64,000 nt of DNA. Source: Luteibaculum oceani (lineage in GTDB: Bacteria > Bacteroidota > Bacteroidia > Flavobacteriales_D > Luteibaculaceae). Made by a program: the position numbers and the translations under genes. The notes below the pieces were generated by a model that was not told the origin of the DNA, searched no databases, and saw only the letters and a list, made by a program, of their open reading frames with translations. Numbering within the stretch: the stretch's first letter is position 1; every line of letters starts with the position of its first letter. Shown here piece by piece: positions 1 to 64,000 of this stretch. The stretch is taken from assembly GCF_007995015.1 (NCBI RefSeq), contig NZ_VORB01000003.1, positions 1 to 64,000 of the forward strand, given 5' to 3'.

Positions 1-2280
1 CTTGAATACCACAGGCATCGTTTGAACCTCCATCGATATCTATCGGTTGAATAGAAGCCAAGCCTAAATGATCTAACTGTATCGTTATATCCTGACAAAT
101 TGCTACCGGTGGTACAGAATCCACCACGGTAACCTTAGCTTGACAACTGGATTGGTTTCCATTGTTATCCGTAACGGTTAAGGTAACCGTATTCGCTCCA
201 ACATCACCACAGCCAAACTGTGATTTGTCAATAGCTAAGCCATGAATACCACAGGCATCGTTTGAACCTCCATCAATATCTATCGGTTGGATAGATGCCA
301 ATCCTAAATGATCTAACTGTATCGTTACATCCTGACAAAGTGCTACCGGTGGTACAGAATCCACCACCGTAACTGTCGCTTGACAACTAGCTTGGTTTCC
401 ATTGTTATCCGTAACCGTTAGTGTCACCGTATTCGCTCCAACATCGCTACATCCGAACTGTGATTTATCGATCGCTAAGCCTTGAATACCACAGGCATCG
501 TTTGAGCCGCCATCTATGTCAGCTGCAACTATGGAAGCTGCTCCGTTCGCATCTAATTGAATCGTAATGTCTTTACATACAGCCACTGGTGCTACTGAAT
601 CGACTACTGTTACCGTCGCTTGACAGCTAGACTGATTTCCATTGTTATCCGTTACCGTAAGCGTAACGGTATTCGCTCCAACATCGCTACATCCGAACTG
701 TGATTTATCGATAGCCAGACCCTGGATACCACAAGCATCATTGGATCCGCCATCTACGTCTGCTGCAACAATGGAAGCTGCTCCGTTCGCATCTAACTGA
801 ATTGTGATGTCTTTACATACAGCCACTGGTGCTACTGAATCGACTACCGTCACCGTCGCTTGACAGCTAGACTGGTTTCCATTGTTATCCGTAACCGTTA
901 GTGTCACCGTATTCGATCCTACATCGCTACATCCAAACTGGAATTTGTCGATTGCCAGACCCTGGATACCACAAGCATCATTAGATCCGCCATCAATATC
1001 TGCTGCAACTATGGAAGCTGCTCCGTTCGCATCTAATTGAATTGTGATGTCTTTACATAAAGCCACTGGTGCTACAGAATCGACTACTGTTACCGTCGCT
1101 TGACAGCTAGACTGATTTCCGTTGTTATCCGTTACCGTAAGCGTAACCGTATTCGGTCCAACATCGCCACAACCAAACTGTGATTTGTCGATAGCCAGAC
1201 CCTGGATACCACAAGCATCATTTGATCCGCCATCTATGTCAGCTGCAACTATGGAAGCTGCTCCATTCGCATCTAATTGAATCGTAATGTCTTTACATAA
1301 AGCCACTGGTGCTACAGAATCGACTACTGTTACCGTCGCTTGACAGCTAGACTGATTTCCATTGTTATCCGTTACCGTAAGCGTAACGGTATTCGCTCCA
1401 ACATCACTACATCCGAACTGTGATTTGTCGATAGCTAAGCCATGAATACCACAGGCATCGTTTGAACCTCCATCAATATCTATCGGTTGAATAGAAGCCA
1501 AGCCTAAATGGTCTAACTGTATCGTAATATCCTGGCAAATAGCCACCGGTGGTACAGAATCCACCACCGTAACCGTCGCCTGACAGCTAGATTGGTTTCC
1601 ATTGTTATCCGTAACGGTTAAGGTAACCGTATTCGCTCCTACATCACTACAACCAAACTGTGATTTATCGATCGCTAAGCCTTGAATACCACAAGCATCG
1701 TTTGAGCCGCCGTCGATATCTGATGCAACTATTGAAGCAGCTCCGTTAGCATCTAATTGAATCGTAATGTCTTTACATACAGCCACCGGAGGAACGGAAT
1801 CTACCACGGTAACCGTTGCTTGACAGCTAGACTGGTTTCCGTTGTTATCCGTAACGGTTAAGGTAACCGTATTCGCTCCTACATCACTACAACCAAACTG
1901 TGATTTATCGATCGCTAAGCCCTGTATACCACAAGCGTCAATTGATCCGCCATCTACGTCTGCTGCAACTATGGAGGCTGCTCCGTTCGCATCTAATTGA
2001 ATCGTTATGTCTTTACATAAAGCCACTGGTGCTACAGAATCGACTACCGTCACTGTCGCTTGACAGCTGGATTGGTTTCCGTTGTTATCCGTTACCGTAA
2101 GCGTAACGGTATTCGCTCCAACATCACTACATCCGAACTGGGATTTGTCGATAGCCAGACCCTGGATACCACAAGCATCATTGGATCCGCCATCTACGTC
2201 TGCTGCAACTATGGAAGCTGCTCCGTTCGCATCTAATTGAATCGTTATGTCTTTACATACCGCTATCGGATCTACATTAT
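1..2280 (-). repeat. Tandem array of exact 240-bp repeats (80-residue HYR-like domains)
   Basis: Nine full units and half of a tenth are present, all in register at 240 bp (unit borders at 1, 241, 481 and so on to 2161), and the array continues past the left edge. Each codes for an 80-residue domain with conserved LTVTDNNGNQSSCQA and SNDACGI segments. Two subtypes alternate: type A carries ANGAAS plus VAADVDGG, type B carries HLGLAS plus IQPIDIDGG. Reading in the direction of translation from 2280 the order is A A A B A A A A B B. No unit has an indel. A more diverged unit at about 2281-2520 precedes the array. Confidence 0.95.
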
Positions 2281-5200
2281 CCTTAATTGTTACTGTTGCT
2301 TGGCATTGATCGGTTTCACTAGATGGGTCAGTAACTTTTAGCGTCACCACATGAGTACCAATTGGGTATGGACCTGGATTAAGCACTTGAATGGTGAAAT
2401 TATCACCATCTGGATCGTAGGAGCCTCCATCTATATCATTATATGTTACAATAGCCTGACAGTTACTATCTGTTCCAAGCAGTGCATTTTGACAAACCGC
2501 AACTGGAGGTTGATTACATTGATATGAAACTACATTGGTTTGTGCTTGTATAATACAATTATTGGAGTCGGTTAAAATTAAAGTAACCGTATAAGTTCCT
2601 TCATTTGAGTAACTATGAGAAGGACTGGATGCACTTGAACTGCCACCGTCTCCAAAATTCCAAGCATAGCTGTATGGAGTCACCCCACCGGAGGCAGAAG
2701 ATGAAAAGTGCATTGCCGAGTCGCCTAAACAAAAGGTGTCTTTTGCTGAAATATTAAGACTCAGCGCTGCGGGCTCGGATATGGTAAAATCTACATTAAC
2801 CGTGCAACCGAGTGAGTCACTAACAACATAGGTATAATCACCTGGACATAACCCGGAAGTAGGTTGGGAATTTGATCCAGCCGAAACCTTCCAATTGTCC
2901 GTCATATTACCTGGCGAATCGTGAATTGCTAATCCAACACTTAAATTGGATTCCGTAGAATAATTACTGGTATAGTAGGTTACGAAGTTGGCAGCACCCG
3001 CCTTTCGCACACGATAAATTGCACCACTCGCTTTAAGCTCAATTTCGCATTCATACCATGTATTTTTAGTATAGCCGCCTGGAATTTGACCTTCGAACCA
3101 AATTCTATGCGACCCATCTTCGTAAACTCCCAAATTATTATGAGCGAAGTAAATAGAGTGCGGTAGATTAAAATATCTATTTCCATTCGAATTATCTGGG
3201 CTGTACCAACCTATCATGGTGTGTCCACCTTTATGGTAATAGCTAAAGCTAAAGATTTTACCAGGCTCTCTTGAAAAGTTTTGTTGTGTAAAGAAGTACT
3301 TATTCCAGCCACCTCCATGACTAAAAACAAGTTCATTATTCTGTTGCGAATAGGTTCCGTAGGGATCTTTCACATACGCACTAGTATTTAAGTTTGAACC
3401 GGTAAAATCATCCTCAAATTCGGAGGGTGAGCTTAATTGATAAGGAGCTTTCCCTCCCGAAAAACTAAATGCAACTTCACCATCACAATCTCCATTACAT
3501 TTCACATCATTCACCACTGCGGTTGCGGTTAACTCAGGGTAAATCTCAATACTTTGAGCCCCCGTTTGTTCGCATCCCGTTGCATCTGTTCCGGTTACCT
3601 GCACCTGATAGCTTCCTTCATCTGAGTAGACGTTGGAAATTTCTTTACCAGTACCTGTATTTCCATCTCCAAAATCCCATGCATAGCTGTAATTAGCGCC
3701 AAGATAATTTTCATTGCTTGCAGCAACCCAGTCATCTCCAGGAACCATGTTTGTTAAAACAGCATCACTAATTAATGCTTGAATAGAACGAGTGGTAGTT
3801 CCAGAATTTTCACTAAAAGGAAAATAAGCTACAAGACCTGATTCGGATCCAGAGAGGGTTTCTTGAAATTCACTAGCAATTTCTGTTGCACTTTTTTGTT
3901 TATTCCAAATTCTTACCTCGTCAATAACTCCATCGAAATAATTGCAATTGCATCCATACCCTTGCTTCCCTATAAAAAGGCTATTCTGGTCTCCAGCATA
4001 GGTAGGTGCATTGGTAAAGGTTTTAGTCCCATCGGCTTGCCCGTTAATGTAGAAGGTCGCTTGACCATTGCTATAATCATAACTAACCGCCACATGGGTC
4101 CATTGATTTGTTGAAAAAGTTGAATTAGAGTATTGCCATTGCCCACCACTTGAAGTGTTTCCAAGGTAAAGAGCAAGTCTATTAGACTGATATTGGAAAA
4201 TATATACATCTGGATTAGTTCCTCCAGAACCGTGTCCTTTTGAAAAAATAGTTCTGCTTCCTCCACTATGTGGATAAATCCATGCTTCGAGAGTAAAATC
4301 ACCTGAAGGCACGTTGAGAACCGCATCATGGGGAACCTCGAGGTAATCATCTCCCCCATCGAAATCCAGTGCTGATGTGAAACCACCAGCAGATGCTGTA
4401 AATTGAATGCTATCTCCACCACAAGCCTCAATTTCGCTTTCAATATTTATTGAAAATGGGTCTTGCTCATTTACTGCAATTGCTCCGTTGGCCACACAGC
4501 CGTTTTCGTCAGAAACCGCCACGCTATACTTCCCTCTTCCTAATCCAGAAACAGTAGCCAAAGTATCTCCAGTACTCCACAGATACTCGTATTGAATAGA
4601 ATCGGCATGGACTGCTGTTACGGAAATTGTACCATCGTTTTCTCCATTACAAACAGCATCGCCCTGCAGCGCAATCTCGAACCCAAAATTGCTCGGTGCG
4701 GAAATAACAACTGTATCACTGGCCTGACAACCATTGCTATCTGTAACCGCTACGAAATAAGTTCCTGGTACCAAGCCCGAAATAGAATCTGTGGTTTCAA
4801 GTGTTGACCACTCGAACTCTAAAGGAAGTTTACCTCCTGTTACCTGCGCCTTGGCATTACCGTTGTTTGGGTTGGGACAAGTCGCATTATTAGCAATGAT
4901 CTCTACTTCTAAGACGGGAGCCTGAGTAAAACTCCAGCCCGTATTCCCTCCTTGGTCTGTAGAGTTTTCAGCAACAAAAGGTGAGTTGGCCCCAATGGCA
5001 GTAATATTTTTAATACTATTAAAAGCTACATTGGCCTCATTAAGAACCAAAAAGGCTGCAGACGTGCCATAAGAAGAAAGACTGGTAACCTGGCTACAGG
5101 TTCCTAAAGAATTAAGAGTGCCTATACTATCTACTGAATTGGCTCCTACGGTAAACGCCACGTTAGATCCGGAACCGACATTAAGGGTTGATATTTTGTT

Positions 5201-8200
5201 TGGACCTCCAAAAATGATGTAGTTACCATCGTTATTTTCAATACTAACCTTCTTAATGGAATAAAGTCCCTTACCTGTAAAGCCGGCATAATAATCTGGA
5301 CTTAAGATGATATGCGCCGAATCGGCATCTATAGGAAGGTTGCTTAAATCGGATTCCGAGTAGCTGCTTTTTAGGGTTATCTCAGATTCTCCCCAATCTA
5401 TTGCTCCACCATTGGCATCGCTTTGAATTATCAAGGCGCCCAATCCTAAATCAAAATCATCGGAATTAAAAAAACCTCTCTTTATCAACATTTGATTAGA
5501 AGCATCAAAGCGATTGGTAAGATTCCAGGTACCTGCTGGTGAAATCCCTCCTGGCCCCTCAAAATGAGCAATTTGCAGATCGTGACCGGCTGCATTTATT
5601 TTATGTTCTCCAGTAGTGCCTTTAAACACCCATTTAAAGGTAGAATCTATGGTCATGCTCGCCGTTAAGGTTAAGCTACCATGGATATCTATTGCCTTAC
5701 CGTTCATTTTGAAGGTGGGATGATAGAACGCACTAAGCCAATCCATGTCGAACACTTCCGGGGCGACTACATCGATATTTACAACTTGATTTGCTGAGCT
5801 AAACGAATTGGCATCGAAATAAACATTATCAAATTTTGAAGGGGGAACTAGATGTTTCTGAGTTCCTCCCGAACTATTTGCCCAGTGCGTAGTATCACTC
5901 CAATCTCCAGATCCACCTACCCAGTAATAACCGTCGCACGATTGAAAATTCCATCCTGTATTATTCCCCAGATCTTGACTAGATGCACCGGCATTGAAGG
6001 TGGCTGTACCATCTGCATTAATATCCTTAAGCCAGATGAAATCCATACAAATCAAACCATCTTCTTTATACAAAGTACCTTGACTTCCCGCCGTGGTGCT
6101 TTGTAAAAAGGCCGGGGCTCCCCCGGTTCCGAGCAACGTAAAATCTTCTACTGTTTGAGTTTTTCCCGATCCAATAAACAGTCGCGTTGCCTGCCCTGCA
6201 CCAGCGAAGTTTCCAAAACTATTATCCTCATTAAGGTAAATATACGGTCCAGCTGTTCCAGGAGAAAGAACCGTAAAAGAACCGAAATCATTGCTCCCAT
6301 TTACATTGATATTCGTAGTAGTACTTACGTTGTTATTGTTAACCTCTATTGCAAATGAATTGTACTTTCCATTGCCATTTATATGGATTTGGCGCTGGGC
6401 ACTGGGTTTAAAAACCACATCACCAAACTCATTATTATCGTGAATTTGTGTTTGGTAATTATTTCCACTGTTATTAGAAATAAAAGTAACATCGTCATAA
6501 GTATGGCCACCTCCATAGAAATAGGCATGGCTATTATTAATATCATCAATTACAATCTCAGAATTCGCCGAATTAATAGAAAAATTAGCACCTCCAACGC
6601 GCCACCATTCTTCAACATTTACTGTACTTCCAGAAATATCTATACTTCGAACATCATTGTAATTCGAGTAAAATTGGTGACTAAAGTGTGTGAACTGCCC
6701 GTTCACAACCAAATGTCCTCTTTGGAAATGGGTGGTGTAGCCGTATCTATGGCTGTAATCGAATGGACTTTGTAAAGTCCATGTAGCGGTTGGGCCTCCA
6801 TAAAAATGGGTATGGTAGTCGAATCCCACCCCATTCATATCAATTTCGTGATTACCGCTGCTGGCATAAAACCGAGTCCAGTGATGGTGAGCCCAATTAA
6901 CGCTCACGTCCACCTTAATAGAACCAAATAAATGCAACTCCCCACCGTGATTGTAATTACACGCATCATTAAGAACCATATCCCCATACACTTGCAAGGT
7001 TCTGTTTCCATTGAAATTGGGATTTTCAGTTGTTCCATTTACAATGAAGTTCTTACACTGCTTGGTGTTTCCTGTATAAAAAGTCACCGTGTTATCACCG
7101 GGGCTGAATGAGTTGGCATCAAAAATTACATTATCCTTTGCCTGTGGAATCACACACCCTGTTGGACTTCCTCCGGAGGTAAAAGACCAATGATTAACGT
7201 CGTCCCAATCTCCAGATCCACCTACCCAATACAGATTATAATTTGGAACGGGATTAATATTCCAACCTGTAACAGTTCCTGTTACGGTGGCATTCTGAGC
7301 ATTAAATATCGCTCCACCTGTTGCAGCGTGGTTGGTTAATTTTATGTAGTTCGCGTTTACTGTAAAGCCAGTATCTATGTTTAAAACTGAGCTGGTACTA
7401 GAACCATATATTTCAGATTCGTTGGTACAGCTATTGGCGGGAATTAAGGCCTTGGCATTTACCGTATGCCCGTTGGGAATTTCCATTCTTACCCCATCTA
7501 TGCGGATCGTATCGGCATTTAGGTTGTAGGCAAACCACCTCCAGGAGTAGAGGTGCCCATTACTTTTCATGGATATATTTTTCCATGTTCTTCCACTCTG
7601 GGTGTACACATATGTATGCGCTCCCCCCGCCTCTACATTCAGATTACCATAGGTATCTGATAAGTTACTTCCCCCATTAAAATGAAGCTGTCTATGTGTA
7701 TTAGAGCCCTGGGCCATAAATACATCTACATCCCCGAGGCTTTGATATTCGAGAAACCAAATCTGTCGCCATCCATGGTGGGGATAATCCATATCCATAT
7801 CAAAGTTACCCCAGGCCTTATGATTTCCCCGGAATCTAAAATCCTCATATTGCGGACTTTTGAAAATCACAAGGGGTTTATTTTGGGTTACGGAGGTGGA
7901 ACTCGTGTTACTGTAAAACTCTAGCCCTCGTCTCACAATGATGGTATCGGTACTATTGAAATCAAAATTGCATATACCACTAGTCCACGCATATAATTGA
8001 TATCCAAACTGATACTTGTTTCCTAGGAAATCGAAATTACCGCGATACACCTGGAAATTGTAATCGATATGGTGAACCATATTATCAAGAAAGGTCCATT
8101 TTGGAGAAGAGGTATTGTTGTTTCCTGGGTTGTTGAAATACATGTGCCCAAGGAAATTTTCAAAACCGTTAAACTTCAGCGTGTTATTGGTGCTATCGGA

Positions 8201-11200
8201 ATAGAAATAAATATTGTTGCTATGGTTCCAAACCAAGTTTGGATTAAACCTTAAAGACCCACGAATAGTTAAGTTGCTATTTTGATTGAATTGCATGGCA
8301 CCATCAATCAACAAACTACCATTAATGATTAAATTTTGATTTCCAGTTAATACTGGATTTCCCAATACGCCACTGGTCCAAATCATGGTTCCTACTTGTT
8401 CGTTTTGCTGATCGATATTTACAACTCCTCCCGTTGATGGAAAAGAATTGTGATCAAATATTACGGTGTCTAGTAGGGATGGTGGGCAAACTTGTGGACT
8501 TCCACCCGAGCTTAGCGACCAATGCGCTGCATCGCTAAAGTCTCCGGATCCACCTACCCAATACAGTTTATTTATGCTAAAACTACCTAGGTTAAACCCA
8601 GACACATTTCCTAAGTCCGCTGTATTGGTTGCTACAAAAGCATTTCCACCAACTCCATTAAGATCCTTTAAGTAGGCATAATCCACCTGAAATTTCGCCC
8701 CAGCCACCATGGAAAGTGTAGCGGCATTGCCACTCGAATTCCCCTGTATTGAAAGCGGTTTATCACACTGACCAATGGCAATAAGCGAGTCTGTAATGAT
8801 TTTGGTTTGGCCCGAGGCGAAATAAAGCTCGTGTCCCGCTGGGATAACAATGCTTTTTACCGTTCCGTAATACAAGTACGACTTTGTAACTATGTTGGAA
8901 AGGGCGTTATAATCGCCCATGGTTCTTGCATTAAAAACTACATGAGGTGTATACGAGGTGTTAGTTGTGGTGGAAATAAATTCTACGGGTCCAAAAAGTG
9001 CGTTCTGATTGCTTTGAGAAAGTCTTTGATTTCCCCAAAACTCGAATGTAGATTTCCCGAGTATGGTATCCTGATAGTTAATGTAAAAAGTGTGGGAAGA
9101 ACTGCTGTGTCGCATCTTAGAACTCAGACCGCCGTATGTATTCACCCCTCCATAAAAATAATTGTGGTCGGCTATGTTATTATCAAAGCTAACTACTGTG
9201 TTTGAGGCGGTTACCTTGGAACTATTACTTGGATACACCTCCCATCTACGATCTACAAATACCGAATCCGTTCCGGTTAAATCAAGATGATAATTGTACG
9301 CAGTACCGTTAACCCAACCGTGTAGTCGCCATCCGAAATATATTTGATGTCCATTCGATTTCAGCGTACCATTGAAAAACTGGGTTTCATGCCCATTCGC
9401 TGTTTTAAATTCATCTGCCAGTGTCCACAATCCTCCCTTACCATCAAAACGAACATGGCTACGCATTTGATGCCCAGCCATATCTATAACATTGTTAGAA
9501 TCTACCGCTTGAAAAGAAGTCCAATTATAATGATCCCACTGTACATCTGGATTTAAAATTAATGACCCATAGAGATACAGCCAACCGGTTTGGTTGTAGA
9601 TCATATCTCCATCAATTTTAAGGTCTTGGTTTACAGTAAGGTTGAATGAACCGTTAATTCTTGGATTACCTACCACCCCTGATTTCCAATGCATTGTAGC
9701 TACCTCGGCATGTAGGTTTACCGTTACGGTTTGCCCTGCAGCGGAAAAGGAATTAGCGTCGAAAATGGCATTATCATTAGCTTGAGGATAACAGGTTCCA
9801 TTTGGAGTTCCTCCACTACTGGTTGCCCAATGGTTTGGATCACTCCAGTTTCCGCTGCCTCCTACCCAATACAAATCGGTGGTTGATGAGTTTTGGAAGG
9901 TCCAATTACTATTACCACCTAAATCGACCGAACTATTCGCAACAAAAGAAGCCCCTCCAATACCATTTAGGTTTCTCAGCTTACACTGATCCACCTGACT
10001 TGTACCCGAAGCCATTGAAATATTTGCAATTCCATTGGAATTACTGGCAATTAAAGGAACGCTTGTACACCCACCTTGCCAATTTATGGACCCAATAGAT
10101 TGCGTTCTGTTTTGTTCGAGATAAACCTCTTTAAATCCAGGCTCTATATTAAAGGTGCCTATGCTGTTGTTCTGATATAAATAGCACAAGGTTCTAACAA
10201 CCCCGGCTGGATTTTTTAGGGTTAGGGTATTGATTGTTTTCCCATTATAGAAATTTGCATCCCCGTAATAATTGCCGGTTCCGTTATAAATCCACTCCAA
10301 TTCTACATCGTTGAAAGTGGTGTTTGAACCCTCGAATCGAATTCTTTGTTGAGATCCAAACTTGGCTTTAAAATCGTTGTAGGTATTGTTATTTCTTACG
10401 TAAAAGGTATGCCCCGTATTGTTAGTTGGCCAATTCACAAATACGTCGTGATAAGGTTTATTACCCCCATCGAAGTAAAAATGATCATGCACATTGGCAT
10501 TAAAATACAATACAGAACTCCCCATATCTATGGTGGAAGCTGTTCCTGTGTGCAACCGCCACCTGCGATCTACTTCAACCGTATCGCTTCCAGTGAAATC
10601 TAAATGAAAGTCGGCGTCTGAGTAAATTCCATACAAGCGCCATCCAAAATCTACCCTTTTACCTCCAGAATTAAATACCCCATGATGCACAAAAGTCTCG
10701 TAGCTAACTTCAAGTTTATCTTGTAGGGTCCACTCTCCCGTACCACGTAGGTACAAGCGATATAGTTTTACCCCGTTGGTTTTTATGGTATTTCCGTTTC
10801 CAGCACCGTCTAAGTATAAAAAATTGGCCTGCCAGGTAATGTTGGCAATGTCCATGGATCCCTTTAGGAAAACATCATTTGGATCAAAGGACTGGGGACC
10901 TGTGGTTGGATTGATTATCAAATCGCCATCCACGTGTAGATTACCATTACCTATCCACCGTACAACTCCGTTAATGTTAAGATTTACACCCACAGTGGTA
11001 ATCTTATTGTTGGTATGGAAATACGGATTAAGACTCCCGAGAGTAGATGACCATGTCATGTTCGCACAAAAGGCATCAACATCTAGTGTAACCTGTTGAT
11101 TAGGTGCACTGAAGGAGTTCCCATCGAAATGCACATTATCATTCGGGCTAGGCACCTGATTATGAAATACCGATCCACCCGAGGAAGTAGCCCAATGGTT

Positions 11201-11344
11201 CGCGAAATCCGACCAATTTCCAGAGCCGTTCACCCAATAGTAATCGACCCCAAAAAGAGAAGAGGGAATTATGAAAAAGATGAAAATTGAAATCGCCTTC
11301 CAGTAATTGGATAAGCGAGCCCACTGTGAAATTGAAACCACCAT
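1..11344 (-). CDS. Giant modular cell-surface adhesin (SprB/PKD/LamG/HYR-like), C-terminus beyond left edge
   Basis: A reading frame opens at the ATG at 11344 and I followed the same frame at many points to base 1, so at least 3,781 codons are present and the gene is partial. Residues 1-32 look like a signal peptide (hydrophobic ISIFIFFIIPSSLFG). Five modules follow, each starting with Y-W-V-x-G-S-G-[DN]-[WF]-x-D near residues 35, 492, 928, 1372 and 1807 and ending with a TGW motif. Then come two SprB repeats (about 2142-2302), a PKD domain split by a LamG domain (about 2305-2595), a SprB repeat split by a second jelly-roll-like domain (about 2600-2858), a complete PKD domain (about 2862-2941), one diverged HYR-like unit and at least nine near-identical 80-residue HYR-like units. 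Proteins of this build in gliding Bacteroidota are exported by T9SS and act as surface adhesins. The expected sorting domain is outside the window, so export route and adhesion are inferred. I did not translate every codon, so an internal stop is unlikely but not excluded. Confidence 0.85.
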   Translation of the reverse strand, partial: MVVSISQWARLSNYWKAISIFIFFIIPSSLFGVDYYWVNGSGNWSDFANHWATSSGGSVFHNQVPSPNDNVHFDGNSFSAPNQQVTLDVDAFCANMTWSSTLGSLNPYFHTNNKITTVGVNLNINGVVRWIGNGNLHVDGDLIINPTTGPQSFDPNDVFLKGSMDIANITWQANFLYLDGAGNGNTIKTNGVKLYRLYLRGTGEWTLQDKLEVSYETFVHHGVFNSGGKRVDFGWRLYGIYSDADFHLDFTGSDTVEVDRRWRLHTGTASTIDMGSSVLYFNANVHDHFYFDGGNKPYHDVFVNWPTNNTGHTFYVRNNNTYNDFKAKFGSQQRIRFEGSNTTFNDVELEWIYNGTGNYYGDANFYNGKTINTLTLKNPAGVVRTLCYLYQNNSIGTFNIEPGFKEVYLEQNRTQSIGSINWQGGCTSVPLIASNSNGIANISMASGTSQVDQCKLRNLNGIGGASFVANSSVDLGGNSNWTFQNSSTTDLYWVGGSGNWSDPNHWATSSGGTPNGTCYPQANDNAIFDANSFSAAGQTVTVNLHAEVATMHWKSGVVGNPRINGSFNLTVNQDLKIDGDMIYNQTGWLYLYGSLILNPDVQWDHYNWTSFQAVDSNNVIDMAGHQMRSHVRFDGKGGLWTLADEFKTANGHETQFFNGTLKSNGHQIYFGWRLHGWVNGTAYNYHLDLTGTDSVFVDRRWEVYPSNSSKVTASNTVVSFDNNIADHNYFYGGVNTYGGLSSKMRHSSSSHTFYINYQDTILGKSTFEFWGNQRLSQSNQNALFGPVEFISTTTNTSYTPHVVFNARTMGDYNALSNIVTKSYLYYGTVKSIVIPAGHELYFASGQTKIITDSLIAIGQCDKPLSIQGNSSGNAATLSMVAGAKFQVDYAYLKDLNGVGGNAFVATNTADLGNVSGFNLGSFSINKLYWVGGSGDFSDAAHWSLSSGGSPQVCPPSLLDTVIFDHNSFPSTGGVVNIDQQNEQVGTMIWTSGVLGNPVLTGNQNLIINGSLLIDGAMQFNQNSNLTIRGSLRFNPNLVWNHSNNIYFYSDSTNNTLKFNGFENFLGHMYFNNPGNNNTSSPKWTFLDNMVHHIDYNFQVYRGNFDFLGNKYQFGYQLYAWTSGICNFDFNSTDTIIVRRGLEFYSNTSSTSVTQNKPLVIFKSPQYEDFRFRGNHKAWGNFDMDMDYPHHGWRQIWFLEYQSLGDVDVFMAQGSNTHRQLHFNGGSNLSDTYGNLNVEAGGAHTYVYTQSGRTWKNISMKSNGHLYSWRWFAYNLNADTIRIDGVRMEIPNGHTVNAKALIPANSCTNESEIYGSSTSSVLNIDTGFTVNANYIKLTNHAATGGAIFNAQNATVTGTVTGWNINPVPNYNLYWVGGSGDWDDVNHWSFTSGGSPTGCVIPQAKDNVIFDANSFSPGDNTVTFYTGNTKQCKNFIVNGTTENPNFNGNRTLQVYGDMVLNDACNYNHGGELHLFGSIKVDVSVNWAHHHWTRFYASSGNHEIDMNGVGFDYHTHFYGGPTATWTLQSPFDYSHRYGYTTHFQRGHLVVNGQFTHFSHQFYSNYNDVRSIDISGSTVNVEEWWRVGGANFSINSANSEIVIDDINNSHAYFYGGGHTYDDVTFISNNSGNNYQTQIHDNNEFGDVVFKPSAQRQIHINGNGKYNSFAIEVNNNNVSTTTNINVNGSNDFGSFTVLSPGTAGPYIYLNEDNSFGNFAGAGQATRLFIGSGKTQTVEDFTLLGTGGAPAFLQSTTAGSQGTLYKEDGLICMDFIWLKDINADGTATFNAGASSQDLGNNTGWNFQSCDGYYWVGGSGDWSDTTHWANSSGGTQKHLVPPSKFDNVYFDANSFSSANQVVNIDVVAPEVFDMDWLSAFYHPTFKMNGKAIDIHGSLTLTASMTIDSTFKWVFKGTTGEHKINAAGHDLQIAHFEGPGGISPAGTWNLTNRFDASNQMLIKRGFFNSDDFDLGLGALIIQSDANGGAIDWGESEITLKSSYSESDLSNLPIDADSAHIILSPDYYAGFTGKGLYSIKKVSIENNDGNYIIFGGPNKISTLNVGSGSNVAFTVGANSVDSIGTLNSLGTCSQVTSLSSYGTSAAFLVLNEANVAFNSIKNITAIGANSPFVAENSTDQGGNTGWSFTQAPVLEVEIIANNATCPNPNNGNAKAQVTGGKLPLEFEWSTLETTDSISGLVPGTYFVAVTDSNGCQASDTVVISAPSNFGFEIALQGDAVCNGENDGTISVTAVHADSIQYEYLWSTGDTLATVSGLGRGKYSVAVSDENGCVANGAIAVNEQDPFSINIESEIEACGGDSIQFTASAGGFTSALDFDGGDDYLEVPHDAVLNVPSGDFTLEAWIYPHSGGSRTIFSKGHGSGGTNPDVYIFQYQSNRLALYLGNTSSGGQWQYSNSTFSTNQWTHVAVSYDYSNGQATFYINGQADGTKTFTNAPTYAGDQNSLFIGKQGYGCNCNYFDGVIDEVRIWNKQKSATEIASEFQETLSGSESGLVAYFPFSENSGTTTRSIQALISDAVLTNMVPGDDWVAASNENYLGANYSYAWDFGDGNTGTGKEISNVYSDEGSYQVQVTGTDATGCEQTGAQSIEIYPELTATAVVNDVKCNGDCDGEVAFSFSGGKAPYQLSSPSEFEDDFTGSNLNTSAYVKDPYGTYSQQNNELVFSHGGGWNKYFFTQQNFSREPGKIFSFSYYHKGGHTMIGWYSPDNSNGNRYFNLPHSIYFAHNNLGVYEDGSHRIWFEGQIPGGYTKNTWYECEIELKASGAIYRVRKAGAANFVTYYTSNYSTESNLSVGLAIHDSPGNMTDNWKVSAGSNSQPTSGLCPGDYTYVVSDSLGCTVNVDFTISEPAALSLNISAKDTFCLGDSAMHFSSSASGGVTPYSYAWNFGDGGSSSASSPSHSYSNEGTYTVTLILTDSNNCIIQAQTNVVSYQCNQPPVAVCQNALLGTDSNCQAIVTYNDIDGGSYDPDGDNFTIQVLNPGPYPIGTHVVTLKVTDPSSETDQCQATVTIKDNVDPIAVCKDITIQLDANGAASIVAADVDGGSNDACGIQGLAIDKSQFGCSDVGANTVTLTVTDNNGNQSSCQATVTVVDSVAPVALCKDITIQLDANGAASIVAADVDGGSIDACGIQGLAIDKSQFGCSDVGANTVTLTVTDNNGNQSSCQATVTVVDSVPPVAVCKDITIQLDANGAASIVASDIDGGSNDACGIQGLAIDKSQFGCSDVGANTVTLTVTDNNGNQSSCQATVTVVDSVPPVAICQDITIQLDHLGLASIQPIDIDGGSNDACGIHGLAIDKSQFGCSDVGANTVTLTVTDNNGNQSSCQATVTVVDSVAPVALCKDITIQLDANGAASIVAADIDGGSNDACGIQGLAIDKSQFGCGDVGPNTVTLTVTDNNGNQSSCQATVTVVDSVAPVALCKDITIQLDANGAASIVAADIDGGSNDACGIQGLAIDKFQFGCSDVGSNTVTLTVTDNNGNQSSCQATVTVVDSVAPVAVCKDITIQLDANGAASIVAADVDGGSNDACGIQGLAIDKSQFGCSDVGANTVTLTVTDNNGNQSSCQATVTVVDSVAPVAVCKDITIQLDANGAASIVAADIDGGSNDACGIQGLAIDKSQFGCSDVGANTVTLTVTDNNGNQASCQATVTVVDSVPPVALCQDVTIQLDHLGLASIQPIDIDGGSNDACGIHGLAIDKSQFGCGDVGANTVTLTVTDNNGNQSSCQAKVTVVDSVPPVAICQDITIQLDHLGLASIQPIDIDGGSNDACGIQ
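4925..11245 (-). repeat. Five tandem ~1.3-kb protein modules beginning with YWVGGSG
   Basis: Within the giant adhesin the motif Y-W-V-[GN]-G-S-G-[DN]-[WF]-x-D recurs with its first Tyr codon at 11242, 9871, 8563, 7231 and 5926, which gives spacings of 457, 436, 444 and 435 codons. After each motif come an HWA..SGG segment, a DNV.FD.NSFS segment and then a long stretch of short beta-strand-like repeats rich in His, Asn and Gly, which suggests a parallel beta-helix or similar solenoid. Each module closes with a TGW motif just before the next YW. The copies have diverged at the DNA level, unlike the 240-bp array. The fold is inferred from repeat character only. Confidence 0.8.
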
Positions 11345-11372
11345 AACGCTACGTATTTTGGGTAATACCTAT

Positions 11373-12341
11373 TTACAGGCTGCGGGTAAAAAACAACTGC
11401 TTTATTACTCCAACCTTTAATTTTTTTCTGTATCTGTTGTAGTTAGCGCTCCAGAGGATTTCCCCCGGCTGGTATGCCCTTACTATTATGGTTCCTTGGG
11501 TAGGGTCTATTTGTAAATCAATTCCAGGTTCAGAAATCAAATCATTTGAATCTCCATAAACAGAGTATGGTGGAGCTGAAATAGGAAAATCATGTTTGTT
11601 TTCTGCCGCCGTGTAATTTGCTACATGTGCATCTAGGGTTGCGGTGGCAGCATCTAGCTGATTTCTGGTTGAGAAAAGTTCTCCCTTACCCGATAGCAAT
11701 AGAGAATCCATTGGGTTAGAACTTAAATTGGGATATGGATAACTAATTTCTTTGTTGGAACAAACCTGTAGAGGATAGAAATCTGAGGAAAATTGAAATG
11801 CCCGAGAAGGTAAATAGTCGTCGATGACGAATGTTAAACTAACCCCTTCAACCCGAAAAGGAGAACTTGGGGTCATCCCATCCAAGGTCGACTGCCATAC
11901 GGCGATGTATCCTCCGGGTATTTTGGCTAAATCAACATCACCAGAGTATTTCACTCTTTTGTAGCAGGGGAGGCTGGCTATTTGATCGCATTCAGCTGGA
12001 TTTGCCAAGTTTACGGTTTCCTCAAACTCCTTGATAAGCTCCACATCCACCTTCGGATATCCTACCGACTCAAAAACAGCACAACCCATTTTCTCGAGAG
12101 ATACAGGCTGTCCGCAGGGTACAATTAATTCCAGAGAAATCTTGTGACTTTTAATTTCTCCCTCAGTGGCCCACAAAACTGCACTTGACCAGTGCTGTTC
12201 GGTTTCGGAATTGTCAACATTGCTAGGTACCACATTTTGCTGAGCCAATAAGGAACTCAAACAGCAAAACGCAAGAAAGAGAAAGCGTACAACACAAGAT
12301 GTTGCCAGCTGAATGGATTTTGTGAGGAACTTACAACCCAT
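11373..12341 (-). CDS. Secreted protein resembling the N-terminal region of PKD-type surface proteins
   Basis: I start this 322-residue protein at the ATG at 12341 (MGCKFLTKSIQ); a GTG two codons upstream is the alternative. Residues 1-35 form a signal peptide ending near SLLAQQ. The order of features recalls the N-terminal half of large T9SS surface proteins of Bacteroidota: an ITLK-like segment (HKISLELIVPCG), an 'IAVWQ' strand, a CSNKEISYPYP segment in the place where those proteins have an 'ICAN' segment, then PPYSVYGDS, an IDPTQGTIIV segment and a closing 'YRKKLKVG'. Here the protein stops at that point, with no PKD array and no sorting domain. It ends 28 bp before the giant adhesin starts, so the two are probably co-transcribed and it may work with the adhesin at the cell surface. 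Function is unknown. Confidence 0.75.
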   Translation of the reverse strand: MGCKFLTKSIQLATSCVVRFLFLAFCCLSSLLAQQNVVPSNVDNSETEQHWSSAVLWATEGEIKSHKISLELIVPCGQPVSLEKMGCAVFESVGYPKVDVELIKEFEETVNLANPAECDQIASLPCYKRVKYSGDVDLAKIPGGYIAVWQSTLDGMTPSSPFRVEGVSLTFVIDDYLPSRAFQFSSDFYPLQVCSNKEISYPYPNLSSNPMDSLLLSGKGELFSTRNQLDAATATLDAHVANYTAAENKHDFPISAPPYSVYGDSNDLISEPGIDLQIDPTQGTIIVRAYQPGEILWSANYNRYRKKLKVGVIKQLFFTRSL

Positions 12342-12689
12342 AATCACTAAAGTTTTTAATTGTTACGGGTGCTTCAACGACTGGAGTAGGAAATAAAGAA
12401 CCTAACTAAATGCTTATGAGCGTTTGTGGATTAAGTATTTTCATTTAAAGACTTGTAACTACCATTGATAGAACAAAACTGAGTGAAACCTCTCCGTAAA
12501 AACCCATTTATTTGAATGGTATGCATTATTTAGTACAATCAAACACAGGTTCAAGCTAGGCCAAGCCCGTCATTCTTAAAAAATTGTTAAACAAGGTCAC
12601 CGCAGTTTATGCCCATAATCATTTGTGTTACATCTTCGATGAAGGGTAAAAAATCTCAGATAAGGGATTAGTTGAATGACTCAGAACTA
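12342..12689. other. Divergent intergenic region without a recognisable gene
   Basis: About 350 bp separate the divergently transcribed secreted protein (minus) and CIA30 protein (plus). It must hold both promoters. I searched both strands for TAnnTTTG with an upstream TTG and found no convincing match. No ORF of note, tRNA or strong hairpin is visible. Confidence 0.5.
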
Positions 12690-13250
12690 ATGGTTCTAAA
12701 AAGGGTTTATCTAGCAATGCTGACAAATATATTTCTACGAGCCTTTGTTTTTTACCTATACTCACTACTCATGATTTTTGATTTTACTCATGCAAAAACA
12801 AGCCAAAACTGGTATCCCCTAAACGACACCGTCATGGGCGGAGTAAGCTCCAGTTCTGTTAAATACACAGAAGGAGATGGAATGCGATTCTCTGGATTTG
12901 TCTCAACTGAAAATAATGGTGGGTTTTGCATGATAAAATCTCCTGGAGTTAACATAGACTGCGAAGCAAAAAGCCACATAGTTTGTTACTTGAAAGGAGA
13001 CGGGAAGCAATATCAGATTCGAATAAAGTCCAACCCGCAACAACCATATTCTTACGTCTTAAATTTTAAAACTTCTGGGAATTGGGAACGGCTAGCATTC
13101 CCACTAGAAAAATTCGAAGCTCAATTTCGAGGTAGAGTTTTGGATATGCCCAACTTTAATGCTCCAACAATAACAGAGGTAGCCATTTTAATTGGGAATA
13201 AGAAAAATGAGAAATTCCAATTGGACATAAAATGGATGGGAATAGAGTAA
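12690..13250 (+). CDS. CIA30-family protein with N-terminal signal/anchor
   Basis: The C-terminal ~150 residues match the CIA30 (NDUFAF1-like, galactose-binding-like beta-sandwich) family: an early W-x-x-x-N-D-T-V-M-G-G-V-S motif, F-S-G-x-V-S-T-E-N-N-G-G-F, then a strand pattern ending in an 'ILIGNKK...F.LDI' segment. In eukaryotes the family assists complex I assembly; bacterial members are mostly uncharacterised and are often annotated as NAD-binding or reductase-associated. A hydrophobic N-terminus (YLAMLTNIFLRAFVFYLYSLL) suggests a signal peptide or membrane anchor. The start is uncertain: ATG at 12690 is used here, with TTG at 12672 and ATG at 12717 as alternatives. It ends one base before the convergent gene on the minus strand. 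Confidence 0.8.
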   Translation: MVLKRVYLAMLTNIFLRAFVFYLYSLLMIFDFTHAKTSQNWYPLNDTVMGGVSSSSVKYTEGDGMRFSGFVSTENNGGFCMIKSPGVNIDCEAKSHIVCYLKGDGKQYQIRIKSNPQQPYSYVLNFKTSGNWERLAFPLEKFEAQFRGRVLDMPNFNAPTITEVAILIGNKKNEKFQLDIKWMGIE

Positions 13251-13251
13251 A

Positions 13252-13479
13252 CTACCCACCCTTTTTAAAGGTAACTATCCACCTGTTGTAGGCTACGGCA
13301 TAAATCAGTCCACCAAAGATCCACCCCAAAATGTGCAAAACACAATTCAAAGGGGTCTCGAACCTACCATCTAGATATCCCAGTATGGTATTTCCTCCCC
13401 CCACAACAATAAAAAAACCAACTCCCTGAGCTAGGCCTTCTTTGTGGAAAACCGGTAAAGACTTCCCTTGTTTACGCAT
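13252..13479 (-). CDS. Small two-helix membrane protein, function unknown
   Basis: This 75-residue ORF has a basic N-terminus (MRKQGKSLPVFHKEG) and two hydrophobic segments, a glycine-rich one (VGFFIVVGGGNTILGYL, about 21-37) and a second (VLHILGWIFGGLIYAVAY, about 47-64), followed by a Lys/Gly-rich tail. This looks like a small integral membrane protein. It converges tail to tail with the CIA30 gene with a one-base gap. I do not recognise a family. Its start is 115 bp from the divergent CHRD gene. The composition supports a real gene, but the small size keeps confidence moderate. Confidence 0.55.
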   Translation of the reverse strand: MRKQGKSLPVFHKEGLAQGVGFFIVVGGGNTILGYLDGRFETPLNCVLHILGWIFGGLIYAVAYNRWIVTFKKGG

Positions 13480-13594
13480 GAATACAAATATCGATAAGCG
13501 GTAGAAATTTTCCTATTAACATTTTTTACTGCTCCATAAAAATCCAAAAACAATCTTTTGTTGTTAGTACCAGTACCAAACCAAAAACACAACT

Positions 13595-15433
13595 ATGAAA
13601 AAATTATTACTTGCTTTTAGTCTGCTGCTTGGCACAACTACCGCATTCGCAGACCACCTAAGCGAAAGACTGCTATTTACAGCGCGCTTAGACGGAGAAA
13701 ATAATACAACCGTAACCAATCCTGATGCTAACGGAATAGCTTCTTTGTTTCTAAACAAGAATAGAGATTCTTTATTTGTAACAATCGCAACGGGTAACTT
13801 GGGTGGAGCCATTACAGGGGCTCATATCCACGAGGGAATGCCAGGAGTTGATGGTGGAGTAGTTTTTAACCTTACGCCATTCGTTAACCAAAACATGATT
13901 AAAACTGTAATTACCGGAGGTGATTTAGACAGTTTAATGGAGGGTTTATTTACCGAGGCATATTACATCAACATCCATACTGAAAACCCAATTGCAACAG
14001 GAACTGCAAGGGGGCAAATAAAACTGGAGCGCGACTTTGGTTTCTACACCAACTTAGACACCGCACAAGAAATTCCTTCACCAATGGGTTCTGCAGCATT
14101 GGGCTCAGGAAACTTTATCATCGACCAAAATGATGATAGTATCCGCGTTGCTATAATAACAACAGGTTTAACGGGAGACATTCAGGGCGCTCATTTACAC
14201 TTTGCTGCCGCAGGTGAGAACGGACCAGTACTCGTAAATCTTTCTAGTCTTATCAAAGGAGGCACTCGAATTTACGGTAAAGTTGCTGTTCCAGACTCTT
14301 TAAAGGGTGGAAAACTTAAAAACTACATTAAAGACGGACTGATTTACGCAAACATCCACACCACAATGAATGCTGCGGGTGAAATACGTGGACAAGCTTT
14401 AGTAAGCTCAGACCTATATTTAGACTCAAGATTAGATCAAGCGCAATTAGAAACGCCTCAAACCGTACAAACTGATGTGCAGGCTGCTGGTCATGGATAC
14501 ATCGCAAGCGATTTTGCTTCTTTCAGATATTACTTTGTGTACGAAGAAGAAAACCTTTCTTCTCAAACACCAATTTTCAGCTTTGTTAGAGGCGGACAAA
14601 TTGTTAAAAGCCTACAAGCTCAAGACGGAGTAATTGCTGGATCTTGGACTTCAGAAGATGTTACGCAACCACTTACCGAAGACTTAATAAGAGGCTTATT
14701 GTACGGTGAAGTATCGCTAAGAATCTCAACCACGCTTAATCCTACAGGTGAATTACAAGGAACTTTGATTCGTGCGTTGCGCGAGGGCTATGCTTACGAG
14801 CTAAACACGGAGCAAGAAGTTCCTAGTCCTATGGTTACTAAAACTCCTATGGGTGCGGGTATGGTATCAATAGATAGCCGTAGAAGTAACGCTCATGTAA
14901 TGCTTGCATTTGATAGCCTTTCTGGTCCAGCTACTGGAGGCCACTTGCACCTTGGTGTTCCTGGAGAAACAGGTCCTGTACTTTTTGCATTGCCAGTAAT
15001 AGATAATGCGGCTTATACTTTTTGGACTGCAGATGCTGGATTTACTGCCGCAAATGAGCTTCAATTTAGAAGAGATTCGGTTTATGTAAATATCCACACT
15101 ATGGCTAATATGTCTGGAGAAATTAGAGGTAATGCAGACCGCGATTATAGAAACAACCAGAGCACTACAAGCATATCTAGCTTTAGCAAAGATCTGGATG
15201 TTGCCATTTCTCCAAATCCATTTGCAGACTTTATCAATATTGAAATAAATGGATCACAGCAAGCTGAAAAAGCTGTTATCCAAGACTTATCTGGAAAGGT
15301 AGTCCTCACCACAGAACTAAGTACCAACGGGGTTAAAAGCCAAATTATAACCACCGACATTAAACCAGGTGTATATATCCTGAGTTTATACAAAAACGGT
15401 TCAGTTTTGGCAGCTAGTAAAATAGTTAAGTAA
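13595..15433 (+). CDS. Secreted protein with four CHRD domains and a T9SS type A sorting tail
   Basis: The 612-residue product has a signal peptide (MKKLLLAFSLLLGTTTAFA), then four consecutive CHRD (chordin-type) domains starting at about residues 21, 147, 275 and 396. CHRD hallmarks are visible: GAHIHEG and NIHTENP in the first, GAHLHFA and NIHTTMN in the second, GGHLHLG and NIHTMAN in the fourth. The third is degenerate: the G-x-H-x-H motif is replaced by FSFVRGGQ and 'NIHT' by 'RISTT'. The last ~80 residues (from DVAISPNPF through GVYILSLYKNG to the basic end) form a type A sorting domain, which directs T9SS export and attachment or release at the cell surface. The role of bacterial CHRD domains is poorly known. 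A terminator follows the stop. Confidence 0.93.
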   Translation: MKKLLLAFSLLLGTTTAFADHLSERLLFTARLDGENNTTVTNPDANGIASLFLNKNRDSLFVTIATGNLGGAITGAHIHEGMPGVDGGVVFNLTPFVNQNMIKTVITGGDLDSLMEGLFTEAYYINIHTENPIATGTARGQIKLERDFGFYTNLDTAQEIPSPMGSAALGSGNFIIDQNDDSIRVAIITTGLTGDIQGAHLHFAAAGENGPVLVNLSSLIKGGTRIYGKVAVPDSLKGGKLKNYIKDGLIYANIHTTMNAAGEIRGQALVSSDLYLDSRLDQAQLETPQTVQTDVQAAGHGYIASDFASFRYYFVYEEENLSSQTPIFSFVRGGQIVKSLQAQDGVIAGSWTSEDVTQPLTEDLIRGLLYGEVSLRISTTLNPTGELQGTLIRALREGYAYELNTEQEVPSPMVTKTPMGAGMVSIDSRRSNAHVMLAFDSLSGPATGGHLHLGVPGETGPVLFALPVIDNAAYTFWTADAGFTAANELQFRRDSVYVNIHTMANMSGEIRGNADRDYRNNQSTTSISSFSKDLDVAISPNPFADFINIEINGSQQAEKAVIQDLSGKVVLTTELSTNGVKSQIITTDIKPGVYILSLYKNGSVLAASKIVK

Positions 15434-15460
15434 TAGGGTAATTTTTAATGGTACTTGGTA

Positions 15461-15490
15461 GGGATGTCCAGAAATGGGCATCCCTTTTTT
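15461..15490 (+). terminator. Rho-independent terminator of the CHRD gene
   Basis: GGGATGTCC pairs with GGGCATCCC (one T-G wobble) around a six-base AGAAAT loop, and a run of six or more T follows. It lies 27 bp after the CHRD stop codon. Confidence 0.9.
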
Positions 15491-15518
15491 GTTTCTATCC
15501 ACTTGAAAGCAACTATAG

Positions 15519-15755
15519 TTAGGAGGCAATTTTTTCACCGATCGCTGGGGAACACGCCTGCTCATTTTGTTCAAATACCAATTTTTTGCCGTTTGCTTCA
15601 AAGGATCTTTGGAGCGTCAAGTAGGCTTTCACCGCTCTTCTGTGGTCTTTTAGTAGACCTTCTATTTCACTTTTAATTAAACTTTCTTTAGAACAATTTT
15701 TTGACGGTATATTCCTTTCCAGGAAAACCTCAAAGGGATGGAGATAATAATGCAT
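15519..15755 (-). CDS. Doubtful small hypothetical protein
   Basis: This is a 78-residue ORF beginning MHYYLHPFEVFLERN with a charged helical middle (SLIKSEIEGLLKDHRRAVKAYL). It is the best coding candidate in the 490-bp gap between the CHRD gene and ppx. I recognise no family, see no strong leader sequence, and overlapping ORFs of similar size exist in other frames. It may be a small cytoplasmic protein or may not be coding. The rest of the gap, 15756-15922, shows nothing I can name. Confidence 0.35.
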   Translation of the reverse strand: MHYYLHPFEVFLERNIPSKNCSKESLIKSEIEGLLKDHRRAVKAYLTLQRSFEANGKKLVFEQNEQACSPAIGEKIAS

Positions 15756-15922
15756 GGCTAACGGATTTTGGGGGATGAAAAATTACACCAAAACAGTATT
15801 TTATAAACCTAATTTAAATCAGCCGTAGTATTGATAGTAGCTTTAATCCGATGAGCGAAGGAATTCAATAGACCAATAACATCTTAATGAGAACAAAAAG
15901 AGAAATCCTAGTAAATTAAAGC

Positions 15923-16810
15923 TTACTGATACTTTTTAAATTTACTCATGTAGTAAACCATCCCATCTGAGAGACCAATTTTAGGAACAACAATTTTCCC
16001 CAAGCCTGCATTCTCTAGGACGGTTTTGTAAATTTTTCCGGCTGGAACAATAACATCAGCTCGGTCTTCTTTTAAGTCAAACACATCCATTCGCTCTTCC
16101 ACCGACATAGGCTCCAGTTCGGAAACCAAATTGGAAATATCCTCTGTTGTAATTTCACGGCTTCTGGTATTGGAGTTTGGAGCGAGTTTAACCAGCTTAT
16201 TAATATTTCCTCCAGTACCAATGGCTATCAAATCGTCTTCTCCATTTTTTTGCTCTTCCGCAAATTCGGCAATCTCCTCCCAAACTTTATTCTTAACCTT
16301 CCCCTTTAAAATTCTTACCGTACCAATTTTAAATGATTTGTTTGCTACCGCAACACCATCATGTAAGACAGATATTTCTGTACTCCCACCTCCAACATCG
16401 ATATATAGGTACTTTTTAGAGAGGTCTAGATTTTGAGTTTCAAAAGTAGACTGGATTAATTTGGCCTCACGTGCACCAGAAATTACTTCAATTTCTACGT
16501 CGGTAAGACTGTGAACAAGGTCTACAATTTGTTTTTGATTTTCGGCTTCACGCATAGCCGAAGTGGCGCAGGTCCAGTAGTTTTTAATTCCATAAACCTG
16601 CATCAATAATTTAAAAGCATTAATAGATTTCGCTAAACGCACTGCATTGTACTCGGAGATTTTACCCTGCTCAAAAACTTCTTCACCTAAACGAACTGGA
16701 ACGCGCACCAGTTGAAGTTTCTTAATGGTAGTTTTCCCTCCTTTTTTCCTAGCCTCTGCTATCAGCAGTCGCATTGCGTTGGATCCTATATCTATTGCTC
16801 CGTATTTCAA
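15923..16810 (-). CDS. ppx: Exopolyphosphatase/guanosine pentaphosphatase family phosphatase
   Basis: The 295-residue protein belongs to the Ppx/GppA family of the actin-like ATPase superfamily. The first phosphate loop is AIDIGSNAMRLLI (about 5-17) and the second is YIDVGGGSTEIS (about 135-146), followed by an IGTGGNINKL segment. Members remove terminal phosphate from polyphosphate or pppGpp. This is the short form without the extra C-terminal HD-like domains of the enterobacterial enzymes. The start codon is TTG at 16810, three bases after the stop of the TfoX-like gene; no ATG fits the conserved N-terminus. It is the last gene of valS-ppk1-tfoX-like-ppx, so polyphosphate synthesis and breakdown are encoded together. 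Confidence 0.92.
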   Translation of the reverse strand: MKYGAIDIGSNAMRLLIAEARKKGGKTTIKKLQLVRVPVRLGEEVFEQGKISEYNAVRLAKSINAFKLLMQVYGIKNYWTCATSAMREAENQKQIVDLVHSLTDVEIEVISGAREAKLIQSTFETQNLDLSKKYLYIDVGGGSTEISVLHDGVAVANKSFKIGTVRILKGKVKNKVWEEIAEFAEEQKNGEDDLIAIGTGGNINKLVKLAPNSNTRSREITTEDISNLVSELEPMSVEERMDVFDLKEDRADVIVPAGKIYKTVLENAGLGKIVVPKIGLSDGMVYYMSKFKKYQ

Positions 16811-16813
16811 ACT

Positions 16814-17155
16814 CTACCTTCTTTTAGATGATTTTGCCTTGGGATTAAAGGCCAGGGCTAAACCTAACCAATGCTCCAAATCTGCATCATTATCCCAGCC
16901 CTCCTGATCCACATAAACATATCCCTTCATGGCCTTTCCTGTAAAATCCATTTCCGATGTATGTGGCTTGGTTAATGCTTCTGGATATGCCTCTGGACCT
17001 ATCCTTGCCATAAGCTGATCTGCGATGATACCGACACACATTTTGTCATCAACCATAAAACATAAACCACCAAACATCTTTTTAGAGTAAAACTTCACCC
17101 TTTTTGACATTAAGTAATCTGTTATGCGGTCTGCTAGTGCCTGGTTAAACGCCAT
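16814..17155 (-). CDS. TfoX/Sxy N-terminal domain protein
   Basis: The 113-residue protein matches the TfoX/Sxy N-terminal domain: an early helix, then SKKMFGGLCFMVDDKMCVGI, 'LMARIGPE', and a 'DFTGKAMKGYVYVD' segment followed by a basic tail. It lacks the C-terminal helix-hairpin-helix domain of full-length competence regulators. In gamma-proteobacteria Sxy/TfoX works with CRP on competence genes, but single-domain members are widespread and their job is unknown. It sits between ppk1 (stop two bases upstream) and ppx (start three bases downstream), so it is surely translated with the polyphosphate genes. Whether it affects them is open. Confidence 0.88.
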   Translation of the reverse strand: MAFNQALADRITDYLMSKRVKFYSKKMFGGLCFMVDDKMCVGIIADQLMARIGPEAYPEALTKPHTSEMDFTGKAMKGYVYVDQEGWDNDADLEHWLGLALAFNPKAKSSKRR

Positions 17156-17157
17156 AT

Positions 17158-19242
17158 TTATATTTCTGCGAACTCCTTGTCTGGAACTTCTTCCCCAAGT
17201 CTATTCTTAAAGTAATCGTACACTTCGTATTGGGCTCGTACTCGACTTTCGCCCTGGTTGGAAACGTACAAATTATATTGGTTTTTATCTATTATCCGCG
17301 CTTTAACATTGTCTTTCACGTATATCATGAAAGTTTCTTTAAGCACCTTTTTAATAATAGGATCATAAACTGGAGCGGTTACCTCTACCCTTCTGTCTAG
17401 GTTTCGGGTCATCCAATCTGCCGAGCCTAAATAAAACTGCTCGTCGCCACCATTTCCAAATATCATCAACCGCGTATGTTCCAAAAAGCGGTCTATAACA
17501 CTTACAATGGTTATGTTTTCCGACATTCCCGGAACCCCAGGTATTAAACTACAAATACCTCTAACTACACCAACTATTTTCACTCCAGCTTGAGATGCTT
17601 TATACAACTCAATTATCATATCTCTATCCTGGAGATTGTTAAGCTTAAGATAGATATACCCTTCTTTTCCCTGCTTAACTTGCTCTATTTCGTTATGGAT
17701 TAGTTCCACCATTTTACTACGCGTAGAAAATGGAGAAACCAGTAGGTGTTCAAACGGACCAATTTTGTAATTCTCCCGTAAGAAATTAAATACCCGATTT
17801 ACCTCGGTAGCAATTCTTTGATCTGCCGTTAAAAGGCTATAATCAGTATACAACTTAGCATTTCCCTCGTGGAAATTCCCAGTTCCAATATGGGCGTAAT
17901 ATTTTACCTTTTTATCTTCTTTTCGCTCAATTAAAATAAGCTTAGAATGCACCTTTAACCCGTTTACTCCAAAAAGAACTTTTACTCCTTCTTCCTGCAG
18001 CTTGGAACTCCAGTATAGGTTGTTCTTTTCGTCGAACCTAGCCTGTAATTCTAAAACCACCTCAACCTTTTTGTGGTTTTTAGCGGCACTAATAAGGGCG
18101 TTAATAATCTTAGAATTTTTAGCAACGCGATATAGGTTAATCCTAATGGCTGTAACCTTGGGATCTATTGCCGCTTCCCTAAGTAAATCGATTACGTAGT
18201 TGAAAGACTGAAATGGATAAGTTAGAAGAGAGTCCTTCTCACTAATGGCTTTAAACATGCTTTTGTACTTATCCAAGTGCCTATGCTTAAGCGGTGGCAT
18301 AGGTGGATTAACAAAGTCTTTAAGTCCCAAATTAGGGAAGCCCATAAAGTCCTTGAAGTTGTGATAACGCCCTCCTGGAATAAGGTTTTGGGTTTGTCTT
18401 AACTTTAATTTCTTCAGTAAGAAATCGAATAAATCGTCAGGGATGGTTGCATCGTAAACAAAACGGACAAACTGCCCTTTTTTCCTGTTTTCGATAGAAC
18501 TTTCGAGCTTATCCATAAAAGACTTAGAAACGTCTTCTTCGATATCCAACTCGGCATCCCTTGTTAATTTAATCGTGTAAGCCTCGAAATCTTCGTAATC
18601 GAAAATATTGAAGATATCAGGCAATGAAGCTCTAATTACATCGTCGAGCATCATCACATATCTTCTTCCGCCTTGCGGAGGCAAAACCAAAAAGCGCGGT
18701 AACACATCTGTCGGTAACTCCACTAATGCGTAATCTGGCGCTTTGTTTTCCCTGTGCATTTTAATGGCCAGATAAATCATTTTATCCTTAACCGTTGGAA
18801 AGCGCTTGCGCTTATCCAACATGATAGGTACAATGTTTGGCCTAACTTTTTCAGTAAAATACTTTCTAACAAAAAGCAACTGGTCTGGGGTGAGCTGCTT
18901 CTCATTCAACATTATAATGTTGTCTTCCCTAAGCTCATCTAATAAGCCCTCGTAAATCTTTTCGAATTTAGACTGTAGCTTGATAACAGTAGATTGGATA
19001 ATCTCAAGGCACTCTTCGGGGTCCATTTCCAAATAATTCCTTGCTTCAACTCCAAAGTTCACAATACGGTTAAGCGTGGCAACCCGAACCTTAAAGAATT
19101 CATCTAGGTTATTGGAAAATATCCCTAAGAATTTAACCCGTTCAATAACAGGTACTGATTTATCGGCAGCCTCTTGAAGCACTCTATCGTTAAATGCCAG
19201 CCAGGATAGCTCCCTATTTATTAACTCAAAGTTATTCCCCAT
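17158..19242 (-). CDS. ppk1: Polyphosphate kinase 1
   Basis: This 694-residue enzyme makes inorganic polyphosphate from ATP. The N-terminal domain has the family start FELINRELSWLAFNDRVLQEA-type pattern, followed by the head domain and two phospholipase-D-like catalytic domains. The autophosphorylated histidine is expected in the KVHSKLIL motif near residue 430, and a second HTRLMIFGNGG segment lies near residue 590. The length agrees with the usual ~690. I choose ATG at 19242 because the conserved N-terminus begins there; a TTG three codons upstream is the alternative. The gene begins 13 bp after valS and is followed two bases later by the TfoX-like gene. Confidence 0.97.
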   Translation of the reverse strand: MGNNFELINRELSWLAFNDRVLQEAADKSVPVIERVKFLGIFSNNLDEFFKVRVATLNRIVNFGVEARNYLEMDPEECLEIIQSTVIKLQSKFEKIYEGLLDELREDNIIMLNEKQLTPDQLLFVRKYFTEKVRPNIVPIMLDKRKRFPTVKDKMIYLAIKMHRENKAPDYALVELPTDVLPRFLVLPPQGGRRYVMMLDDVIRASLPDIFNIFDYEDFEAYTIKLTRDAELDIEEDVSKSFMDKLESSIENRKKGQFVRFVYDATIPDDLFDFLLKKLKLRQTQNLIPGGRYHNFKDFMGFPNLGLKDFVNPPMPPLKHRHLDKYKSMFKAISEKDSLLTYPFQSFNYVIDLLREAAIDPKVTAIRINLYRVAKNSKIINALISAAKNHKKVEVVLELQARFDEKNNLYWSSKLQEEGVKVLFGVNGLKVHSKLILIERKEDKKVKYYAHIGTGNFHEGNAKLYTDYSLLTADQRIATEVNRVFNFLRENYKIGPFEHLLVSPFSTRSKMVELIHNEIEQVKQGKEGYIYLKLNNLQDRDMIIELYKASQAGVKIVGVVRGICSLIPGVPGMSENITIVSVIDRFLEHTRLMIFGNGGDEQFYLGSADWMTRNLDRRVEVTAPVYDPIIKKVLKETFMIYVKDNVKARIIDKNQYNLYVSNQGESRVRAQYEVYDYFKNRLGEEVPDKEFAEI

Positions 19243-19255
19243 ACTACACAAACTC

Positions 19256-21883
19256 CTATAGGGAGCCTAGTTTTGATTCTAGTACTTCAATTTTACTTAT
19301 TGCATCCTGCTCCTTCTTACGCTCTGCAGCCACTACCTGCTCTGGAGCATTCGAAACAAATCTTTCGTTCGCTAATTTCTTTTGAACCGATTTAAGGAAG
19401 CCTTTGGTGTAATTTAATTCTTCTTCAATCTTTTGTTTCTCCGCTTCTACATCAATTTTCTCAGAGAATGGAATAAAAAACGATGCACCTGATGAAACAA
19501 AACTGTATGCATTAGCTATTTCTTCAGGCACTTGTTTAACCTCAGAAATCCCTGCTAGTTTTTTAACCAAATCCCAATTTGGATTACCAGTTAATTCTCC
19601 TTTATAGTTAAGAACCAATTGTTCCTTAGGACTTAATCCAGCCTTGTTTCTAATATTTCTAATGTTAGAAACCAAAGCAGCTGATAAACCAAATTGATTC
19701 AATAGGTCTTCGTCAACAGCGTCCACTTTAGGCCATGGGGCGGTTACCAAGGCATCTTTAACTTCTCTCTCCTTTATTATGTGCCAAATTTCCTCGGAAA
19801 TAAATGGCATGAAAGGATGAAGTAGTTTCAATAATTTCTCAAAAATCTGATTGGTAGCTTTAAAGGTCTCCTTGTCTATTGGCGCTCCGTAAGGCGGTTT
19901 AACCGTTTCCAGGTACCAAGAACAGAAGTCGTCCCAAACTAACTTGTAGATTGCCATCAGGGCATCAGATAATCTGTATTTCGAGAAATGATCGTTTACC
20001 TGAACTAGCACCTCGTTAATTCGGTTATTAATCCAGTCAATAGCAAACTTGTTTAGCTCCGGCATAGCGGCATCGCTTTGCTCCCACCCTTGGGTTAAGC
20101 GCAATGCATTCCAAATCTTGTTGCAGAAATTTCTTCCTTGCTCACAATAGCTTTCATCAAATAACAAGTCGTTTCCTGCAGGAGAGGAATATAACATTCC
20201 AACGCGAACCCCATCGGCTCCATACTGTTCCATTAGTTTTATTGGATCGGGAGAATTCCCAAGAGATTTAGACATCTTACGTCCCAATTTATCTCTTACA
20301 ATCCCTGTGTAATAAACGTTGGAAAACGGCTTTTGGCCTAGGTATTCGTAACCAGCCATAATCATCCTAGCCACCCAGAAAAACATAATCTCCGGAGCCG
20401 TTACTAAATCATTGGTTGGATAGTAATAAGCTAGTTCCTCATTAGGTTTTCCCGTTCTAATTAGATCAGAATCAAAGGTGGATATTGGCCATAGCCAGCT
20501 AGAGAACCAGGTATCTAAAACATCTTCATCTTGTCTTAAATCTTCTGAATTGACGGTAATACCTTTCTTCTTGAGCTCTGCTAATGCTTCCTCTTTAGTT
20601 TTGGCAACTATAAAGTGTTCGGTTCCTTCACCGTAATACCATGCTGGTATTTGGTGTCCCCACCACAATTGTCTGGAAATACACCAATCTTTAATGTTTT
20701 CCATCCAGTGGCGATAAGTATTTTTAAACTTGGGTGGATGAAATTTCACTTCGTCGGTTTCTACAGCTTTAGCAGCTGGACCACAAAGTTTTTTCATATC
20801 CACAAACCACTGTAACGATGGTCTAGGCTCTATCACTTCGTCGGTTCTTTCTGAATAACCAACTTTATTGTCATAGTCCTCTATTTTAACAAGAGCACCA
20901 GCAGCTTCTAAATCGGACGGAATCTTTTTACGTACAGCAAATCTATCCTTCCCAACGTACATGGTTGCCGCCTCATTAAGCGTACCATTTGGGTTAAGCA
21001 TGTTTATCAGCTCTAAACCATGTTTTTCTCCTAGCTCGTAATCATTAACATCATGAGCTGGGGTAATCTTTAGCGCCCCAGTACCAAACTCAAGATCTAC
21101 ATATTCATCGGTAATTAATGGTACAGCACGGTTTACTAGGGGAACAATAACCCTTTTTCCATGAAACTTTTTGAATCTATCATCTTCTGGATGCACACAA
21201 ACCGCGGTATCAGCCAATATTGTTTCAGGACGGGTAGTAGCAATGGTAATATACTCCTCGGTGCCTTCTACCTGATATCTCACGTAGTACAGCTTCCCCT
21301 TAACTTCTTTATGGATTACCTCTTCATCTGAAACTGCAGTAAGTGCTTTGGAATCCCAATTCACCATTCTTGTTCCGCGGTAGATATAGCCTTTTTTATA
21401 GAGATCTATAAATACGTCGATCACGCTTTCAGAATATCCAGGATCCATGGTAAAAGAGGTCCTATCCCAGTCGCAAGAGGCTCCTAACTTTTTTAGTTGT
21501 TCTAGGATTATTCCTCCATGTTTATCCTTCCACTCAAAAGCATGAGCAAGAAATTCGTCTCTGGTTAAATCCGATTTTTTTATTCCCTCGGCTCTAAGTT
21601 TGTTTACAACTTTCGCCTCGGTAGCAATAGATGCATGATCAGTTCCTGGCAACCAGCAGGCATTTTTACCTTCCATACGTGCCTTTCTAACCAAAATATC
21701 CTGGATGGTATTATTAAGCATATGCCCCATGTGTAATACCCCGGTAACATTTGGCGGAGGGATTACTACCGTAAAAGGCTCTTTTTTAGGATCTGGCTTA
21801 GATGCAAAAAACTTGTTTTCCAGCCAAAACTTATACCATTTATTCTCTACTTCTGTGGGTTGATATTTTGATGCTATAGACAT
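19256..21883 (-). CDS. valS: Valyl-tRNA synthetase
   Basis: The 875-residue class I synthetase charges tRNA-Val. The HIGH-type motif is HMGH at residues 51-54 within [15 protein letters not shown], and the KMSKS motif is intact near residue 535 ([14 protein letters not shown]). The editing domain, the anticodon-binding helical domain and a C-terminal coiled coil ([18 protein letters not shown] to the end) are all visible, as in typical bacterial ValRS. It is the first gene of the four-gene minus-strand operon. A TAATTTTG -7-like element lies 28-35 bp upstream. Confidence 0.98.
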
Positions 21884-21910
21884 GCTTGTGTTTCAATTTT
21901 CAGCGATCGA

Positions 21911-21918
21911 CAAAATTA
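21911..21918 (-). promoter_or_regulatory. Possible Bacteroidota -7 element upstream of valS
   Basis: TAATTTTG on the minus strand matches TAnnTTTG and lies 28 bp before the valS start. No TTG is present at the expected -33 distance, so the call rests on the -7 box alone. Confidence 0.4.
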
Positions 21919-22003
21919 GACATTTAGCTTTACTGATAAGAATTCTTTTATCGGTAGAAATGATGATTTACAGAAGTTTTGGTACTGATTAAAGAAAAGA
22001 TAC

Positions 22004-22032
22004 TTGCACTGGTAAGAATGAATGTATTTTTA
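22004..22032 (+). promoter_or_regulatory. Candidate promoter for the response regulator
   Basis: TTG at 22004-22006 is followed after 18 bp by TATTTTTA at 22025-22032, close to the Bacteroidota TTTG/TAnnTTTG pattern but with A instead of the last G. It lies 30 bp before the ATG. Confidence 0.4.
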
Positions 22033-22061
22033 TTGTATTCAAATTGTAACCATACCTGTTA

Positions 22062-22553
22062 ATGCCATCTTTAGTATCGCATAGTACACAACCAAATTCG
22101 GAAACACAGTTCTTCTCGCACTATCGTTTCGATAAGGACGACCAATCCAAGTTCGAAACGGCCATTATAATTGATGACAACCGCAACGACTTACTATTCC
22201 ATAAAATGATTCTTAAAAAGGAAGGGTTTGCTAGTAACTTCTGCACTTTTGTCAGTGGGAAAGCGGCACTTACCTATTTAAACAAAACGCTTAGAGCAAA
22301 ACTGGATGACAACCCAGAAGCTCGCTATGCCATTTTTCTGGATTTGATTATGCCAAGAATGGATGGATTCGACTTTTTAGAGCTCTTTGACGAACTGGAT
22401 GAAGACTTTAAATCGCACTTTAAAATTTATTTGGTAACCAATTCTACTAATCCTATCGACCTTCAAAAGGCTTCTAAAAGCAACTCTGTATTCGGTTTCG
22501 TACGCAAACCCATTACCAAAAAAATAATCGACGTAATCAGATTAAACTGTTAA
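22062..22553 (+). CDS. Receiver-domain-only response regulator
   Basis: The 163-residue protein is a stand-alone CheY-like receiver domain with a ~30-residue N-terminal extension. The acidic pair is D38-D39 (AIIIDDN), the phosphoacceptor is D94 in IFLDLIMPRMDG, the conserved Ser/Thr is in LVTNST, and the signalling Lys is K149 (FVRKPI). No DNA-binding or enzymatic output domain follows. Single-domain receivers of this kind are common in Bacteroidota and act by protein contact or phosphotransfer. No histidine kinase gene is adjacent, so its partner is unknown. Its neighbours are valS (divergent) and DUF1573 genes, which gives no clue to its function. Confidence 0.93.
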   Translation: MPSLVSHSTQPNSETQFFSHYRFDKDDQSKFETAIIIDDNRNDLLFHKMILKKEGFASNFCTFVSGKAALTYLNKTLRAKLDDNPEARYAIFLDLIMPRMDGFDFLELFDELDEDFKSHFKIYLVTNSTNPIDLQKASKSNSVFGFVRKPITKKIIDVIRLNC

Positions 22554-22569
22554 AGAATTACATCTAAGT

Positions 22570-22600
22570 TTTGCTTGTGGTACAGTCTTTGTTACCTTTA
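22570..22600 (+). promoter_or_regulatory. Candidate promoter for the DUF1573 pair
   Basis: TTTG at 22570-22573 is followed after 19 bp by TACCTTTA at 22593-22600, one base off TAnnTTTG. It ends 20 bp before the start codon of the first DUF1573 gene. Confidence 0.45.
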
Positions 22601-22620
22601 CATTCAAGTAAAAAATTAAA

Positions 22621-23070
22621 ATGATGAAAAAAGTATTAGGACTAGTTGCTTTAGTTTTAATGGTATTCGGAGCTCAAGCTCAAAATACTGTTGCTACAGG
22701 ACCACAAATTAGCGTTGACAAAGAAGTACACGATTACGGTACAATTGAAAAGGGTGCAGACCCATATTGCTATTTCGAAGTAAAAAATACAGGAACTGAG
22801 CCTCTAGTAATTTCTAATGCAAAAGGTTCTTGCGGATGTACTGTTCCAGAATGGTCACGTGAGCCAGTTATGCCTGGTAAATCAACAAAAATCAAAGTAC
22901 GTTACGATACTAAAAGAGTAGGACCTATTAACAAGTCTGTTACTCTTACTAGTAACGCAGTAAACGAACCTACAATGGTCTTAAGAATTAAAGGAAATGT
23001 TCTTAACGCACCTGCAGCTGAGGCTCCAGAGAAGAAAATCTCTGAAGGTGTTCCAGTTGAAAAGAACTAA
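22621..23070 (+). CDS. DUF1573 domain secreted protein
   Basis: The 149-residue protein has a signal peptide (MMKKVLGLVALVLMVFGAQA) and one DUF1573 Ig-like domain: VHDYGTIEKG, YFEVKNTGTEPLVISN, a SCGCTVPEW cysteine cluster, VMPGKSTKIKVRYDT and a final beta-strand set. The family is abundant in Bacteroidota and is thought to adopt an ASH/MSP-like beta-sandwich in the cell envelope; its function is not established. A Glu/Pro/Lys-rich tail follows the domain. The stop codon abuts the start codon of a second DUF1573 gene, so the two form an operon and are likely ancient duplicates. Confidence 0.93.
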   Translation: MMKKVLGLVALVLMVFGAQAQNTVATGPQISVDKEVHDYGTIEKGADPYCYFEVKNTGTEPLVISNAKGSCGCTVPEWSREPVMPGKSTKIKVRYDTKRVGPINKSVTLTSNAVNEPTMVLRIKGNVLNAPAAEAPEKKISEGVPVEKN

Positions 23071-23445
23071 ATGAAATATTTATTAGCATTCGTGCTTTTA
23101 TTAAATTCCGCTCTTGGTTTCGGCCAAGCAGCGGAATTTTTTTTTGAAGAAACCGAATTCAAGTTTCCTAAAACTGAAGAGGGGGAATACCTAAAACACA
23201 ACTACGTTTTTAAAAATGTTGGCGAGGCACCTTTGTTTATCAAAAACATAAAGGTGAATTGCATGTGTACCAAAACCAAATTCCCAATGCGCCCAGTGCC
23301 TCCTGGAGCTACAGACTCCATCCAAGTATTTTTTGACACCAAAGGGAAATCGGGTTACCAGATTAGAGATCTAAAAGTTTTTTCCAACGCCAAAGAAAAC
23401 CCCAAAACCCTTCGGTTTAAAGTTCACGTAAAAAAATCCAAGTAA
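23071..23445 (+). CDS. Second DUF1573 domain secreted protein
   Basis: This 124-residue protein has a signal peptide (MKYLLAFVLLLNSALGFG) and a single DUF1573 domain: FEETEFKFPKTEEGEYL, VFKNVGEAPLFIKNIKVNC, a CMC in place of the CGC cluster, PVPPGATDSIQVFFDTKGK, and a basic end. It starts immediately at the stop of the first copy (TAA then ATG). It lacks the charged tail of its neighbour and is well diverged from it. The role is unknown; an envelope location is inferred from the signal peptide. Confidence 0.9.
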   Translation: MKYLLAFVLLLNSALGFGQAAEFFFEETEFKFPKTEEGEYLKHNYVFKNVGEAPLFIKNIKVNCMCTKTKFPMRPVPPGATDSIQVFFDTKGKSGYQIRDLKVFSNAKENPKTLRFKVHVKKSK

Positions 23446-23508
23446 GGCGAATTCCGTTTTTTCCTTCTACAAAAAAGCCCATTTTTGCAGCACTAAATTT
23501 TTAGAGCT

Positions 23509-24702
23509 ATGCCTGCAATTTCAATAAAGGGCCAAAACATGCCCGAATCTCCAATAAGGAAGCTAGTTCCTTTTGCCGAGGCGGCGAAAAAGAGTGGTAA
23601 AAAAGTATACCACCTTAATATTGGTCAACCTGATATTCCTGCACCTGAGGTTGTAACCGAAGTCTTTAAGAACTCAGAAATTAAGCATATAGAATATAGC
23701 CACTCTGCTGGTAACGAATCGTACCGAAAAGGGCTTACTGAATATTATGCCAAATACGATATTTCACTTGGAGTTGAGGATATTTTGATCACCACAGGTG
23801 GTTCGGAAGCTTTAATATTTGCTCTTCAATCTTGCCTAAATCCAGGAGATGAAATAATTATCCCAGAACCATTTTATGCCAACTATAATGGTTTTGCAGT
23901 AACTGCAGGTATTAAAGTAAAACCCATCCTTTCTACCATTGATAATGGTTTTGCGCTACCTCCTGTTGAAGAGTTTGAAAAACTTATTACCAACAAGACC
24001 AAGGCTATATTGATCTGTAACCCTGGAAATCCAACGGGTTATTTATACAGCCAACAAGAAATAGAAGCGCTAAAGGCAATCGTTAAAAAACACGACTTGT
24101 ACCTATTTGCAGATGAGGTATATAGAGAGTTTTGCTACGATGGGGCCACTCCTTTTTCCACTCTTAAGCTAGAGGGGGTTGAAGACAATGTGGTAGTTGT
24201 AGATTCTGTTTCTAAGCGCTATTCTATGTGTGGAGCTAGAATTGGAGCGGTAGTTACCCGAAATAAACAACTGATGCAAACTATCTTAAAGTTTGCTCAA
24301 GCGAGGTTAAGCCCACCTAGTTTAGGTCAAATTGCTGGTGAGGCAGCTCTTAAAACTCCTCAATCTTATTTTGACAACGTAGTAACCGAATACACCCAAA
24401 GGAGAAAAACTTTAGTAGACGGTCTTAATAAAATAGATGGTGTTGTTTGTCCTAATCCTGGAGGAGCATTTTACACTGTTGCAAAATTCCCCGTAAAAAA
24501 CGCGGAGCATTTTTGTCAATGGATGCTTTCTGAATTTGAATTTGAAGGTGCTACGGTAATGATGGCTCCAGCAAGTGGATTCTATGCAACGCCCAACCAG
24601 GGACTAGACGAAGTGCGAATAGCCTATGTTTTAGAGGTTGAGGCACTTAAACACGCTGTTAAATGTATTGAGGAGGGATTAAAGGCCTATCCAAACAATT
24701 AA
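23509..24702 (+). CDS. PLP-dependent aminotransferase, class I/II (aspartate-type)
   Basis: The 397-residue fold type I aminotransferase shows the usual landmarks: LNIGQPD near residue 38, TTGGSEAL, ICNPGNPTGYLYS, FADEVYREF, and the PLP lysine near residue 235 in VDSVSKRYSMCGARIG, followed by the C-terminal arginine region (LDEVRIAYV). It most resembles aspartate/aromatic aminotransferases of the AspB-like group; the exact amino donor cannot be read from the sequence. It is a single gene, 63 bp after the second DUF1573 gene, and ends at a strong terminator. Confidence 0.93.
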   Translation: MPAISIKGQNMPESPIRKLVPFAEAAKKSGKKVYHLNIGQPDIPAPEVVTEVFKNSEIKHIEYSHSAGNESYRKGLTEYYAKYDISLGVEDILITTGGSEALIFALQSCLNPGDEIIIPEPFYANYNGFAVTAGIKVKPILSTIDNGFALPPVEEFEKLITNKTKAILICNPGNPTGYLYSQQEIEALKAIVKKHDLYLFADEVYREFCYDGATPFSTLKLEGVEDNVVVVDSVSKRYSMCGARIGAVVTRNKQLMQTILKFAQARLSPPSLGQIAGEAALKTPQSYFDNVVTEYTQRRKTLVDGLNKIDGVVCPNPGGAFYTVAKFPVKNAEHFCQWMLSEFEFEGATVMMAPASGFYATPNQGLDEVRIAYVLEVEALKHAVKCIEEGLKAYPNN

Positions 24703-24729
24703 TAAAGTCCAGAAAAGCTTACTGAGAGA

Positions 24730-24757
24730 GGGAGTCCATTGTGGACTCCCTTTTTTG
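24730..24757 (+). terminator. Rho-independent terminator after the aminotransferase
   Basis: A perfect nine-base-pair stem GGGAGTCCA/TGGACTCCC with a TTG loop is followed by six T. The ~180 bp that follow (24758-24941) contain no gene I can recognise; they must include the promoter of the lipoprotein gene. Confidence 0.93.
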
Positions 24758-24941
24758 TTAGGTAAAGGTTATAAATCGATATTTCAACACAACTCATCGA
24801 TAGTCATGCGATTTATCAGGTTAAAAGGTGTCTTTTACTTGATAAGTGTGTGATAAAATAAAGCCCGTCCGGTTATATCTCTCAAGGGGTTGATTAGGCG
24901 CTGTCATATAGAAAACACGGCACTTCCAGGAACTTTGCTAT

Positions 24942-25736
24942 ATGCAAGTTCAAGGAAAATATCGACTTATTCTGTTACTGTTCGCGGTGTTTTTTTTAGC
25001 CTGCGAAAAAGAGCAGTTCCAAGACGATATTGCCAAGACTTCTACAAACTTTGAAACGGCTCCTGTTCCAGCTCCAATAAATTGCCCCGCCGAGGAGAAT
25101 GCAGATAAAAACGCCGATCAGTACAGCGAAGAGTCAAGCGCTGTCTATAAAAACAAAGGCAATACTTCTAAAATAGCTATCGATCTAGATTTCGATGGTA
25201 AAAACGACCTTGAAATTCAGCTCGTTTCATATTTCTTAGAAGGTAGAGCTAATAACGAAACCTTGAGAATTACCTATCTAAACAAAAGCTGGGAAGGCGT
25301 TTATGAGGTGCACAAAGAGGAAATTAAATACTGTAATAATCCAAAGTCAATAAAGGGTTCTGTTAGCTACAAGTCCAAACAACAAAATTTTGAGTGCAGT
25401 GGAACACCAGGTGCCGAAATCCAGAAAAAGGCCTATTTAAAGCGCCTGGATGATTTATCCGATAGAAACCTACCCACTGCAGGTAATATTCAAATTTTAG
25501 CACAAACGTTTACAGAAACCACAGATAAAGGCAGATATGTAAAATCCTACCATAGTGGTCCCTGGATTCAAAATTCTGGGAAACTACTATTTAAAAATAC
25601 ACAGGGTGACTATGCCTTTGTGGCTCTTTGTGTTCCCCTATATACTGAGTTCGTTAACGGAATCAATTATTACCACATCAATCATTTCCAGATTTTAAAC
25701 CATGGTTTGATTTCCGCTGATAAAGGTGGTATTTAG
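24942..25736 (+). CDS. Lipoprotein of unknown function
   Basis: The 264-residue protein has a lipoprotein signal peptide with the lipobox FFLAC, giving a lipidated Cys at residue 21. The mature part carries an Asn/Asp/Glu-rich linker, a DLDFDGKNDLEIQL segment that resembles an FG-GAP/calcium-loop-like 'D-x-D-G-x-x-D' motif, and a soluble domain ending in short beta-strands (DYAFVALCVPLY). I recognise no family. The last 59 bp overlap the 3' end of the NamZ-like gene on the other strand. It has no close same-strand neighbours. Confidence 0.8.
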   Translation: MQVQGKYRLILLLFAVFFLACEKEQFQDDIAKTSTNFETAPVPAPINCPAEENADKNADQYSEESSAVYKNKGNTSKIAIDLDFDGKNDLEIQLVSYFLEGRANNETLRITYLNKSWEGVYEVHKEEIKYCNNPKSIKGSVSYKSKQQNFECSGTPGAEIQKKAYLKRLDDLSDRNLPTAGNIQILAQTFTETTDKGRYVKSYHSGPWIQNSGKLLFKNTQGDYAFVALCVPLYTEFVNGINYYHINHFQILNHGLISADKGGI

Positions 25737-26916
25737 AACTCATTTCTTTAAAGCGGGCCACATCTTCGTTCCACATGGCGCTAATTTCTTTAGCTGATTT
25801 ACCTTCTTCTATGGCTTTTTGCAAATAGTCTACGCCAGCCAATTTCACGAAAAAATTGTTGAAGAAATTTCCACTTTTACTTTGGTAAGCCTCTAATAAC
25901 CAATTTAAATTCAGTCCTTTTAAATCACTGGCAGGATAATTCCTGAGATCAACCCCGTAACATTTTCTTCCCTTAAATTTTGGCGATTTTGCTCCAAACA
26001 TAGGTTCTGGAGTGAAAGAAAAATTGTAGCCCTTAAAATGAGGTGCTCCAAAAACCTGAAAAGGAAAAGTAGTACCACGCCCTACAGAGACATTGGTTCC
26101 CTCGAAAAAACACAAATGTGGGTACAGCAATATGGATTTATCATTTGGTAAGTTTGGTGATGGAGGAACTGGCAGAGAATAGTGCTGTCCAACCTTGTAA
26201 TTACCACAAGGAATTACCGTAATTGGAGCTACTAATTGGTCTCCTAGCCACCCTTCGCCATTTATCATTAGTCCATACTCCCCAATAGTCAATCCATGCA
26301 ATACAGGTACGGGGTGCATTCCCACAAAACTTTTATGTTTCAAATCTAAAACGGGCCCATCGATTATATGACCGTTGGGATTTGGTCTATCCAATACAAT
26401 TAACTCGGTATTGGTTTTCGCACAGGCTAGCATTATATAATGTAAAGATGAGATGTAAGTGTAGAACCTAGCCCCAACATCCTGAATATCGAAAACAATT
26501 ATATCTACATCTTCTAAATCATTGGCATTGGGCTCCTTCCCTGATCCATACAGAGATATTACAGGTAATCCAGAAATAGGATCTACCCCATCCTTAACTT
26601 TTGCCCCAGCATCCTCTTTTCCATAGATACCGTGTTCTAAGGCAAATATTTTTTGAAGCTTAACCTCGTTAGCCGCTAAATAGGTTAATAAATGAGTTTC
26701 TCCAATCTTGCTCGTTGGGTTTACAACTACTGCAACTCGCTTATCCTTTAATAGAGGGAGGTAGCGATAACCCGCTTCTGCACCAACCGTTATTTGCCCT
26801 AGCAGAAAGTTCGTTAAAGACAGGAATAAGCAGGTGGTAAATGCTACCTTTAACCCCAAATTAAAAGGGGTACGCAGAAAATGAATCCTGTAATTTTTAT
26901 TGCCAAACGATTTCAT
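25678..26916 (-). CDS. DUF1343 / NamZ-like exo-N-acetylmuramidase
   Basis: The 412-residue protein matches DUF1343 (glycoside hydrolase family 171, type member NamZ of Tannerella), which removes terminal N-acetylmuramic acid from peptidoglycan fragments. Visible landmarks are VAVVVNPTSKIG, FALEHGIYGKEDAGAKVKDG, DIIVFDIQDVGARFYTYISS, a LDRPNPNG segment and FEGTNVSVGRGT. A signal peptide core (VAFTTCLFLSLTNFLLG) lies at about residues 24-40 with a long basic n-region, so the enzyme is probably periplasmic and serves cell-wall recycling. The only ATG giving this signal peptide, at 26916, lies 36 bp inside the divergent permease gene. The 3' end overlaps the lipoprotein gene by 59 bp. Confidence 0.9.
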   Translation of the reverse strand: MKSFGNKNYRIHFLRTPFNLGLKVAFTTCLFLSLTNFLLGQITVGAEAGYRYLPLLKDKRVAVVVNPTSKIGETHLLTYLAANEVKLQKIFALEHGIYGKEDAGAKVKDGVDPISGLPVISLYGSGKEPNANDLEDVDIIVFDIQDVGARFYTYISSLHYIMLACAKTNTELIVLDRPNPNGHIIDGPVLDLKHKSFVGMHPVPVLHGLTIGEYGLMINGEGWLGDQLVAPITVIPCGNYKVGQHYSLPVPPSPNLPNDKSILLYPHLCFFEGTNVSVGRGTTFPFQVFGAPHFKGYNFSFTPEPMFGAKSPKFKGRKCYGVDLRNYPASDLKGLNLNWLLEAYQSKSGNFFNNFFVKLAGVDYLQKAIEEGKSAKEISAMWNEDVARFKEMSSKYHLYQRKSNHGLKSGND

Positions 26917-28332
26917 AACTCCAAAGGAAAAAATTTAAGGTACTCCAAACCAATAATTAAAATTGCAACCGCCGGGGTAAGTGTTGGAATTCTAGTAATG
27001 CTATTAAGCATAGCCATCGCCTCGGGATTTAAGGGTGAAATTAGCAACAATATTGCAGCAGCTAATGCACACTTTAAAATAATTCCGTTGGGATTTACCG
27101 ATGATCCCGAAATTTTGCTCAACCCGTCCCCTGCTCTTCGAACCCAAATTGAACAACTACCCCTGGTAAAATCACAAACGGGAATTATGTATCAACCCGT
27201 GTTATTGGAAAAGGACGGTAATATCTATGGTTTGTTGTGCAAAGGGGCTGAAAAGGAAATTCCGGAAGCATTTCAACAACGATTTTTAAAGGAAGGGAAA
27301 TTTCCAGATGGGGATAGGAAAAATCAAATAACGATTTCCAAAAAAATTGCTTCCCAGTTAAATGCCAAGGTTGGTGACCCCGTTAATGTTTATATCACCA
27401 ACCAGGGTAAAAACATAAAAAAGAGAAAGCTACTGGTTTCTGGAGTTTTTGCCACAGGCGTACCAGGAATCGATGAAGAAATAGCGTATACCCCCATCAA
27501 GCTTCTTCAAGAAATCAATCAAAAAGCACCTAGAATATCGGTGCAGCAAAATAACGATGGTTCTCTTACCTTAAATGCAAACAATGAAGACAGGAAAGCA
27601 CTAAAGGTTTGGAAAAATGGTAAGGAAATCGCCCCTAAGAGCATTAAGGTTCTGGATTTAGATACCATCTCAGCTGTTTTAAAAGGTGAACTAATTAATG
27701 ACTCGCTAATAATCGTTGCTCGAAGAGACTATCCAGAAATAATTTTTGATGCAACTCCAGAATATCAACTTTTTCAGGGATTAGAAATCTACGTTGAAGA
27801 TTTCAGCAACCTCACCAGTCTGCAACCCGAACTGGAAAAAATAGCTCCCTTTAATACTGAACTAGTTAATATTCAGCAGGATTTCCCCGAAATATTTAAT
27901 TGGTTAAATCTGATAAATACCAATGTGATAGTACTATTAATTATAATGGCCACGGTATCTCTAGTTAACATGGCCTCTGCCTTGTTGGTTATGATTATTG
28001 AGAAAACCACCGGAATAGCATTGCTAAAAACTATGGGGGCTCCCAATAAAATGATTCGCAAGGTATTTTTATACATCGCAGGATCCATTCTTATAAGAGG
28101 TCTCTTTTGGGGAAATCTGATTTTTGGATCATTCTATTTCCTGCAGAAAGAATTTAAATTTCTTACCCTAAACGAAGAGCAATATTACGTTTCGTACGTC
28201 CCACTCGACATAGAAGCATGGGAATGGGTTACAACTAACCTCACTACCCTCGTATTCTGCCTTATTGTTCTAATTTTGCCAACGATTTTAATTTCAAGAA
28301 TATATCCAGCGAAAGCTTTAAGATTCGATTAG
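26881..28332 (+). CDS. ABC transporter permease of the FtsX/LolE type
   Basis: The 483-residue protein has the MacB/LolC-E layout: a short cytoplasmic start (MNPVIFIAKRFHNSKGK), a first membrane helix (about 31-51), a large extracytoplasmic domain, and three C-terminal helices with the FtsX domain (VSLVNMASALLVMIIEKTTG, ALLKTMGAPNKMIRKVFL). It is longer than the ~400-residue LolC/E norm. The extra length is a periplasmic insert around residues 220-280 (NDGSLTLNANNEDRKALKVW and following). Lipoprotein release or export is the usual role of this family; no ATPase gene is adjacent. It starts a tight four-gene operon, and its start overlaps the divergent NamZ-like gene. Confidence 0.9.
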   Translation: MNPVIFIAKRFHNSKGKNLRYSKPIIKIATAGVSVGILVMLLSIAIASGFKGEISNNIAAANAHFKIIPLGFTDDPEILLNPSPALRTQIEQLPLVKSQTGIMYQPVLLEKDGNIYGLLCKGAEKEIPEAFQQRFLKEGKFPDGDRKNQITISKKIASQLNAKVGDPVNVYITNQGKNIKKRKLLVSGVFATGVPGIDEEIAYTPIKLLQEINQKAPRISVQQNNDGSLTLNANNEDRKALKVWKNGKEIAPKSIKVLDLDTISAVLKGELINDSLIIVARRDYPEIIFDATPEYQLFQGLEIYVEDFSNLTSLQPELEKIAPFNTELVNIQQDFPEIFNWLNLINTNVIVLLIIMATVSLVNMASALLVMIIEKTTGIALLKTMGAPNKMIRKVFLYIAGSILIRGLFWGNLIFGSFYFLQKEFKFLTLNEEQYYVSYVPLDIEAWEWVTTNLTTLVFCLIVLILPTILISRIYPAKALRFD

Positions 28333-28333
28333 T

Positions 28334-29698
28334 ATGCAAATAGCCAACAACATATTAGAAACCATTGGTAACACTCCACTGGTAAAACTGAATAAAATTA
28401 CCTCTGCTATTCCGGCAACCGTTTTAGCCAAGGTGGAAACCTTTAATCCAGGAAACTCCATTAAGGACAGAATGGCTCTTAAAATGATTGAGGAAGCTGA
28501 AAAATCTGGAGAACTTAAACCTGGTGGAACTATTATCGAAGGTACCAGTGGTAATACAGGTATGGGTTTAGCCATTGCAGCTGTAATTAAAGGTTACAAG
28601 TGCATTTTTACATCCACGGATAAACAATCGAAAGAAAAATTCGATGCGCTAAGAGCTTTGGGTGCAGAAGTAATTGTTTGTCCAACCGATGTTGATCCTG
28701 AAGACCCTAGATCATACTACTCTGTTTCTTCTCGTTTGGCTAAAGAAGTGCCAAATGCATGGAAACCAAACCAGTATGACAATCTAGCCAACTCACAAGC
28801 TCATTACGAAAGTACAGGACCAGAAATTTGGGAACAAACCGAAGGGAAAATTACGCACCTGGTTGTCGGTGTTGGAACGGGTGGAACCATCTGTGGTACT
28901 GGAAAATACTTGAAAGAGAAAAATCCAAACATTAAACTTATTGGTATAGACAGCTACGGTTCGATATTTAAAAAATATCACGAAACCGGCGTGTTTGATA
29001 AAAGCGAAATCTACCCCTACGTTACCGAAGGAATTGGAGAGGATTTTCTTCCAAAAAATGTTGATTTTTCATTAATCGACCATTTTGAAAAAGTAACGGA
29101 TAAAGACGCTGCACTTTATACAAGAAAAATTGCCTTGGATGAAGGAATTTTTGTTGGAAACTCAGCTGGTGCTGCTATTGCAGGGTTACTGCAAGTAAAA
29201 GATATGTTTAAACCGGATGATGTTGTAGTGGTAATTTTCCACGATCACGGAATCCGATATATGGGTAAAATGTTCAATCCTGCCTGGATGCAAAAAATGG
29301 GTTACCTACCTACCGAAGGACTTACCGCTGCGGATCTAATTCAAGCAAATCTGCTTCAAAAGGTGGTTACCATTGACAGCCAAACCAGCATTTCTGAAAC
29401 GAGTAAGATTCTTATTGAAAACGACTTCTCTCAAATTCCAGTTTCTAGAGATGAAAGGATTGTTGGAACCATTTCTGAAGATCAGCTTTTCGAAATAATT
29501 ACAACCACTCCAGAGAAAAAAGAAGAAGCCATTGAGGATTACATCCTACCTGCATTGCCTTTTGTGGATCCAACCGCATCGGTTTCGGATATAAACGAAA
29601 TGTTAAAGGAAAATAAGCATGGAGTTTTGGTTAGAGATTTCAAAACCCAAATCACATACATCATTACCAAACACGACGTAATAAAGGCTACGGCTTAA
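28334..29698 (+). CDS. cbs: Cystathionine beta-synthase
   Basis: The 454-residue enzyme combines a fold type II PLP domain (1 to about 325) with a C-terminal CBS-domain pair (about 335-454). The PLP lysine is K44 in NPGNSIKDRM; GTSGNTGMGLA and GVGTGGTICGTGKYL bind the cofactor phosphate and substrate. The YDNLANSQAHYESTGPEIW region is typical of cystathionine beta-synthases rather than cysteine synthases. It condenses serine (or O-acetylserine) with homocysteine. The CBS pair probably regulates it, but the ligand is unknown. No heme-binding N-terminal extension is present. It begins one base after the permease stop. Confidence 0.92.
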   Translation: MQIANNILETIGNTPLVKLNKITSAIPATVLAKVETFNPGNSIKDRMALKMIEEAEKSGELKPGGTIIEGTSGNTGMGLAIAAVIKGYKCIFTSTDKQSKEKFDALRALGAEVIVCPTDVDPEDPRSYYSVSSRLAKEVPNAWKPNQYDNLANSQAHYESTGPEIWEQTEGKITHLVVGVGTGGTICGTGKYLKEKNPNIKLIGIDSYGSIFKKYHETGVFDKSEIYPYVTEGIGEDFLPKNVDFSLIDHFEKVTDKDAALYTRKIALDEGIFVGNSAGAAIAGLLQVKDMFKPDDVVVVIFHDHGIRYMGKMFNPAWMQKMGYLPTEGLTAADLIQANLLQKVVTIDSQTSISETSKILIENDFSQIPVSRDERIVGTISEDQLFEIITTTPEKKEEAIEDYILPALPFVDPTASVSDINEMLKENKHGVLVRDFKTQITYIITKHDVIKATA

Positions 29699-29701
29699 AT
29701 T

Positions 29702-30439
29702 ATGCGTATTGTTTCTCTGGTTCCGAGCTTAACGGAATACTTATTTGATTTAGGATTGGATGCAGAAGTTATTGGTATCACCAAGTTCTGCATCCATCCA
29801 GAGAAATGGTTTAGAACTAAAGAAAGAGTTGGAGGTACAAAAACGGCGAACCTCGACAAAATTTTAAAGCTTAAGCCCGATCTTATTGTTGCCAATAAGG
29901 AGGAAAACACCAAAGAAGACATCCTTTTTCTTCAAGAGCATTTCGAGGTAATCCTTACCGATATAAACAACCAAGAAGATTTAATTCCCGAATTAAAAAA
30001 GTTGGCTATTGCCGTAAATAAAGAGGAAGCGGCTAAAAAGGTAGTAGCAGAAATAACGGCTAGCCTAAATGAAATCTCCCCACTTGCTGAACCCAAAAAA
30101 ACGGTATATCTAATTTGGAATGACCCCATTATGGCGGTTGGAAAGCAGACTTTTATTCATAGCATGCTAGAGCTGGTAAATCTGCGCAATGGAGTTCACG
30201 AGGTAGTTTCAGATCCACGTTATCCCAGCTTAACGAGTTCCGATTTACAAAAAATAAACCCGGAATTGTTAATCTTATCTTCCGAACCATACCCCTTTAA
30301 AGAAAAGCATTTACTACATTTCCGAAAGCTATTACCAACAACCCAAGTTGTTATTGCCGACGGTGAAATGTTTTCGTGGTACGGCAGTAGACTGAAATAT
30401 TTTAACGCACATTGGAGAGCCCTAAAATCCACTCTGTAA
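29702..30439 (+). CDS. BtuF-like helical-backbone metal/cobalamin receptor without signal peptide
   Basis: The 245-residue protein has the two-lobed periplasmic-binding fold of class III receptors: IVSLVPSLTEYLFDLGLD, VIGITKFCIHPEKW, VGGTKTANLDKILKLKPDLIVANKEEN and, in the second lobe, a SDPRYPSLTSSDLQKINPEL-type segment. The family binds cobalamin or siderophores for ABC import. No signal peptide is visible at this ATG, which is also true of many related Bacteroidota proteins, so a cytoplasmic role or a missed start is possible. It lies three bases after cbs, and its last 28 bp overlap the next gene. Cobalamin binding is inferred from family only. Confidence 0.83.
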   Translation: MRIVSLVPSLTEYLFDLGLDAEVIGITKFCIHPEKWFRTKERVGGTKTANLDKILKLKPDLIVANKEENTKEDILFLQEHFEVILTDINNQEDLIPELKKLAIAVNKEEAAKKVVAEITASLNEISPLAEPKKTVYLIWNDPIMAVGKQTFIHSMLELVNLRNGVHEVVSDPRYPSLTSSDLQKINPELLILSSEPYPFKEKHLLHFRKLLPTTQVVIADGEMFSWYGSRLKYFNAHWRALKSTL

Positions 30440-32715
30440 CAAAAATTCTTTTTGCCCTTTTTGTAGGCTTGGCGCTTTCGTTGCGCGTTGCGGCTCAGCA
30501 AAATGAAAAAATTGCAATTGTTTTAAGTGGTGGAGGTGCAAGTGCATATGCTCACATAGGCTTCTTAAAGGCATTAGAAGAAAAGGGAGTCCCCATTCAC
30601 TCCATTACTGGAGTCTCTATGGGCGCCATTATCGGTGGATTATATGCGTCGGGATACAGCCCCTCGGACATTGAACAACTTCTTACCTCTGAAACTTTTA
30701 TCAAAGAAATATCTGGACTCAATGAAAATGCCTACCGCAATCTTTTTAAAGATCAGTTAACCGATGCCAGTTGGATTAACCTTAAAATAAACCCTGAAGG
30801 TCAAATTGGCAAAAACCTTCCTACCCACCTTTTCGATCCACTTTATTTAGATTTAATTCTTTTGGAGCATACGGTAAGGGCTAATGCTGCCGCAAACTGC
30901 GATTTTGATAGCCTTCTTGTCCCATTCCGATGTGTGGCCTCAGATGTTGAGAATAAACAGGACATTGTTTTTTCCTCCGGTTATTTAAACCGCGCAATTA
31001 GAACTTCGAGTACCTACCCCTTTTATGTACGTCCTATTGTATACCAAGACAAACTTTTATTCGATGGTGGTTTGTACAACAATTTCCCAACCAATGTGGC
31101 TATTGATAGCTTCGACCCAGATATAATCATTGGTTGTAACGTATCCTACAACTATACAAGTCCAGAAAAAGACGACCTAATATCGCAGGTTAAAAACATG
31201 TTGGTTTCAAAATCTGACTACAGTCTTAGAGGAAAAAAAGGAATAATAATTACCCCAGAAGACGATATTGAAACTTTCGATTTTGACCGTGCTAAAGAAG
31301 CAATTGTTAGTGGATACGAGGCAACGATAAATGCCATAGATAGCATAAGAAACATTACCCAACAGGTTGATCCATACCAAGAGGAACGCAGAGCAAAATT
31401 CAGGAAAAAACTAGCGTCACTTAAAATCGAAAAACTAGAAAGCACGGGAATTACGGATCAGCAACAGCGATATATTTCTAAGGCCTTAGTAAGAAAAAAG
31501 GGGGACTTTGAAATCGAAGGAATTAAGGAGAATTACCTAGCACTTATATCCGACCCATTTATTCAATATGTTTTTCCCGATGCCTATTTCAATGAGGAAA
31601 GCAATAAATACACCCTAAAGCTGGAGATAGACCTAGAAAAGTCTTTAGAGGCTTCTTTTGGTGGGAATATCAGTAATAAATCCATTAACACCGGTTTTGT
31701 ATCTCTGGCCTGGAAAAATTTAAGTTATGCAGGCTTAATTGTGTCGGCCAATTCCTATTTCGGAAAGTATTACTCCTCAGTAAATGCAGATATCCGATTA
31801 ATTAAAGAAGGTCGATTTCCACTTTCCATCCGTCCTTATGTTACTTTTAACCGCTGGGATTACTTTAGAAGCAGAACCTCATTTTTCGAGGATGTTAAAC
31901 CTGCATTTGTTATAGAAAACGAGCAGTTTACCGGTTTAGAAGTAAGCACGCCAACTAGCAAAACGTCCTACATTTTCTCCGATATTAGGTATGTAAAAAG
32001 CTCTCCCAATTATTATTTGGAGTCAAATTTCAGCAATGCCGACACCAGTGATCAAACCATATTTAATGCTGGATCTTATAGACTGGGCTGGGAGTTTAAC
32101 ACATTAGACCAAAAGCAATATGCTACAGCTGGTAAATCCATTAGATTAAACTTGGCTTTTACGGAAGGAAGGGAGTCGTATATACCCGGATCTACCTCGC
32201 CAGTAGAAGGATTTTTAAACAAATACAAAAGGTGGGCAGAGATAAGATTTTCCTACAAACAATTTATCCCGTTATCGGAACAACTCATTTTTTACCCCAT
32301 GATAGACGGAAGAATATCTTCCTTGTACTCCTTTAGTAATTTCAGAGCATCGGAAATATTTTTACCGCAGTACAACCCACTAACGGAAAGTGCAACTCTT
32401 TTTCTGCCTCAGTTTAGAAGTGTAAATAACCTAGGGCTTGGCGCCGGTTTAGTTTTTAAACTTACCGACCGCCTTGGTCTGCGCACGCAGCACCACTTAT
32501 TTTTACCTTTTAATACCAATGAGCAAACAGAGGGTAAGTTAACGGAGTTTGGTGGTACGCTTTCTAAACGATATTACGTTGCGGGCGGAGCGGCAGTGTA
32601 TCAGACTCCATTGGGTCCCTTAGCTGCCAACATTAACTACTTTGAAGGCAATAGGAAGCCTTGGAGCTTTATGATCAATTTTGGGTATATCCTGTTTAAT
32701 CAGAGAGGTCTATAA
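30412..32715 (+). CDS. Patatin-like phospholipase fused to a BamA-type outer-membrane barrel
   Basis: The 767-residue protein starts with a signal peptide (ILFALFVGLALSLRVAAQQ), then a patatin domain with the oxyanion loop VLSGGGASAYAHIG, the nucleophile S69 in GVSMG and the catalytic Asp near residue 217 in FDGGLYNN. A POTRA-like linker (about 340-410) leads into a C-terminal ~350-residue beta-barrel of the Omp85/surface-antigen type, ending in a short aromatic-rich strand. This resembles PlpD-like autotransporter lipases, which act on phospholipids at or outside the outer membrane. The start codon is TTG at 30412, inside the end of the BtuF-like gene, which suggests translational coupling. 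Confidence 0.92.
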   Translation: MESPKIHSVTKILFALFVGLALSLRVAAQQNEKIAIVLSGGGASAYAHIGFLKALEEKGVPIHSITGVSMGAIIGGLYASGYSPSDIEQLLTSETFIKEISGLNENAYRNLFKDQLTDASWINLKINPEGQIGKNLPTHLFDPLYLDLILLEHTVRANAAANCDFDSLLVPFRCVASDVENKQDIVFSSGYLNRAIRTSSTYPFYVRPIVYQDKLLFDGGLYNNFPTNVAIDSFDPDIIIGCNVSYNYTSPEKDDLISQVKNMLVSKSDYSLRGKKGIIITPEDDIETFDFDRAKEAIVSGYEATINAIDSIRNITQQVDPYQEERRAKFRKKLASLKIEKLESTGITDQQQRYISKALVRKKGDFEIEGIKENYLALISDPFIQYVFPDAYFNEESNKYTLKLEIDLEKSLEASFGGNISNKSINTGFVSLAWKNLSYAGLIVSANSYFGKYYSSVNADIRLIKEGRFPLSIRPYVTFNRWDYFRSRTSFFEDVKPAFVIENEQFTGLEVSTPTSKTSYIFSDIRYVKSSPNYYLESNFSNADTSDQTIFNAGSYRLGWEFNTLDQKQYATAGKSIRLNLAFTEGRESYIPGSTSPVEGFLNKYKRWAEIRFSYKQFIPLSEQLIFYPMIDGRISSLYSFSNFRASEIFLPQYNPLTESATLFLPQFRSVNNLGLGAGLVFKLTDRLGLRTQHHLFLPFNTNEQTEGKLTEFGGTLSKRYYVAGGAAVYQTPLGPLAANINYFEGNRKPWSFMINFGYILFNQRGL

Positions 32716-32718
32716 AAA

Positions 32719-32750
32719 CAGAAAGGCCGATGTTTAAAAAAACATCGACC
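32719..32750 (-). terminator. Terminator between convergent DUF3467 and patatin genes
   Basis: On the minus strand GGTCGATGTTT pairs with AAACATCGGCC (one T-G wobble) around a TTTT loop, followed by a T-rich tail. In the plus direction the stem has an A-C mismatch and a poor tail, so it mainly serves the minus strand. Confidence 0.7.
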
Positions 32751-32789
32751 CTTCCTCACTTGTGTGTTTGGCACCTGTGATCTTAAATA

Positions 32790-33134
32790 TTATGCCTCCG
32801 TAGTTGGTCCTCCAAAATTCATAGGTGGAAATCCGCCTTCGTTACTAGAGAAGTTAGATCCGCCCCCATTTTCATCTATAGGTCCAAAATTAGACTCAAA
32901 TTTTCTAACGTTATCAGCCAAGGCATTTAACAAGCGCTTAGCATGAAAAGGTGTAAGTAAGATGCGAGATTTTACTTTTGCTTTCGGTACACCTGGCATT
33001 ACCCTAACGTAATCGATAACAAATTCCGAATTACTATGGGTAATAATTGCCAAGTTAGAATAGGTACCTTCTGCCACCTCCTCGCTTAACTCAATGTTCA
33101 GCTGATTCTGATTTTTATTCTTTTCGTCTGCCAT
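32790..33134 (-). CDS. DUF3467 protein
   Basis: The 114-residue protein matches DUF3467: LNIELSEEVAEGTYSNLAII, a THSNSEFVIDYVRVMPGVPKAKV core, and RILLTPFHAKRLLNALADNV. A Gly/Asn/Pro-rich flexible tail follows. Function is unknown; no signal peptide is present. The gene lies 47 bp after rpoC, a position I believe is common for this family in Bacteroidota. The rpoC terminator-like hairpin lies in the gap, so it may be expressed by read-through or its own promoter. Confidence 0.92.
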   Translation of the reverse strand: MADEKNKNQNQLNIELSEEVAEGTYSNLAIITHSNSEFVIDYVRVMPGVPKAKVKSRILLTPFHAKRLLNALADNVRKFESNFGPIDENGGGSNFSSNEGGFPPMNFGGPTTEA

Positions 33135-33147
33135 AAAACAACAGCTT

Positions 33148-33176
33148 AGATTAAAGGCTCCCGAAGGAGCCTTTAA
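33148..33176 (-). terminator. rpoC terminator-like hairpin with UUCG tetraloop
   Basis: A perfect 11-bp stem TTAAAGGCTCC/GGAGCCTTTAA encloses TTCG on the minus strand, closed by C-G, the extra-stable cUUCGg form. The tail is only weakly T-rich, so termination may be partial and allow DUF3467 expression. Confidence 0.75.
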
Positions 33177-33181
33177 ATTTA

Positions 33182-36100
33182 TTATTCAGCGCTTTCTTCA
33201 GCTTTAATAGCTACCAAACGCTCGTATTCTTCTTTCGATCCAACAATGTGCTTTCCGAATGATCTAGATCCCGTACCTGCAGGAATTAAGTGTCCTACAA
33301 TTACGTTTTCTTTCAATCCAAGCAGTTTGTCTTCTTTAGCATTAACCGCTGCCTCGTTAAGTACTTTGGTAGTTTCCTGGAACGAAGCCGCAGACATGAA
33401 GCTTTCTGTTTGAAGCGATGCTCTGGTGATACCTTGAAGAATTGGAGTTGCCGTTGCTGGAACTGCATCTCTTGCTTCAACTGGTTTCATATCCTTACGC
33501 TTAAGCAGAGAGTTCTCGTCTCTTAACTTTCGTGCCGAAACTATTTGTCCACGTCTTAACTTGGTAGAGTCTCCTGGATCGGTAACAATCTTCTTACCAA
33601 AAATCCAATCGTTCTCCTCCATGAATTCGATACGGTTAACCCCTTGCTTTTCTAGGAATTTGGTGTCTCCTGGATCGTCGATTTCTACTTTACGCATCAT
33701 TTGACGAACGATAACCTCAAAGTGCTTATCGTTAATCTTCACACCCTGTAAACGGTATACTTCCTGAACCTCATTTACCAAGTACTCCTGTACTGCGGTA
33801 GGTCCTTTAATTGCAAGTATATCGGCAGGAGTTGTTGCTCCATCAGATAATGGCATTCCAGCTTTTACAAAGTCATTCTCCTGAATAAGAATGTGCTTAG
33901 ATAATGAAACTAAGTACTTCTTCTTCTGACCAGATTTTGCTTCAATGATTACCTCACGGTTACCGCGCTTAATTTTTCCAAAGCTTACAAATCCATCTAT
34001 TTCGGAAACTACAGCTGGGTTCGATGGATTTCTTGCCTCGAATAACTCAGTTACCCTTGGAAGACCCCCAGTAATATCCCCAGTTTTACCAGATACACGT
34101 GGAATCTTAGCAAGAATTTGACCTGGAATTACCTTTTCGTTTTTATCAACAGAAATGTGAGCTCCTACCGGTACAGAGTAAGATTTAATAACATCCTTCT
34201 CTTTACCTTTTACAAGGTTAATAGCAGGGTTCTTTTTCTTATCTCTAGATTCGGTAATTACCTTCTCTTTAAATCCTGTTTGCTCATCCACCTCTTCACG
34301 GTAAGTAATACCTTCTTCCATGTGAACGAACTGGATAGTTCCCTCAACTTCAGATACGATTACCGCGTTATAGGGATCCCACTTACAGATTACATCGCCT
34401 TTCGATATCTTCTTACCAGATTTAACGAATAGCTCAGCTCCATAAGGAATGTTGTTATTAGAAAGAATAATACCGGTTTTCTCATCGATTACTTTAACCT
34501 CAGCCGAACGACCGATTACAATAACCTTATCATCACCGTCTTTCTCTTTCTTGGTAACTGTTCTAAGTTCTTCTATTTCTAGAATACCGTTATGCTTAGC
34601 CTTTAATTCAGACTCATCAGCTACGTTAGATGCAGTACCCCCTACGTGGAATGTACGAAGCGTAAGCTGTGTACCTGGTTCCCCAATAGATTGCGCAGCG
34701 ATAACTCCAACTGCCTCTCCATTTTGAACCTTTCTTCCAGTTGCAAGGTTTCTTCCGTAACACTTAGAACAAACTCCTCTCTTACTCTCACAAGTAAGTA
34801 CCGATCTAATTTCTACCTCAGTAATTCCTGCTTCCTCGATTGCTTGACCAACGATTTCGTTTATTTCTTCACCATTTTCAATAATCAACTCTCCAGTCTC
34901 TGGGTGGTATACATCGTGTACGGAAGTTCTACCTAAAATTCTATCGTATAGTGACTCAACTATTTCTTCGTTCTTACGAAGTGGTTGAGCAACTAGACCT
35001 CTTAGTGTACCACAATCCTCTTCTTCGATAATAACGTCTTGAGCAACATCAACAAGTCTTCTGGTTAGATAACCCGCATCTGCCGTTTTAAGAGCCGTAT
35101 CCGCAAGACCTTTACGAGCACCGTGAGTAGAGATAAAGTACTCAAGAATCGAAAGACCTTCTTTAAAGTTCGAAAGAATCGGGTTCTCAATAATCTCTTG
35201 TCCGGTAGCTCCAGATTTTTGTGGCTTGGCCATAAGACCACGCATACCAGATAGCTGACGAATTTGCTCCTTAGATCCACGTGCACCAGAATCGTACATC
35301 ATGTATACTGAGTTGAACCCTTGTCTATCCTGCTCTAAACGCGTCATCAATGTGTGCGTTAACTTAGAGTTGGTATGTGTCCAGATATCAATAATCTGGT
35401 TATAACGCTCGTTGTTGGTAATAAGACCCATGTTATAGTTCATGAGTACTTCCTGTACCTGCTCATTTGCTTTGTCAACAAGCTCTACTTTTTCCTTAGG
35501 GATGATTACATCTGAAAGGTTGAACGATAATCCACCTCTAAATGCACTCATAAATCCAAGCTCCTTAATATCATCTAGGAATTTCGCTGTTTTAGCAATT
35601 CCCACCTGCTTAAGTACAGATCCAATGATATCTCTTAATGCCTTTTTGGTAAGTAGCTGGTTTACAAATCCAACCTCTTCTGGCACTACTTGGTTGAAAA
35701 TAACTCTACCAACTGTAGTTTCGATTAGCTCGGTTACTTCATTTCCTTCTTCAGTTTTAGAAGTTCTACGAAGCTTAATTTCAGCATGTAGATTTACTTG
35801 CTTCTCGTTAAGGGCAATAACTACCTCCTCTGGGCTATAGAAAATTTTCCCCTCACCTTTAACCGGTTCTTCTTTGGTGGACTTCTTACCTTTTGTGATG
35901 TAGTAAAGTCCAAGAACCATATCCTGAGATGGTACTGCAATTGGAGCACCGTTAGCAGGGTTAAGGATGTTGTGTGAAGCAAGCATAAGCAGCTGTGCTT
36001 CTAAAATTGCGGCATTACCAAGTGGTAAGTGAACCGCCATCTGGTCACCATCGAAATCCGCGTTAAATGCAGAACATACTAATGGGTGCAGTTGTATTGC

Positions 36101-37486
36101 TTTTCCTTCGATTAGCTTTGGCTGGAAGGCTTGAATACCTAATCTGTGTAGCGTTGGTGCACGGTTAAGTAGTACAGGGTGTCCTTTAAGTACATTCTCA
36201 AGAATATCCCAAACTACTGGTTCCTTGCGGTCTACAATCTTTTTAGCAGACTTCACGGTTTTAACAATACCACGCTCTATCATCTTACGGATGATGAATG
36301 GCTTGAATAATTCAGCTGCCATGTTTTTAGGCAGACCACATTCGTGAAGTTTTAGATTCGGTCCTACAACGATAACTGAACGTGCAGAATAATCAACACG
36401 CTTACCAAGTAAGTTCTGACGGAAACGTCCTTGCTTACCTTTAAGAGAATCTGAAAGTGATTTTAACGGACGATTAGATTCCGTTTTAACAGCACTAGAT
36501 TTTCTAGAGTTATCGAAAAGTGAATCCACAGCTTCCTGAAGCATTCTTTTCTCATTTCTAAGAATTACATCCGGAGCTTTAATTTCGATTAGTCTTTTAA
36601 GACGGTTGTTACGGATAATAACACGACGGTAAAGGTCATTTAAATCCGAAGTAGCAAATCTACCACCATCAAGAGGTACAAGAGGTCTTAGTTCTGGTGG
36701 AATCACTGGAACCACCTTCACTACCATCCACTCAGGATTATTCTCTACTCTTCTATTCGCCTCACGGAAGGCCTCTACAACTTGAAGACGTTTAAGTGCC
36801 TCGTTTTTACGCTGCTGAGAAGTTTCGGTATTTGCTTTATGTCTTAAATCGTAAGATACTTCATCAAGATCGATACGCTTAAGCATTTCTTCCAATGCCT
36901 CCGCACCCATTTTAGCAATGAACTTGTTCGGATCATTGTCATCCAGGTGATGGTTATCTTTTGGAAGTGTTTCTAAGGTATCTAGATATTCTTCCTCTGT
37001 AAGGAAGTCTAGGAATTGAAGTGGCTCTCCTTCTTTGTTCTTAGTTGGACCTGGATTAATTACCACATATCTCTCGTAGTAAATAACTTGATCCAATTTC
37101 TTAGATGGTAAACCTAAAAGGTATCCTATCTTGTTTGGCAATGAACGGAAATACCAAATGTGCGCAACAGGAACAACTAAAGAAATGTGTCCCATGCGTT
37201 CGCGACGAACTTTCTTCTCGGTAACTTCTACACCACAACGGTCACAGACGATACCTTTATATCTAATACGCTTATATTTTCCACAGTGACATTCGTAGTC
37301 CTTTACTGGACCAAAAATACGTTCACAGAAAAGACCATCTCTTTCCGGCTTATAAGTACGGTAATTGATGGTTTCGGGCTTTAAAACTTCCCCGTGAGAT
37401 TGCTTCAGGATTTGCTCTGGCGAAGCCAAGCTAATCGTGATTTTCTCAAAGGAACTTGAAACTTTAGATTCTTTACGGAAAGCCAT
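33182..37486 (-). CDS. rpoC: RNA polymerase beta' subunit
   Basis: The 1,434-residue beta' subunit carries the N-terminal zinc finger (CHCGKYKRI...CDRCG, about 60-80), the catalytic [12 protein letters not shown] motif near residue 475 that holds the active-site Mg, the second zinc-binding cluster ([13 protein letters not shown]) and the bridge/trigger helix region. I start at the ATG at 37486 (MAFRKESKV), where homologous sequences begin; an ATG ten codons upstream is less likely because it lies in the base of the intergenic hairpin. It follows rpoB by 54 bp. Confidence 0.98.
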
Positions 37487-37508
37487 ATTTAAATCAATAA
37501 TATTTAAA

Positions 37509-37533
37509 GGTACCACGCACTAAGCGTGGTACC
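37509..37533 (-). other. Perfect hairpin between rpoB and rpoC
   Basis: GGTACCACGC pairs with GCGTGGTACC (10 bp, five-base loop). It fills most of the rpoB-rpoC gap. No T-run follows, so it is more likely an RNA processing, stability or pausing element than a terminator. Confidence 0.7.
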
Positions 37534-37540
37534 GAATAAT

Positions 37541-40500
37541 TTAGTCTAGCGAAATATTCAAACCAAGTCCACGTAGCTCGTGAAGTAATACATTAAACGA
37601 TTCTGGTAATCCAGGCTCTGGAATAACCTCTCCTTTAACAATAGCCTCGTAAGCTCTAGCTCTTCCTACTACGTCATCCGACTTAATGGTAAGAATCTCT
37701 CTAAGGATATTAGCTGCACCAAATGCTTCAAGTGCCCATACCTCCATCTCTCCGAAACGCTGACCCCCGAATTGAGCCTTACCTCCAAGAGGTTGTTGCG
37801 TAATAAGCGAGTATGGTCCGATAGAACGTGCGTGCATTTTGTCATCAACCATGTGAGCAAGTTTAATCATGTAGATTACCCCTACTGTTGCTGGCTGATC
37901 GAAACGCTCTCCAGTTCCACCGTCGTATAGGTATGTTCTACCATTTCTTGGCACACCAGCCTCGTCGGTTTCCGCATTAATTTGGTCTAGAGATGCACCA
38001 TCAAAAATTGGTGTTGCATACTTCTTACCTAATTTTAATCCAGCCCATCCAAGAACAGTTTCATAAATCTGCCCAAGGTTCATACGAGATGGTACCCCAA
38101 GTGGGTTAAGAACGATATCTACTGGCGTTCCATCCTCTAGGAATGGCATATCCTCTTGACGAACGATCTTGGCTACAATACCCTTGTTTCCGTGACGTCC
38201 AGCCATCTTATCCCCTACTTTCAGTTTACGCTTTTTAGCCATGTAAACTTTAGCAAGCTTAATAATTCCTGCTGGTAACTCATCTCCAACTGAGATTTGG
38301 AAACGCTCTCTCTTGTATGCTCCAATTATATCCGCAGCTTTAATACTGAAGTTGTGAAGCAATTGCTTAATCAGACCGTTAACGTGCTCGTCGTTTGTCC
38401 AATTGTTAGGATTAACCTCCGCGTAAACAACACCTTGTAAGTTCTTCGCTGTGAACTTAACTCCCTTTTTAATGATTTCTTCATTAAACTTGTTAAGTAC
38501 ACCTGCAGAAGTTTTGCCTTGAAGAATTGTTAATAGTTTTTCTATTAACACCTTCTTAAGCTCACCCATTTCAAGGTCATGCTGCTTCTCTAGGCTCTCC
38601 AACATCGACTTCTCTGCACCTCTATTCTTGCGATCTTTTAGTGCCCGAGCAAATAACTTCTTGTCGATAACCACACCTCTGGTAGATGGTGGCGCTTTAA
38701 GAGATGCATCTTTAACATCTCCAGCCTTATCTCCAAAGATGGCTCTTAACAATTTCTCTTCTGGAGAAGGATCTGACTCTCCTTTAGGAGTAATCTTACC
38801 AATTAGAATATCACCGTCTTTTACATCGGCACCAATTCTAATTAATCCATTCTCATCAAGATCTTTAGTTGCCTCCTCCGATACGTTTGGAATATCAGCG
38901 GTAAGCTCTTCAAGACCTCTTTTAGTATCCCTTACTTCTAACACATACTCATCGATGTGTATAGAAGTAAAAATATCATCCTTTACTACAGACTCGGAAA
39001 TAACAATCGCATCCTCAAAGTTGTAACCTTTCCATGGCATGAAGGCCACTTTCATGTTACGACCAAGTGCTAGCTCTCCTTTTTCAGTTCCGTAACCTTC
39101 GCAAAGAACTTGTCCTTTTACAACTTTTTGACCTACACTTACAATAGGCTTAAGGTTGATACAAGTGCTCTGGTTGGTCTTTTTAAACTTGGTTAGTTTG
39201 TAGCTAACAGTATCGTCAGTAAATCTTACCAAACGATCTTCGTCGGTGAAATTGTACTTAATTTGAATTTCGTTCGCATCAACTGCAACAACGGTTCCTT
39301 CACCTTCTGCATTAAGTAGTACACGAGAATCTTCAGCAACGCGTTTTTCAAGACCCGTTCCAACGATTGGGCTCTGAGGCTTCATTAATGGTACCGCTTG
39401 ACGCATCATGTTCGATCCCATCAGTGCACGGTTGGCATCATCATGCTCCAAGAAAGGAATTAGAGATGCTGCGATAGATGCAATCTGGTTCGGAGCTACA
39501 TCCATCAAATTGATGTTCGATGGCTCAGTAACTGGGAAATCACCTTCAAGACGCGCCTTAATAAGATCGTTGGTAAAGGATCCATCCTTCTCAACAGGAG
39601 CGTTTGCTTGAGCAATGATTCTTTCGTCTTCTTCCTCAGCACTTAAGTACTTAACCTGGTCGAATTTTACTTTACCTTTTTCAACCTCACGGTATGGGGT
39701 TTCGATAAATCCAAGTCGGTTAACCTTTGCATAAACACAAAGAGAAGAAATAAGACCAATGTTTGGTCCTTCAGGAGTCTCAATAGTACAAAGTCTTCCG
39801 TAGTGCGTGTAGTGAACGTCACGAACCTCGAAACCTGCACGCTCTCTAGATAAACCACCAGGCCCAAGTGCCGATAATCTACGCTTGTGCGTAATTTCGG
39901 ACAGTGGGTTGGTTTGATCCATGAACTGAGATAGCTGGTTGGTACCGAAGAAAGAGTTAATTACCGACGATAATGTCTTGGCGTTAATAAGGTCGGTAGG
40001 GGTAAATACCTCATTATCTCTTACGTTCATACGCTCTCTAATTGTTCTAGCCATTCTAGCTAAACCAACAGAGAACTGATTGTACAACTGCTCTCCCACA
40101 GTTCTTACCCTTCTGTTAGAAAGGTGGTCAATATCATCCACATCAGCCTTAGAGTTTACTAACTCAATTAGGTATTTGATGATATTGATAATATCTACTT
40201 TGGTAAGGATTCTAACATCTTGTTCGATGTCCAAACCAAGCTTCTTGTTAATTCTAAAACGTCCTACTTCCCCAAGGTCGTATCTAGTTTCAGAGAAGAA
40301 AAGTTTATCGATAACTCCTCTTGCAGTGTCTAGATCTGGTGGTTCGGCATTACGTAACTGACGATAGATATGTTCAACAGCTTCTTTTTCGGAGTTAGAA
40401 GTGTCCTTTTGAAGTGTGTTGTAAATTATGCTGTAATCGGCATTATTAGCATCCTCCTTATGAAGGATAAGAGTTTTAACCCCAGCCTCTTGAATAAGCT

Positions 40501-41356
40501 CTAGGTGCTCCTCTTCGATAATAGTTTCACGATCAATGATTACCTCGTTTCTTTCGATGGAAACAACCTCACCTGTTTCTTCATCTACGAAGTCTTCAAT
40601 CCAAGTTTTAAGAACTCTTGCTGCTAATTTTCTACCCAAGAAAGACTTCATCGCCTTTTTGGTAACCTTAACTTCATCAGCAAGGTCGAAAATCTCAAGG
40701 ATATCCTTATCGGATTCGTAACCGATTGCTCTAAAAAGCGTGGTTACAGGTAACTTTTTCTTACGATCGATATAGGCGTACATTACGCTATTGATATCGG
40801 TCGCGAATTCTATCCAAGAACCTTTAAAAGGAATAATTCTTGCAGAATATAATCGAGTACCATTTGCGTGGCGGCTTTGTCCGAAGAACACCCCTGGAGA
40901 TCTGTGTAACTGAGATACAATTACTCTTTCAGCTCCATTTACCACGAAAGATCCTTTTGGAGTCATGTAAGGTAAAGACCCTAAATAAACATCCTGCACG
41001 ATGGTTTCGAAATCCTCGTGTTCTGGATCGGTACAGTACAGTTTTAATTTAGCCTTAAGCGGAACTGCGTAAGTTAAACCACGCTCGATACACTCATCGA
41101 TATCGTAGCGAGGAGGATCAATAAAATAATCCAAAAATTCCAGAACAAACTGATTTCTAGTATCAGTGATTGGAAAGTTTTCGCTAAATACCTTGTATAA
41201 ACCTTCAGACTTACGGTCTTCAGGGTTGGTATCCAGCTGGAAAAATTCTTTAAATGACTTCAATTGAATCTCGAGAAAATCTGGATAGTCTACAAGATTC
41301 TTTATGGATGCGAATGAAATTCGCGGATTAATATTTTCTAAAGTTGCAGTTGCCAA
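37541..41356 (-). CDS. rpoB: RNA polymerase beta subunit
   Basis: The 1,271-residue beta subunit is complete. The rifampicin-binding region (about 470-510) reads [13 protein letters not shown] and [19 protein letters not shown], so the residues most often altered in resistant mutants are wild type. The C-terminal switch/clamp part ([21 protein letters not shown], then the [12 protein letters not shown] segment) is conserved. The start codon is TTG at 41356, as no in-frame ATG occurs upstream and the conserved [11 protein letters not shown] begins nine residues in. It follows an attenuator-like hairpin after rplL. Confidence 0.98.
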
Positions 41357-41402
41357 GACGATTGATATTATAAGATTAACAAGAAGGACCCTACACCAAC
41401 CA

Positions 41403-41443
41403 CAAAAAGGCTTAACCGCTTACCCGAGGGTAGCGGTTAAACC
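41403..41443 (-). terminator. Attenuator-like hairpin between rplL and rpoB
   Basis: On the minus strand GGTTTAACCGCTACCC pairs with GGGTAAGCGGTTAAGCC (one wobble, one bulged A) with a two-base loop, followed by five T and a G. It is in the same place as the partial terminator of the Escherichia coli rplJL-rpoBC operon, where it lowers rpoBC relative to ribosomal protein expression. Confidence 0.8.
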
Positions 41444-41466
41444 TAAAGTAGTTTTTAGAAATTGGA

Positions 41467-41844
41467 TTACTTAATCTCAACCTCAGCTCCGGCCTCTTCT
41501 AGAGATTTCTTAAGTGACTCAGCTTCGTCCTTAGCAACTCCTTCTTTCAATGATTTAGGAGCACCATCAACTAACTCTTTCGCCTCTTTAAGACCAAGTC
41601 CAGTTAACTCTTTTACTAATTTCACTACAGCTAGCTTAGAGCTACCAGCAGATTTTAGAATTACGTCGAACTCAGTTTTCTCTTCAGCAGCACCTTCGCC
41701 ACCACCTGCAGGTCCAGCAACCGCAACAGCAGCGGCAGCAGCAGGTTCAATTCCATACTCTTCTTTAAGAATGTTAGCTAGTTCGTTTACATCCTTAACG
41801 GTAAGGTTTACTAGTTCTTCAGCTAAAGCTTTTAAATCAGCCAT
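41467..41844 (-). CDS. rplL: Ribosomal protein bL12 (L7/L12)
   Basis: The 125-residue stalk protein has the N-terminal dimerisation helices ([23 protein letters not shown]), the Ala/Gly-rich hinge ([18 protein letters not shown]) and the C-terminal factor-binding domain ([34 protein letters not shown]). It is present as dimers on L10 and recruits translation factors to the ribosome. It starts 38 bp after rplJ and is followed by the attenuator-like hairpin before rpoB. Confidence 0.98.
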
Positions 41845-41882
41845 TTTACTTGTTTTATTTGAAGGTTTTTAAATCTAATTGT

Positions 41883-42407
41883 TTATTCTTTTTCTGATAA
41901 GGCTTTTACTAAGCCGGCAATGGTATCTCCACCTGATGATTTAAGAGCAGAAATAACATTTTTCGCAGGAGATTGAAGTAATCCAATAACCTCTGCCAAT
42001 ACCTCGTCCTTAGACTTGATATTAACTAGGGCTTCTAGTTGGTTATCACCGATGTAAACGGCTTCATCAACCCAAGCACCTTTTAATACGGGCTTCTTAG
42101 ATTTCTTCCTGAATTGTTGAATTAACTTCGCAGGTACGTTTCCAGTTTCTGCAATCATAATTGCAGTTGGACCAGCAAGAACTGACTCTAATTCAGAGTA
42201 ATCCTTACCTTCTACGCGATCCATAGCTTTCTTAAGAAGTGTATTTTTAACTACACTTAGCTTAATGTTTTTCTTAAAACACTCGCGTCTTAAGTTGCTA
42301 GTTTGCTCAGCATCCAATTCAGCGGTATCAGCAATGTAAAGTACACTAGTTCCCTCTAATTGAGTAACTAGGTCTTCTATCATTTGATTTTTTTCGCTTT
42401 TGGTCAT
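41883..42407 (-). CDS. rplJ: Ribosomal protein uL10
   Basis: The 174-residue protein matches L10, which forms the base of the ribosomal stalk and binds L12 dimers through its C-terminal helix ([22 protein letters not shown]). The rRNA-binding domain shows [13 protein letters not shown] and [20 protein letters not shown]. In many bacteria L10 or L10-L12 represses its own operon by binding the leader RNA. The 25-bp gap after rplA is too short to hold a classic L10 leader structure. Confidence 0.97.
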
Positions 42408-42432
42408 CCTTTAATCTATTTAACCGGTGGGT

Positions 42433-43128
42433 TTATGCACCTACCGATTTAGGTTCAACCTGTACGCTAGGACTCATGGTGCTAGAAAGGAAAATGCTTT
42501 TCACATATGTTCCTTTTGCCGCAGCTGGTTTCATTTTAAGAAGTGTAGAAATGATTTCCTTCGCGTTTTCCGCAATTTTGGTGTCATCAAAAGATGCCTT
42601 TGCGATTGCAGCGTGGATGTTTCCAAACTTGTCTACTTTGAAATCAATTTTACCAGCTTTTACTTCAGAAACCGCTTTACCGATATCCATAGTAACTGTT
42701 CCCGTCTTAGGGTTAGGCATTAAACCACGTGGTCCTAAGATTCTACCAAGAGCACCAACTTTAGCCATAACATTTGGAGATGTAATAATTACATCAACAT
42801 CTGTCCAACCTCCTTTGATTTTCTCGATATACTCATCTAATCCAACGTGATCTGCACCAGCATCCTTAGCCTCTTGTTCTTTGTCTGGATTACAAAGCAC
42901 TAACACTTTTACATCCTTTCCAGTTCCATGAGGAAGAGAAACAGTACCTCTAACCATTTGGTTAGCCTTACGAGGATCAACGCCTAAACGAACGCTGATA
43001 TCCACCGTAGAATCGAATTTGGTATTGCTGATTTCTTTAACTATAGAAGCAGCTTCGCTTAATGTGTAAGCCTTCTCCCGGTCGTACTTGGTCAACGCCT
43101 CTTTTCTATTCTTCGTTAACTTACTCAT
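42433..43128 (-). CDS. rplA: Ribosomal protein uL1
   Basis: The 231-residue protein matches L1: an N-terminal domain with [19 protein letters not shown] and [20 protein letters not shown], the central domain ([38 protein letters not shown]) and a final strand. L1 binds 23S rRNA at the mobile stalk near the E site and often represses the rplKA mRNA. It lies 20 bp after rplK. Confidence 0.98.
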
Positions 43129-43148
43129 TGCTCTAATTTCTGATTTGG

Positions 43149-43586
43149 TTAAAATGGTTTAGCACCTTTAACTGTTAATCCCATAGAACGCGCAGTACCA
43201 GCGATGATACTCATTGCGCTTTCAATAGTAAAACAGTTTAAATCAGGCATCTTGTCTTCGGCGATAGCCTTAACCTGATCCCAGGTAACTGACCCAACTT
43301 TAACTCTGTTAGGCTCCGACGATCCGGACTTTAACTTGGCCGCTTCTAATAGCTGTACTGCAGCAGGTGGAGTCTTTACAACAAAATCGAAAGACTTATC
43401 ACTAAATACAGTGATAACCACAGGAAGCACCTTCCCAGCTTTGTCCTGAGTTCTGGCGTTAAACTGCTTACAAAACTCCATAATGTTCACCCCCTTCGCA
43501 CCAAGTGCTGGTCCTACTGGCGGTGATGGGTTTGCAGCTCCTCCTTTTACCTGTAGCTTAATTAAAGCAGCTATTTCCTTTGCCAT
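43149..43586 (-). CDS. rplK: Ribosomal protein uL11
   Basis: The 145-residue protein matches L11: the N-terminal domain [40 protein letters not shown], the central linker and the rRNA-binding C-terminal domain ending [16 protein letters not shown]. It forms the GTPase-associated centre with the L10 stalk and is involved in RelA-type stringent signalling in other bacteria. A 75-bp gap containing an imperfect hairpin separates it from nusG. Confidence 0.98.
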
Positions 43587-43611
43587 CGTTATGTTTATGT
43601 TTGGTCATTTA

Positions 43612-43644
43612 GAGTGATGTGGAAGCATTATTTTGGCATCACTC
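43612..43644 (-). other. Hairpin in the nusG-rplK gap
   Basis: GAGTGATG and CATCACTC form an 8-bp stem around a 17-base loop, just upstream of rplK. In E. coli the rplK leader is the L1 repressor site. Whether this element binds L1 cannot be told from sequence. Confidence 0.4.
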
Positions 43645-43661
43645 CAAATTCTATTAAATCC

Positions 43662-44210
43662 TTATTGTTTATCTACTTGCATATAGTTAAGTTCCACTGG
43701 AGTTTTCCTTCCAAATATCTTAACCATTACTTTTAATTTCTTCTTATCCTCTAGAATCTCCTCAACAACTCCATCAAAGTTGTTAAATGGACCATCTATT
43801 ACTTTCACTTTATCTCCTACAACGTAGTTGTTTTCAAATTCAACTTCGTTATCAGATAACTCATCAACCTTACCTAAGATTCTATTTACTTCAGACTCTC
43901 TTAACGGTAGTGGGTCTCCACCCTTTTCGGCTCCAAGAAAACCAATTACATTGGTTATGTTCTTAATAATGTGTGGAATTTCACCTTCTAAAGATGCCTC
44001 TATAATTACGTATCCTGGGAAGTAATTTCTTTCTTTGGCAACCTTTTTCCCATTTCTAATCTGATAAACCTTTTCAGTTGGTATCAGAATTTGAGAAATA
44101 TTCTTTTCCAAGCCGTAACGGGCAATCTCCAGCTCAAGAAATTCTTTCACCTTCTTTTCCTTGCCGTTTACAGCACGAACTACATACCAGTTTTTTCCAC
44201 TACTCGCCAT
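43662..44210 (-). CDS. nusG: Transcription termination/antitermination factor NusG
   Basis: The 182-residue protein has the NGN domain (NWYVVRAVNGKEKKVKEFLE, FPGYVIIEA, NVIGFLG) at about residues 1-115 and a C-terminal KOW domain (VVGDKVKVIDGPFNNFDGVV). NusG binds RNA polymerase beta', modulates pausing and links transcription to translation or Rho. It follows secE by three bases. Confidence 0.98.
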   Translation of the reverse strand: MASSGKNWYVVRAVNGKEKKVKEFLELEIARYGLEKNISQILIPTEKVYQIRNGKKVAKERNYFPGYVIIEASLEGEIPHIIKNITNVIGFLGAEKGGDPLPLRESEVNRILGKVDELSDNEVEFENNYVVGDKVKVIDGPFNNFDGVVEEILEDKKKLKVMVKIFGRKTPVELNYMQVDKQ

Positions 44211-44213
44211 AAC

Positions 44214-44441
44214 CTACAGATCTCCTAGTATTTGGTAAACGTATCCTAGAATACCTCTCCAAAGAGAATCTTCTCCGTTAATTCCGAAAATGTAATCCAT
44301 TAGAAAAATTAGCAACGCAATAATTGCAGATGCTACTAAAACTAGAATAGAAGAAGATTGTAACTCTTTCCACGTAGGCCAAGTTACCTTGTGTACCATC
44401 TCGTTGTACACATCTTCTATGTATGCTTTAATGTTTGCCAC
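44214..44441 (-). CDS. secE: Preprotein translocase subunit SecE
   Basis: The 75-residue protein has the short amphipathic helix with VTWPTWKELQSS, the SecE hallmark, and one membrane helix (ILVLVASAIIALLIFLMDYIF). It is the single-helix form that clamps SecY in the inner membrane. The start codon is GTG at 44441. It lies 16 bp after the tRNA-Trp gene and immediately before nusG, the near-universal order. Confidence 0.96.
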   Translation of the reverse strand: MANIKAYIEDVYNEMVHKVTWPTWKELQSSSILVLVASAIIALLIFLMDYIFGINGEDSLWRGILGYVYQILGDL

Positions 44442-44457
44442 TTGCTTAAGCTTTATG

Positions 44458-44530
44458 CACGGGTAGAGAGACTCGAACTCCCGACACCTGGTTTTGGAGA
44501 CCAGTGCTCTACCAACTGAGCTATACCCGT
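44458..44530 (-). tRNA. trnW: tRNA-Trp (CCA anticodon)
   Basis: The cloverleaf is complete: acceptor stem ACGGGTA/TACCCGT, D-arm with AGCTCAGTTGGTAGAGC, anticodon loop CTCCAAA with anticodon CCA, and T-loop GTTCGAGTC. The discriminator base is G and the 3' CCA is not encoded. It lies between tuf and secE. Confidence 0.97.
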
Positions 44531-44539
44531 TTAAACCAA

Positions 44540-44572
44540 AAGCATAAGACGGAATGTTACCGTCTTATGCTT
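44540..44572 (-). other. Long perfect hairpin between tuf and tRNA-Trp
   Basis: AAGCATAAGACGG pairs with CCGTCTTATGCTT (13 perfect bp, seven-base loop). A second, smaller hairpin, AATTCC-GAAA-GGAATT on the minus strand with a GNRA loop, lies at about 44589-44604, next to the tuf stop. Neither has a strong T-run, so RNA processing or partial termination is possible. Confidence 0.75.
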
Positions 44573-44607
44573 GGATTTCTATTGATAAATTCCTTTCGGA
44601 ATTTTAA

Positions 44608-45795
44608 TTACTCAACGATATCGGTAACCTGACCAGCACCTACTGTACGTCCACCTTCACGGATAGCGAAACGAAGACCTTTGTTCATCGCGATAGGAGC
44701 GATAAGCTCAACAGTAATAGATACGTTATCTCCAGGAAGTACCATTTCTCTACCATCTTCTAGGTTGATCTCTCCAGTTACATCAGTAGTTCTGAAGTAG
44801 AACTGAGGACGGTATTTGTTACGGAATGGAGTGTGACGTCCACCTTCTTCTTTCTTAAGAACGTATACCTCAGCCTTGAACTTAGTGTGAGGAGTTACAG
44901 AACCTGGCTTAGCGATAACCATACCTCTTTTGATGTCTGATTTCTCAACACCACGTAGAAGTAATCCAACGTTATCTCCAGCTTCACCTCTGTCAAGAAT
45001 CTTACGGAACATCTCAACACCAGTTACAGTAGAGTTCATTCTTTCAGCACCCATACCGATGATCTCTACAGGATCTCCAGAGTTGATAACTCCAGTTTCG
45101 ATACGACCAGTTGCTACAGTACCACGACCAGTAATAGAGAATACATCTTCAACTGGCATTAGGAAATCCTTGTCAACTTCTCTTGGTGGCTCTTCGATCC
45201 AAGTATCAACAGCATCCATTAGCTCATCAACTTTAGCAACCCACTCAGCTTCTCCGTTAAGAGCACCAAGAGCAGAACCTTGGATTACTGGAGTGTTGTC
45301 ACCATCATAATCGTAGAAAGAAAGCAATTCACGTACTTCCATGTCAACTAGCTCTAAAAGCTCAGCATCGTCAACCATGTCGCACTTGTTAAGGAATACC
45401 ACGATACGAGGTACACCTACCTGACGACCAAGAAGGATGTGCTCACGAGTTTGAGGCATAGGACCATCAGTAGCAGCTACCACTAAGATCGCACCGTCCA
45501 TCTGAGCAGCACCAGTTACCATGTTCTTAACGTAATCGGCGTGACCTGGACAGTCAACGTGTGCATAGTGACGCTTCTCTGTTTGGTACTCAATGTGCGA
45601 AGTATTAATTGTAATACCACGCTCTTTTTCCTCAGGAGCGTTATCAATTGTATCAAAATCTCTTGATTCTGCGAATCCTTTGTCAGAAAGAACTTTAGAA
45701 ATCGCTGCAGTAAGAGTAGTCTTACCGTGGTCTACGTGACCGATTGTACCAATATTTAAGTGTGGTTTGGTACGCTCGAAATTTGCTTTAGCCAT
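44608..45795 (-). CDS. tuf: Elongation factor Tu
   Basis: The 395-residue GTPase delivers aminoacyl-tRNA to the ribosome. G1 is GHVDHGKTT (about 19-27), G2 the RGITIN segment, G3 [10 protein letters not shown]4 NKCD and G5 GSAL, followed by the two beta-barrel domains to the usual [11 protein letters not shown] end. It lies 44 bp after a tRNA-Thr gene in the classic tRNA-tuf order. No other tuf copy is in the window. Confidence 0.98.
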
Positions 45796-45839
45796 AATGG
45801 AGGTTTTATTACTTATTTTAACTTAAACACAAAAACCTG

Positions 45840-45911
45840 AGCCAATGACGGGATTTGAACCCGTGACCTCTTCCTTACCAAGGAAGCACTCTACCCCTGA
45901 GCTACATCGGC
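45840..45911 (-). tRNA. trnT: tRNA-Thr (GGT anticodon)
   Basis: The acceptor stem is GCCGATG/CATTGGC (one G-T wobble); the D-arm, anticodon stem CTTCC/GGAAG with GGT, and T-loop GTTCAAATC are intact. The 3' CCA is not encoded. It is the last of four tRNAs before tuf. Confidence 0.97.
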
Positions 45912-45921
45912 TTAAAAATTG

Positions 45922-45994
45922 AGCGGGAGACGAGGTTCGAACTCGCGACATTTAGCTTGGAAGGCTAATGCTCTACCAACTGAGCTACTCCCGC
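45922..45994 (-). tRNA. trnG: tRNA-Gly (TCC anticodon)
   Basis: The acceptor stem is GCGGGAG with CTCCCGC, the anticodon stem TTAGC/GCTAA encloses loop CTTCCAA with TCC, and the T-loop is GTTCGAACC. The 3' CCA is not encoded. It lies 10 bp before the next tRNA-Thr. Confidence 0.97.
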
Positions 45995-46027
45995 TTATTT
46001 TTAATCCTTTGTCAAATAAAATAATGG

Positions 46028-46110
46028 TGGGGAGAGCAGGATTCGAACCTGCGAAGGTATACACCAACAGATTTACAGTCTGTCCTCGTTGGCCGCTTGA
46101 GTATCTCCCC
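46028..46110 (-). tRNA. trnY: tRNA-Tyr (GTA anticodon)
   Basis: The acceptor stem GGGGAGA/TCTCCCC, anticodon GTA and a long variable arm identify tRNA-Tyr (class II, 83 nt). Discriminator A is followed by an encoded CCA at 46027-46025, unlike the other four tRNAs in this window. Confidence 0.97.
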
Positions 46111-46123
46111 AATTCCATCTTTG

Positions 46124-46197
46124 AGCCTCCAGTAGGATTCGAACCAACGACCTGCTGATTACAAATCAGCTGCTCTAGCCAACTGAGCTATGGAGGC
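46124..46197 (-). tRNA. trnT: tRNA-Thr (TGT anticodon)
   Basis: The acceptor stem is GCCTCCA/TGGAGGC, anticodon stem GCTGA/TCAGC with loop TTTGTAA and anticodon TGT, and T-loop GTTCGAATC. The 3' CCA is not encoded. It is the first tRNA of the tuf transcript. Confidence 0.97.
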
Positions 46198-46220
46198 AAT
46201 TTTTACTATGAAAAAGAACT

Positions 46221-46249
46221 AAAAAAAGACCCTCTCTGTGAAAGGGTCT
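46221..46249 (-). terminator. Terminator after hpf, overlapping the tRNA-tuf promoter start site
   Basis: AGACCCT pairs with AGGGTCT around an eight-to-nine-base loop and is followed by seven T on the minus strand. It terminates the rpsU-xerC-hpf unit. The first arm lies 2-8 bases downstream of the -7 box of the next promoter. Confidence 0.88.
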
Positions 46250-46250
46250 G

Positions 46251-46280
46251 CAAATGTAATAAGAAAATTAATCTCCCAAA
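46251..46280 (-). promoter_or_regulatory. Near-ideal Bacteroidota promoter of the tRNA-tuf-secE-nusG-rpl-rpo cluster
   Basis: TTTG at 46280-46277 and TACATTTG at 46258-46251 are separated by exactly 18 bp, matching the primary sigma consensus of Bacteroidota. Start of transcription is expected at about 46244-46247, some 50 bases before the first tRNA. Confidence 0.85.
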
Positions 46281-46308
46281 ATTTTTGAGAAAAAAATATG
46301 AGATTTTT

Positions 46309-46611
46309 TTAGTGCGATGTGCTCAACTTCTCCTTGTGTTTTTTCAATTGCCTTCTCAAGGCCTCTACGGCACCGTCGGTTGCCTCCTCAAAAGACTTGC
46401 ACTGCTTTTTCGCAAAAAGGTCTTTTCCAGGTACATTAAGCTTTATCTCAGCTACCTTATTTTCCTTGGTCTCTGCTTTATCTAATCGCAAAAATACTTC
46501 GCTCGCTATTATTTTGTTGTCAAACTGCCTTAGCTTGTTCACTTTCTCTTCAATGAAATTGAGTAGCTTAATGTCTGCATCAAAATGGATGGAATGAACC
46601 TTTACCTCCAT
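46309..46611 (-). CDS. hpf: Ribosome hibernation promoting factor (short form)
   Basis: The 100-residue protein matches the HPF/RaiA S30AE domain: VKVHSIHFDADIKLLNFIEEKVNKL, a VFLRLDK strand, and the basic C-terminal helix with EALRRQLKKHKEK. The long-form C-terminal dimerisation domain is absent, so it is the short type that works in 100S or inactive 70S formation. It lies 25 bp after xerC and ends before a strong terminator. Confidence 0.94.
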   Translation of the reverse strand: MEVKVHSIHFDADIKLLNFIEEKVNKLRQFDNKIIASEVFLRLDKAETKENKVAEIKLNVPGKDLFAKKQCKSFEEATDGAVEALRRQLKKHKEKLSTSH

Positions 46612-46636
46612 AAACTTTATTTTTTAGGGTTAAACA

Positions 46637-47515
46637 TTAGCCCCTTGGATGGGCCTTCTTAAATATCGATTTATTCTTCTCTATAGAATTATGCGTGTAA
46701 ACTTGAGTCGCTGCCAAACTAGCATGACCCAAAATCTCCTTGATGGCATTTAAGTCTGCCCCCTGATTTAACATGTGGGTTGCGAAGGTGTGCCTCAAGA
46801 CGTGTGGACTTTTCTTGGTTATTGTTGTTACTTGGTTAAGGTAATTATTCACAAGGCGGTAAACAAATTTTGGATAAAGTTTTTTCCCCGTCTTGGTTAC
46901 GAAAAGGAAAGGTATTTCAGAAGATACATTTCCATCCCTCAATACGAGGAAATCACGCAATAAGTTGACCAAGTTCATTGTTAACGGGATGACGCGTTCT
47001 TTATTACGCTTACCCAATACTTTAACAAGTCCTTTGCCTATATCAAGGTTGATGCGCTTTATCTCTATTAACTCCGATAATCGTATTCCGGTTCCAAAAA
47101 ACATCTCTAAAATCACCCTATCCTGTTGCCCATAATAATCTCGATCAAAAAGTTCGGCGTGAAATAACTTTTCAATGGAACTTACATCCAGATAAACCGG
47201 CAACTTTTTTGCCTTTTTAGGTTTCGACACCAAACCAACAGGATTTGCATTTACCGCACCCTGTCGCTGCATAAACTTAAAATAGGTGGAAAGAGACGCT
47301 AGTTTTCTCGAAACGGAACTTGGCGCTACTCCAGACTCCATTAAAGCCAAAACCCAGGATCTGATTAGCTGACGATCGGCCTTAGTAATTTCAGAAATTT
47401 CGTAGGTCTCCTCTAAGTATAAGGAGAATTGCTCCAAATCCTTTTTATAAGCCGCTACCGTATGCGCTGAATAGCGCCGCTGATGCTCTAGGTAGTCCAA
47501 AAACTGATTTATCAT
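46637..47515 (-). CDS. xerC: Tyrosine recombinase XerC-type
   Basis: The 292-residue recombinase has the N-terminal SAM-like DNA-binding domain (INQFLDYLEHQRRYSAHTV) and the catalytic domain with Arg in TGIRLSEL, His-x-x-Arg in HVLRHTFATHML, the second His in LGHASLAATQ and the nucleophile Tyr in VYTHNS. Length and motifs fit chromosomal XerC-like enzymes that resolve chromosome dimers at dif. It sits between rpsU and hpf in a housekeeping cluster, which argues against a phage integrase. Confidence 0.93.
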   Translation of the reverse strand: MINQFLDYLEHQRRYSAHTVAAYKKDLEQFSLYLEETYEISEITKADRQLIRSWVLALMESGVAPSSVSRKLASLSTYFKFMQRQGAVNANPVGLVSKPKKAKKLPVYLDVSSIEKLFHAELFDRDYYGQQDRVILEMFFGTGIRLSELIEIKRINLDIGKGLVKVLGKRNKERVIPLTMNLVNLLRDFLVLRDGNVSSEIPFLFVTKTGKKLYPKFVYRLVNNYLNQVTTITKKSPHVLRHTFATHMLNQGADLNAIKEILGHASLAATQVYTHNSIEKNKSIFKKAHPRG

Positions 47516-47520
47516 AAACG

Positions 47521-47556
47521 AAAAAAGGATTGTACCCCTAAAGATACAATCCTTTT
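47521..47556 (-). terminator. Rho-independent terminator after rpsU
   Basis: A perfect 12-bp stem AAAAGGATTGTA/TACAATCCTTTT with a 10-base loop is followed by further T on the minus strand. It lies 24 bp after the rpsU stop and directly before the xerC start, so xerC and hpf depend on read-through or a promoter within this region. Confidence 0.9.
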
Positions 47557-47579
47557 AATATGAAAAATATGATTAAGAT

Positions 47580-47774
47580 TTATTGCTCTTCAGCATCGCG
47601 CATTTGACGAACATAAATCGCTTTTTTCACTTCCTCGCGACGTGTTACGCTAGGCTTAGTGAAATGCTTGCGCTTTCTAAGCTCCTTTAACGTACCTGTA
47701 CGCTCGTACTTCTTCTTAAACTTCTTAAGCGATCTCTCAATGTTTTCGCCTTCTTTTACTGGAATAATTAACAT
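47580..47774 (-). CDS. rpsU: Ribosomal protein bS21
   Basis: The 64-residue protein matches bS21: MLIIPVKEGENIERSLKKFK, an RTGTLKELRKRKHF segment, and KPSVTRREEVKKAIYVRQ near the end. I start at the ATG at 47774, which is correctly spaced from a strong Shine-Dalgarno sequence; an in-frame ATG seven codons upstream would place that sequence inside the gene. Tyr54 is present; in Flavobacterium johnsoniae ribosome structures a tyrosine of bS21 at about this position was reported to help hold the anti-Shine-Dalgarno tail of 16S rRNA. Confidence 0.96.
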   Translation of the reverse strand: MLIIPVKEGENIERSLKKFKKKYERTGTLKELRKRKHFTKPSVTRREEVKKAIYVRQMRDAEEQ

Positions 47775-47783
47775 CTGCGCTAT

Positions 47784-47792
47784 ACCTCCTTT
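47784..47792 (-). promoter_or_regulatory. Strong Shine-Dalgarno sequence of rpsU
   Basis: AAAGGAGGT ends 10 bases or fewer before the rpsU ATG. I saw no comparable AGGAGG before tuf, rplK, rpoB, rpoC, valS or other genes here. It decides the rpsU start codon. Confidence 0.9.
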
Positions 47793-47807
47793 CAATCAAT
47801 GTGGCGG

Positions 47808-47837
47808 CAAAGGTAGTATATTTTCCCACCTCACCAA
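47808..47837 (-). promoter_or_regulatory. Promoter of rpsU
   Basis: TTG at 47837-47835 and TACCTTTG at 47815-47808 are separated by 19 bp, matching TTG/TAnnTTTG. The start point would be near 47802, giving a leader of about 28 bases that is largely taken up by the Shine-Dalgarno sequence. Confidence 0.8.
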
Positions 47838-47843
47838 TTTATT

Positions 47844-48986
47844 TTAATCTTTTAGTACTTCTCTAGAAATTACTAGTTTCTGAATCTCTGAGGTACCTTC
47901 TCCAATAGTACATAACTTACTATCTCGGTAGAATTTCTCAACTGGATACTCCTTAGTGTAACCATATCCACCAAAAATCTGTACGGCATCAGTAGATACC
48001 TCCACAGCTACCTCAGAGGCATAATACTTGGCAAAAGCTCCCTCCTTAGTTATCTTCTCTCCTTTATCCTTCATTGCTGCAGCTTGTAATGTAAGTAATT
48101 CGGCTGCCTCAATTTTGGTTGCCATGTCGGCTAGTTTAAATGCAATGGCCTGGAAATTTGCAATAGCTTTACCAAACTGCTCACGCTCCTTTGCATATTG
48201 AACAGACGCCTTATAGGCACCATTCGCTATCCCTAATGATAATGCTGCAATAGAAATTCTCCCTCCATCTAATACCTTCATCGCCTGGATAAAGCCCTCT
48301 CCTACTTCTCCTAGAATATTAGACTCGTGAACGCGACAGTCTTCGAAAATCATCTCAGCGGTTTCAGAAGCTCTCATTCCTAATTTGTCTTCCTTTTTAC
48401 CCGCTTTAAACCCAGGTGTCCCTCTTTCAACCACAAATGCTGTAATCCCGTGAGAGTCTAAAAGCTCTCCTGTTCTTACTAACACAACTGCTACATTTCC
48501 AGTGATTCCGTGCGTAATCCAGTTCTTAGCTCCGTTAATTACCCAGTACTCTCCATCTTTTTTAGCCGTGGTACGCATACGCATGGCATCCGACCCGGTG
48601 TTCGCCTCGGTAAGTCCCCAAGCTCCAATCCACTCTCCTGTTGCTAATTTAGGAAGCCATTTTTGTTTCTGCTCTTCGTTAGCAAATTGTAAAATATGAC
48701 CGGTACAAAGTGAATTATGAGCTGCCATAGACAAACCTATGGAACCGCAAACTGAAGCTAATTCTTTGATGGCAATTACATAATCTTTATATGATAATCC
48801 GCTTCCACCGTACTGCTCTGGAACTAAAACTCCCAAAAGACCTAACTCCCCAAGTTTCTTAAATACTTCGATAGGAAAAACTTGTGATTCATCCCATTCC
48901 ATTAGCTTGGGCTTAATCTCCTTCTCCGCAAAATCACGCACCATTTGTGCGATCATATTCTGACTTTCACTGTAGTTAAAATTCAT
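47844..48986 (-). CDS. Acyl-CoA dehydrogenase (short-chain type)
   Basis: The 380-residue flavoenzyme oxidises acyl-CoA to trans-2-enoyl-CoA and passes electrons to ETF. Motifs include [10 protein letters not shown] (FAD/substrate contact), the ITHG segment, [40 protein letters not shown] and [16 protein letters not shown], where the catalytic glutamate lies near residue 363. It resembles butyryl-CoA-type enzymes; chain-length preference is not certain. It starts three bases after apt and ends just before the rpsU promoter. Confidence 0.94.
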
Positions 48987-48989
48987 ACC

Positions 48990-49511
48990 TTAATATGTTA
49001 TTATACTATGACATGGAGCTACCTTTTCTAGGCGCTCTTTTCCATTTAAAAAATTCAATTCAACAATAAAGGAGAACAACACTGGCGTTGATCCACACTT
49101 TTCAACTAGATGGCCTGCTGCTTCGGCAGTACCACCGGTTGCCAAAAGATCATCGTGAACAATGACCTTAGAACCCGGCGCAATCGCATCCTCATGCACC
49201 TCTACCACATCGGTACCGTACTCTAAACTGTAGGTGTGAGAAATTGTTTTTGCAGGTAGTTTTCCTTTCTTTCTTATCAAGACAAAAGGTATACCCAATT
49301 CCAATGCAATTGCTGGGCCTGCCAAATAACCCCTACTTTCAATACCCACTATGGCATCGGGACTATATTTCTTGTACTCTTGAGCAAATCTTTTAACAAG
49401 GTCGCGAAAGAGTTCGGGGTCCAGAAAAATTGGAGTGATATCTTTAAACTGAATTCCAGGTTTTGGGAAATCTGGAATATTTCTAATCGCTGCTTGTAAT
49501 CTTTGCTCCAC
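48990..49511 (-). CDS. apt: Adenine phosphoribosyltransferase
   Basis: The 173-residue salvage enzyme makes AMP from adenine and PRPP. It shows FPKPGIQFKDITPIFLDPEL at the N-terminus, the ESRGYLAGPA loop and the PRPP motif VIVHDDLLATGGTAEAAG. The start is a GTG at 49511, inside the last 29 bp of the helix-hairpin-helix gene; the conserved N-terminus begins directly there. It precedes the acyl-CoA dehydrogenase by three bases. Confidence 0.95.
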   Translation of the reverse strand: MEQRLQAAIRNIPDFPKPGIQFKDITPIFLDPELFRDLVKRFAQEYKKYSPDAIVGIESRGYLAGPAIALELGIPFVLIRKKGKLPAKTISHTYSLEYGTDVVEVHEDAIAPGSKVIVHDDLLATGGTAEAAGHLVEKCGSTPVLFSFIVELNFLNGKERLEKVAPCHSIITY

Positions 49512-50418
49512 TTTTCGAAATCGTCAAATAAGGGGCAATTTTAAGATAATCCTCCCGACCAATCAACACAGAATTCATGATTTGTTCGATTGCTGAATAA
49601 TTTCCATGTTGATTTCGATACGAAATAATGGCCTTTGCCAATTTATAGGTTATGTATGGATGTCTTTTTAATCGCTCCAAATCCACGCTATTAATGTCCA
49701 TCTTTTCAATGTAAAGGGTATCAATTACAAATGATTTCCAATTATGTTGAATACAAGCGCTATCCAACCCCCAAACTTCAAACAGCTGCTCCCTTTGAAT
49801 ATATCCGCCCAAAAGACTTCGGTAGGCCAAAATTCTTTTTGCCAGTACCGAACCGATACCCTTTAGCTTCTTTAGTGCTGAAGTATCCGCGCTATTTAAC
49901 AGGACTTTTGAAGGACTCGTTTTTATCGGAGCCTCCTTACTTATATTATTAGGGCTATCATTAAATACCGCAAACTGACTAAGAGCTTTTTTAGCTTCTA
50001 AATCCCAACCCATTAACTTTTCAAATTCCTCAACGGAAGTATAAACGCCAAGTGCATTACGAAAATTCACAAAGGTCGCAGCCTGCTTCCTGCTTATTCC
50101 ATACTGGAATAATTCCGTTGCGGAAATTCTATTGGGATCAAAGGATTGAAATTTTAATTTTCTAGCACTACCCTTCTTTTTCTCTAATGTTTTTCTTTCT
50201 ACAATTTGAGTTGTATCCAGCGAGGTAATTTTATTTTGGAGATTTTGCTCCTTTTGAATTAAGAAAAGCTCAATGGAATCTAGCCGCTGAATAAGATCAT
50301 TATCGAGAGTTGAAAATCTACCAATGCCTATTCGATATAGAATTAAAAAAGCAATTAATAGGTTAAGAGACATGAGCCCCTTTGCTTCCCAGGAAGAAAG
50401 TTTAAACCATCTTTTCAT
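49483..50418 (-). CDS. Membrane-anchored helix-hairpin-helix (ComEA-like) protein
   Basis: The 311-residue protein has one N-terminal membrane helix (GLMSLNLLIAFLILYRIGIG, about 14-33), a coiled region, and then three HhH-type units: ISATELFQYGISRKQAATFV, LNSADTSALKKLKGIGSVLAKR and MDINSVDLERLKRHPYITYKLA. This resembles ComEA-like DNA-binding proteins, here with three units rather than one. DNA binding, perhaps in uptake or repair, is inferred. It leads a tight operon with apt and acyl-CoA dehydrogenase. Confidence 0.88.
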   Translation of the reverse strand: MKRWFKLSSWEAKGLMSLNLLIAFLILYRIGIGRFSTLDNDLIQRLDSIELFLIQKEQNLQNKITSLDTTQIVERKTLEKKKGSARKLKFQSFDPNRISATELFQYGISRKQAATFVNFRNALGVYTSVEEFEKLMGWDLEAKKALSQFAVFNDSPNNISKEAPIKTSPSKVLLNSADTSALKKLKGIGSVLAKRILAYRSLLGGYIQREQLFEVWGLDSACIQHNWKSFVIDTLYIEKMDINSVDLERLKRHPYITYKLAKAIISYRNQHGNYSAIEQIMNSVLIGREDYLKIAPYLTISKSGAKITSSD

Positions 50419-50503
50419 GTGGTAGGATTTATAAAAAGATAGTAAAAAACCAACTAAGCCTTTACAAAGGATGCTTTGAGCACAAGCTGCGAACTCCCAA
50501 AAA

Positions 50504-50537
50504 CAAAAAGACCGATTGAGTAACTCAACCGGTCTTT
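50504..50537 (-). terminator. Terminator after the AGCS symporter
   Basis: AAGACCGGTTGAG pairs with CTCAATCGGTCTT (one G-T wobble on the minus strand) around a three-base TTA loop, followed by five T. It ends 25 bp after the symporter stop. Confidence 0.85.
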
Positions 50538-50561
50538 AATTATCAAGATTTCCTTTTCTTT

Positions 50562-52634
50562 TTATTTAAAACGCTTTATGGCACCTGACTTTACTCGAGC
50601 CATGTAGTCTTTTAAGTCGTTTTTAACCTCTCCAGACATAATTACCAATCCGGCAATGTTTGGGAAAGCCATTCCTAGAATCATTAAATCTGAAAAGTCT
50701 AGCACTGCACCCAGTCCTACAGAAGATCCAATAATTACGAAACCGCAGAAAATTACCTTATAGATTAGCTCTACTTTTTTACTATTTCCGAACGCAAAGG
50801 TCCAAGCCTTTAGTCCGTAATAGGACCAACTGATCATTGTAGAGAATGCAAAAAGCAGGATTGCCACCATCAACACCCATGAAAACCAAGGGAATACTTC
50901 ACTAAAGGCAGCGGAAGTCAATTCCGATCCATTTAAACCACTAGTTCCATCAGCATAACCGGTGAATACTAAAACCAAGGCTGTCATGGTACAAACCAAT
51001 ACCGTATCTACAAATGGCTCAAGTAATGCTACTATTCCTTCACTAACAGGCTCATCGGTTTTAGAGGCGGAGTGAGCGATGGACGCAGAACCCACACCAG
51101 CTTCATTGGAGAATGCTGCTCTTTGGAAACCAATTATCAATACTCCGACTATACCACCACGAATAGCTGGTGCTTCGAAAGCTCCAGAAATAATTTCGCC
51201 GAATACATCACCTATATTTCCGAAGTTCATGAAGATAATAATCAGGGAGAATAGAACATATATACCACACATAAATGGTACAATCTTGTCGGTAACACGT
51301 GCAATACTTTTAACACCACCAACTATAACAATAAAGACAAGAGCAGATAAAATTACCCCAAACCAAGTTCCATAACCAGCTAAAGAAGGGAACTGGTTAC
51401 TTACCTGAGCAAAAGCTTGGTTGGCTTGGAACATGTTACCTCCACCGAAAGAAGCTCCAATACACAGTATGGTAAACAAGACCGCAAGCATCTTCCCCAA
51501 CTTACCTAGGTTTCTTTTTTCTAAACCTTTTGTTAGGTAATACATCGGACCACCTGAAACTTCACCAGCTTCGTTGATTTCACGGTATTTAACCCCAAGT
51601 GTACATTCCACAAATTTGGAAGCCATACCCATTAATCCAGCTAATATCATCCAGAAGGTGGCTCCTGGACCACCAAGAGAAATTGCTACGGCAACCCCTG
51701 CTATGTTTCCTAATCCCACCGTTGCAGAAAGCGCAGTTGTTAGGGCTTGAAAGTGCGAAACCTCACCTTTGTCATTCGGATTATCAAATTTTCCTTGTAC
51801 CAGTTCTATAGCATGTTTTACTCCCCTGAAATTGATAAACTTCATGCGAATTGTAAAGAACAAAGCCCCACATACTAACCAAATAACAATGATTGGAACT
51901 CCTTGAGATTTCTTGTCGCCATTAGGATGAAAAACCGGTTTGGGTTCGTGTAATTTCACCAATCCCAGAAGGGTTGGTCCAACCTTTACTTCCTCTTCCT
52001 GGGTTTCTTGATTTCTAATTACACCACCTTTAGGGATAAGAATTTCGAGAATTCCATTATGCTGAGCATAAACAGAATCAATCTTCCCAGAACCTCTTTT
52101 TACAGTTGCTAGGAACTGACCTTCTTTAACGTCTGCTCCATCGGCAACAGCCCAATCTTGCAGATACATTTCTTCGATATTATCGTTTGCCCAGAAAGGC
52201 GGAATAACACGTTCTTCTTCCTGCAACACCTGCGGATCTCTGATCCCCAAAGCATCTAACGGATCCCAGAAGAACACCGTGGTCATGGCATTAACAATGG
52301 GAACAAAGGAAGAGTTTAACCACTCTGGTGCAGAGGTAGTGCTTACTACGTCAGAAAGGCTTTGCTTATTACCCTTTGCATCAGTAACCGTTAAAGTAAA
52401 TGCCGACCCTTCGGTAATTCCCCAACAAGAATCGGATGTTAACGGAACTGATTGCACCGACCACTTATACTGATAGGGAGCAACTCCACCAGAAACGATA
52501 GCAAATGCCTTGGCATTGTTAATTTCTCCATTAGGATTTACCTTTTCAACCCTTACTTTTAACGGCTCTGCGCTTAAATTAAAAATTGATAAAATTGATA
52601 AAACGACAACTCCACAAAGTGCCTTTAAATTCAT
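50562..52634 (-). CDS. AGCS-family sodium:alanine/glycine symporter with N-terminal SprB-like and lipoyl-like domains
   Basis: The C-terminal ~440 residues are a normal AGCS transporter (FINFRGVKHAIELVQGKF, TALSATVGLGNIAGVAVAIS, GGPGATFWMILAGLMGMASK, SGGPMYYLTKGL) with about ten membrane helices. The first ~240 residues are not part of the family core: a signal peptide (ALCGVVVLSILSIFNLSA), a SprB-like repeat (VSGGVAPYQYKWS to TLTVTDAKGN) and a biotinyl/lipoyl-like barrel (VADGADVKEGQFLATVKRG to ILEILIPKGG). I start at ATG 52634; an ATG eight codons upstream would put charged residues ahead of the signal peptide and overlaps a -7-like TATTTTTG. Transport of alanine or glycine with Na+ is family knowledge; the role of the extra domains is unknown. 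Confidence 0.92.
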   Translation of the reverse strand: MNLKALCGVVVLSILSIFNLSAEPLKVRVEKVNPNGEINNAKAFAIVSGGVAPYQYKWSVQSVPLTSDSCWGITEGSAFTLTVTDAKGNKQSLSDVVSTTSAPEWLNSSFVPIVNAMTTVFFWDPLDALGIRDPQVLQEEERVIPPFWANDNIEEMYLQDWAVADGADVKEGQFLATVKRGSGKIDSVYAQHNGILEILIPKGGVIRNQETQEEEVKVGPTLLGLVKLHEPKPVFHPNGDKKSQGVPIIVIWLVCGALFFTIRMKFINFRGVKHAIELVQGKFDNPNDKGEVSHFQALTTALSATVGLGNIAGVAVAISLGGPGATFWMILAGLMGMASKFVECTLGVKYREINEAGEVSGGPMYYLTKGLEKRNLGKLGKMLAVLFTILCIGASFGGGNMFQANQAFAQVSNQFPSLAGYGTWFGVILSALVFIVIVGGVKSIARVTDKIVPFMCGIYVLFSLIIIFMNFGNIGDVFGEIISGAFEAPAIRGGIVGVLIIGFQRAAFSNEAGVGSASIAHSASKTDEPVSEGIVALLEPFVDTVLVCTMTALVLVFTGYADGTSGLNGSELTSAAFSEVFPWFSWVLMVAILLFAFSTMISWSYYGLKAWTFAFGNSKKVELIYKVIFCGFVIIGSSVGLGAVLDFSDLMILGMAFPNIAGLVIMSGEVKNDLKDYMARVKSGAIKRFK

Positions 52635-52683
52635 ATGGTTTTTATTTGAAGGATTCAAAAATATAGCTTAGCTAATGGATAGC

Positions 52684-53598
52684 TTAGTTTTTGTTTTTAA
52701 AATCTTGGATTTGCAGCTTGGTTTGAGTTAAAGCATCTCTCAAACTATGGGGGCGATAATTTAAAAATTCTCTTGATTTCGATAGGTCAAAACCTGTTTT
52801 AGGAGGACGGGGTGCTTTATCACTAAATGCTTGGGATTTGGACTTATTTATAAGTTCCTTCTCGTGCCCAAATACATCGGCAACCAAAATCGCTAAATCG
52901 TAAACAGAAATATATTCTGGCCCTGAAACATTGAACACACCCTCGGCATTTAAACTACAGGCATTTAGGCATGCATGCGCTAAATCGTCCGCGTAGGTTG
53001 GCATTCGGAATTGGTCGTCGACCATATTCACCGCTTGTTTTTTACCCAAAGTATCGTTTAGCCACAGAATAATATTCGTCCTTGACAAGTTAGGCACGAA
53101 ACCGTAAACCAGTATTGTTCTTAGGATGGACACCCTTTTGTATGTTGAACTTTGCAGGACCTTTTCGGCCTCTAGTTTACTTTCTCCATAGTAATTAACT
53201 GGATTTGGAGCATCATCCTCTTTATAAATCCCTTTACTTCCATCAAAAATAAAATCGGTGGATATATGGGAAAGGTAAATGTTATGGGATTGACAGATTT
53301 CGAGAAGATTTCTAACTCCGTCTACATTAATTGTCCAACAAAGCTCCTTGTTATCTTCGCATACATCTACATGGGTTAATGCGGCTGTATTAAGTATTGC
53401 ATCTGGCTTAAACTCATGAACCAACTCCTCTATCTCCGCTTTATTGGTTATATCTAGCGACTTATATTTTACGGCTGGTAAGTTGTATAACCTGCTTTCT
53501 CCTTTAGATGTGGCAAGTACATCGATATTTTGCTCTAAACAAAGGTGCAGGAAACGTTGTCCGAGCAAACCATTTGCCCCAGTGACTAGAATTCGCAT
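52684..53598 (-). CDS. RmlD-like NAD(P)-dependent sugar-nucleotide reductase/epimerase
   Basis: The 304-residue extended short-chain dehydrogenase has the Rossmann glycine motif VTGANGLLGQRF, D-I-T after the second strand, LNTAALTHVDVCE, STDFIFDGSKG and the catalytic Tyr-x-x-x-Lys in YYGESKLEAE. It is closest in layout to dTDP-4-dehydrorhamnose reductase, but the substrate is uncertain and no other rhamnose genes are nearby. It is the last gene of the DUF2851-PspC-channel-RmlD run and starts two bases after the channel gene. Confidence 0.88.
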   Translation of the reverse strand: MRILVTGANGLLGQRFLHLCLEQNIDVLATSKGESRLYNLPAVKYKSLDITNKAEIEELVHEFKPDAILNTAALTHVDVCEDNKELCWTINVDGVRNLLEICQSHNIYLSHISTDFIFDGSKGIYKEDDAPNPVNYYGESKLEAEKVLQSSTYKRVSILRTILVYGFVPNLSRTNIILWLNDTLGKKQAVNMVDDQFRMPTYADDLAHACLNACSLNAEGVFNVSGPEYISVYDLAILVADVFGHEKELINKSKSQAFSDKAPRPPKTGFDLSKSREFLNYRPHSLRDALTQTKLQIQDFKNKN

Positions 53599-53600
53599 AT

Positions 53601-54608
53601 TTAAATTTTTGCGATTTGGTTCTTAAACTCCGTAACCACATCGTGGTTGGCAATGGCGAATAACTTCTCCCCTTTTTCGACCATCAAATCTTCTTTGGGA
53701 GAAATTAGAATATCTCCATTGGCTTTTTTAACACCCAGAAGAGTTACATCAGCTGTTAAATCTTTAAGTGCCCCAAATGAGGTGCTTTCGGATCTACTAT
53801 TAAAATCGATTTCCACCAAGCTTGGGCTATTGGGTTTATGTATGGATAGTTGATCGATAAAATCTACCGTATCTGGATTTAACACCAAAAGCGCCATATG
53901 GGCACCCCCCAGAGAATCTGGCATTATTACGTTTGACGCACCTGCAACACGCATCTTTTTTACAGATGGGAAACGAGAAGCTCGTGCAATAATTTTAACC
54001 TTTGGATTAAGCTCTCTCGCACTTAGAACGACATATAAGTTGTCGGCGTCATTAGGTAGCGTTGTTATTACGGCTTTTGCCTTTTCAATACCCGCCTCCT
54101 TAAGAATTTCATCCTTAGTAGCATCACCATAAACAGGAATAATCCCCCCGCGCACATCGTTAAGGTTAAAGATTTCCTGTTTGGTTTCCACTACTACAAA
54201 GCGCTCTTTATTTTGTTTTAGCTCGGTAACAACTTGTCTTCCTACCCTACCATAACCACAAACTATGATATGATTATCTAACTTTTCTATCATGCGCTGT
54301 TTTTTAATTAATCGAGTGTAGCGTTTATACTCACCATTTACAAGATAACTAGTAATGGAACTGATTGCATAGGCAAAGGTACCGAAGCAAATAAGTATAA
54401 TAAACGATGTAAATACTTTACCCGCTACAGTTAGTGGGGCCACTTCCCCATAACCCACGGTGGAAACCGTTATCAAAGTCATATAAAAGGCGTCGAGCCA
54501 ATCGTATCCTTCGATAATTCTATACCCAAGTGTTCCAATAATAAAAACACCGGCCAGCAGGCTAAGCGAGTAAAATAGTCTAGAAAAAATTTGAAATCTG
54601 GTCCTCAA
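53601..54608 (-). CDS. Potassium channel with cytoplasmic RCK (TrkA-N/TrkA-C) domains
   Basis: The 335-residue protein has two membrane helices flanking a pore loop with the selectivity filter TVGYG at about 50-54, then an RCK N-domain (IIVCGYGRVGRQVVTEL, about 114-240) and a TrkA-C-like domain to the end. This is the MthK/Kch-like two-helix channel layout, gated by ions or nucleotides bound to the RCK ring. The start is TTG at 54608; no ATG precedes the first helix. It lies 10 bp after the PspC gene. Confidence 0.95.
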   Translation of the reverse strand: MRTRFQIFSRLFYSLSLLAGVFIIGTLGYRIIEGYDWLDAFYMTLITVSTVGYGEVAPLTVAGKVFTSFIILICFGTFAYAISSITSYLVNGEYKRYTRLIKKQRMIEKLDNHIIVCGYGRVGRQVVTELKQNKERFVVVETKQEIFNLNDVRGGIIPVYGDATKDEILKEAGIEKAKAVITTLPNDADNLYVVLSARELNPKVKIIARASRFPSVKKMRVAGASNVIMPDSLGGAHMALLVLNPDTVDFIDQLSIHKPNSPSLVEIDFNSRSESTSFGALKDLTADVTLLGVKKANGDILISPKEDLMVEKGEKLFAIANHDVVTEFKNQIAKI

Positions 54609-54618
54609 ATTCCTCAGT

Positions 54619-54846
54619 TTACAATTCCCAAATGGAACCTTTTTTGGAGCGGAATTTAAAATATTCTTTGTGTTCTAGGATAAATGCCATGATTAAATAT
54701 ATCAGCAAAGGCGAACCAAGGGTAATAAATGAGAAATAAATAAAATTAAGCCTAACCTTTTGAGAAGAAATTCCAAGCTTTTCTCCCCACCAGGCACACA
54801 CGCCAAAAGCTTGTTTTTCGAAGTAGTTTAATATCTTATTTATCAT
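54619..54846 (-). CDS. PspC-domain membrane protein
   Basis: The 75-residue protein fits the PspC domain: a first part with FGVCAWWGEKLGISSQKVRL and a membrane helix (YFSFITLGSPLLIYLIMAFIL), then a short basic tail. PspC proteins belong to envelope stress responses in proteobacteria; single-domain forms in Bacteroidota are uncharacterised. It lies six bases after the DUF2851 gene and 10 bp before the potassium channel gene. Confidence 0.88.
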   Translation of the reverse strand: MINKILNYFEKQAFGVCAWWGEKLGISSQKVRLNFIYFSFITLGSPLLIYLIMAFILEHKEYFKFRSKKGSIWEL

Positions 54847-54852
54847 CTCTAT

Positions 54853-56115
54853 TTAACTAAGGACGGCATTTCCGATTGCACAAGATAAACATTTACTTTG
54901 AGAGCAATAGGTGTTGTAAAGATGATATAAACTTTGGGATTTTCCTGCAGTGTTATTCTCAAATCCAGCAGATTGCATTACCCGTAACACTTTATTGTCC
55001 TCACCAGGCAAGCGATTTAAGATGTCGCTAACCCACTCAAAAGATGCACCACCTGTTCTTCTTTTGTAGTAAAAGACAAAAGGAACAAAAACATTAATTA
55101 ACAAATGCTGAAAAAAGCCATCGGAAATCCACTTCACCTTGTGGTCTGATTCAACTCCAAATCGATAATGATTATTCCAATAAACGGATGCTTTTACGCT
55201 AAGCAATTGTTTTAGTGCCTTAAAATCTGGAGTGTAATTTGGCAATTGAAGGAAGTCGCCAGATTTAGCAATTACCGCTGCAAATTGGGCTATGCGAACA
55301 TCGGGAAAATTGGCAGGCCTCAACCTCATATAATTCCAACTACCCACCGAAATTTCCTCTAAACCATACTTAGATTTCAAGTGAGAATACCTATGCAACA
55401 AACCTTGAGCATAAGTATCATCCTGATTATTAAGCAATCCTGCTACCCCAAAAAGCAACGCTTCTATGTCTGCTAATTTATCTGCGTGTTTAAGTACAAT
55501 TTTTAAGGGTAGGTTTCTGGTTAATAAATCGAATCCCGTTTCATTAATTTTCTGACCAAAGCCTTTTGCCATCAGTCGATAAAACGACTCGTTTAAATTA
55601 GACCTGAGGTTAAGGTAATCGTCTTGAATGGATTTAGTTTTATGCTCTAGCCGCTCCACCAACATTCTATTCAACCAGGCGGAAACGATAAAATCGTCTA
55701 ACTCATCTACTCTGGTTTCGCAGGGGATAAATTGATAGGGTAATTGCAAATTTTGATAGTTCTCCAGGGTAATATCCGATACCAGCGATTTTATCTCAAG
55801 CGTTGGTACGGAAGATAATTCTGGAATTTCAATATCATTTTCCCAGACCACATGTAGAATTAAATTATTGTATTTGGGATCGCCTTTGTGTTGATGTTTT
55901 ATCCAGTCTGAAGCTTTACAGTGAATTTCTACTGAACCATGCCAAGTTCTGCCATCCACCTCAATTTCAGAATGCAAAAAATCGGGACCAGCATTGCTAT
56001 TTAAAATACCTGGTTTCTTCACTGTAATGCGTTCTCCATTTACTCCTGGCAAAGTAGTAGAAGTAAACCTACGATGTTTCCATACGTAAAAGATGAATTC
56101 CTCGGAGATTTTCAT
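54853..56115 (-). CDS. DUF2851 family protein
   Basis: The 420-residue protein matches DUF2851, a Bacteroidota family of unknown function. Landmarks are EEFIFYVWKHRRF, NSNAGPDFLHSEIEVDGRTWHGSVEIH near residues 38-65, NLILHVVWEND, and a C-terminal Cys cluster (CSQSKCLSCAIGN) that could bind a metal. The GPDF..S.I..DG..W.GSVEIH region has an endonuclease-like look but I cannot confirm that. It is the first gene of a four-gene minus-strand operon. Confidence 0.9.
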   Translation of the reverse strand: MKISEEFIFYVWKHRRFTSTTLPGVNGERITVKKPGILNSNAGPDFLHSEIEVDGRTWHGSVEIHCKASDWIKHQHKGDPKYNNLILHVVWENDIEIPELSSVPTLEIKSLVSDITLENYQNLQLPYQFIPCETRVDELDDFIVSAWLNRMLVERLEHKTKSIQDDYLNLRSNLNESFYRLMAKGFGQKINETGFDLLTRNLPLKIVLKHADKLADIEALLFGVAGLLNNQDDTYAQGLLHRYSHLKSKYGLEEISVGSWNYMRLRPANFPDVRIAQFAAVIAKSGDFLQLPNYTPDFKALKQLLSVKASVYWNNHYRFGVESDHKVKWISDGFFQHLLINVFVPFVFYYKRRTGGASFEWVSDILNRLPGEDNKVLRVMQSAGFENNTAGKSQSLYHLYNTYCSQSKCLSCAIGNAVLS

Positions 56116-56203
56116 GGCTGGGGCTTGGGTAAACTAAGATAACACTTTAATCAAATCTTGAAAACCACTGGATGAAGCCCCATTAAAATGAGCCAAACTG
56201 ATA

Positions 56204-56231
56204 TAAAAAAAGCCCTTTACATAAGGGCTTT
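56204..56231 (-). terminator. Terminator overlapping the pyrF stop codon
   Basis: AAAGCCCTT pairs with AAGGGCTTT around a five-base loop that includes part of the pyrF stop codon, followed by seven T. The first arm codes for the last residues of PyrF. Confidence 0.9.
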
Positions 56232-57011
56232 CATTTCGTTTCTCAATTTTTCTGCTGCACTATGAACAGCTTTTTCATCTCCGGCATAAATTATACCTCG
56301 GGACGAATTAACCAGAAGTCCAATGTCTGGATTTTTGCAATGTTGCCAAACATCCTCTAAACTTCCGCCTTGAGCACCAACACCTGGCACCAAAAAGAAT
56401 TGATTTGGCGCTGCTTTTCTGGCCTTTGCTAATGTTTCGCCTCGTGTTGCTCCAGCCACGAACATAATTCGATCTGAATTATCCCATGAAATAGCGTGTT
56501 TAATCACTTTTTCGAATAATAAATCTGAAGAGTTAGCAATGGGTTGAAACTGGAAATCCACAGCCCCAGGATTTGAAGTTATTCCTAGCACTATAGCCCA
56601 TTTATCTTCGTACTTTAAAAAGGGCGTTACCGAGTCTTTTCCCATGTAGGGGCTCAAAGTAACTGAATCAAAATTCAGCCATTCGAAAAAGGTTTTGGCA
56701 TACATTTCTGCAGTATTGCCAATATCTCCTCTTTTAGCGTCGGCAATGGTAAATATGTTCTTGGGAATGATCTCCATTGTTCTTTGAAGACTTTCCCACC
56801 CTTTAGGTCCAAGACTTTCATAAAACGCAAGATTAGGCTTATACGCAACCGCAAAATCGGAAGTCGCCTCGATAACCATTTTATTAAAGGCAAAAATGGG
56901 ATCGGCCTCCTTCTTAAATTGATCTGGGATTTTTTGAATATCTGTGTCCAGTCCTACACAAAGGAACGACTCCTTATCCCTGATATTTTGTATTAATTCA
57001 GTTCTTGTCAT
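56217..57011 (-). CDS. pyrF: Orotidine 5'-phosphate decarboxylase
   Basis: The 264-residue enzyme makes UMP from OMP, the last step of de novo pyrimidine synthesis. The catalytic set is in IADAKRGDIGNTA (D91, K93, D96), with FLCVGLDTD near the N-terminus and LVPGVGAQGG in the phosphate-binding region. The length and motif variant fit the longer type 2 PyrF found in Bacteroidota, actinobacteria and myxobacteria. Its ATG overlaps the prfA stop (TAATG), which indicates coupled translation. Confidence 0.96.
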   Translation of the reverse strand: MTRTELIQNIRDKESFLCVGLDTDIQKIPDQFKKEADPIFAFNKMVIEATSDFAVAYKPNLAFYESLGPKGWESLQRTMEIIPKNIFTIADAKRGDIGNTAEMYAKTFFEWLNFDSVTLSPYMGKDSVTPFLKYEDKWAIVLGITSNPGAVDFQFQPIANSSDLLFEKVIKHAISWDNSDRIMFVAGATRGETLAKARKAAPNQFFLVPGVGAQGGSLEDVWQHCKNPDIGLLVNSSRGIIYAGDEKAVHSAAEKLRNEMKALM

Positions 57012-58102
57012 TAAACCATATTATTATCTAAACCAGCTTTTAGCTTCTCCATGTTATCCGCCAGTTTAAGCGCCTCTAAAATCTCTGTAATATCACCATT
57101 CATGATATTATCTAGGTTATAAAGCGTTAAGCCTATTCTGTGATCGGTACATCTTCCTTGTGGAAAGTTATACGTTCTAATTTTTGCCGATCTATCTCCG
57201 GTAGAAACTTGTGATTTTCTTTCTGCCGCCTGCTCCTGCTCTCTTTTAACAACTTCCGCTTCGTAGAGTTTTGTTCGAAGCATTTTTAAAGCCTTTTCGT
57301 TGTTTTTAATCTGAGAGCGCTCATCTTGGCATTCTACAACCGTATTCGTTGGAATGTGTGTTAAACGAACGGCAGATTCAGTTTTATTTACGTGCTGACC
57401 ACCCGCTCCTGATGCTCTAAAGGTATCCTTCTTTACATCAGCCATATTCAGTTGAAAATCGATTTCTTCGGCTTCGGGTAACACTGCAACCGTTGATGCC
57501 GAAGTATGCACTCTTCCCTGAGACTCTGTTTTCGGAACTCGTTGTACACGATGTACTCCAGATTCGTACTTCATCCAGCTATACACATCGTCGCCAGAAA
57601 TTTGAAAGGAAACCTCTTTGTATCCACCCGAAGTACCCTCGTTGACATACATGATTTCTTGTTTCCAACCTCTTTTTTCAATGAAGTACGAATACATTCG
57701 GAATAAATCTCCGCAGAAAATACTGGCTTCATCTCCTCCGGTACCTGCTCTAATCTCCATGATAACGTTCTTGTTATCATCGGGATCTTTGGGAATAAGC
57801 ATGAACTTAATTTCATCATCAAGCTTTTCCTTTTGCTCCTCAAGATCTTTTAACTCCATTTCGGCCATTTCCTTAAACTCTGGATCGGTTTCGGTGGATA
57901 AAATCTCTTTAGACGAAGCTATATTGTCGATTACGTTTTTGTACTCATCGTACTTTTTAACGGTCTCTTCCAGATCTTTATATTCTTTACTAAGCTTGGC
58001 ATAGCGGCTATTATCGGCAATGATATCGGGATCGACAATCATTTTACCAACCTCTTCCCACTTCTCTTTAATCGCTTGTAACTTGTCGAGTAATTGACTC
58101 AT
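57011..58102 (-). CDS. prfA: Peptide chain release factor 1
   Basis: The 363-residue factor ends translation at UAA and UAG. The GGQ loop lies near residue 234 ([19 protein letters not shown]), the N-terminal coiled domain and the recognition domain ([17 protein letters not shown]) are intact, and the length is normal. No frameshift signal is present, unlike in prfB. It starts 11 bp after purM and overlaps pyrF by one base. Confidence 0.97.
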
Positions 58103-58113
58103 TATTTCAATTC

Positions 58114-59286
58114 TTAATAATCAAAATTTCCTTTTTCACCTTGGATGCTGAGACTTTTGCCTCCTTTACCAGGTTCTACTCTTCCCACAATTTGTGCATC
58201 CACATTAAAGGATTTAGAAATCTCTATTATGGATTGCGCTGTGGTTTCATCGGTATACACCTCCATGCGGTGCCCCATGTTAAATACCTGATACATTTCG
58301 CGCCAATCGGTATGACTTTCTTCCTGTATCATTTTAAATAAGGTAGGAATAGGAAACAGGTTATCTTTCACGATATGCAGATCATCTACAAAGTGTAAGA
58401 TTTTTGTTTGTCCACCTCCACTGCAGTGCACTATACCATCGATTTTGTCCTTGTGCTGATTAAGTATTTCAACAAAAATCGGAGCATAGGTACGTGTAGG
58501 TGAAAGCACCATTTTTCCTGCATCCAAAGGAACTCCATCTACCTTTTCTGTAAGCGATTTCCCTCCCGAATAAACCAGCTCTTCCGGAACCGCAGGGTCG
58601 AAACTTTCAGGGTATTTTTTAGCTAATTCCTTTGCAAACACATCGTGGCGAGCGGCAGTTAATCCATTACTTCCCATACCGCCGTTGTATTCCTTTTCGT
58701 AAGAAGCCTGCCCCGAAGAACTTAAACCAACAATTACGTTACCCGCTTTAATGTTTTTATTATCTACCACAGCTGATTTTGGCATGCGGCAGATTACGGT
58801 AGAATCCACAATAATGGTTCTTACAAGGTCACCTACGTCGGCGGTTTCTCCTCCAGTAGAATAAATGCTTATCCCCAATTCTCTTAGGTCTGAAAGTAAC
58901 TCTTCTGTACCTTCTATTATGGCTTTAATTACCTCACCTGGAATTAGGTTTTTGTTTCTACCAATCGTAGATGAAACCAAAATATTTTGGGTAGCTCCAA
59001 CGCAAATTAAATCATCGAGATTCATGATAAGCGCATCCTGAGCAATCCCTTTCCAAACGGATAGATCACCGGTTTCCTTCCAGTACATGTATGCCAAACT
59101 AGATTTGGTTCCGGCACCGTCAGCATGCATTACCGTACAGTGTTCCTCGCTCCCTGCTAGGATATCTGGAACTATTTTGCAGAAGGCTTTTGGGAACAAC
59201 CCTTTATCTATGTTTTTTATCGCAGCATGAACATCTTCTTTTGCTGCAGAAACTCCTCTTAATTTGTATTTCTTATCCGCTTCCAT
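58114..59286 (-). CDS. purM: Phosphoribosylformylglycinamidine cyclo-ligase (AIR synthase)
   Basis: The 390-residue protein matches the PurM family form found in Bacteroidota: [36 protein letters not shown], a [19 protein letters not shown] segment, [17 protein letters not shown] and [12 protein letters not shown]. It converts FGAM to AIR with ATP in purine synthesis. I start at ATG 59286 where conserved sequence begins; an ATG eight codons upstream would add MRDCLFSF. It leads the purM-prfA-pyrF operon. Confidence 0.94.
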
Positions 59287-59347
59287 AAATGAAAAAAGGC
59301 AATCCCGCATTAAATGCAGAACTGCCGTAATATTTTAGTTAAACAAG

Positions 59348-61330
59348 CTACTTATTCCCCGACTCAATTTTGTCTTTTGGAACGTAGTCGAAATTTAAAA
59401 CCACAAACTCTGTTCTTCTATTCTGTTGGTGCGCCAATTCCTTGGCCTCGTCAGTAGGATAGTATTTAATTTCTTCATCGGTAATTCTTGGATCTGTTTC
59501 CCCAAATCCTTTGGCAACCATTCTATCGCGGGCAATGCCCTTAGATACCAAATAATCGATACAAGATTGTGCTCTTCTTTGCGACAGCTCCATGTTGTAC
59601 TTATCATCTCCGCGGCTATCGGTATGTGCTCTTAGCTCAATAACGGCAGTTGGGTTGTCTACAAGAATCTTGTATAAAAAGTCTAGTGAATCTTTCGATT
59701 GTGGTAACAAAGTCGCTTTATCCAACTCGTACAACACTTCTGGAAGCTCAATCGCCTTGTTAGGGGGTGAGAATTGAAGTAAAAAGTCTAAAACAAAGGT
59801 CATGGACTCCTGAGCCCCAACTGTAGATATTCTATCCTTGGCTATCAGGTAATCTTGCTTGCGCACTGATATAGAGTAGTTTACATCTTCGTTGATATAA
59901 CGTTGAAGTCCATTTTCTCCAAACGCATAGCTCCCCATTGCGTCAGTGATAGCCGAAAAAGCCGATCCGTCAGATCCGGTAACTTCAACCGTTACACCCT
60001 CTATTGGCTGACCAGATTCTCTATCCATAACCGTTCCTTGAAGTGCAAAGACCATTGGTGGATAGTAGAACGAATAAATATCGTCTTTACCTCTTCCTCC
60101 CTCGCGGTTTGAAGAGAAAAATCCTTCTTTTTTGGTTTTGTTGAATACGATACCGTAATCATCGAAGCTAGAGTTCATTGGAGCTTTTAAGTTTTCTGGA
60201 TCGCCCCATCTAAATTCTCCGATAGACTGCGAAACAAAAATGTCTAGTCCGCCCATTCCAACATGACCATCCGATGAGAAGTATAAAGACCCGTCATCGT
60301 GAAGGAAAGGAAACAACTCTTCTCCTGGCGTATTGATTTTAGGACCTAGATTTTTAGGCTCAGACCATTCCTTAGCTTTTTTATCGTAAACGATCATCCA
60401 AAGATCGTTTCCACCTTGACCACCTTCTAAATCAGAGGAGAATACCAACACTTCCTCTTTCTTATCAACAGTAGGCTGTCCTACGGTAAATTTCTCCTGA
60501 CCTTCTTTTTTAAGCTCTACTTTGGTGATGTTACTCACCTTCCCACCCACATAGGTTGCTTTCATAACATTACAACCCACCTTTTCTTTTTTCTCAATTG
60601 GGCAGCGAGTAAAATAAATGGTATTTCTTTTGGCGTTTAACTCCGCAGATCCTTCATTAACCTCGGTATTAATGGTTGGATCTAGTAAAGCGGGTTCGGA
60701 CCACCTTCCTTTTCTATCCTTTTCTGTAAACCACAGATCTTGAAAATTCTCTCCCGTCCTTACATCAATATCCTTACCTGTAGAACCTTCTCTGGAGGAA
60801 GTAAAAACTAGCGTAGTATTTCTCTTATCCAGGAAACTGGGATCCATATCCATACTCGATGAGTTAATAACCTCCTCATTGGTTACCACCCAACGGGTTG
60901 GTTTGTCGCCCCATTCCATTGCTGCTTTGGCAGATTTTATTCCATTTGCTCCAAGCACGCTATTGGGTTCTGCACTTTGAAAATTCTCAAATTGCTCTAT
61001 TGCTTCTTTGTATTTCTGTTCCTTCAGCAGCATAGTCCCCAAGTGGTAATAATGCATGGGGTCGTTGTGTTTAGCCTTGATAGACTTTTGGTACCAATCT
61101 TTAGCATTCTCGGTATCGTTTACCAAACGGTAACACTCTGCAATTTGAAATACAATTCTCGCCTTTTGCACGGGAGATGGTTCCTTTAAAAAAGCCTCTC
61201 TATATGCTTGAACAGCTTCTTGATATGCTTCTTGCTCAAAAAGTTCGTTAGCCTTTACTGTAGCTTTACTTTGACCTAAAAGCGAAAAACCAAGAAATAA
61301 CAAGGGGATAAGCCCCAATAAATTTTTCAT
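59348..61330 (-). CDS. OmpA-family protein with TPR, PD40 propeller and CRD domains (PorE-like layout)
   Basis: The 660-residue protein has a signal peptide (LLGLIPLLFLGFSLLGQ, no lipobox Cys), TPR repeats (about 20-130), a PD40/WD40-like beta-propeller (about 150-430, with DPSFLDKRNTTLVFTSSREG and FPFLHDDGSLYFSSDGH blades), a carboxypeptidase regulatory-like domain (LQGTVMDRESGQPIEGVTVE) and a C-terminal OmpA peptidoglycan-binding domain (ELRAHTDSRGDDKYNMELSQ). This is the domain order of PorE of the T9SS, but many paralogues share it and PorE is a lipoprotein, so the T9SS assignment is only possible. It is likely a periplasmic or outer-membrane protein anchored to the cell wall. Confidence 0.9.
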   Translation of the reverse strand: MKNLLGLIPLLFLGFSLLGQSKATVKANELFEQEAYQEAVQAYREAFLKEPSPVQKARIVFQIAECYRLVNDTENAKDWYQKSIKAKHNDPMHYYHLGTMLLKEQKYKEAIEQFENFQSAEPNSVLGANGIKSAKAAMEWGDKPTRWVVTNEEVINSSSMDMDPSFLDKRNTTLVFTSSREGSTGKDIDVRTGENFQDLWFTEKDRKGRWSEPALLDPTINTEVNEGSAELNAKRNTIYFTRCPIEKKEKVGCNVMKATYVGGKVSNITKVELKKEGQEKFTVGQPTVDKKEEVLVFSSDLEGGQGGNDLWMIVYDKKAKEWSEPKNLGPKINTPGEELFPFLHDDGSLYFSSDGHVGMGGLDIFVSQSIGEFRWGDPENLKAPMNSSFDDYGIVFNKTKKEGFFSSNREGGRGKDDIYSFYYPPMVFALQGTVMDRESGQPIEGVTVEVTGSDGSAFSAITDAMGSYAFGENGLQRYINEDVNYSISVRKQDYLIAKDRISTVGAQESMTFVLDFLLQFSPPNKAIELPEVLYELDKATLLPQSKDSLDFLYKILVDNPTAVIELRAHTDSRGDDKYNMELSQRRAQSCIDYLVSKGIARDRMVAKGFGETDPRITDEEIKYYPTDEAKELAHQQNRRTEFVVLNFDYVPKDKIESGNK

Positions 61331-61615
61331 AGTTCCGAACGGAATTAATTGTAGCTGCGAATTTAAAATTCTATAGGCATAAACAGAAAAGACTTGAAAT
61401 TATTGGGGGGTGATTTTCGTTTAGTGGAAGATTTTGATCAAAATGCAAGCGGGTTAGACAAACCTTTTTTATAGATCTCGGCGCTCAATCATGAATCCCT
61501 AAAGCTGAAAAAACTCAAAAAAGTTTGTTTTAGCAATGCAACTTCTTAAAGAAAAAAGTAAAAAAAGTAGCGGTAAGGTAAGGTAAGTTTACCAGAATAC
61601 TGCAATCATAATCCC
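61331..61615. other. Divergent intergenic region with a short pentanucleotide repeat
   Basis: This region separates the OmpA-family gene (minus) and the barrel gene (plus). It is A-rich near the plus gene and holds three copies of GGTAA at 61572-61586, 30 bp before the start codon. I found no clear TAnnTTTG promoter and no ORF. Confidence 0.5.
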
Positions 61616-62326
61616 ATGCGTCATTTACTTACCCTTACCACCTTTTTACTTATAACAGCAACGGCTCAGGCACAAATGGGCAAAAAACTGAATTATAATT
61701 TTTCCGTTTTTACCGGTGTTACTGGACTTGAAAATTCTGATGTACCCAGTGAAATATTTTCATGTTATCAAACCGAATCAAAAGGCTCAATAGGTGGACA
61801 GTTTAATGTTGCCTTTCCTATAACGAAGAACATTGAAATACAAAGCGGTATAGGCTACCACTCCTTTGGTTACAAACATGAATACGAACTTCACCCCAAC
61901 TTTATTGATCCTCGTAAGGGATTTATTTTTCCACAAGGCGAACAAGGAGAAGAATTTTATGAAAAACGAAGTTTTCATTTTATTCAAATCCCGCTTGTTT
62001 TTAATTACAATTTCCACCTAAAGAATGACAACCAAATCACCACTGGTCTTGGAGTAGCTGCAAACCGACTATTATACACCTATGACAAAGGTGCAAGCAA
62101 CAATTATAAATGGGAACGAAGAAAAGACAAGGAGCGATATAATTCGGGCCTTGGTTTAAGTGTAAAAGCTCATATTCTGTTTACCTCCACAATTTTCAAG
62201 ACCTGGAAAGTATCTTTTGGACCTGAATTCGAACAGTTTGTTAATCAACCGATCAGAACGGAACGAGATAATGATGATGAAGTACTATTCAATCGCGCCG
62301 GATTAAAAATAGTTATGCATTTGTGA
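61616..62326 (+). CDS. PorT-like outer-membrane beta-barrel protein
   Basis: The 236-residue protein has a signal peptide (MRHLLTLTTFLLITATAQA) and alternating hydrophobic strands typical of the PorT/OMP_b-brl_2 family of small barrels: NYNFSVFTGVTGL, KNIEIQSGIGYHSFGYK, FIQIPLVFNYNFHL, TGLGVAANRLLY and a terminal LKIVMHL strand. Such proteins are common in Bacteroidota outer membranes and mostly of unknown function. It is a single gene converging on glnN, with a shared bidirectional terminator. Confidence 0.88.
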   Translation: MRHLLTLTTFLLITATAQAQMGKKLNYNFSVFTGVTGLENSDVPSEIFSCYQTESKGSIGGQFNVAFPITKNIEIQSGIGYHSFGYKHEYELHPNFIDPRKGFIFPQGEQGEEFYEKRSFHFIQIPLVFNYNFHLKNDNQITTGLGVAANRLLYTYDKGASNNYKWERRKDKERYNSGLGLSVKAHILFTSTIFKTWKVSFGPEFEQFVNQPIRTERDNDDEVLFNRAGLKIVMHL

Positions 62327-62345
62327 TATTAAAACCTTTAAAAGC

Positions 62346-62377
62346 AAAAAAACCCGGTCCAAATGGATCGGGTTTTT
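62346..62377. terminator. Bidirectional terminator between the barrel gene and glnN
   Basis: AACCCGGTCC pairs with GGATCGGGTT (one wobble) around an AAAT loop. A runs lie upstream and T runs downstream, so it works for both converging genes. Confidence 0.88.
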
Positions 62378-62400
62378 CATTGTCAGTTATTTTAAGCAGC

Positions 62401-64000
62401 TTATCTAGCAAATAATAACTCTCTAGTTTTTGGAAGTGGCCAGTACTCGTCGTCAACAAGGATTTCAAGTTTATCAACATGATAACGAATCTCATCGAAA
62501 TGTGGCTTAACATTATCACAGTACGCTATAGCCATATCCCTTGCGCTCTCTAGCTTATTTGCCTTTTTGCGCTCTTCAATCATTTCATCTACCCCCTTCT
62601 TAACCGCATTTACATGCATGGTAATTTCGCGAATAAGGGTTAACTGAGTTGAAGCCATTTTTTTACCATCTCCAGAACCGTAGATGTCCATCAACCCTTT
62701 CACATTTTTAATCAGCTCATTCTGATATTCAAAAACTTTAGGCATGATGTGGTTCTGAGCAAGATCTCCAATGATTCTTGACTCAATCTGGATTTTGCGG
62801 GTGTAGTTTTCAAGGTTAATTTCATGACGAGCATGTAGTTCTACCTTAGAGAAAACCTCAAGATCTTCGAACAGTTTAATGGTCTCATTTTTAACCATTA
62901 CGTCTAAAGCTCTTGGAGTATCTTTAATATTGGATAATCCTCTTTTTTCTGCTTCCTTCACCCACTCATCTGAATATCCATTTCCTTCGAAACGAATGTT
63001 TTTAGAAGCTTTGATTAACTCTTTAATCTCCTGAAGAATAGCGACATCCTTTTTAGTTCCATCTGCAATTCTTGCGTCTACTTTTGCTTTAAAATCGTTT
63101 AATTGATTTGCCACAATTGTATTAAGTGCAATCATAGCCTCGGCACAATTGGCTGTAGATCCAACGGCTCTAAATTCGAATTTGTTACCGGTGAATGCGA
63201 ACGGAGATGTTCTGTTTCTGTCGGTATTATCAAGAAGTAGTTCTGGAATCTTACCGATGTTAAGTTTCAACTCAGTTTTATCTTCTGGGCTTGGATGAGC
63301 TAACGAATCATTGTGCTCAATATCGTCTAACAATTTACTAAGCTGAGAACCGATAAAGGTTGAGATTATTGCAGGAGGTGCTTCGTTTGCTCCTAAACGG
63401 TGATCGTTAGAAGCTGAAGCAATACTTGCTCTAAGGATATCTGCATTATCGTGAATCGCTTTAATAACGTTTACGAAGTAGGTTAAAAACACCATGTTGG
63501 TTTTTGGTGTTTTCCCTGGAGCCAAAAGGTTTACACCGGTATCGGTACTAAGTGACCAGTTATTGTGTTTTCCAGAACCGTTTAATCCAGCGAAAGGCTT
63601 TTCGTGAAGTAAAACGTGGAAATAATGCTTAGTAGCGGTTTTCTTAAGCACGTCCATCAACAATAAGTTGTGGTCGTTTGCTAAGTTGGCCTCTTCGAAC
63701 ATTGGAGCACACTCAAACTGTCCAGGAGCAACCTCGTTATGTCTGGTTCTTACAGGAATTCCTAGTTGTAATGCCTGAGTTTCGAAATCCAACATAAAGG
63801 CTTTTACCCTTTGCGGGATAGAACCGAAGTAGTGATCATCAAGCTGCTGACCTTTTGCTGGGATGTGCCCGAAAAGAGCTCTACCAGCCAACATAAGGTC
63901 GGGACGAGCATTGTAAAGTGCAGAGTCCACTAAAAAGTACTCCTGCTCCCATCCAAGAGAAGCGGATACCTTCTTTACATTTTTATCGAAATATTGAGCG
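62401..64000 (-). CDS. glnN: Type III glutamine synthetase, N-terminus beyond right edge
   Basis: The frame is open from 62401 to the right edge, giving 533 complete codons of an enzyme that is usually about 730 residues. The [10 protein letters not shown] motif lies near 63940, followed by [51 protein letters not shown] and [18 protein letters not shown], which identify GS-III. The enzyme makes glutamine from glutamate, ammonia and ATP as a dodecamer. The visible C-terminal helical region is typical. Its start and regulation are outside the window. Confidence 0.95.

What the first reader, a model, noticed from the sequence alone, without database searches (positions are those of the whole stretch)
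2770..3550. A second jelly-roll domain inserted inside a SprB repeat
The next domain repeats the trick: a SprB repeat starts with VKCNGDCDGEVAFSFSGGKAPYQ, is interrupted by ~190 residues that open with FEDDFTGSNLNTSAYV and close with NMTDNWKVSAG (a concanavalin-like pattern), and then finishes as a SprB repeat with SGLCPGDYTYVVSDSLGC. Two unrelated host domains, PKD and SprB, both carry jelly-roll inserts directly after a Gly-Gly turn. This points to a general insertion site for ligand-binding domains in these stalks.
Basis: partly seen in the sequence, partly recalled or inferred. Interest (0 to 1): 0.6.

Follow-up and report, generated by a model that had tools for sequence, protein, structure and literature searches.

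The report
Orphan domain nested in SprB repeat
A giant secreted surface protein of a Bacteroidota bacterium has one of its small stalk repeats interrupted by an unknown 190-residue domain, and related bacteria plug known sugar-binding domains into the same kind of repeat, so such interruptions can be used to find new sticky (adhesive) modules.

Summary
In the 3,781-residue minus-strand ORF (window 2-11344), residues 2605-2860 are one SprB repeat whose N-half (window 3532-3437) and C-half (2860-2765) are separated by about 192 residues. In 82 of 84 half-pairs in the same genome the gap is 5-21 residues. AlphaFold2 gives both halves pLDDT about 95, and VIA-align matches them jointly (model 1..255, 74 residues aligned) to a single FN3/Ig-like sandwich.

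The insert is an orphan: no match in Pfam, NCBIfam, PHROGs or PDB sequences, and none credible in about 1,000 genomes. Its "concanavalin-like" fold is unproven. The neighbouring PKD is split by a genuine Laminin_G_3 domain.

Split repeats recur in the order. SprB repeats also carry C-type-lectin, DUF4082-like and unannotated inserts; Ig_7-type repeats carry LamG, C-type lectin and a SUEL lectin. Sites differ (BC, CD, FG loops), so there is no single insertion site after Gly-Gly, and this SprB insert begins about 7 residues or more after GG.

Best explanation: a ligand-binding module carried sideways by a split Ig-like repeat, as in RTX adhesins, here in a probable T9SS type A protein. It is a new variant of a known kind. 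Binding is untested.

The parts
2..11344 (-). Giant surface-protein ORF (3,781 aa, P0001), cut by the start of the contig; start codon at 11344
4688..4912 (-). Intact SprB repeat 1 (res 2145-2219)
   Evidence: own SprB HMM 71.7 bits
4454..4687 (-). Intact SprB repeat 2 (res 2220-2297)
   Evidence: own SprB HMM 55.2 bits; Pfam SprB best stretch 2229-2261
4382..4453 (-). N-half of the split PKD (res 2298-2321, ...QFTASAGG)
   Evidence: joining the halves raises PKD_4 from 47.0 to 60.8 bits
3701..4381 (-). LamG insert in the BC loop of the PKD (res 2322-2548)
   Evidence: Pfam Laminin_G_3 E 3.8e-34
3533..3700 (-). C-half of the split PKD (res 2549-2604, YSYAWDFGDG...)
   Evidence: Pfam PKD_4 profile 32-80
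3437..3532 (-). N-half of the split SprB repeat (res 2605-2636, ends GGKAPYQ)
   Evidence: Pfam SprB E 7.5e-6; AF2 pLDDT 94-96
2861..3436 (-). Orphan inserted domain of about 190 aa (res 2637-2828); boundaries uncertain by up to about 12 residues at either end
   Evidence: no family match, no PDB sequence match, no credible relatives; beta-rich in the AF2 model, low confidence
2765..2860 (-). C-half of the split SprB repeat (res 2829-2860, SGLCPGDYTYVVSDSLGC...)
   Evidence: own half HMM 36.0 bits; AF2 pLDDT 94-96 for the last 26 residues and 83 for the block before
2522..2764 (-). Intact PKD domain (res 2861-2941)
   Evidence: Pfam PKD_4 2868-2937
2..2521 (-). HYR repeat array running off the contig end
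   Evidence: Pfam HYR, 10 stretches
4913..11344 (-). N-terminal signal-like segment and repeated 'YWVGGSGNWSDxxHWATSSGG' modules
   Evidence: read from the translation; no Pfam match listed there

Best explanation
Residues 2605-2860 are one SprB (Ig-like beta-sandwich) stalk repeat that serves as a 'split domain'. The chain folds the first strands of the repeat, leaves around its C strand to build a separate domain of about 190 residues, and returns to finish the repeat. The inserted domain therefore buds sideways from the stalk with both ends anchored, and most likely acts as a ligand-binding (probably glycan-binding) module of a very large secreted surface adhesin. The neighbouring PKD carries a LamG domain in the same manner. 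Shown: the split, the co-folding of the halves by prediction, and recurrence of split hosts carrying recognised lectin-type domains in related genomes. Inferred: that this particular insert is a compact beta-sandwich, that it projects sideways, and that it binds a ligand. The protein is probably a T9SS type A substrate, because a second contig end that continues the HYR array ends in a type A sorting domain.
For: Split. Co-folding: AF2 with 29 intact SprB rows gives pLDDT 94-96 in most of both halves; VIA-align aligns 74 residues spanning model 1..255 to one FN3 domain (7y8i_B, Z 8.2, rmsd 2.5), with other FN3/Ig-like chains below. Same architecture with recognised binding domains: SprB + Lectin_C (L129, E 1.4e-6), Ig_7-type + SUEL_Lectin (L050, 9.8e-11), Ig_7-type + Laminin_G_3 (L091, 1.1e-27); Ig_7-type + Lectin_C (L112, 5.8e-12); LamG nested in Ig_7-type repeats in L112, L113, L117, L124, L127; SprB + DUF4082-like (L073) and two SprB + unannotated inserts (L040). 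[quoted passage not shown] Probable T9SS route: G000:C14 continues the HYR array and ends in TIGR04183.
Against: The insert has no recognisable family, so binding is inferred from position only. Sideways projection was not measured. Z about 8 lies in the range that common folds can reach. Some inserts elsewhere (L040, L073) are not known lectins. The join between contigs C3 and C14 is an inference.
Confidence: 0.62

Rival explanations
1. The insert is a structural or spacer element (a branch, bumper or protease shield) without ligand binding; splitting is tolerated drift because loops of Ig-like repeats accept insertions.
For: No family match; loops at several different sites accept inserts; some inserts elsewhere are of unknown function (L040).
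Against: Where nested inserts in this order are recognisable, they are mostly binding-type domains: Lectin_C, SUEL_Lectin, Laminin_G_3.
Confidence: 0.2
2. The insert is an enzyme domain (for example a glycanase or lyase with a concanavalin-like fold) held on the stalk, rather than an adhesin module.
Against: No match to any enzyme family in Pfam, NCBIfam or PDB sequences; no catalytic motif was recognised.
Confidence: 0.08
3. Not a split repeat: two truncated SprB repeats happen to flank an ordinary tandem domain.
For: SprB and PKD repeats are modular and degenerate copies exist; several wide-gap pairs in the survey were degenerate neighbours.
Against: The halves are complementary with almost no overlap of the profile (N-half 1-24; C-half 3-31 of a separate half model), join into one full-length match and are predicted to fold as one domain. 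A search for complementary halves found 3 pairs with the SprB profile and 2 with the Ig_7 profile, against no outward-truncated pair.
Confidence: 0.05
4. Assembly artefact: the insert was joined into the repeat wrongly.
For: The gene is repetitive and its contig breaks in the HYR array.
Against: Uninterrupted frame, G+C 0.396 against 0.401 for the window and 0.422 for the gene, no repeats at the junctions that would cause misjoining, same architecture in independent genomes.
Confidence: 0.03

Closest known systems
[quoted passage not shown]
   Same: An Ig-like repeat of a long stalk is interrupted by a domain and completed after it; in the RTX cases the insert is a sugar-binding module projected from the axis (PMC10865825, PMC12077191).
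   Different: Those are type I secreted RTX adhesins. Here the hosts are SprB, PKD and Ig_7-type repeats of a Bacteroidota protein with a probable T9SS type A signal, the insert is a family without known members, and binding is untested.
SprB repeat (PF13573), as in the SprB gliding adhesin
   Same: N-half matches the Pfam model and the C-half matches the rest of the repeat; intact SprB repeats lie just upstream.
   Different: Split by about 192 residues. The sorting signal on the probable C-terminal contig is type A, whereas SprB itself has a type B signal (PMC12618676).
RemA, the mobile lectin of Flavobacterium johnsoniae
   Same: T9SS type A surface adhesin containing a lectin domain (PMC12618676).
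   Different: The insert here has no lectin family match. Whether RemA's lectin is nested in a repeat was not examined.
Laminin_G_3 (PF13385) domain in the neighbouring PKD
   Same: Also an insert of about 200 residues in an Ig-like repeat of the same protein.
   Different: It is recognised by Pfam (E 3.8e-34); the SprB insert is not, and no relation between the two inserts was detected.

Membership tests
SprB repeat (PF13573) | N-terminal half motif (C..G...G....v.GG..PY) | tested here: met
   Pfam E 7.5e-6, profile 1-29 of 37 in the split form (25.9 bits, just under the cut-off of 28); 29.6 bits when joined
SprB repeat (PF13573) | C-terminal half (L.pG.Y.v.v.D..GC) | tested here: met
   half HMM 36.0 bits
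SprB repeat (PF13573) | Continuous repeat with a loop of a few residues between the halves | tested here: not met
   192-residue gap against 5-21 in 82 of 84 half-pairs
Split domain carrying a ligand-binding module (RTX adhesin type) | Ig-like host interrupted and completed around an insert | tested here: met
Split domain carrying a ligand-binding module (RTX adhesin type) | Insert projects away from the stalk axis with its termini adjacent | tested here: inconclusive
Split domain carrying a ligand-binding module (RTX adhesin type) | Insert binds a ligand | not testable with these tools
   needs binding assays
Split domain carrying a ligand-binding module (RTX adhesin type) | Type I secretion with RTX repeats | tested here: not met
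   Pfam shows HYR/PKD/SprB domains and no RTX match; T9SS type A domain on the probable C-terminal contig
Concanavalin-like / Laminin_G_3 (for the SprB insert) | Sequence profile match | tested here: not met
   no Pfam, NCBIfam or PHROGs match for the insert
Concanavalin-like / Laminin_G_3 (for the SprB insert) | Jelly-roll fold | tested here: inconclusive
   AF2 pLDDT about 45 in the insert
Laminin_G_3 (for the PKD insert) | Sequence profile match | tested here: met
   E 3.8e-34, profile 1-151 of 151
T9SS type A substrate | TIGR04183/PF18962 C-terminal sorting domain | tested here: inconclusive
   present on contig C14 (E 1.1e-7 and 2.6e-10), which probably, not certainly, continues this gene

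The most novel reading that the evidence does not exclude
The orphan insert is the first known member of a new ligand-binding domain family, and Ig-like stalk repeats of Bacteroidota T9SS proteins (SprB, PKD, Ig_7) are a general plug-in platform in which interruption of a repeat marks a binding module.
Probability: 0.4. Interest if true: 0.62.

Novelty: new variant of a known kind. Interest (0 to 1): 0.47.

Why it matters
T9SS stalk proteins of Bacteroidota are thousands of residues long, and which parts actually bind is mostly unknown. If an interrupted stalk repeat marks a binding module, as proposed for RTX adhesins, repeat length alone becomes a cheap screen for new lectins, including families with no sequence relatives such as this one. 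It also suggests how new specificities are acquired: by inserting into loops of the stalk without breaking it.

Tried and rejected
Relatives of the insert: none credible. L010 and L011 are chance matches to beta-propeller-like proteins, and L159 is an unrelated protein. GTDB pattern scan with the insert found nothing; plasmids and phages nothing. Degenerate tandem repeats that mimic wide gaps (L072, L074, the 601-aa ORF of L073) were read and excluded. HMMs for PKD and Ig_7 drifted into SprB on iteration, so they are not independent families here. Alignments of half-repeat fragments meant to give an unbiased test of BC against CD placement were misaligned and not used. Foldseek with the whole model gave nothing useful because the insert is unreliable. 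A regex search for other 'DDF...DNxKV' jelly-roll-like domains gave one unrelated hit. No target-site duplication and no base-composition anomaly at the junctions. Literature searches found no description of split SprB or PKD repeats in Bacteroidota; the library is not complete. Whole genome was not available as a file.

Full report
What is there. The finding lies in a minus-strand ORF of 3,781 codons (window 11344 down to 2) that runs off the start of its contig. From N to C terminus the protein has a signal-like start, a long region with repeated 'YWVGGSGNWSDxxHWATSSGG' modules, two intact SprB repeats, a PKD split by a Laminin_G_3 domain, the split SprB repeat of the finding, an intact PKD, and an array of HYR repeats.

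The split repeat. Residues 2605-2636 carry the first half of a SprB repeat and 2829-2860 the second half, about 190 residues apart. Pfam's short SprB model covers only the first half of the repeat and matches it with E 7.5e-6. With half-repeat models built from the repeats of this genome, 82 of 84 N/C half-pairs are 5-21 residues apart, one 96 and this one 192. In a survey of 717 half-pairs from this and related genomes, 709 gaps are 25 or less. Joining the halves in silico gives a single full-length match of 72 bits, against 40.8 and 25.3 bits for two partial matches with the insert in place.

Do the halves fold together? AlphaFold2 on residues 2605-2860, with 29 intact SprB repeats as alignment rows, gives pLDDT 94-96 for most of both halves. 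VIA-align, which can leave out long unreliable stretches, aligns 74 residues spanning model positions 1 to 255 with one fibronectin type III domain (7y8i_B, Z 8.2, rmsd 2.5), followed by other FN3/Ig-like chains. Two cautions: the alignment rows were intact repeats, which favours this outcome, and Z near 8 shows a common sandwich rather than a close relative.

The insert. It has no match in Pfam, NCBIfam or PHROGs or PDB sequences, is unique in its genome, and has no credible relative in genome searches totalling about 1,000 genomes of the order and phylum, some searched more than once, in a pattern scan of GTDB species genomes, or in plasmids and phages. The model shows many short strands but is unreliable there (pLDDT about 45). 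So 'concanavalin-like' remains a guess, whereas the insert in the neighbouring PKD is a true Laminin_G_3 domain (E 3.8e-34). G+C is ordinary and there are no repeats at the junctions, so nothing suggests a recent mobile insertion.

Is it general? Yes, in a modest way. Among about 930 SprB-type half-pairs surveyed, five have a foreign insert: the one here, two in L040 (about 175 residues, no Pfam match), one in L073 (140 residues, weakly DUF4082-like) and one in L129 (C-type lectin, E 1.4e-6). Ig_7-type repeats carry a SUEL lectin in L050 (9.8e-11), LamG in L091 (1.1e-27), a C-type lectin in L112 (5.8e-12), and LamG in L112, L113, L117, L124 and L127. Of 84 LamG domains in the fetched ORFs, at least nine appear to sit in a BC loop of a PKD or Ig_7-type repeat (this window included), and two or three in L112 appear to sit in an FG loop; these last assignments rest on reading the flanks. 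L113 and L117 are related, so these are not all independent events. Hosts lie in several families of the order. There is thus a general habit, with at least three loops used, and not one insertion site.

How it probably works. [quoted passage not shown] The same anatomy here suggests that the insert is a binding module carried sideways on the stalk. This is an inference from position and from the recognised inserts in related proteins; binding itself is untested.

Secretion. The HYR array continues on the end of another contig, G000:C14, whose frame ends in a T9SS type A sorting domain (TIGR04183 E 1.1e-7; Por_Secre_tail 2.6e-10). That C14 is the missing end of this gene is probable but not shown. 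Type A signals in Flavobacterium johnsoniae lead to static anchoring or release rather than to the gliding machinery (PMC12618676), so this protein is more likely a fixed or shed adhesin than a gliding adhesin like SprB.

Verdict. Real feature; new variant of a known kind. The novelty lies in the Bacteroidota hosts (SprB, PKD and Ig_7-type repeats, probable T9SS) and in an insert with no known relatives. The literature library held no description of this arrangement in Bacteroidota, but it is incomplete.

Noticed in passing
L160 (G000:C14) 1-2870: Contig end with HYR repeats about 90% identical to the window's first bases, then an Ig-like repeat, a weakly Bactofilin-like stretch, a run of aspartates and a T9SS type A sorting domain; probably the missing C-terminus of the gene at window 2-11344.
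   Followed up: partly
L112 (ORF of 1,634 aa, G052:C29): One protein with several nested modules: LamG and a C-type lectin in BC loops of Ig_7-type repeats and LamG apparently in FG loops; a strong example of the architecture.
   Followed up: partly
L040 (G034:C13, ORF of 1,492 aa): Two consecutive SprB repeats each split by related inserts of about 175 residues without a Pfam match ('NPLIISGVVDGPLSGGTPKAVELYA'); they look lamin-tail-like by eye only.
   Followed up: partly
G023:C2 around 78319 (L110): Open frame of 24,946 aa containing a LamG domain, reported by the LamG search.
   Followed up: no
window 13595-15433: Protein with three CHRD domains and a T9SS C-terminal sorting domain.
   Followed up: no
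window 11373-12347: 324-aa ORF just upstream of the giant gene on the same strand, no Pfam match.
   Followed up: no
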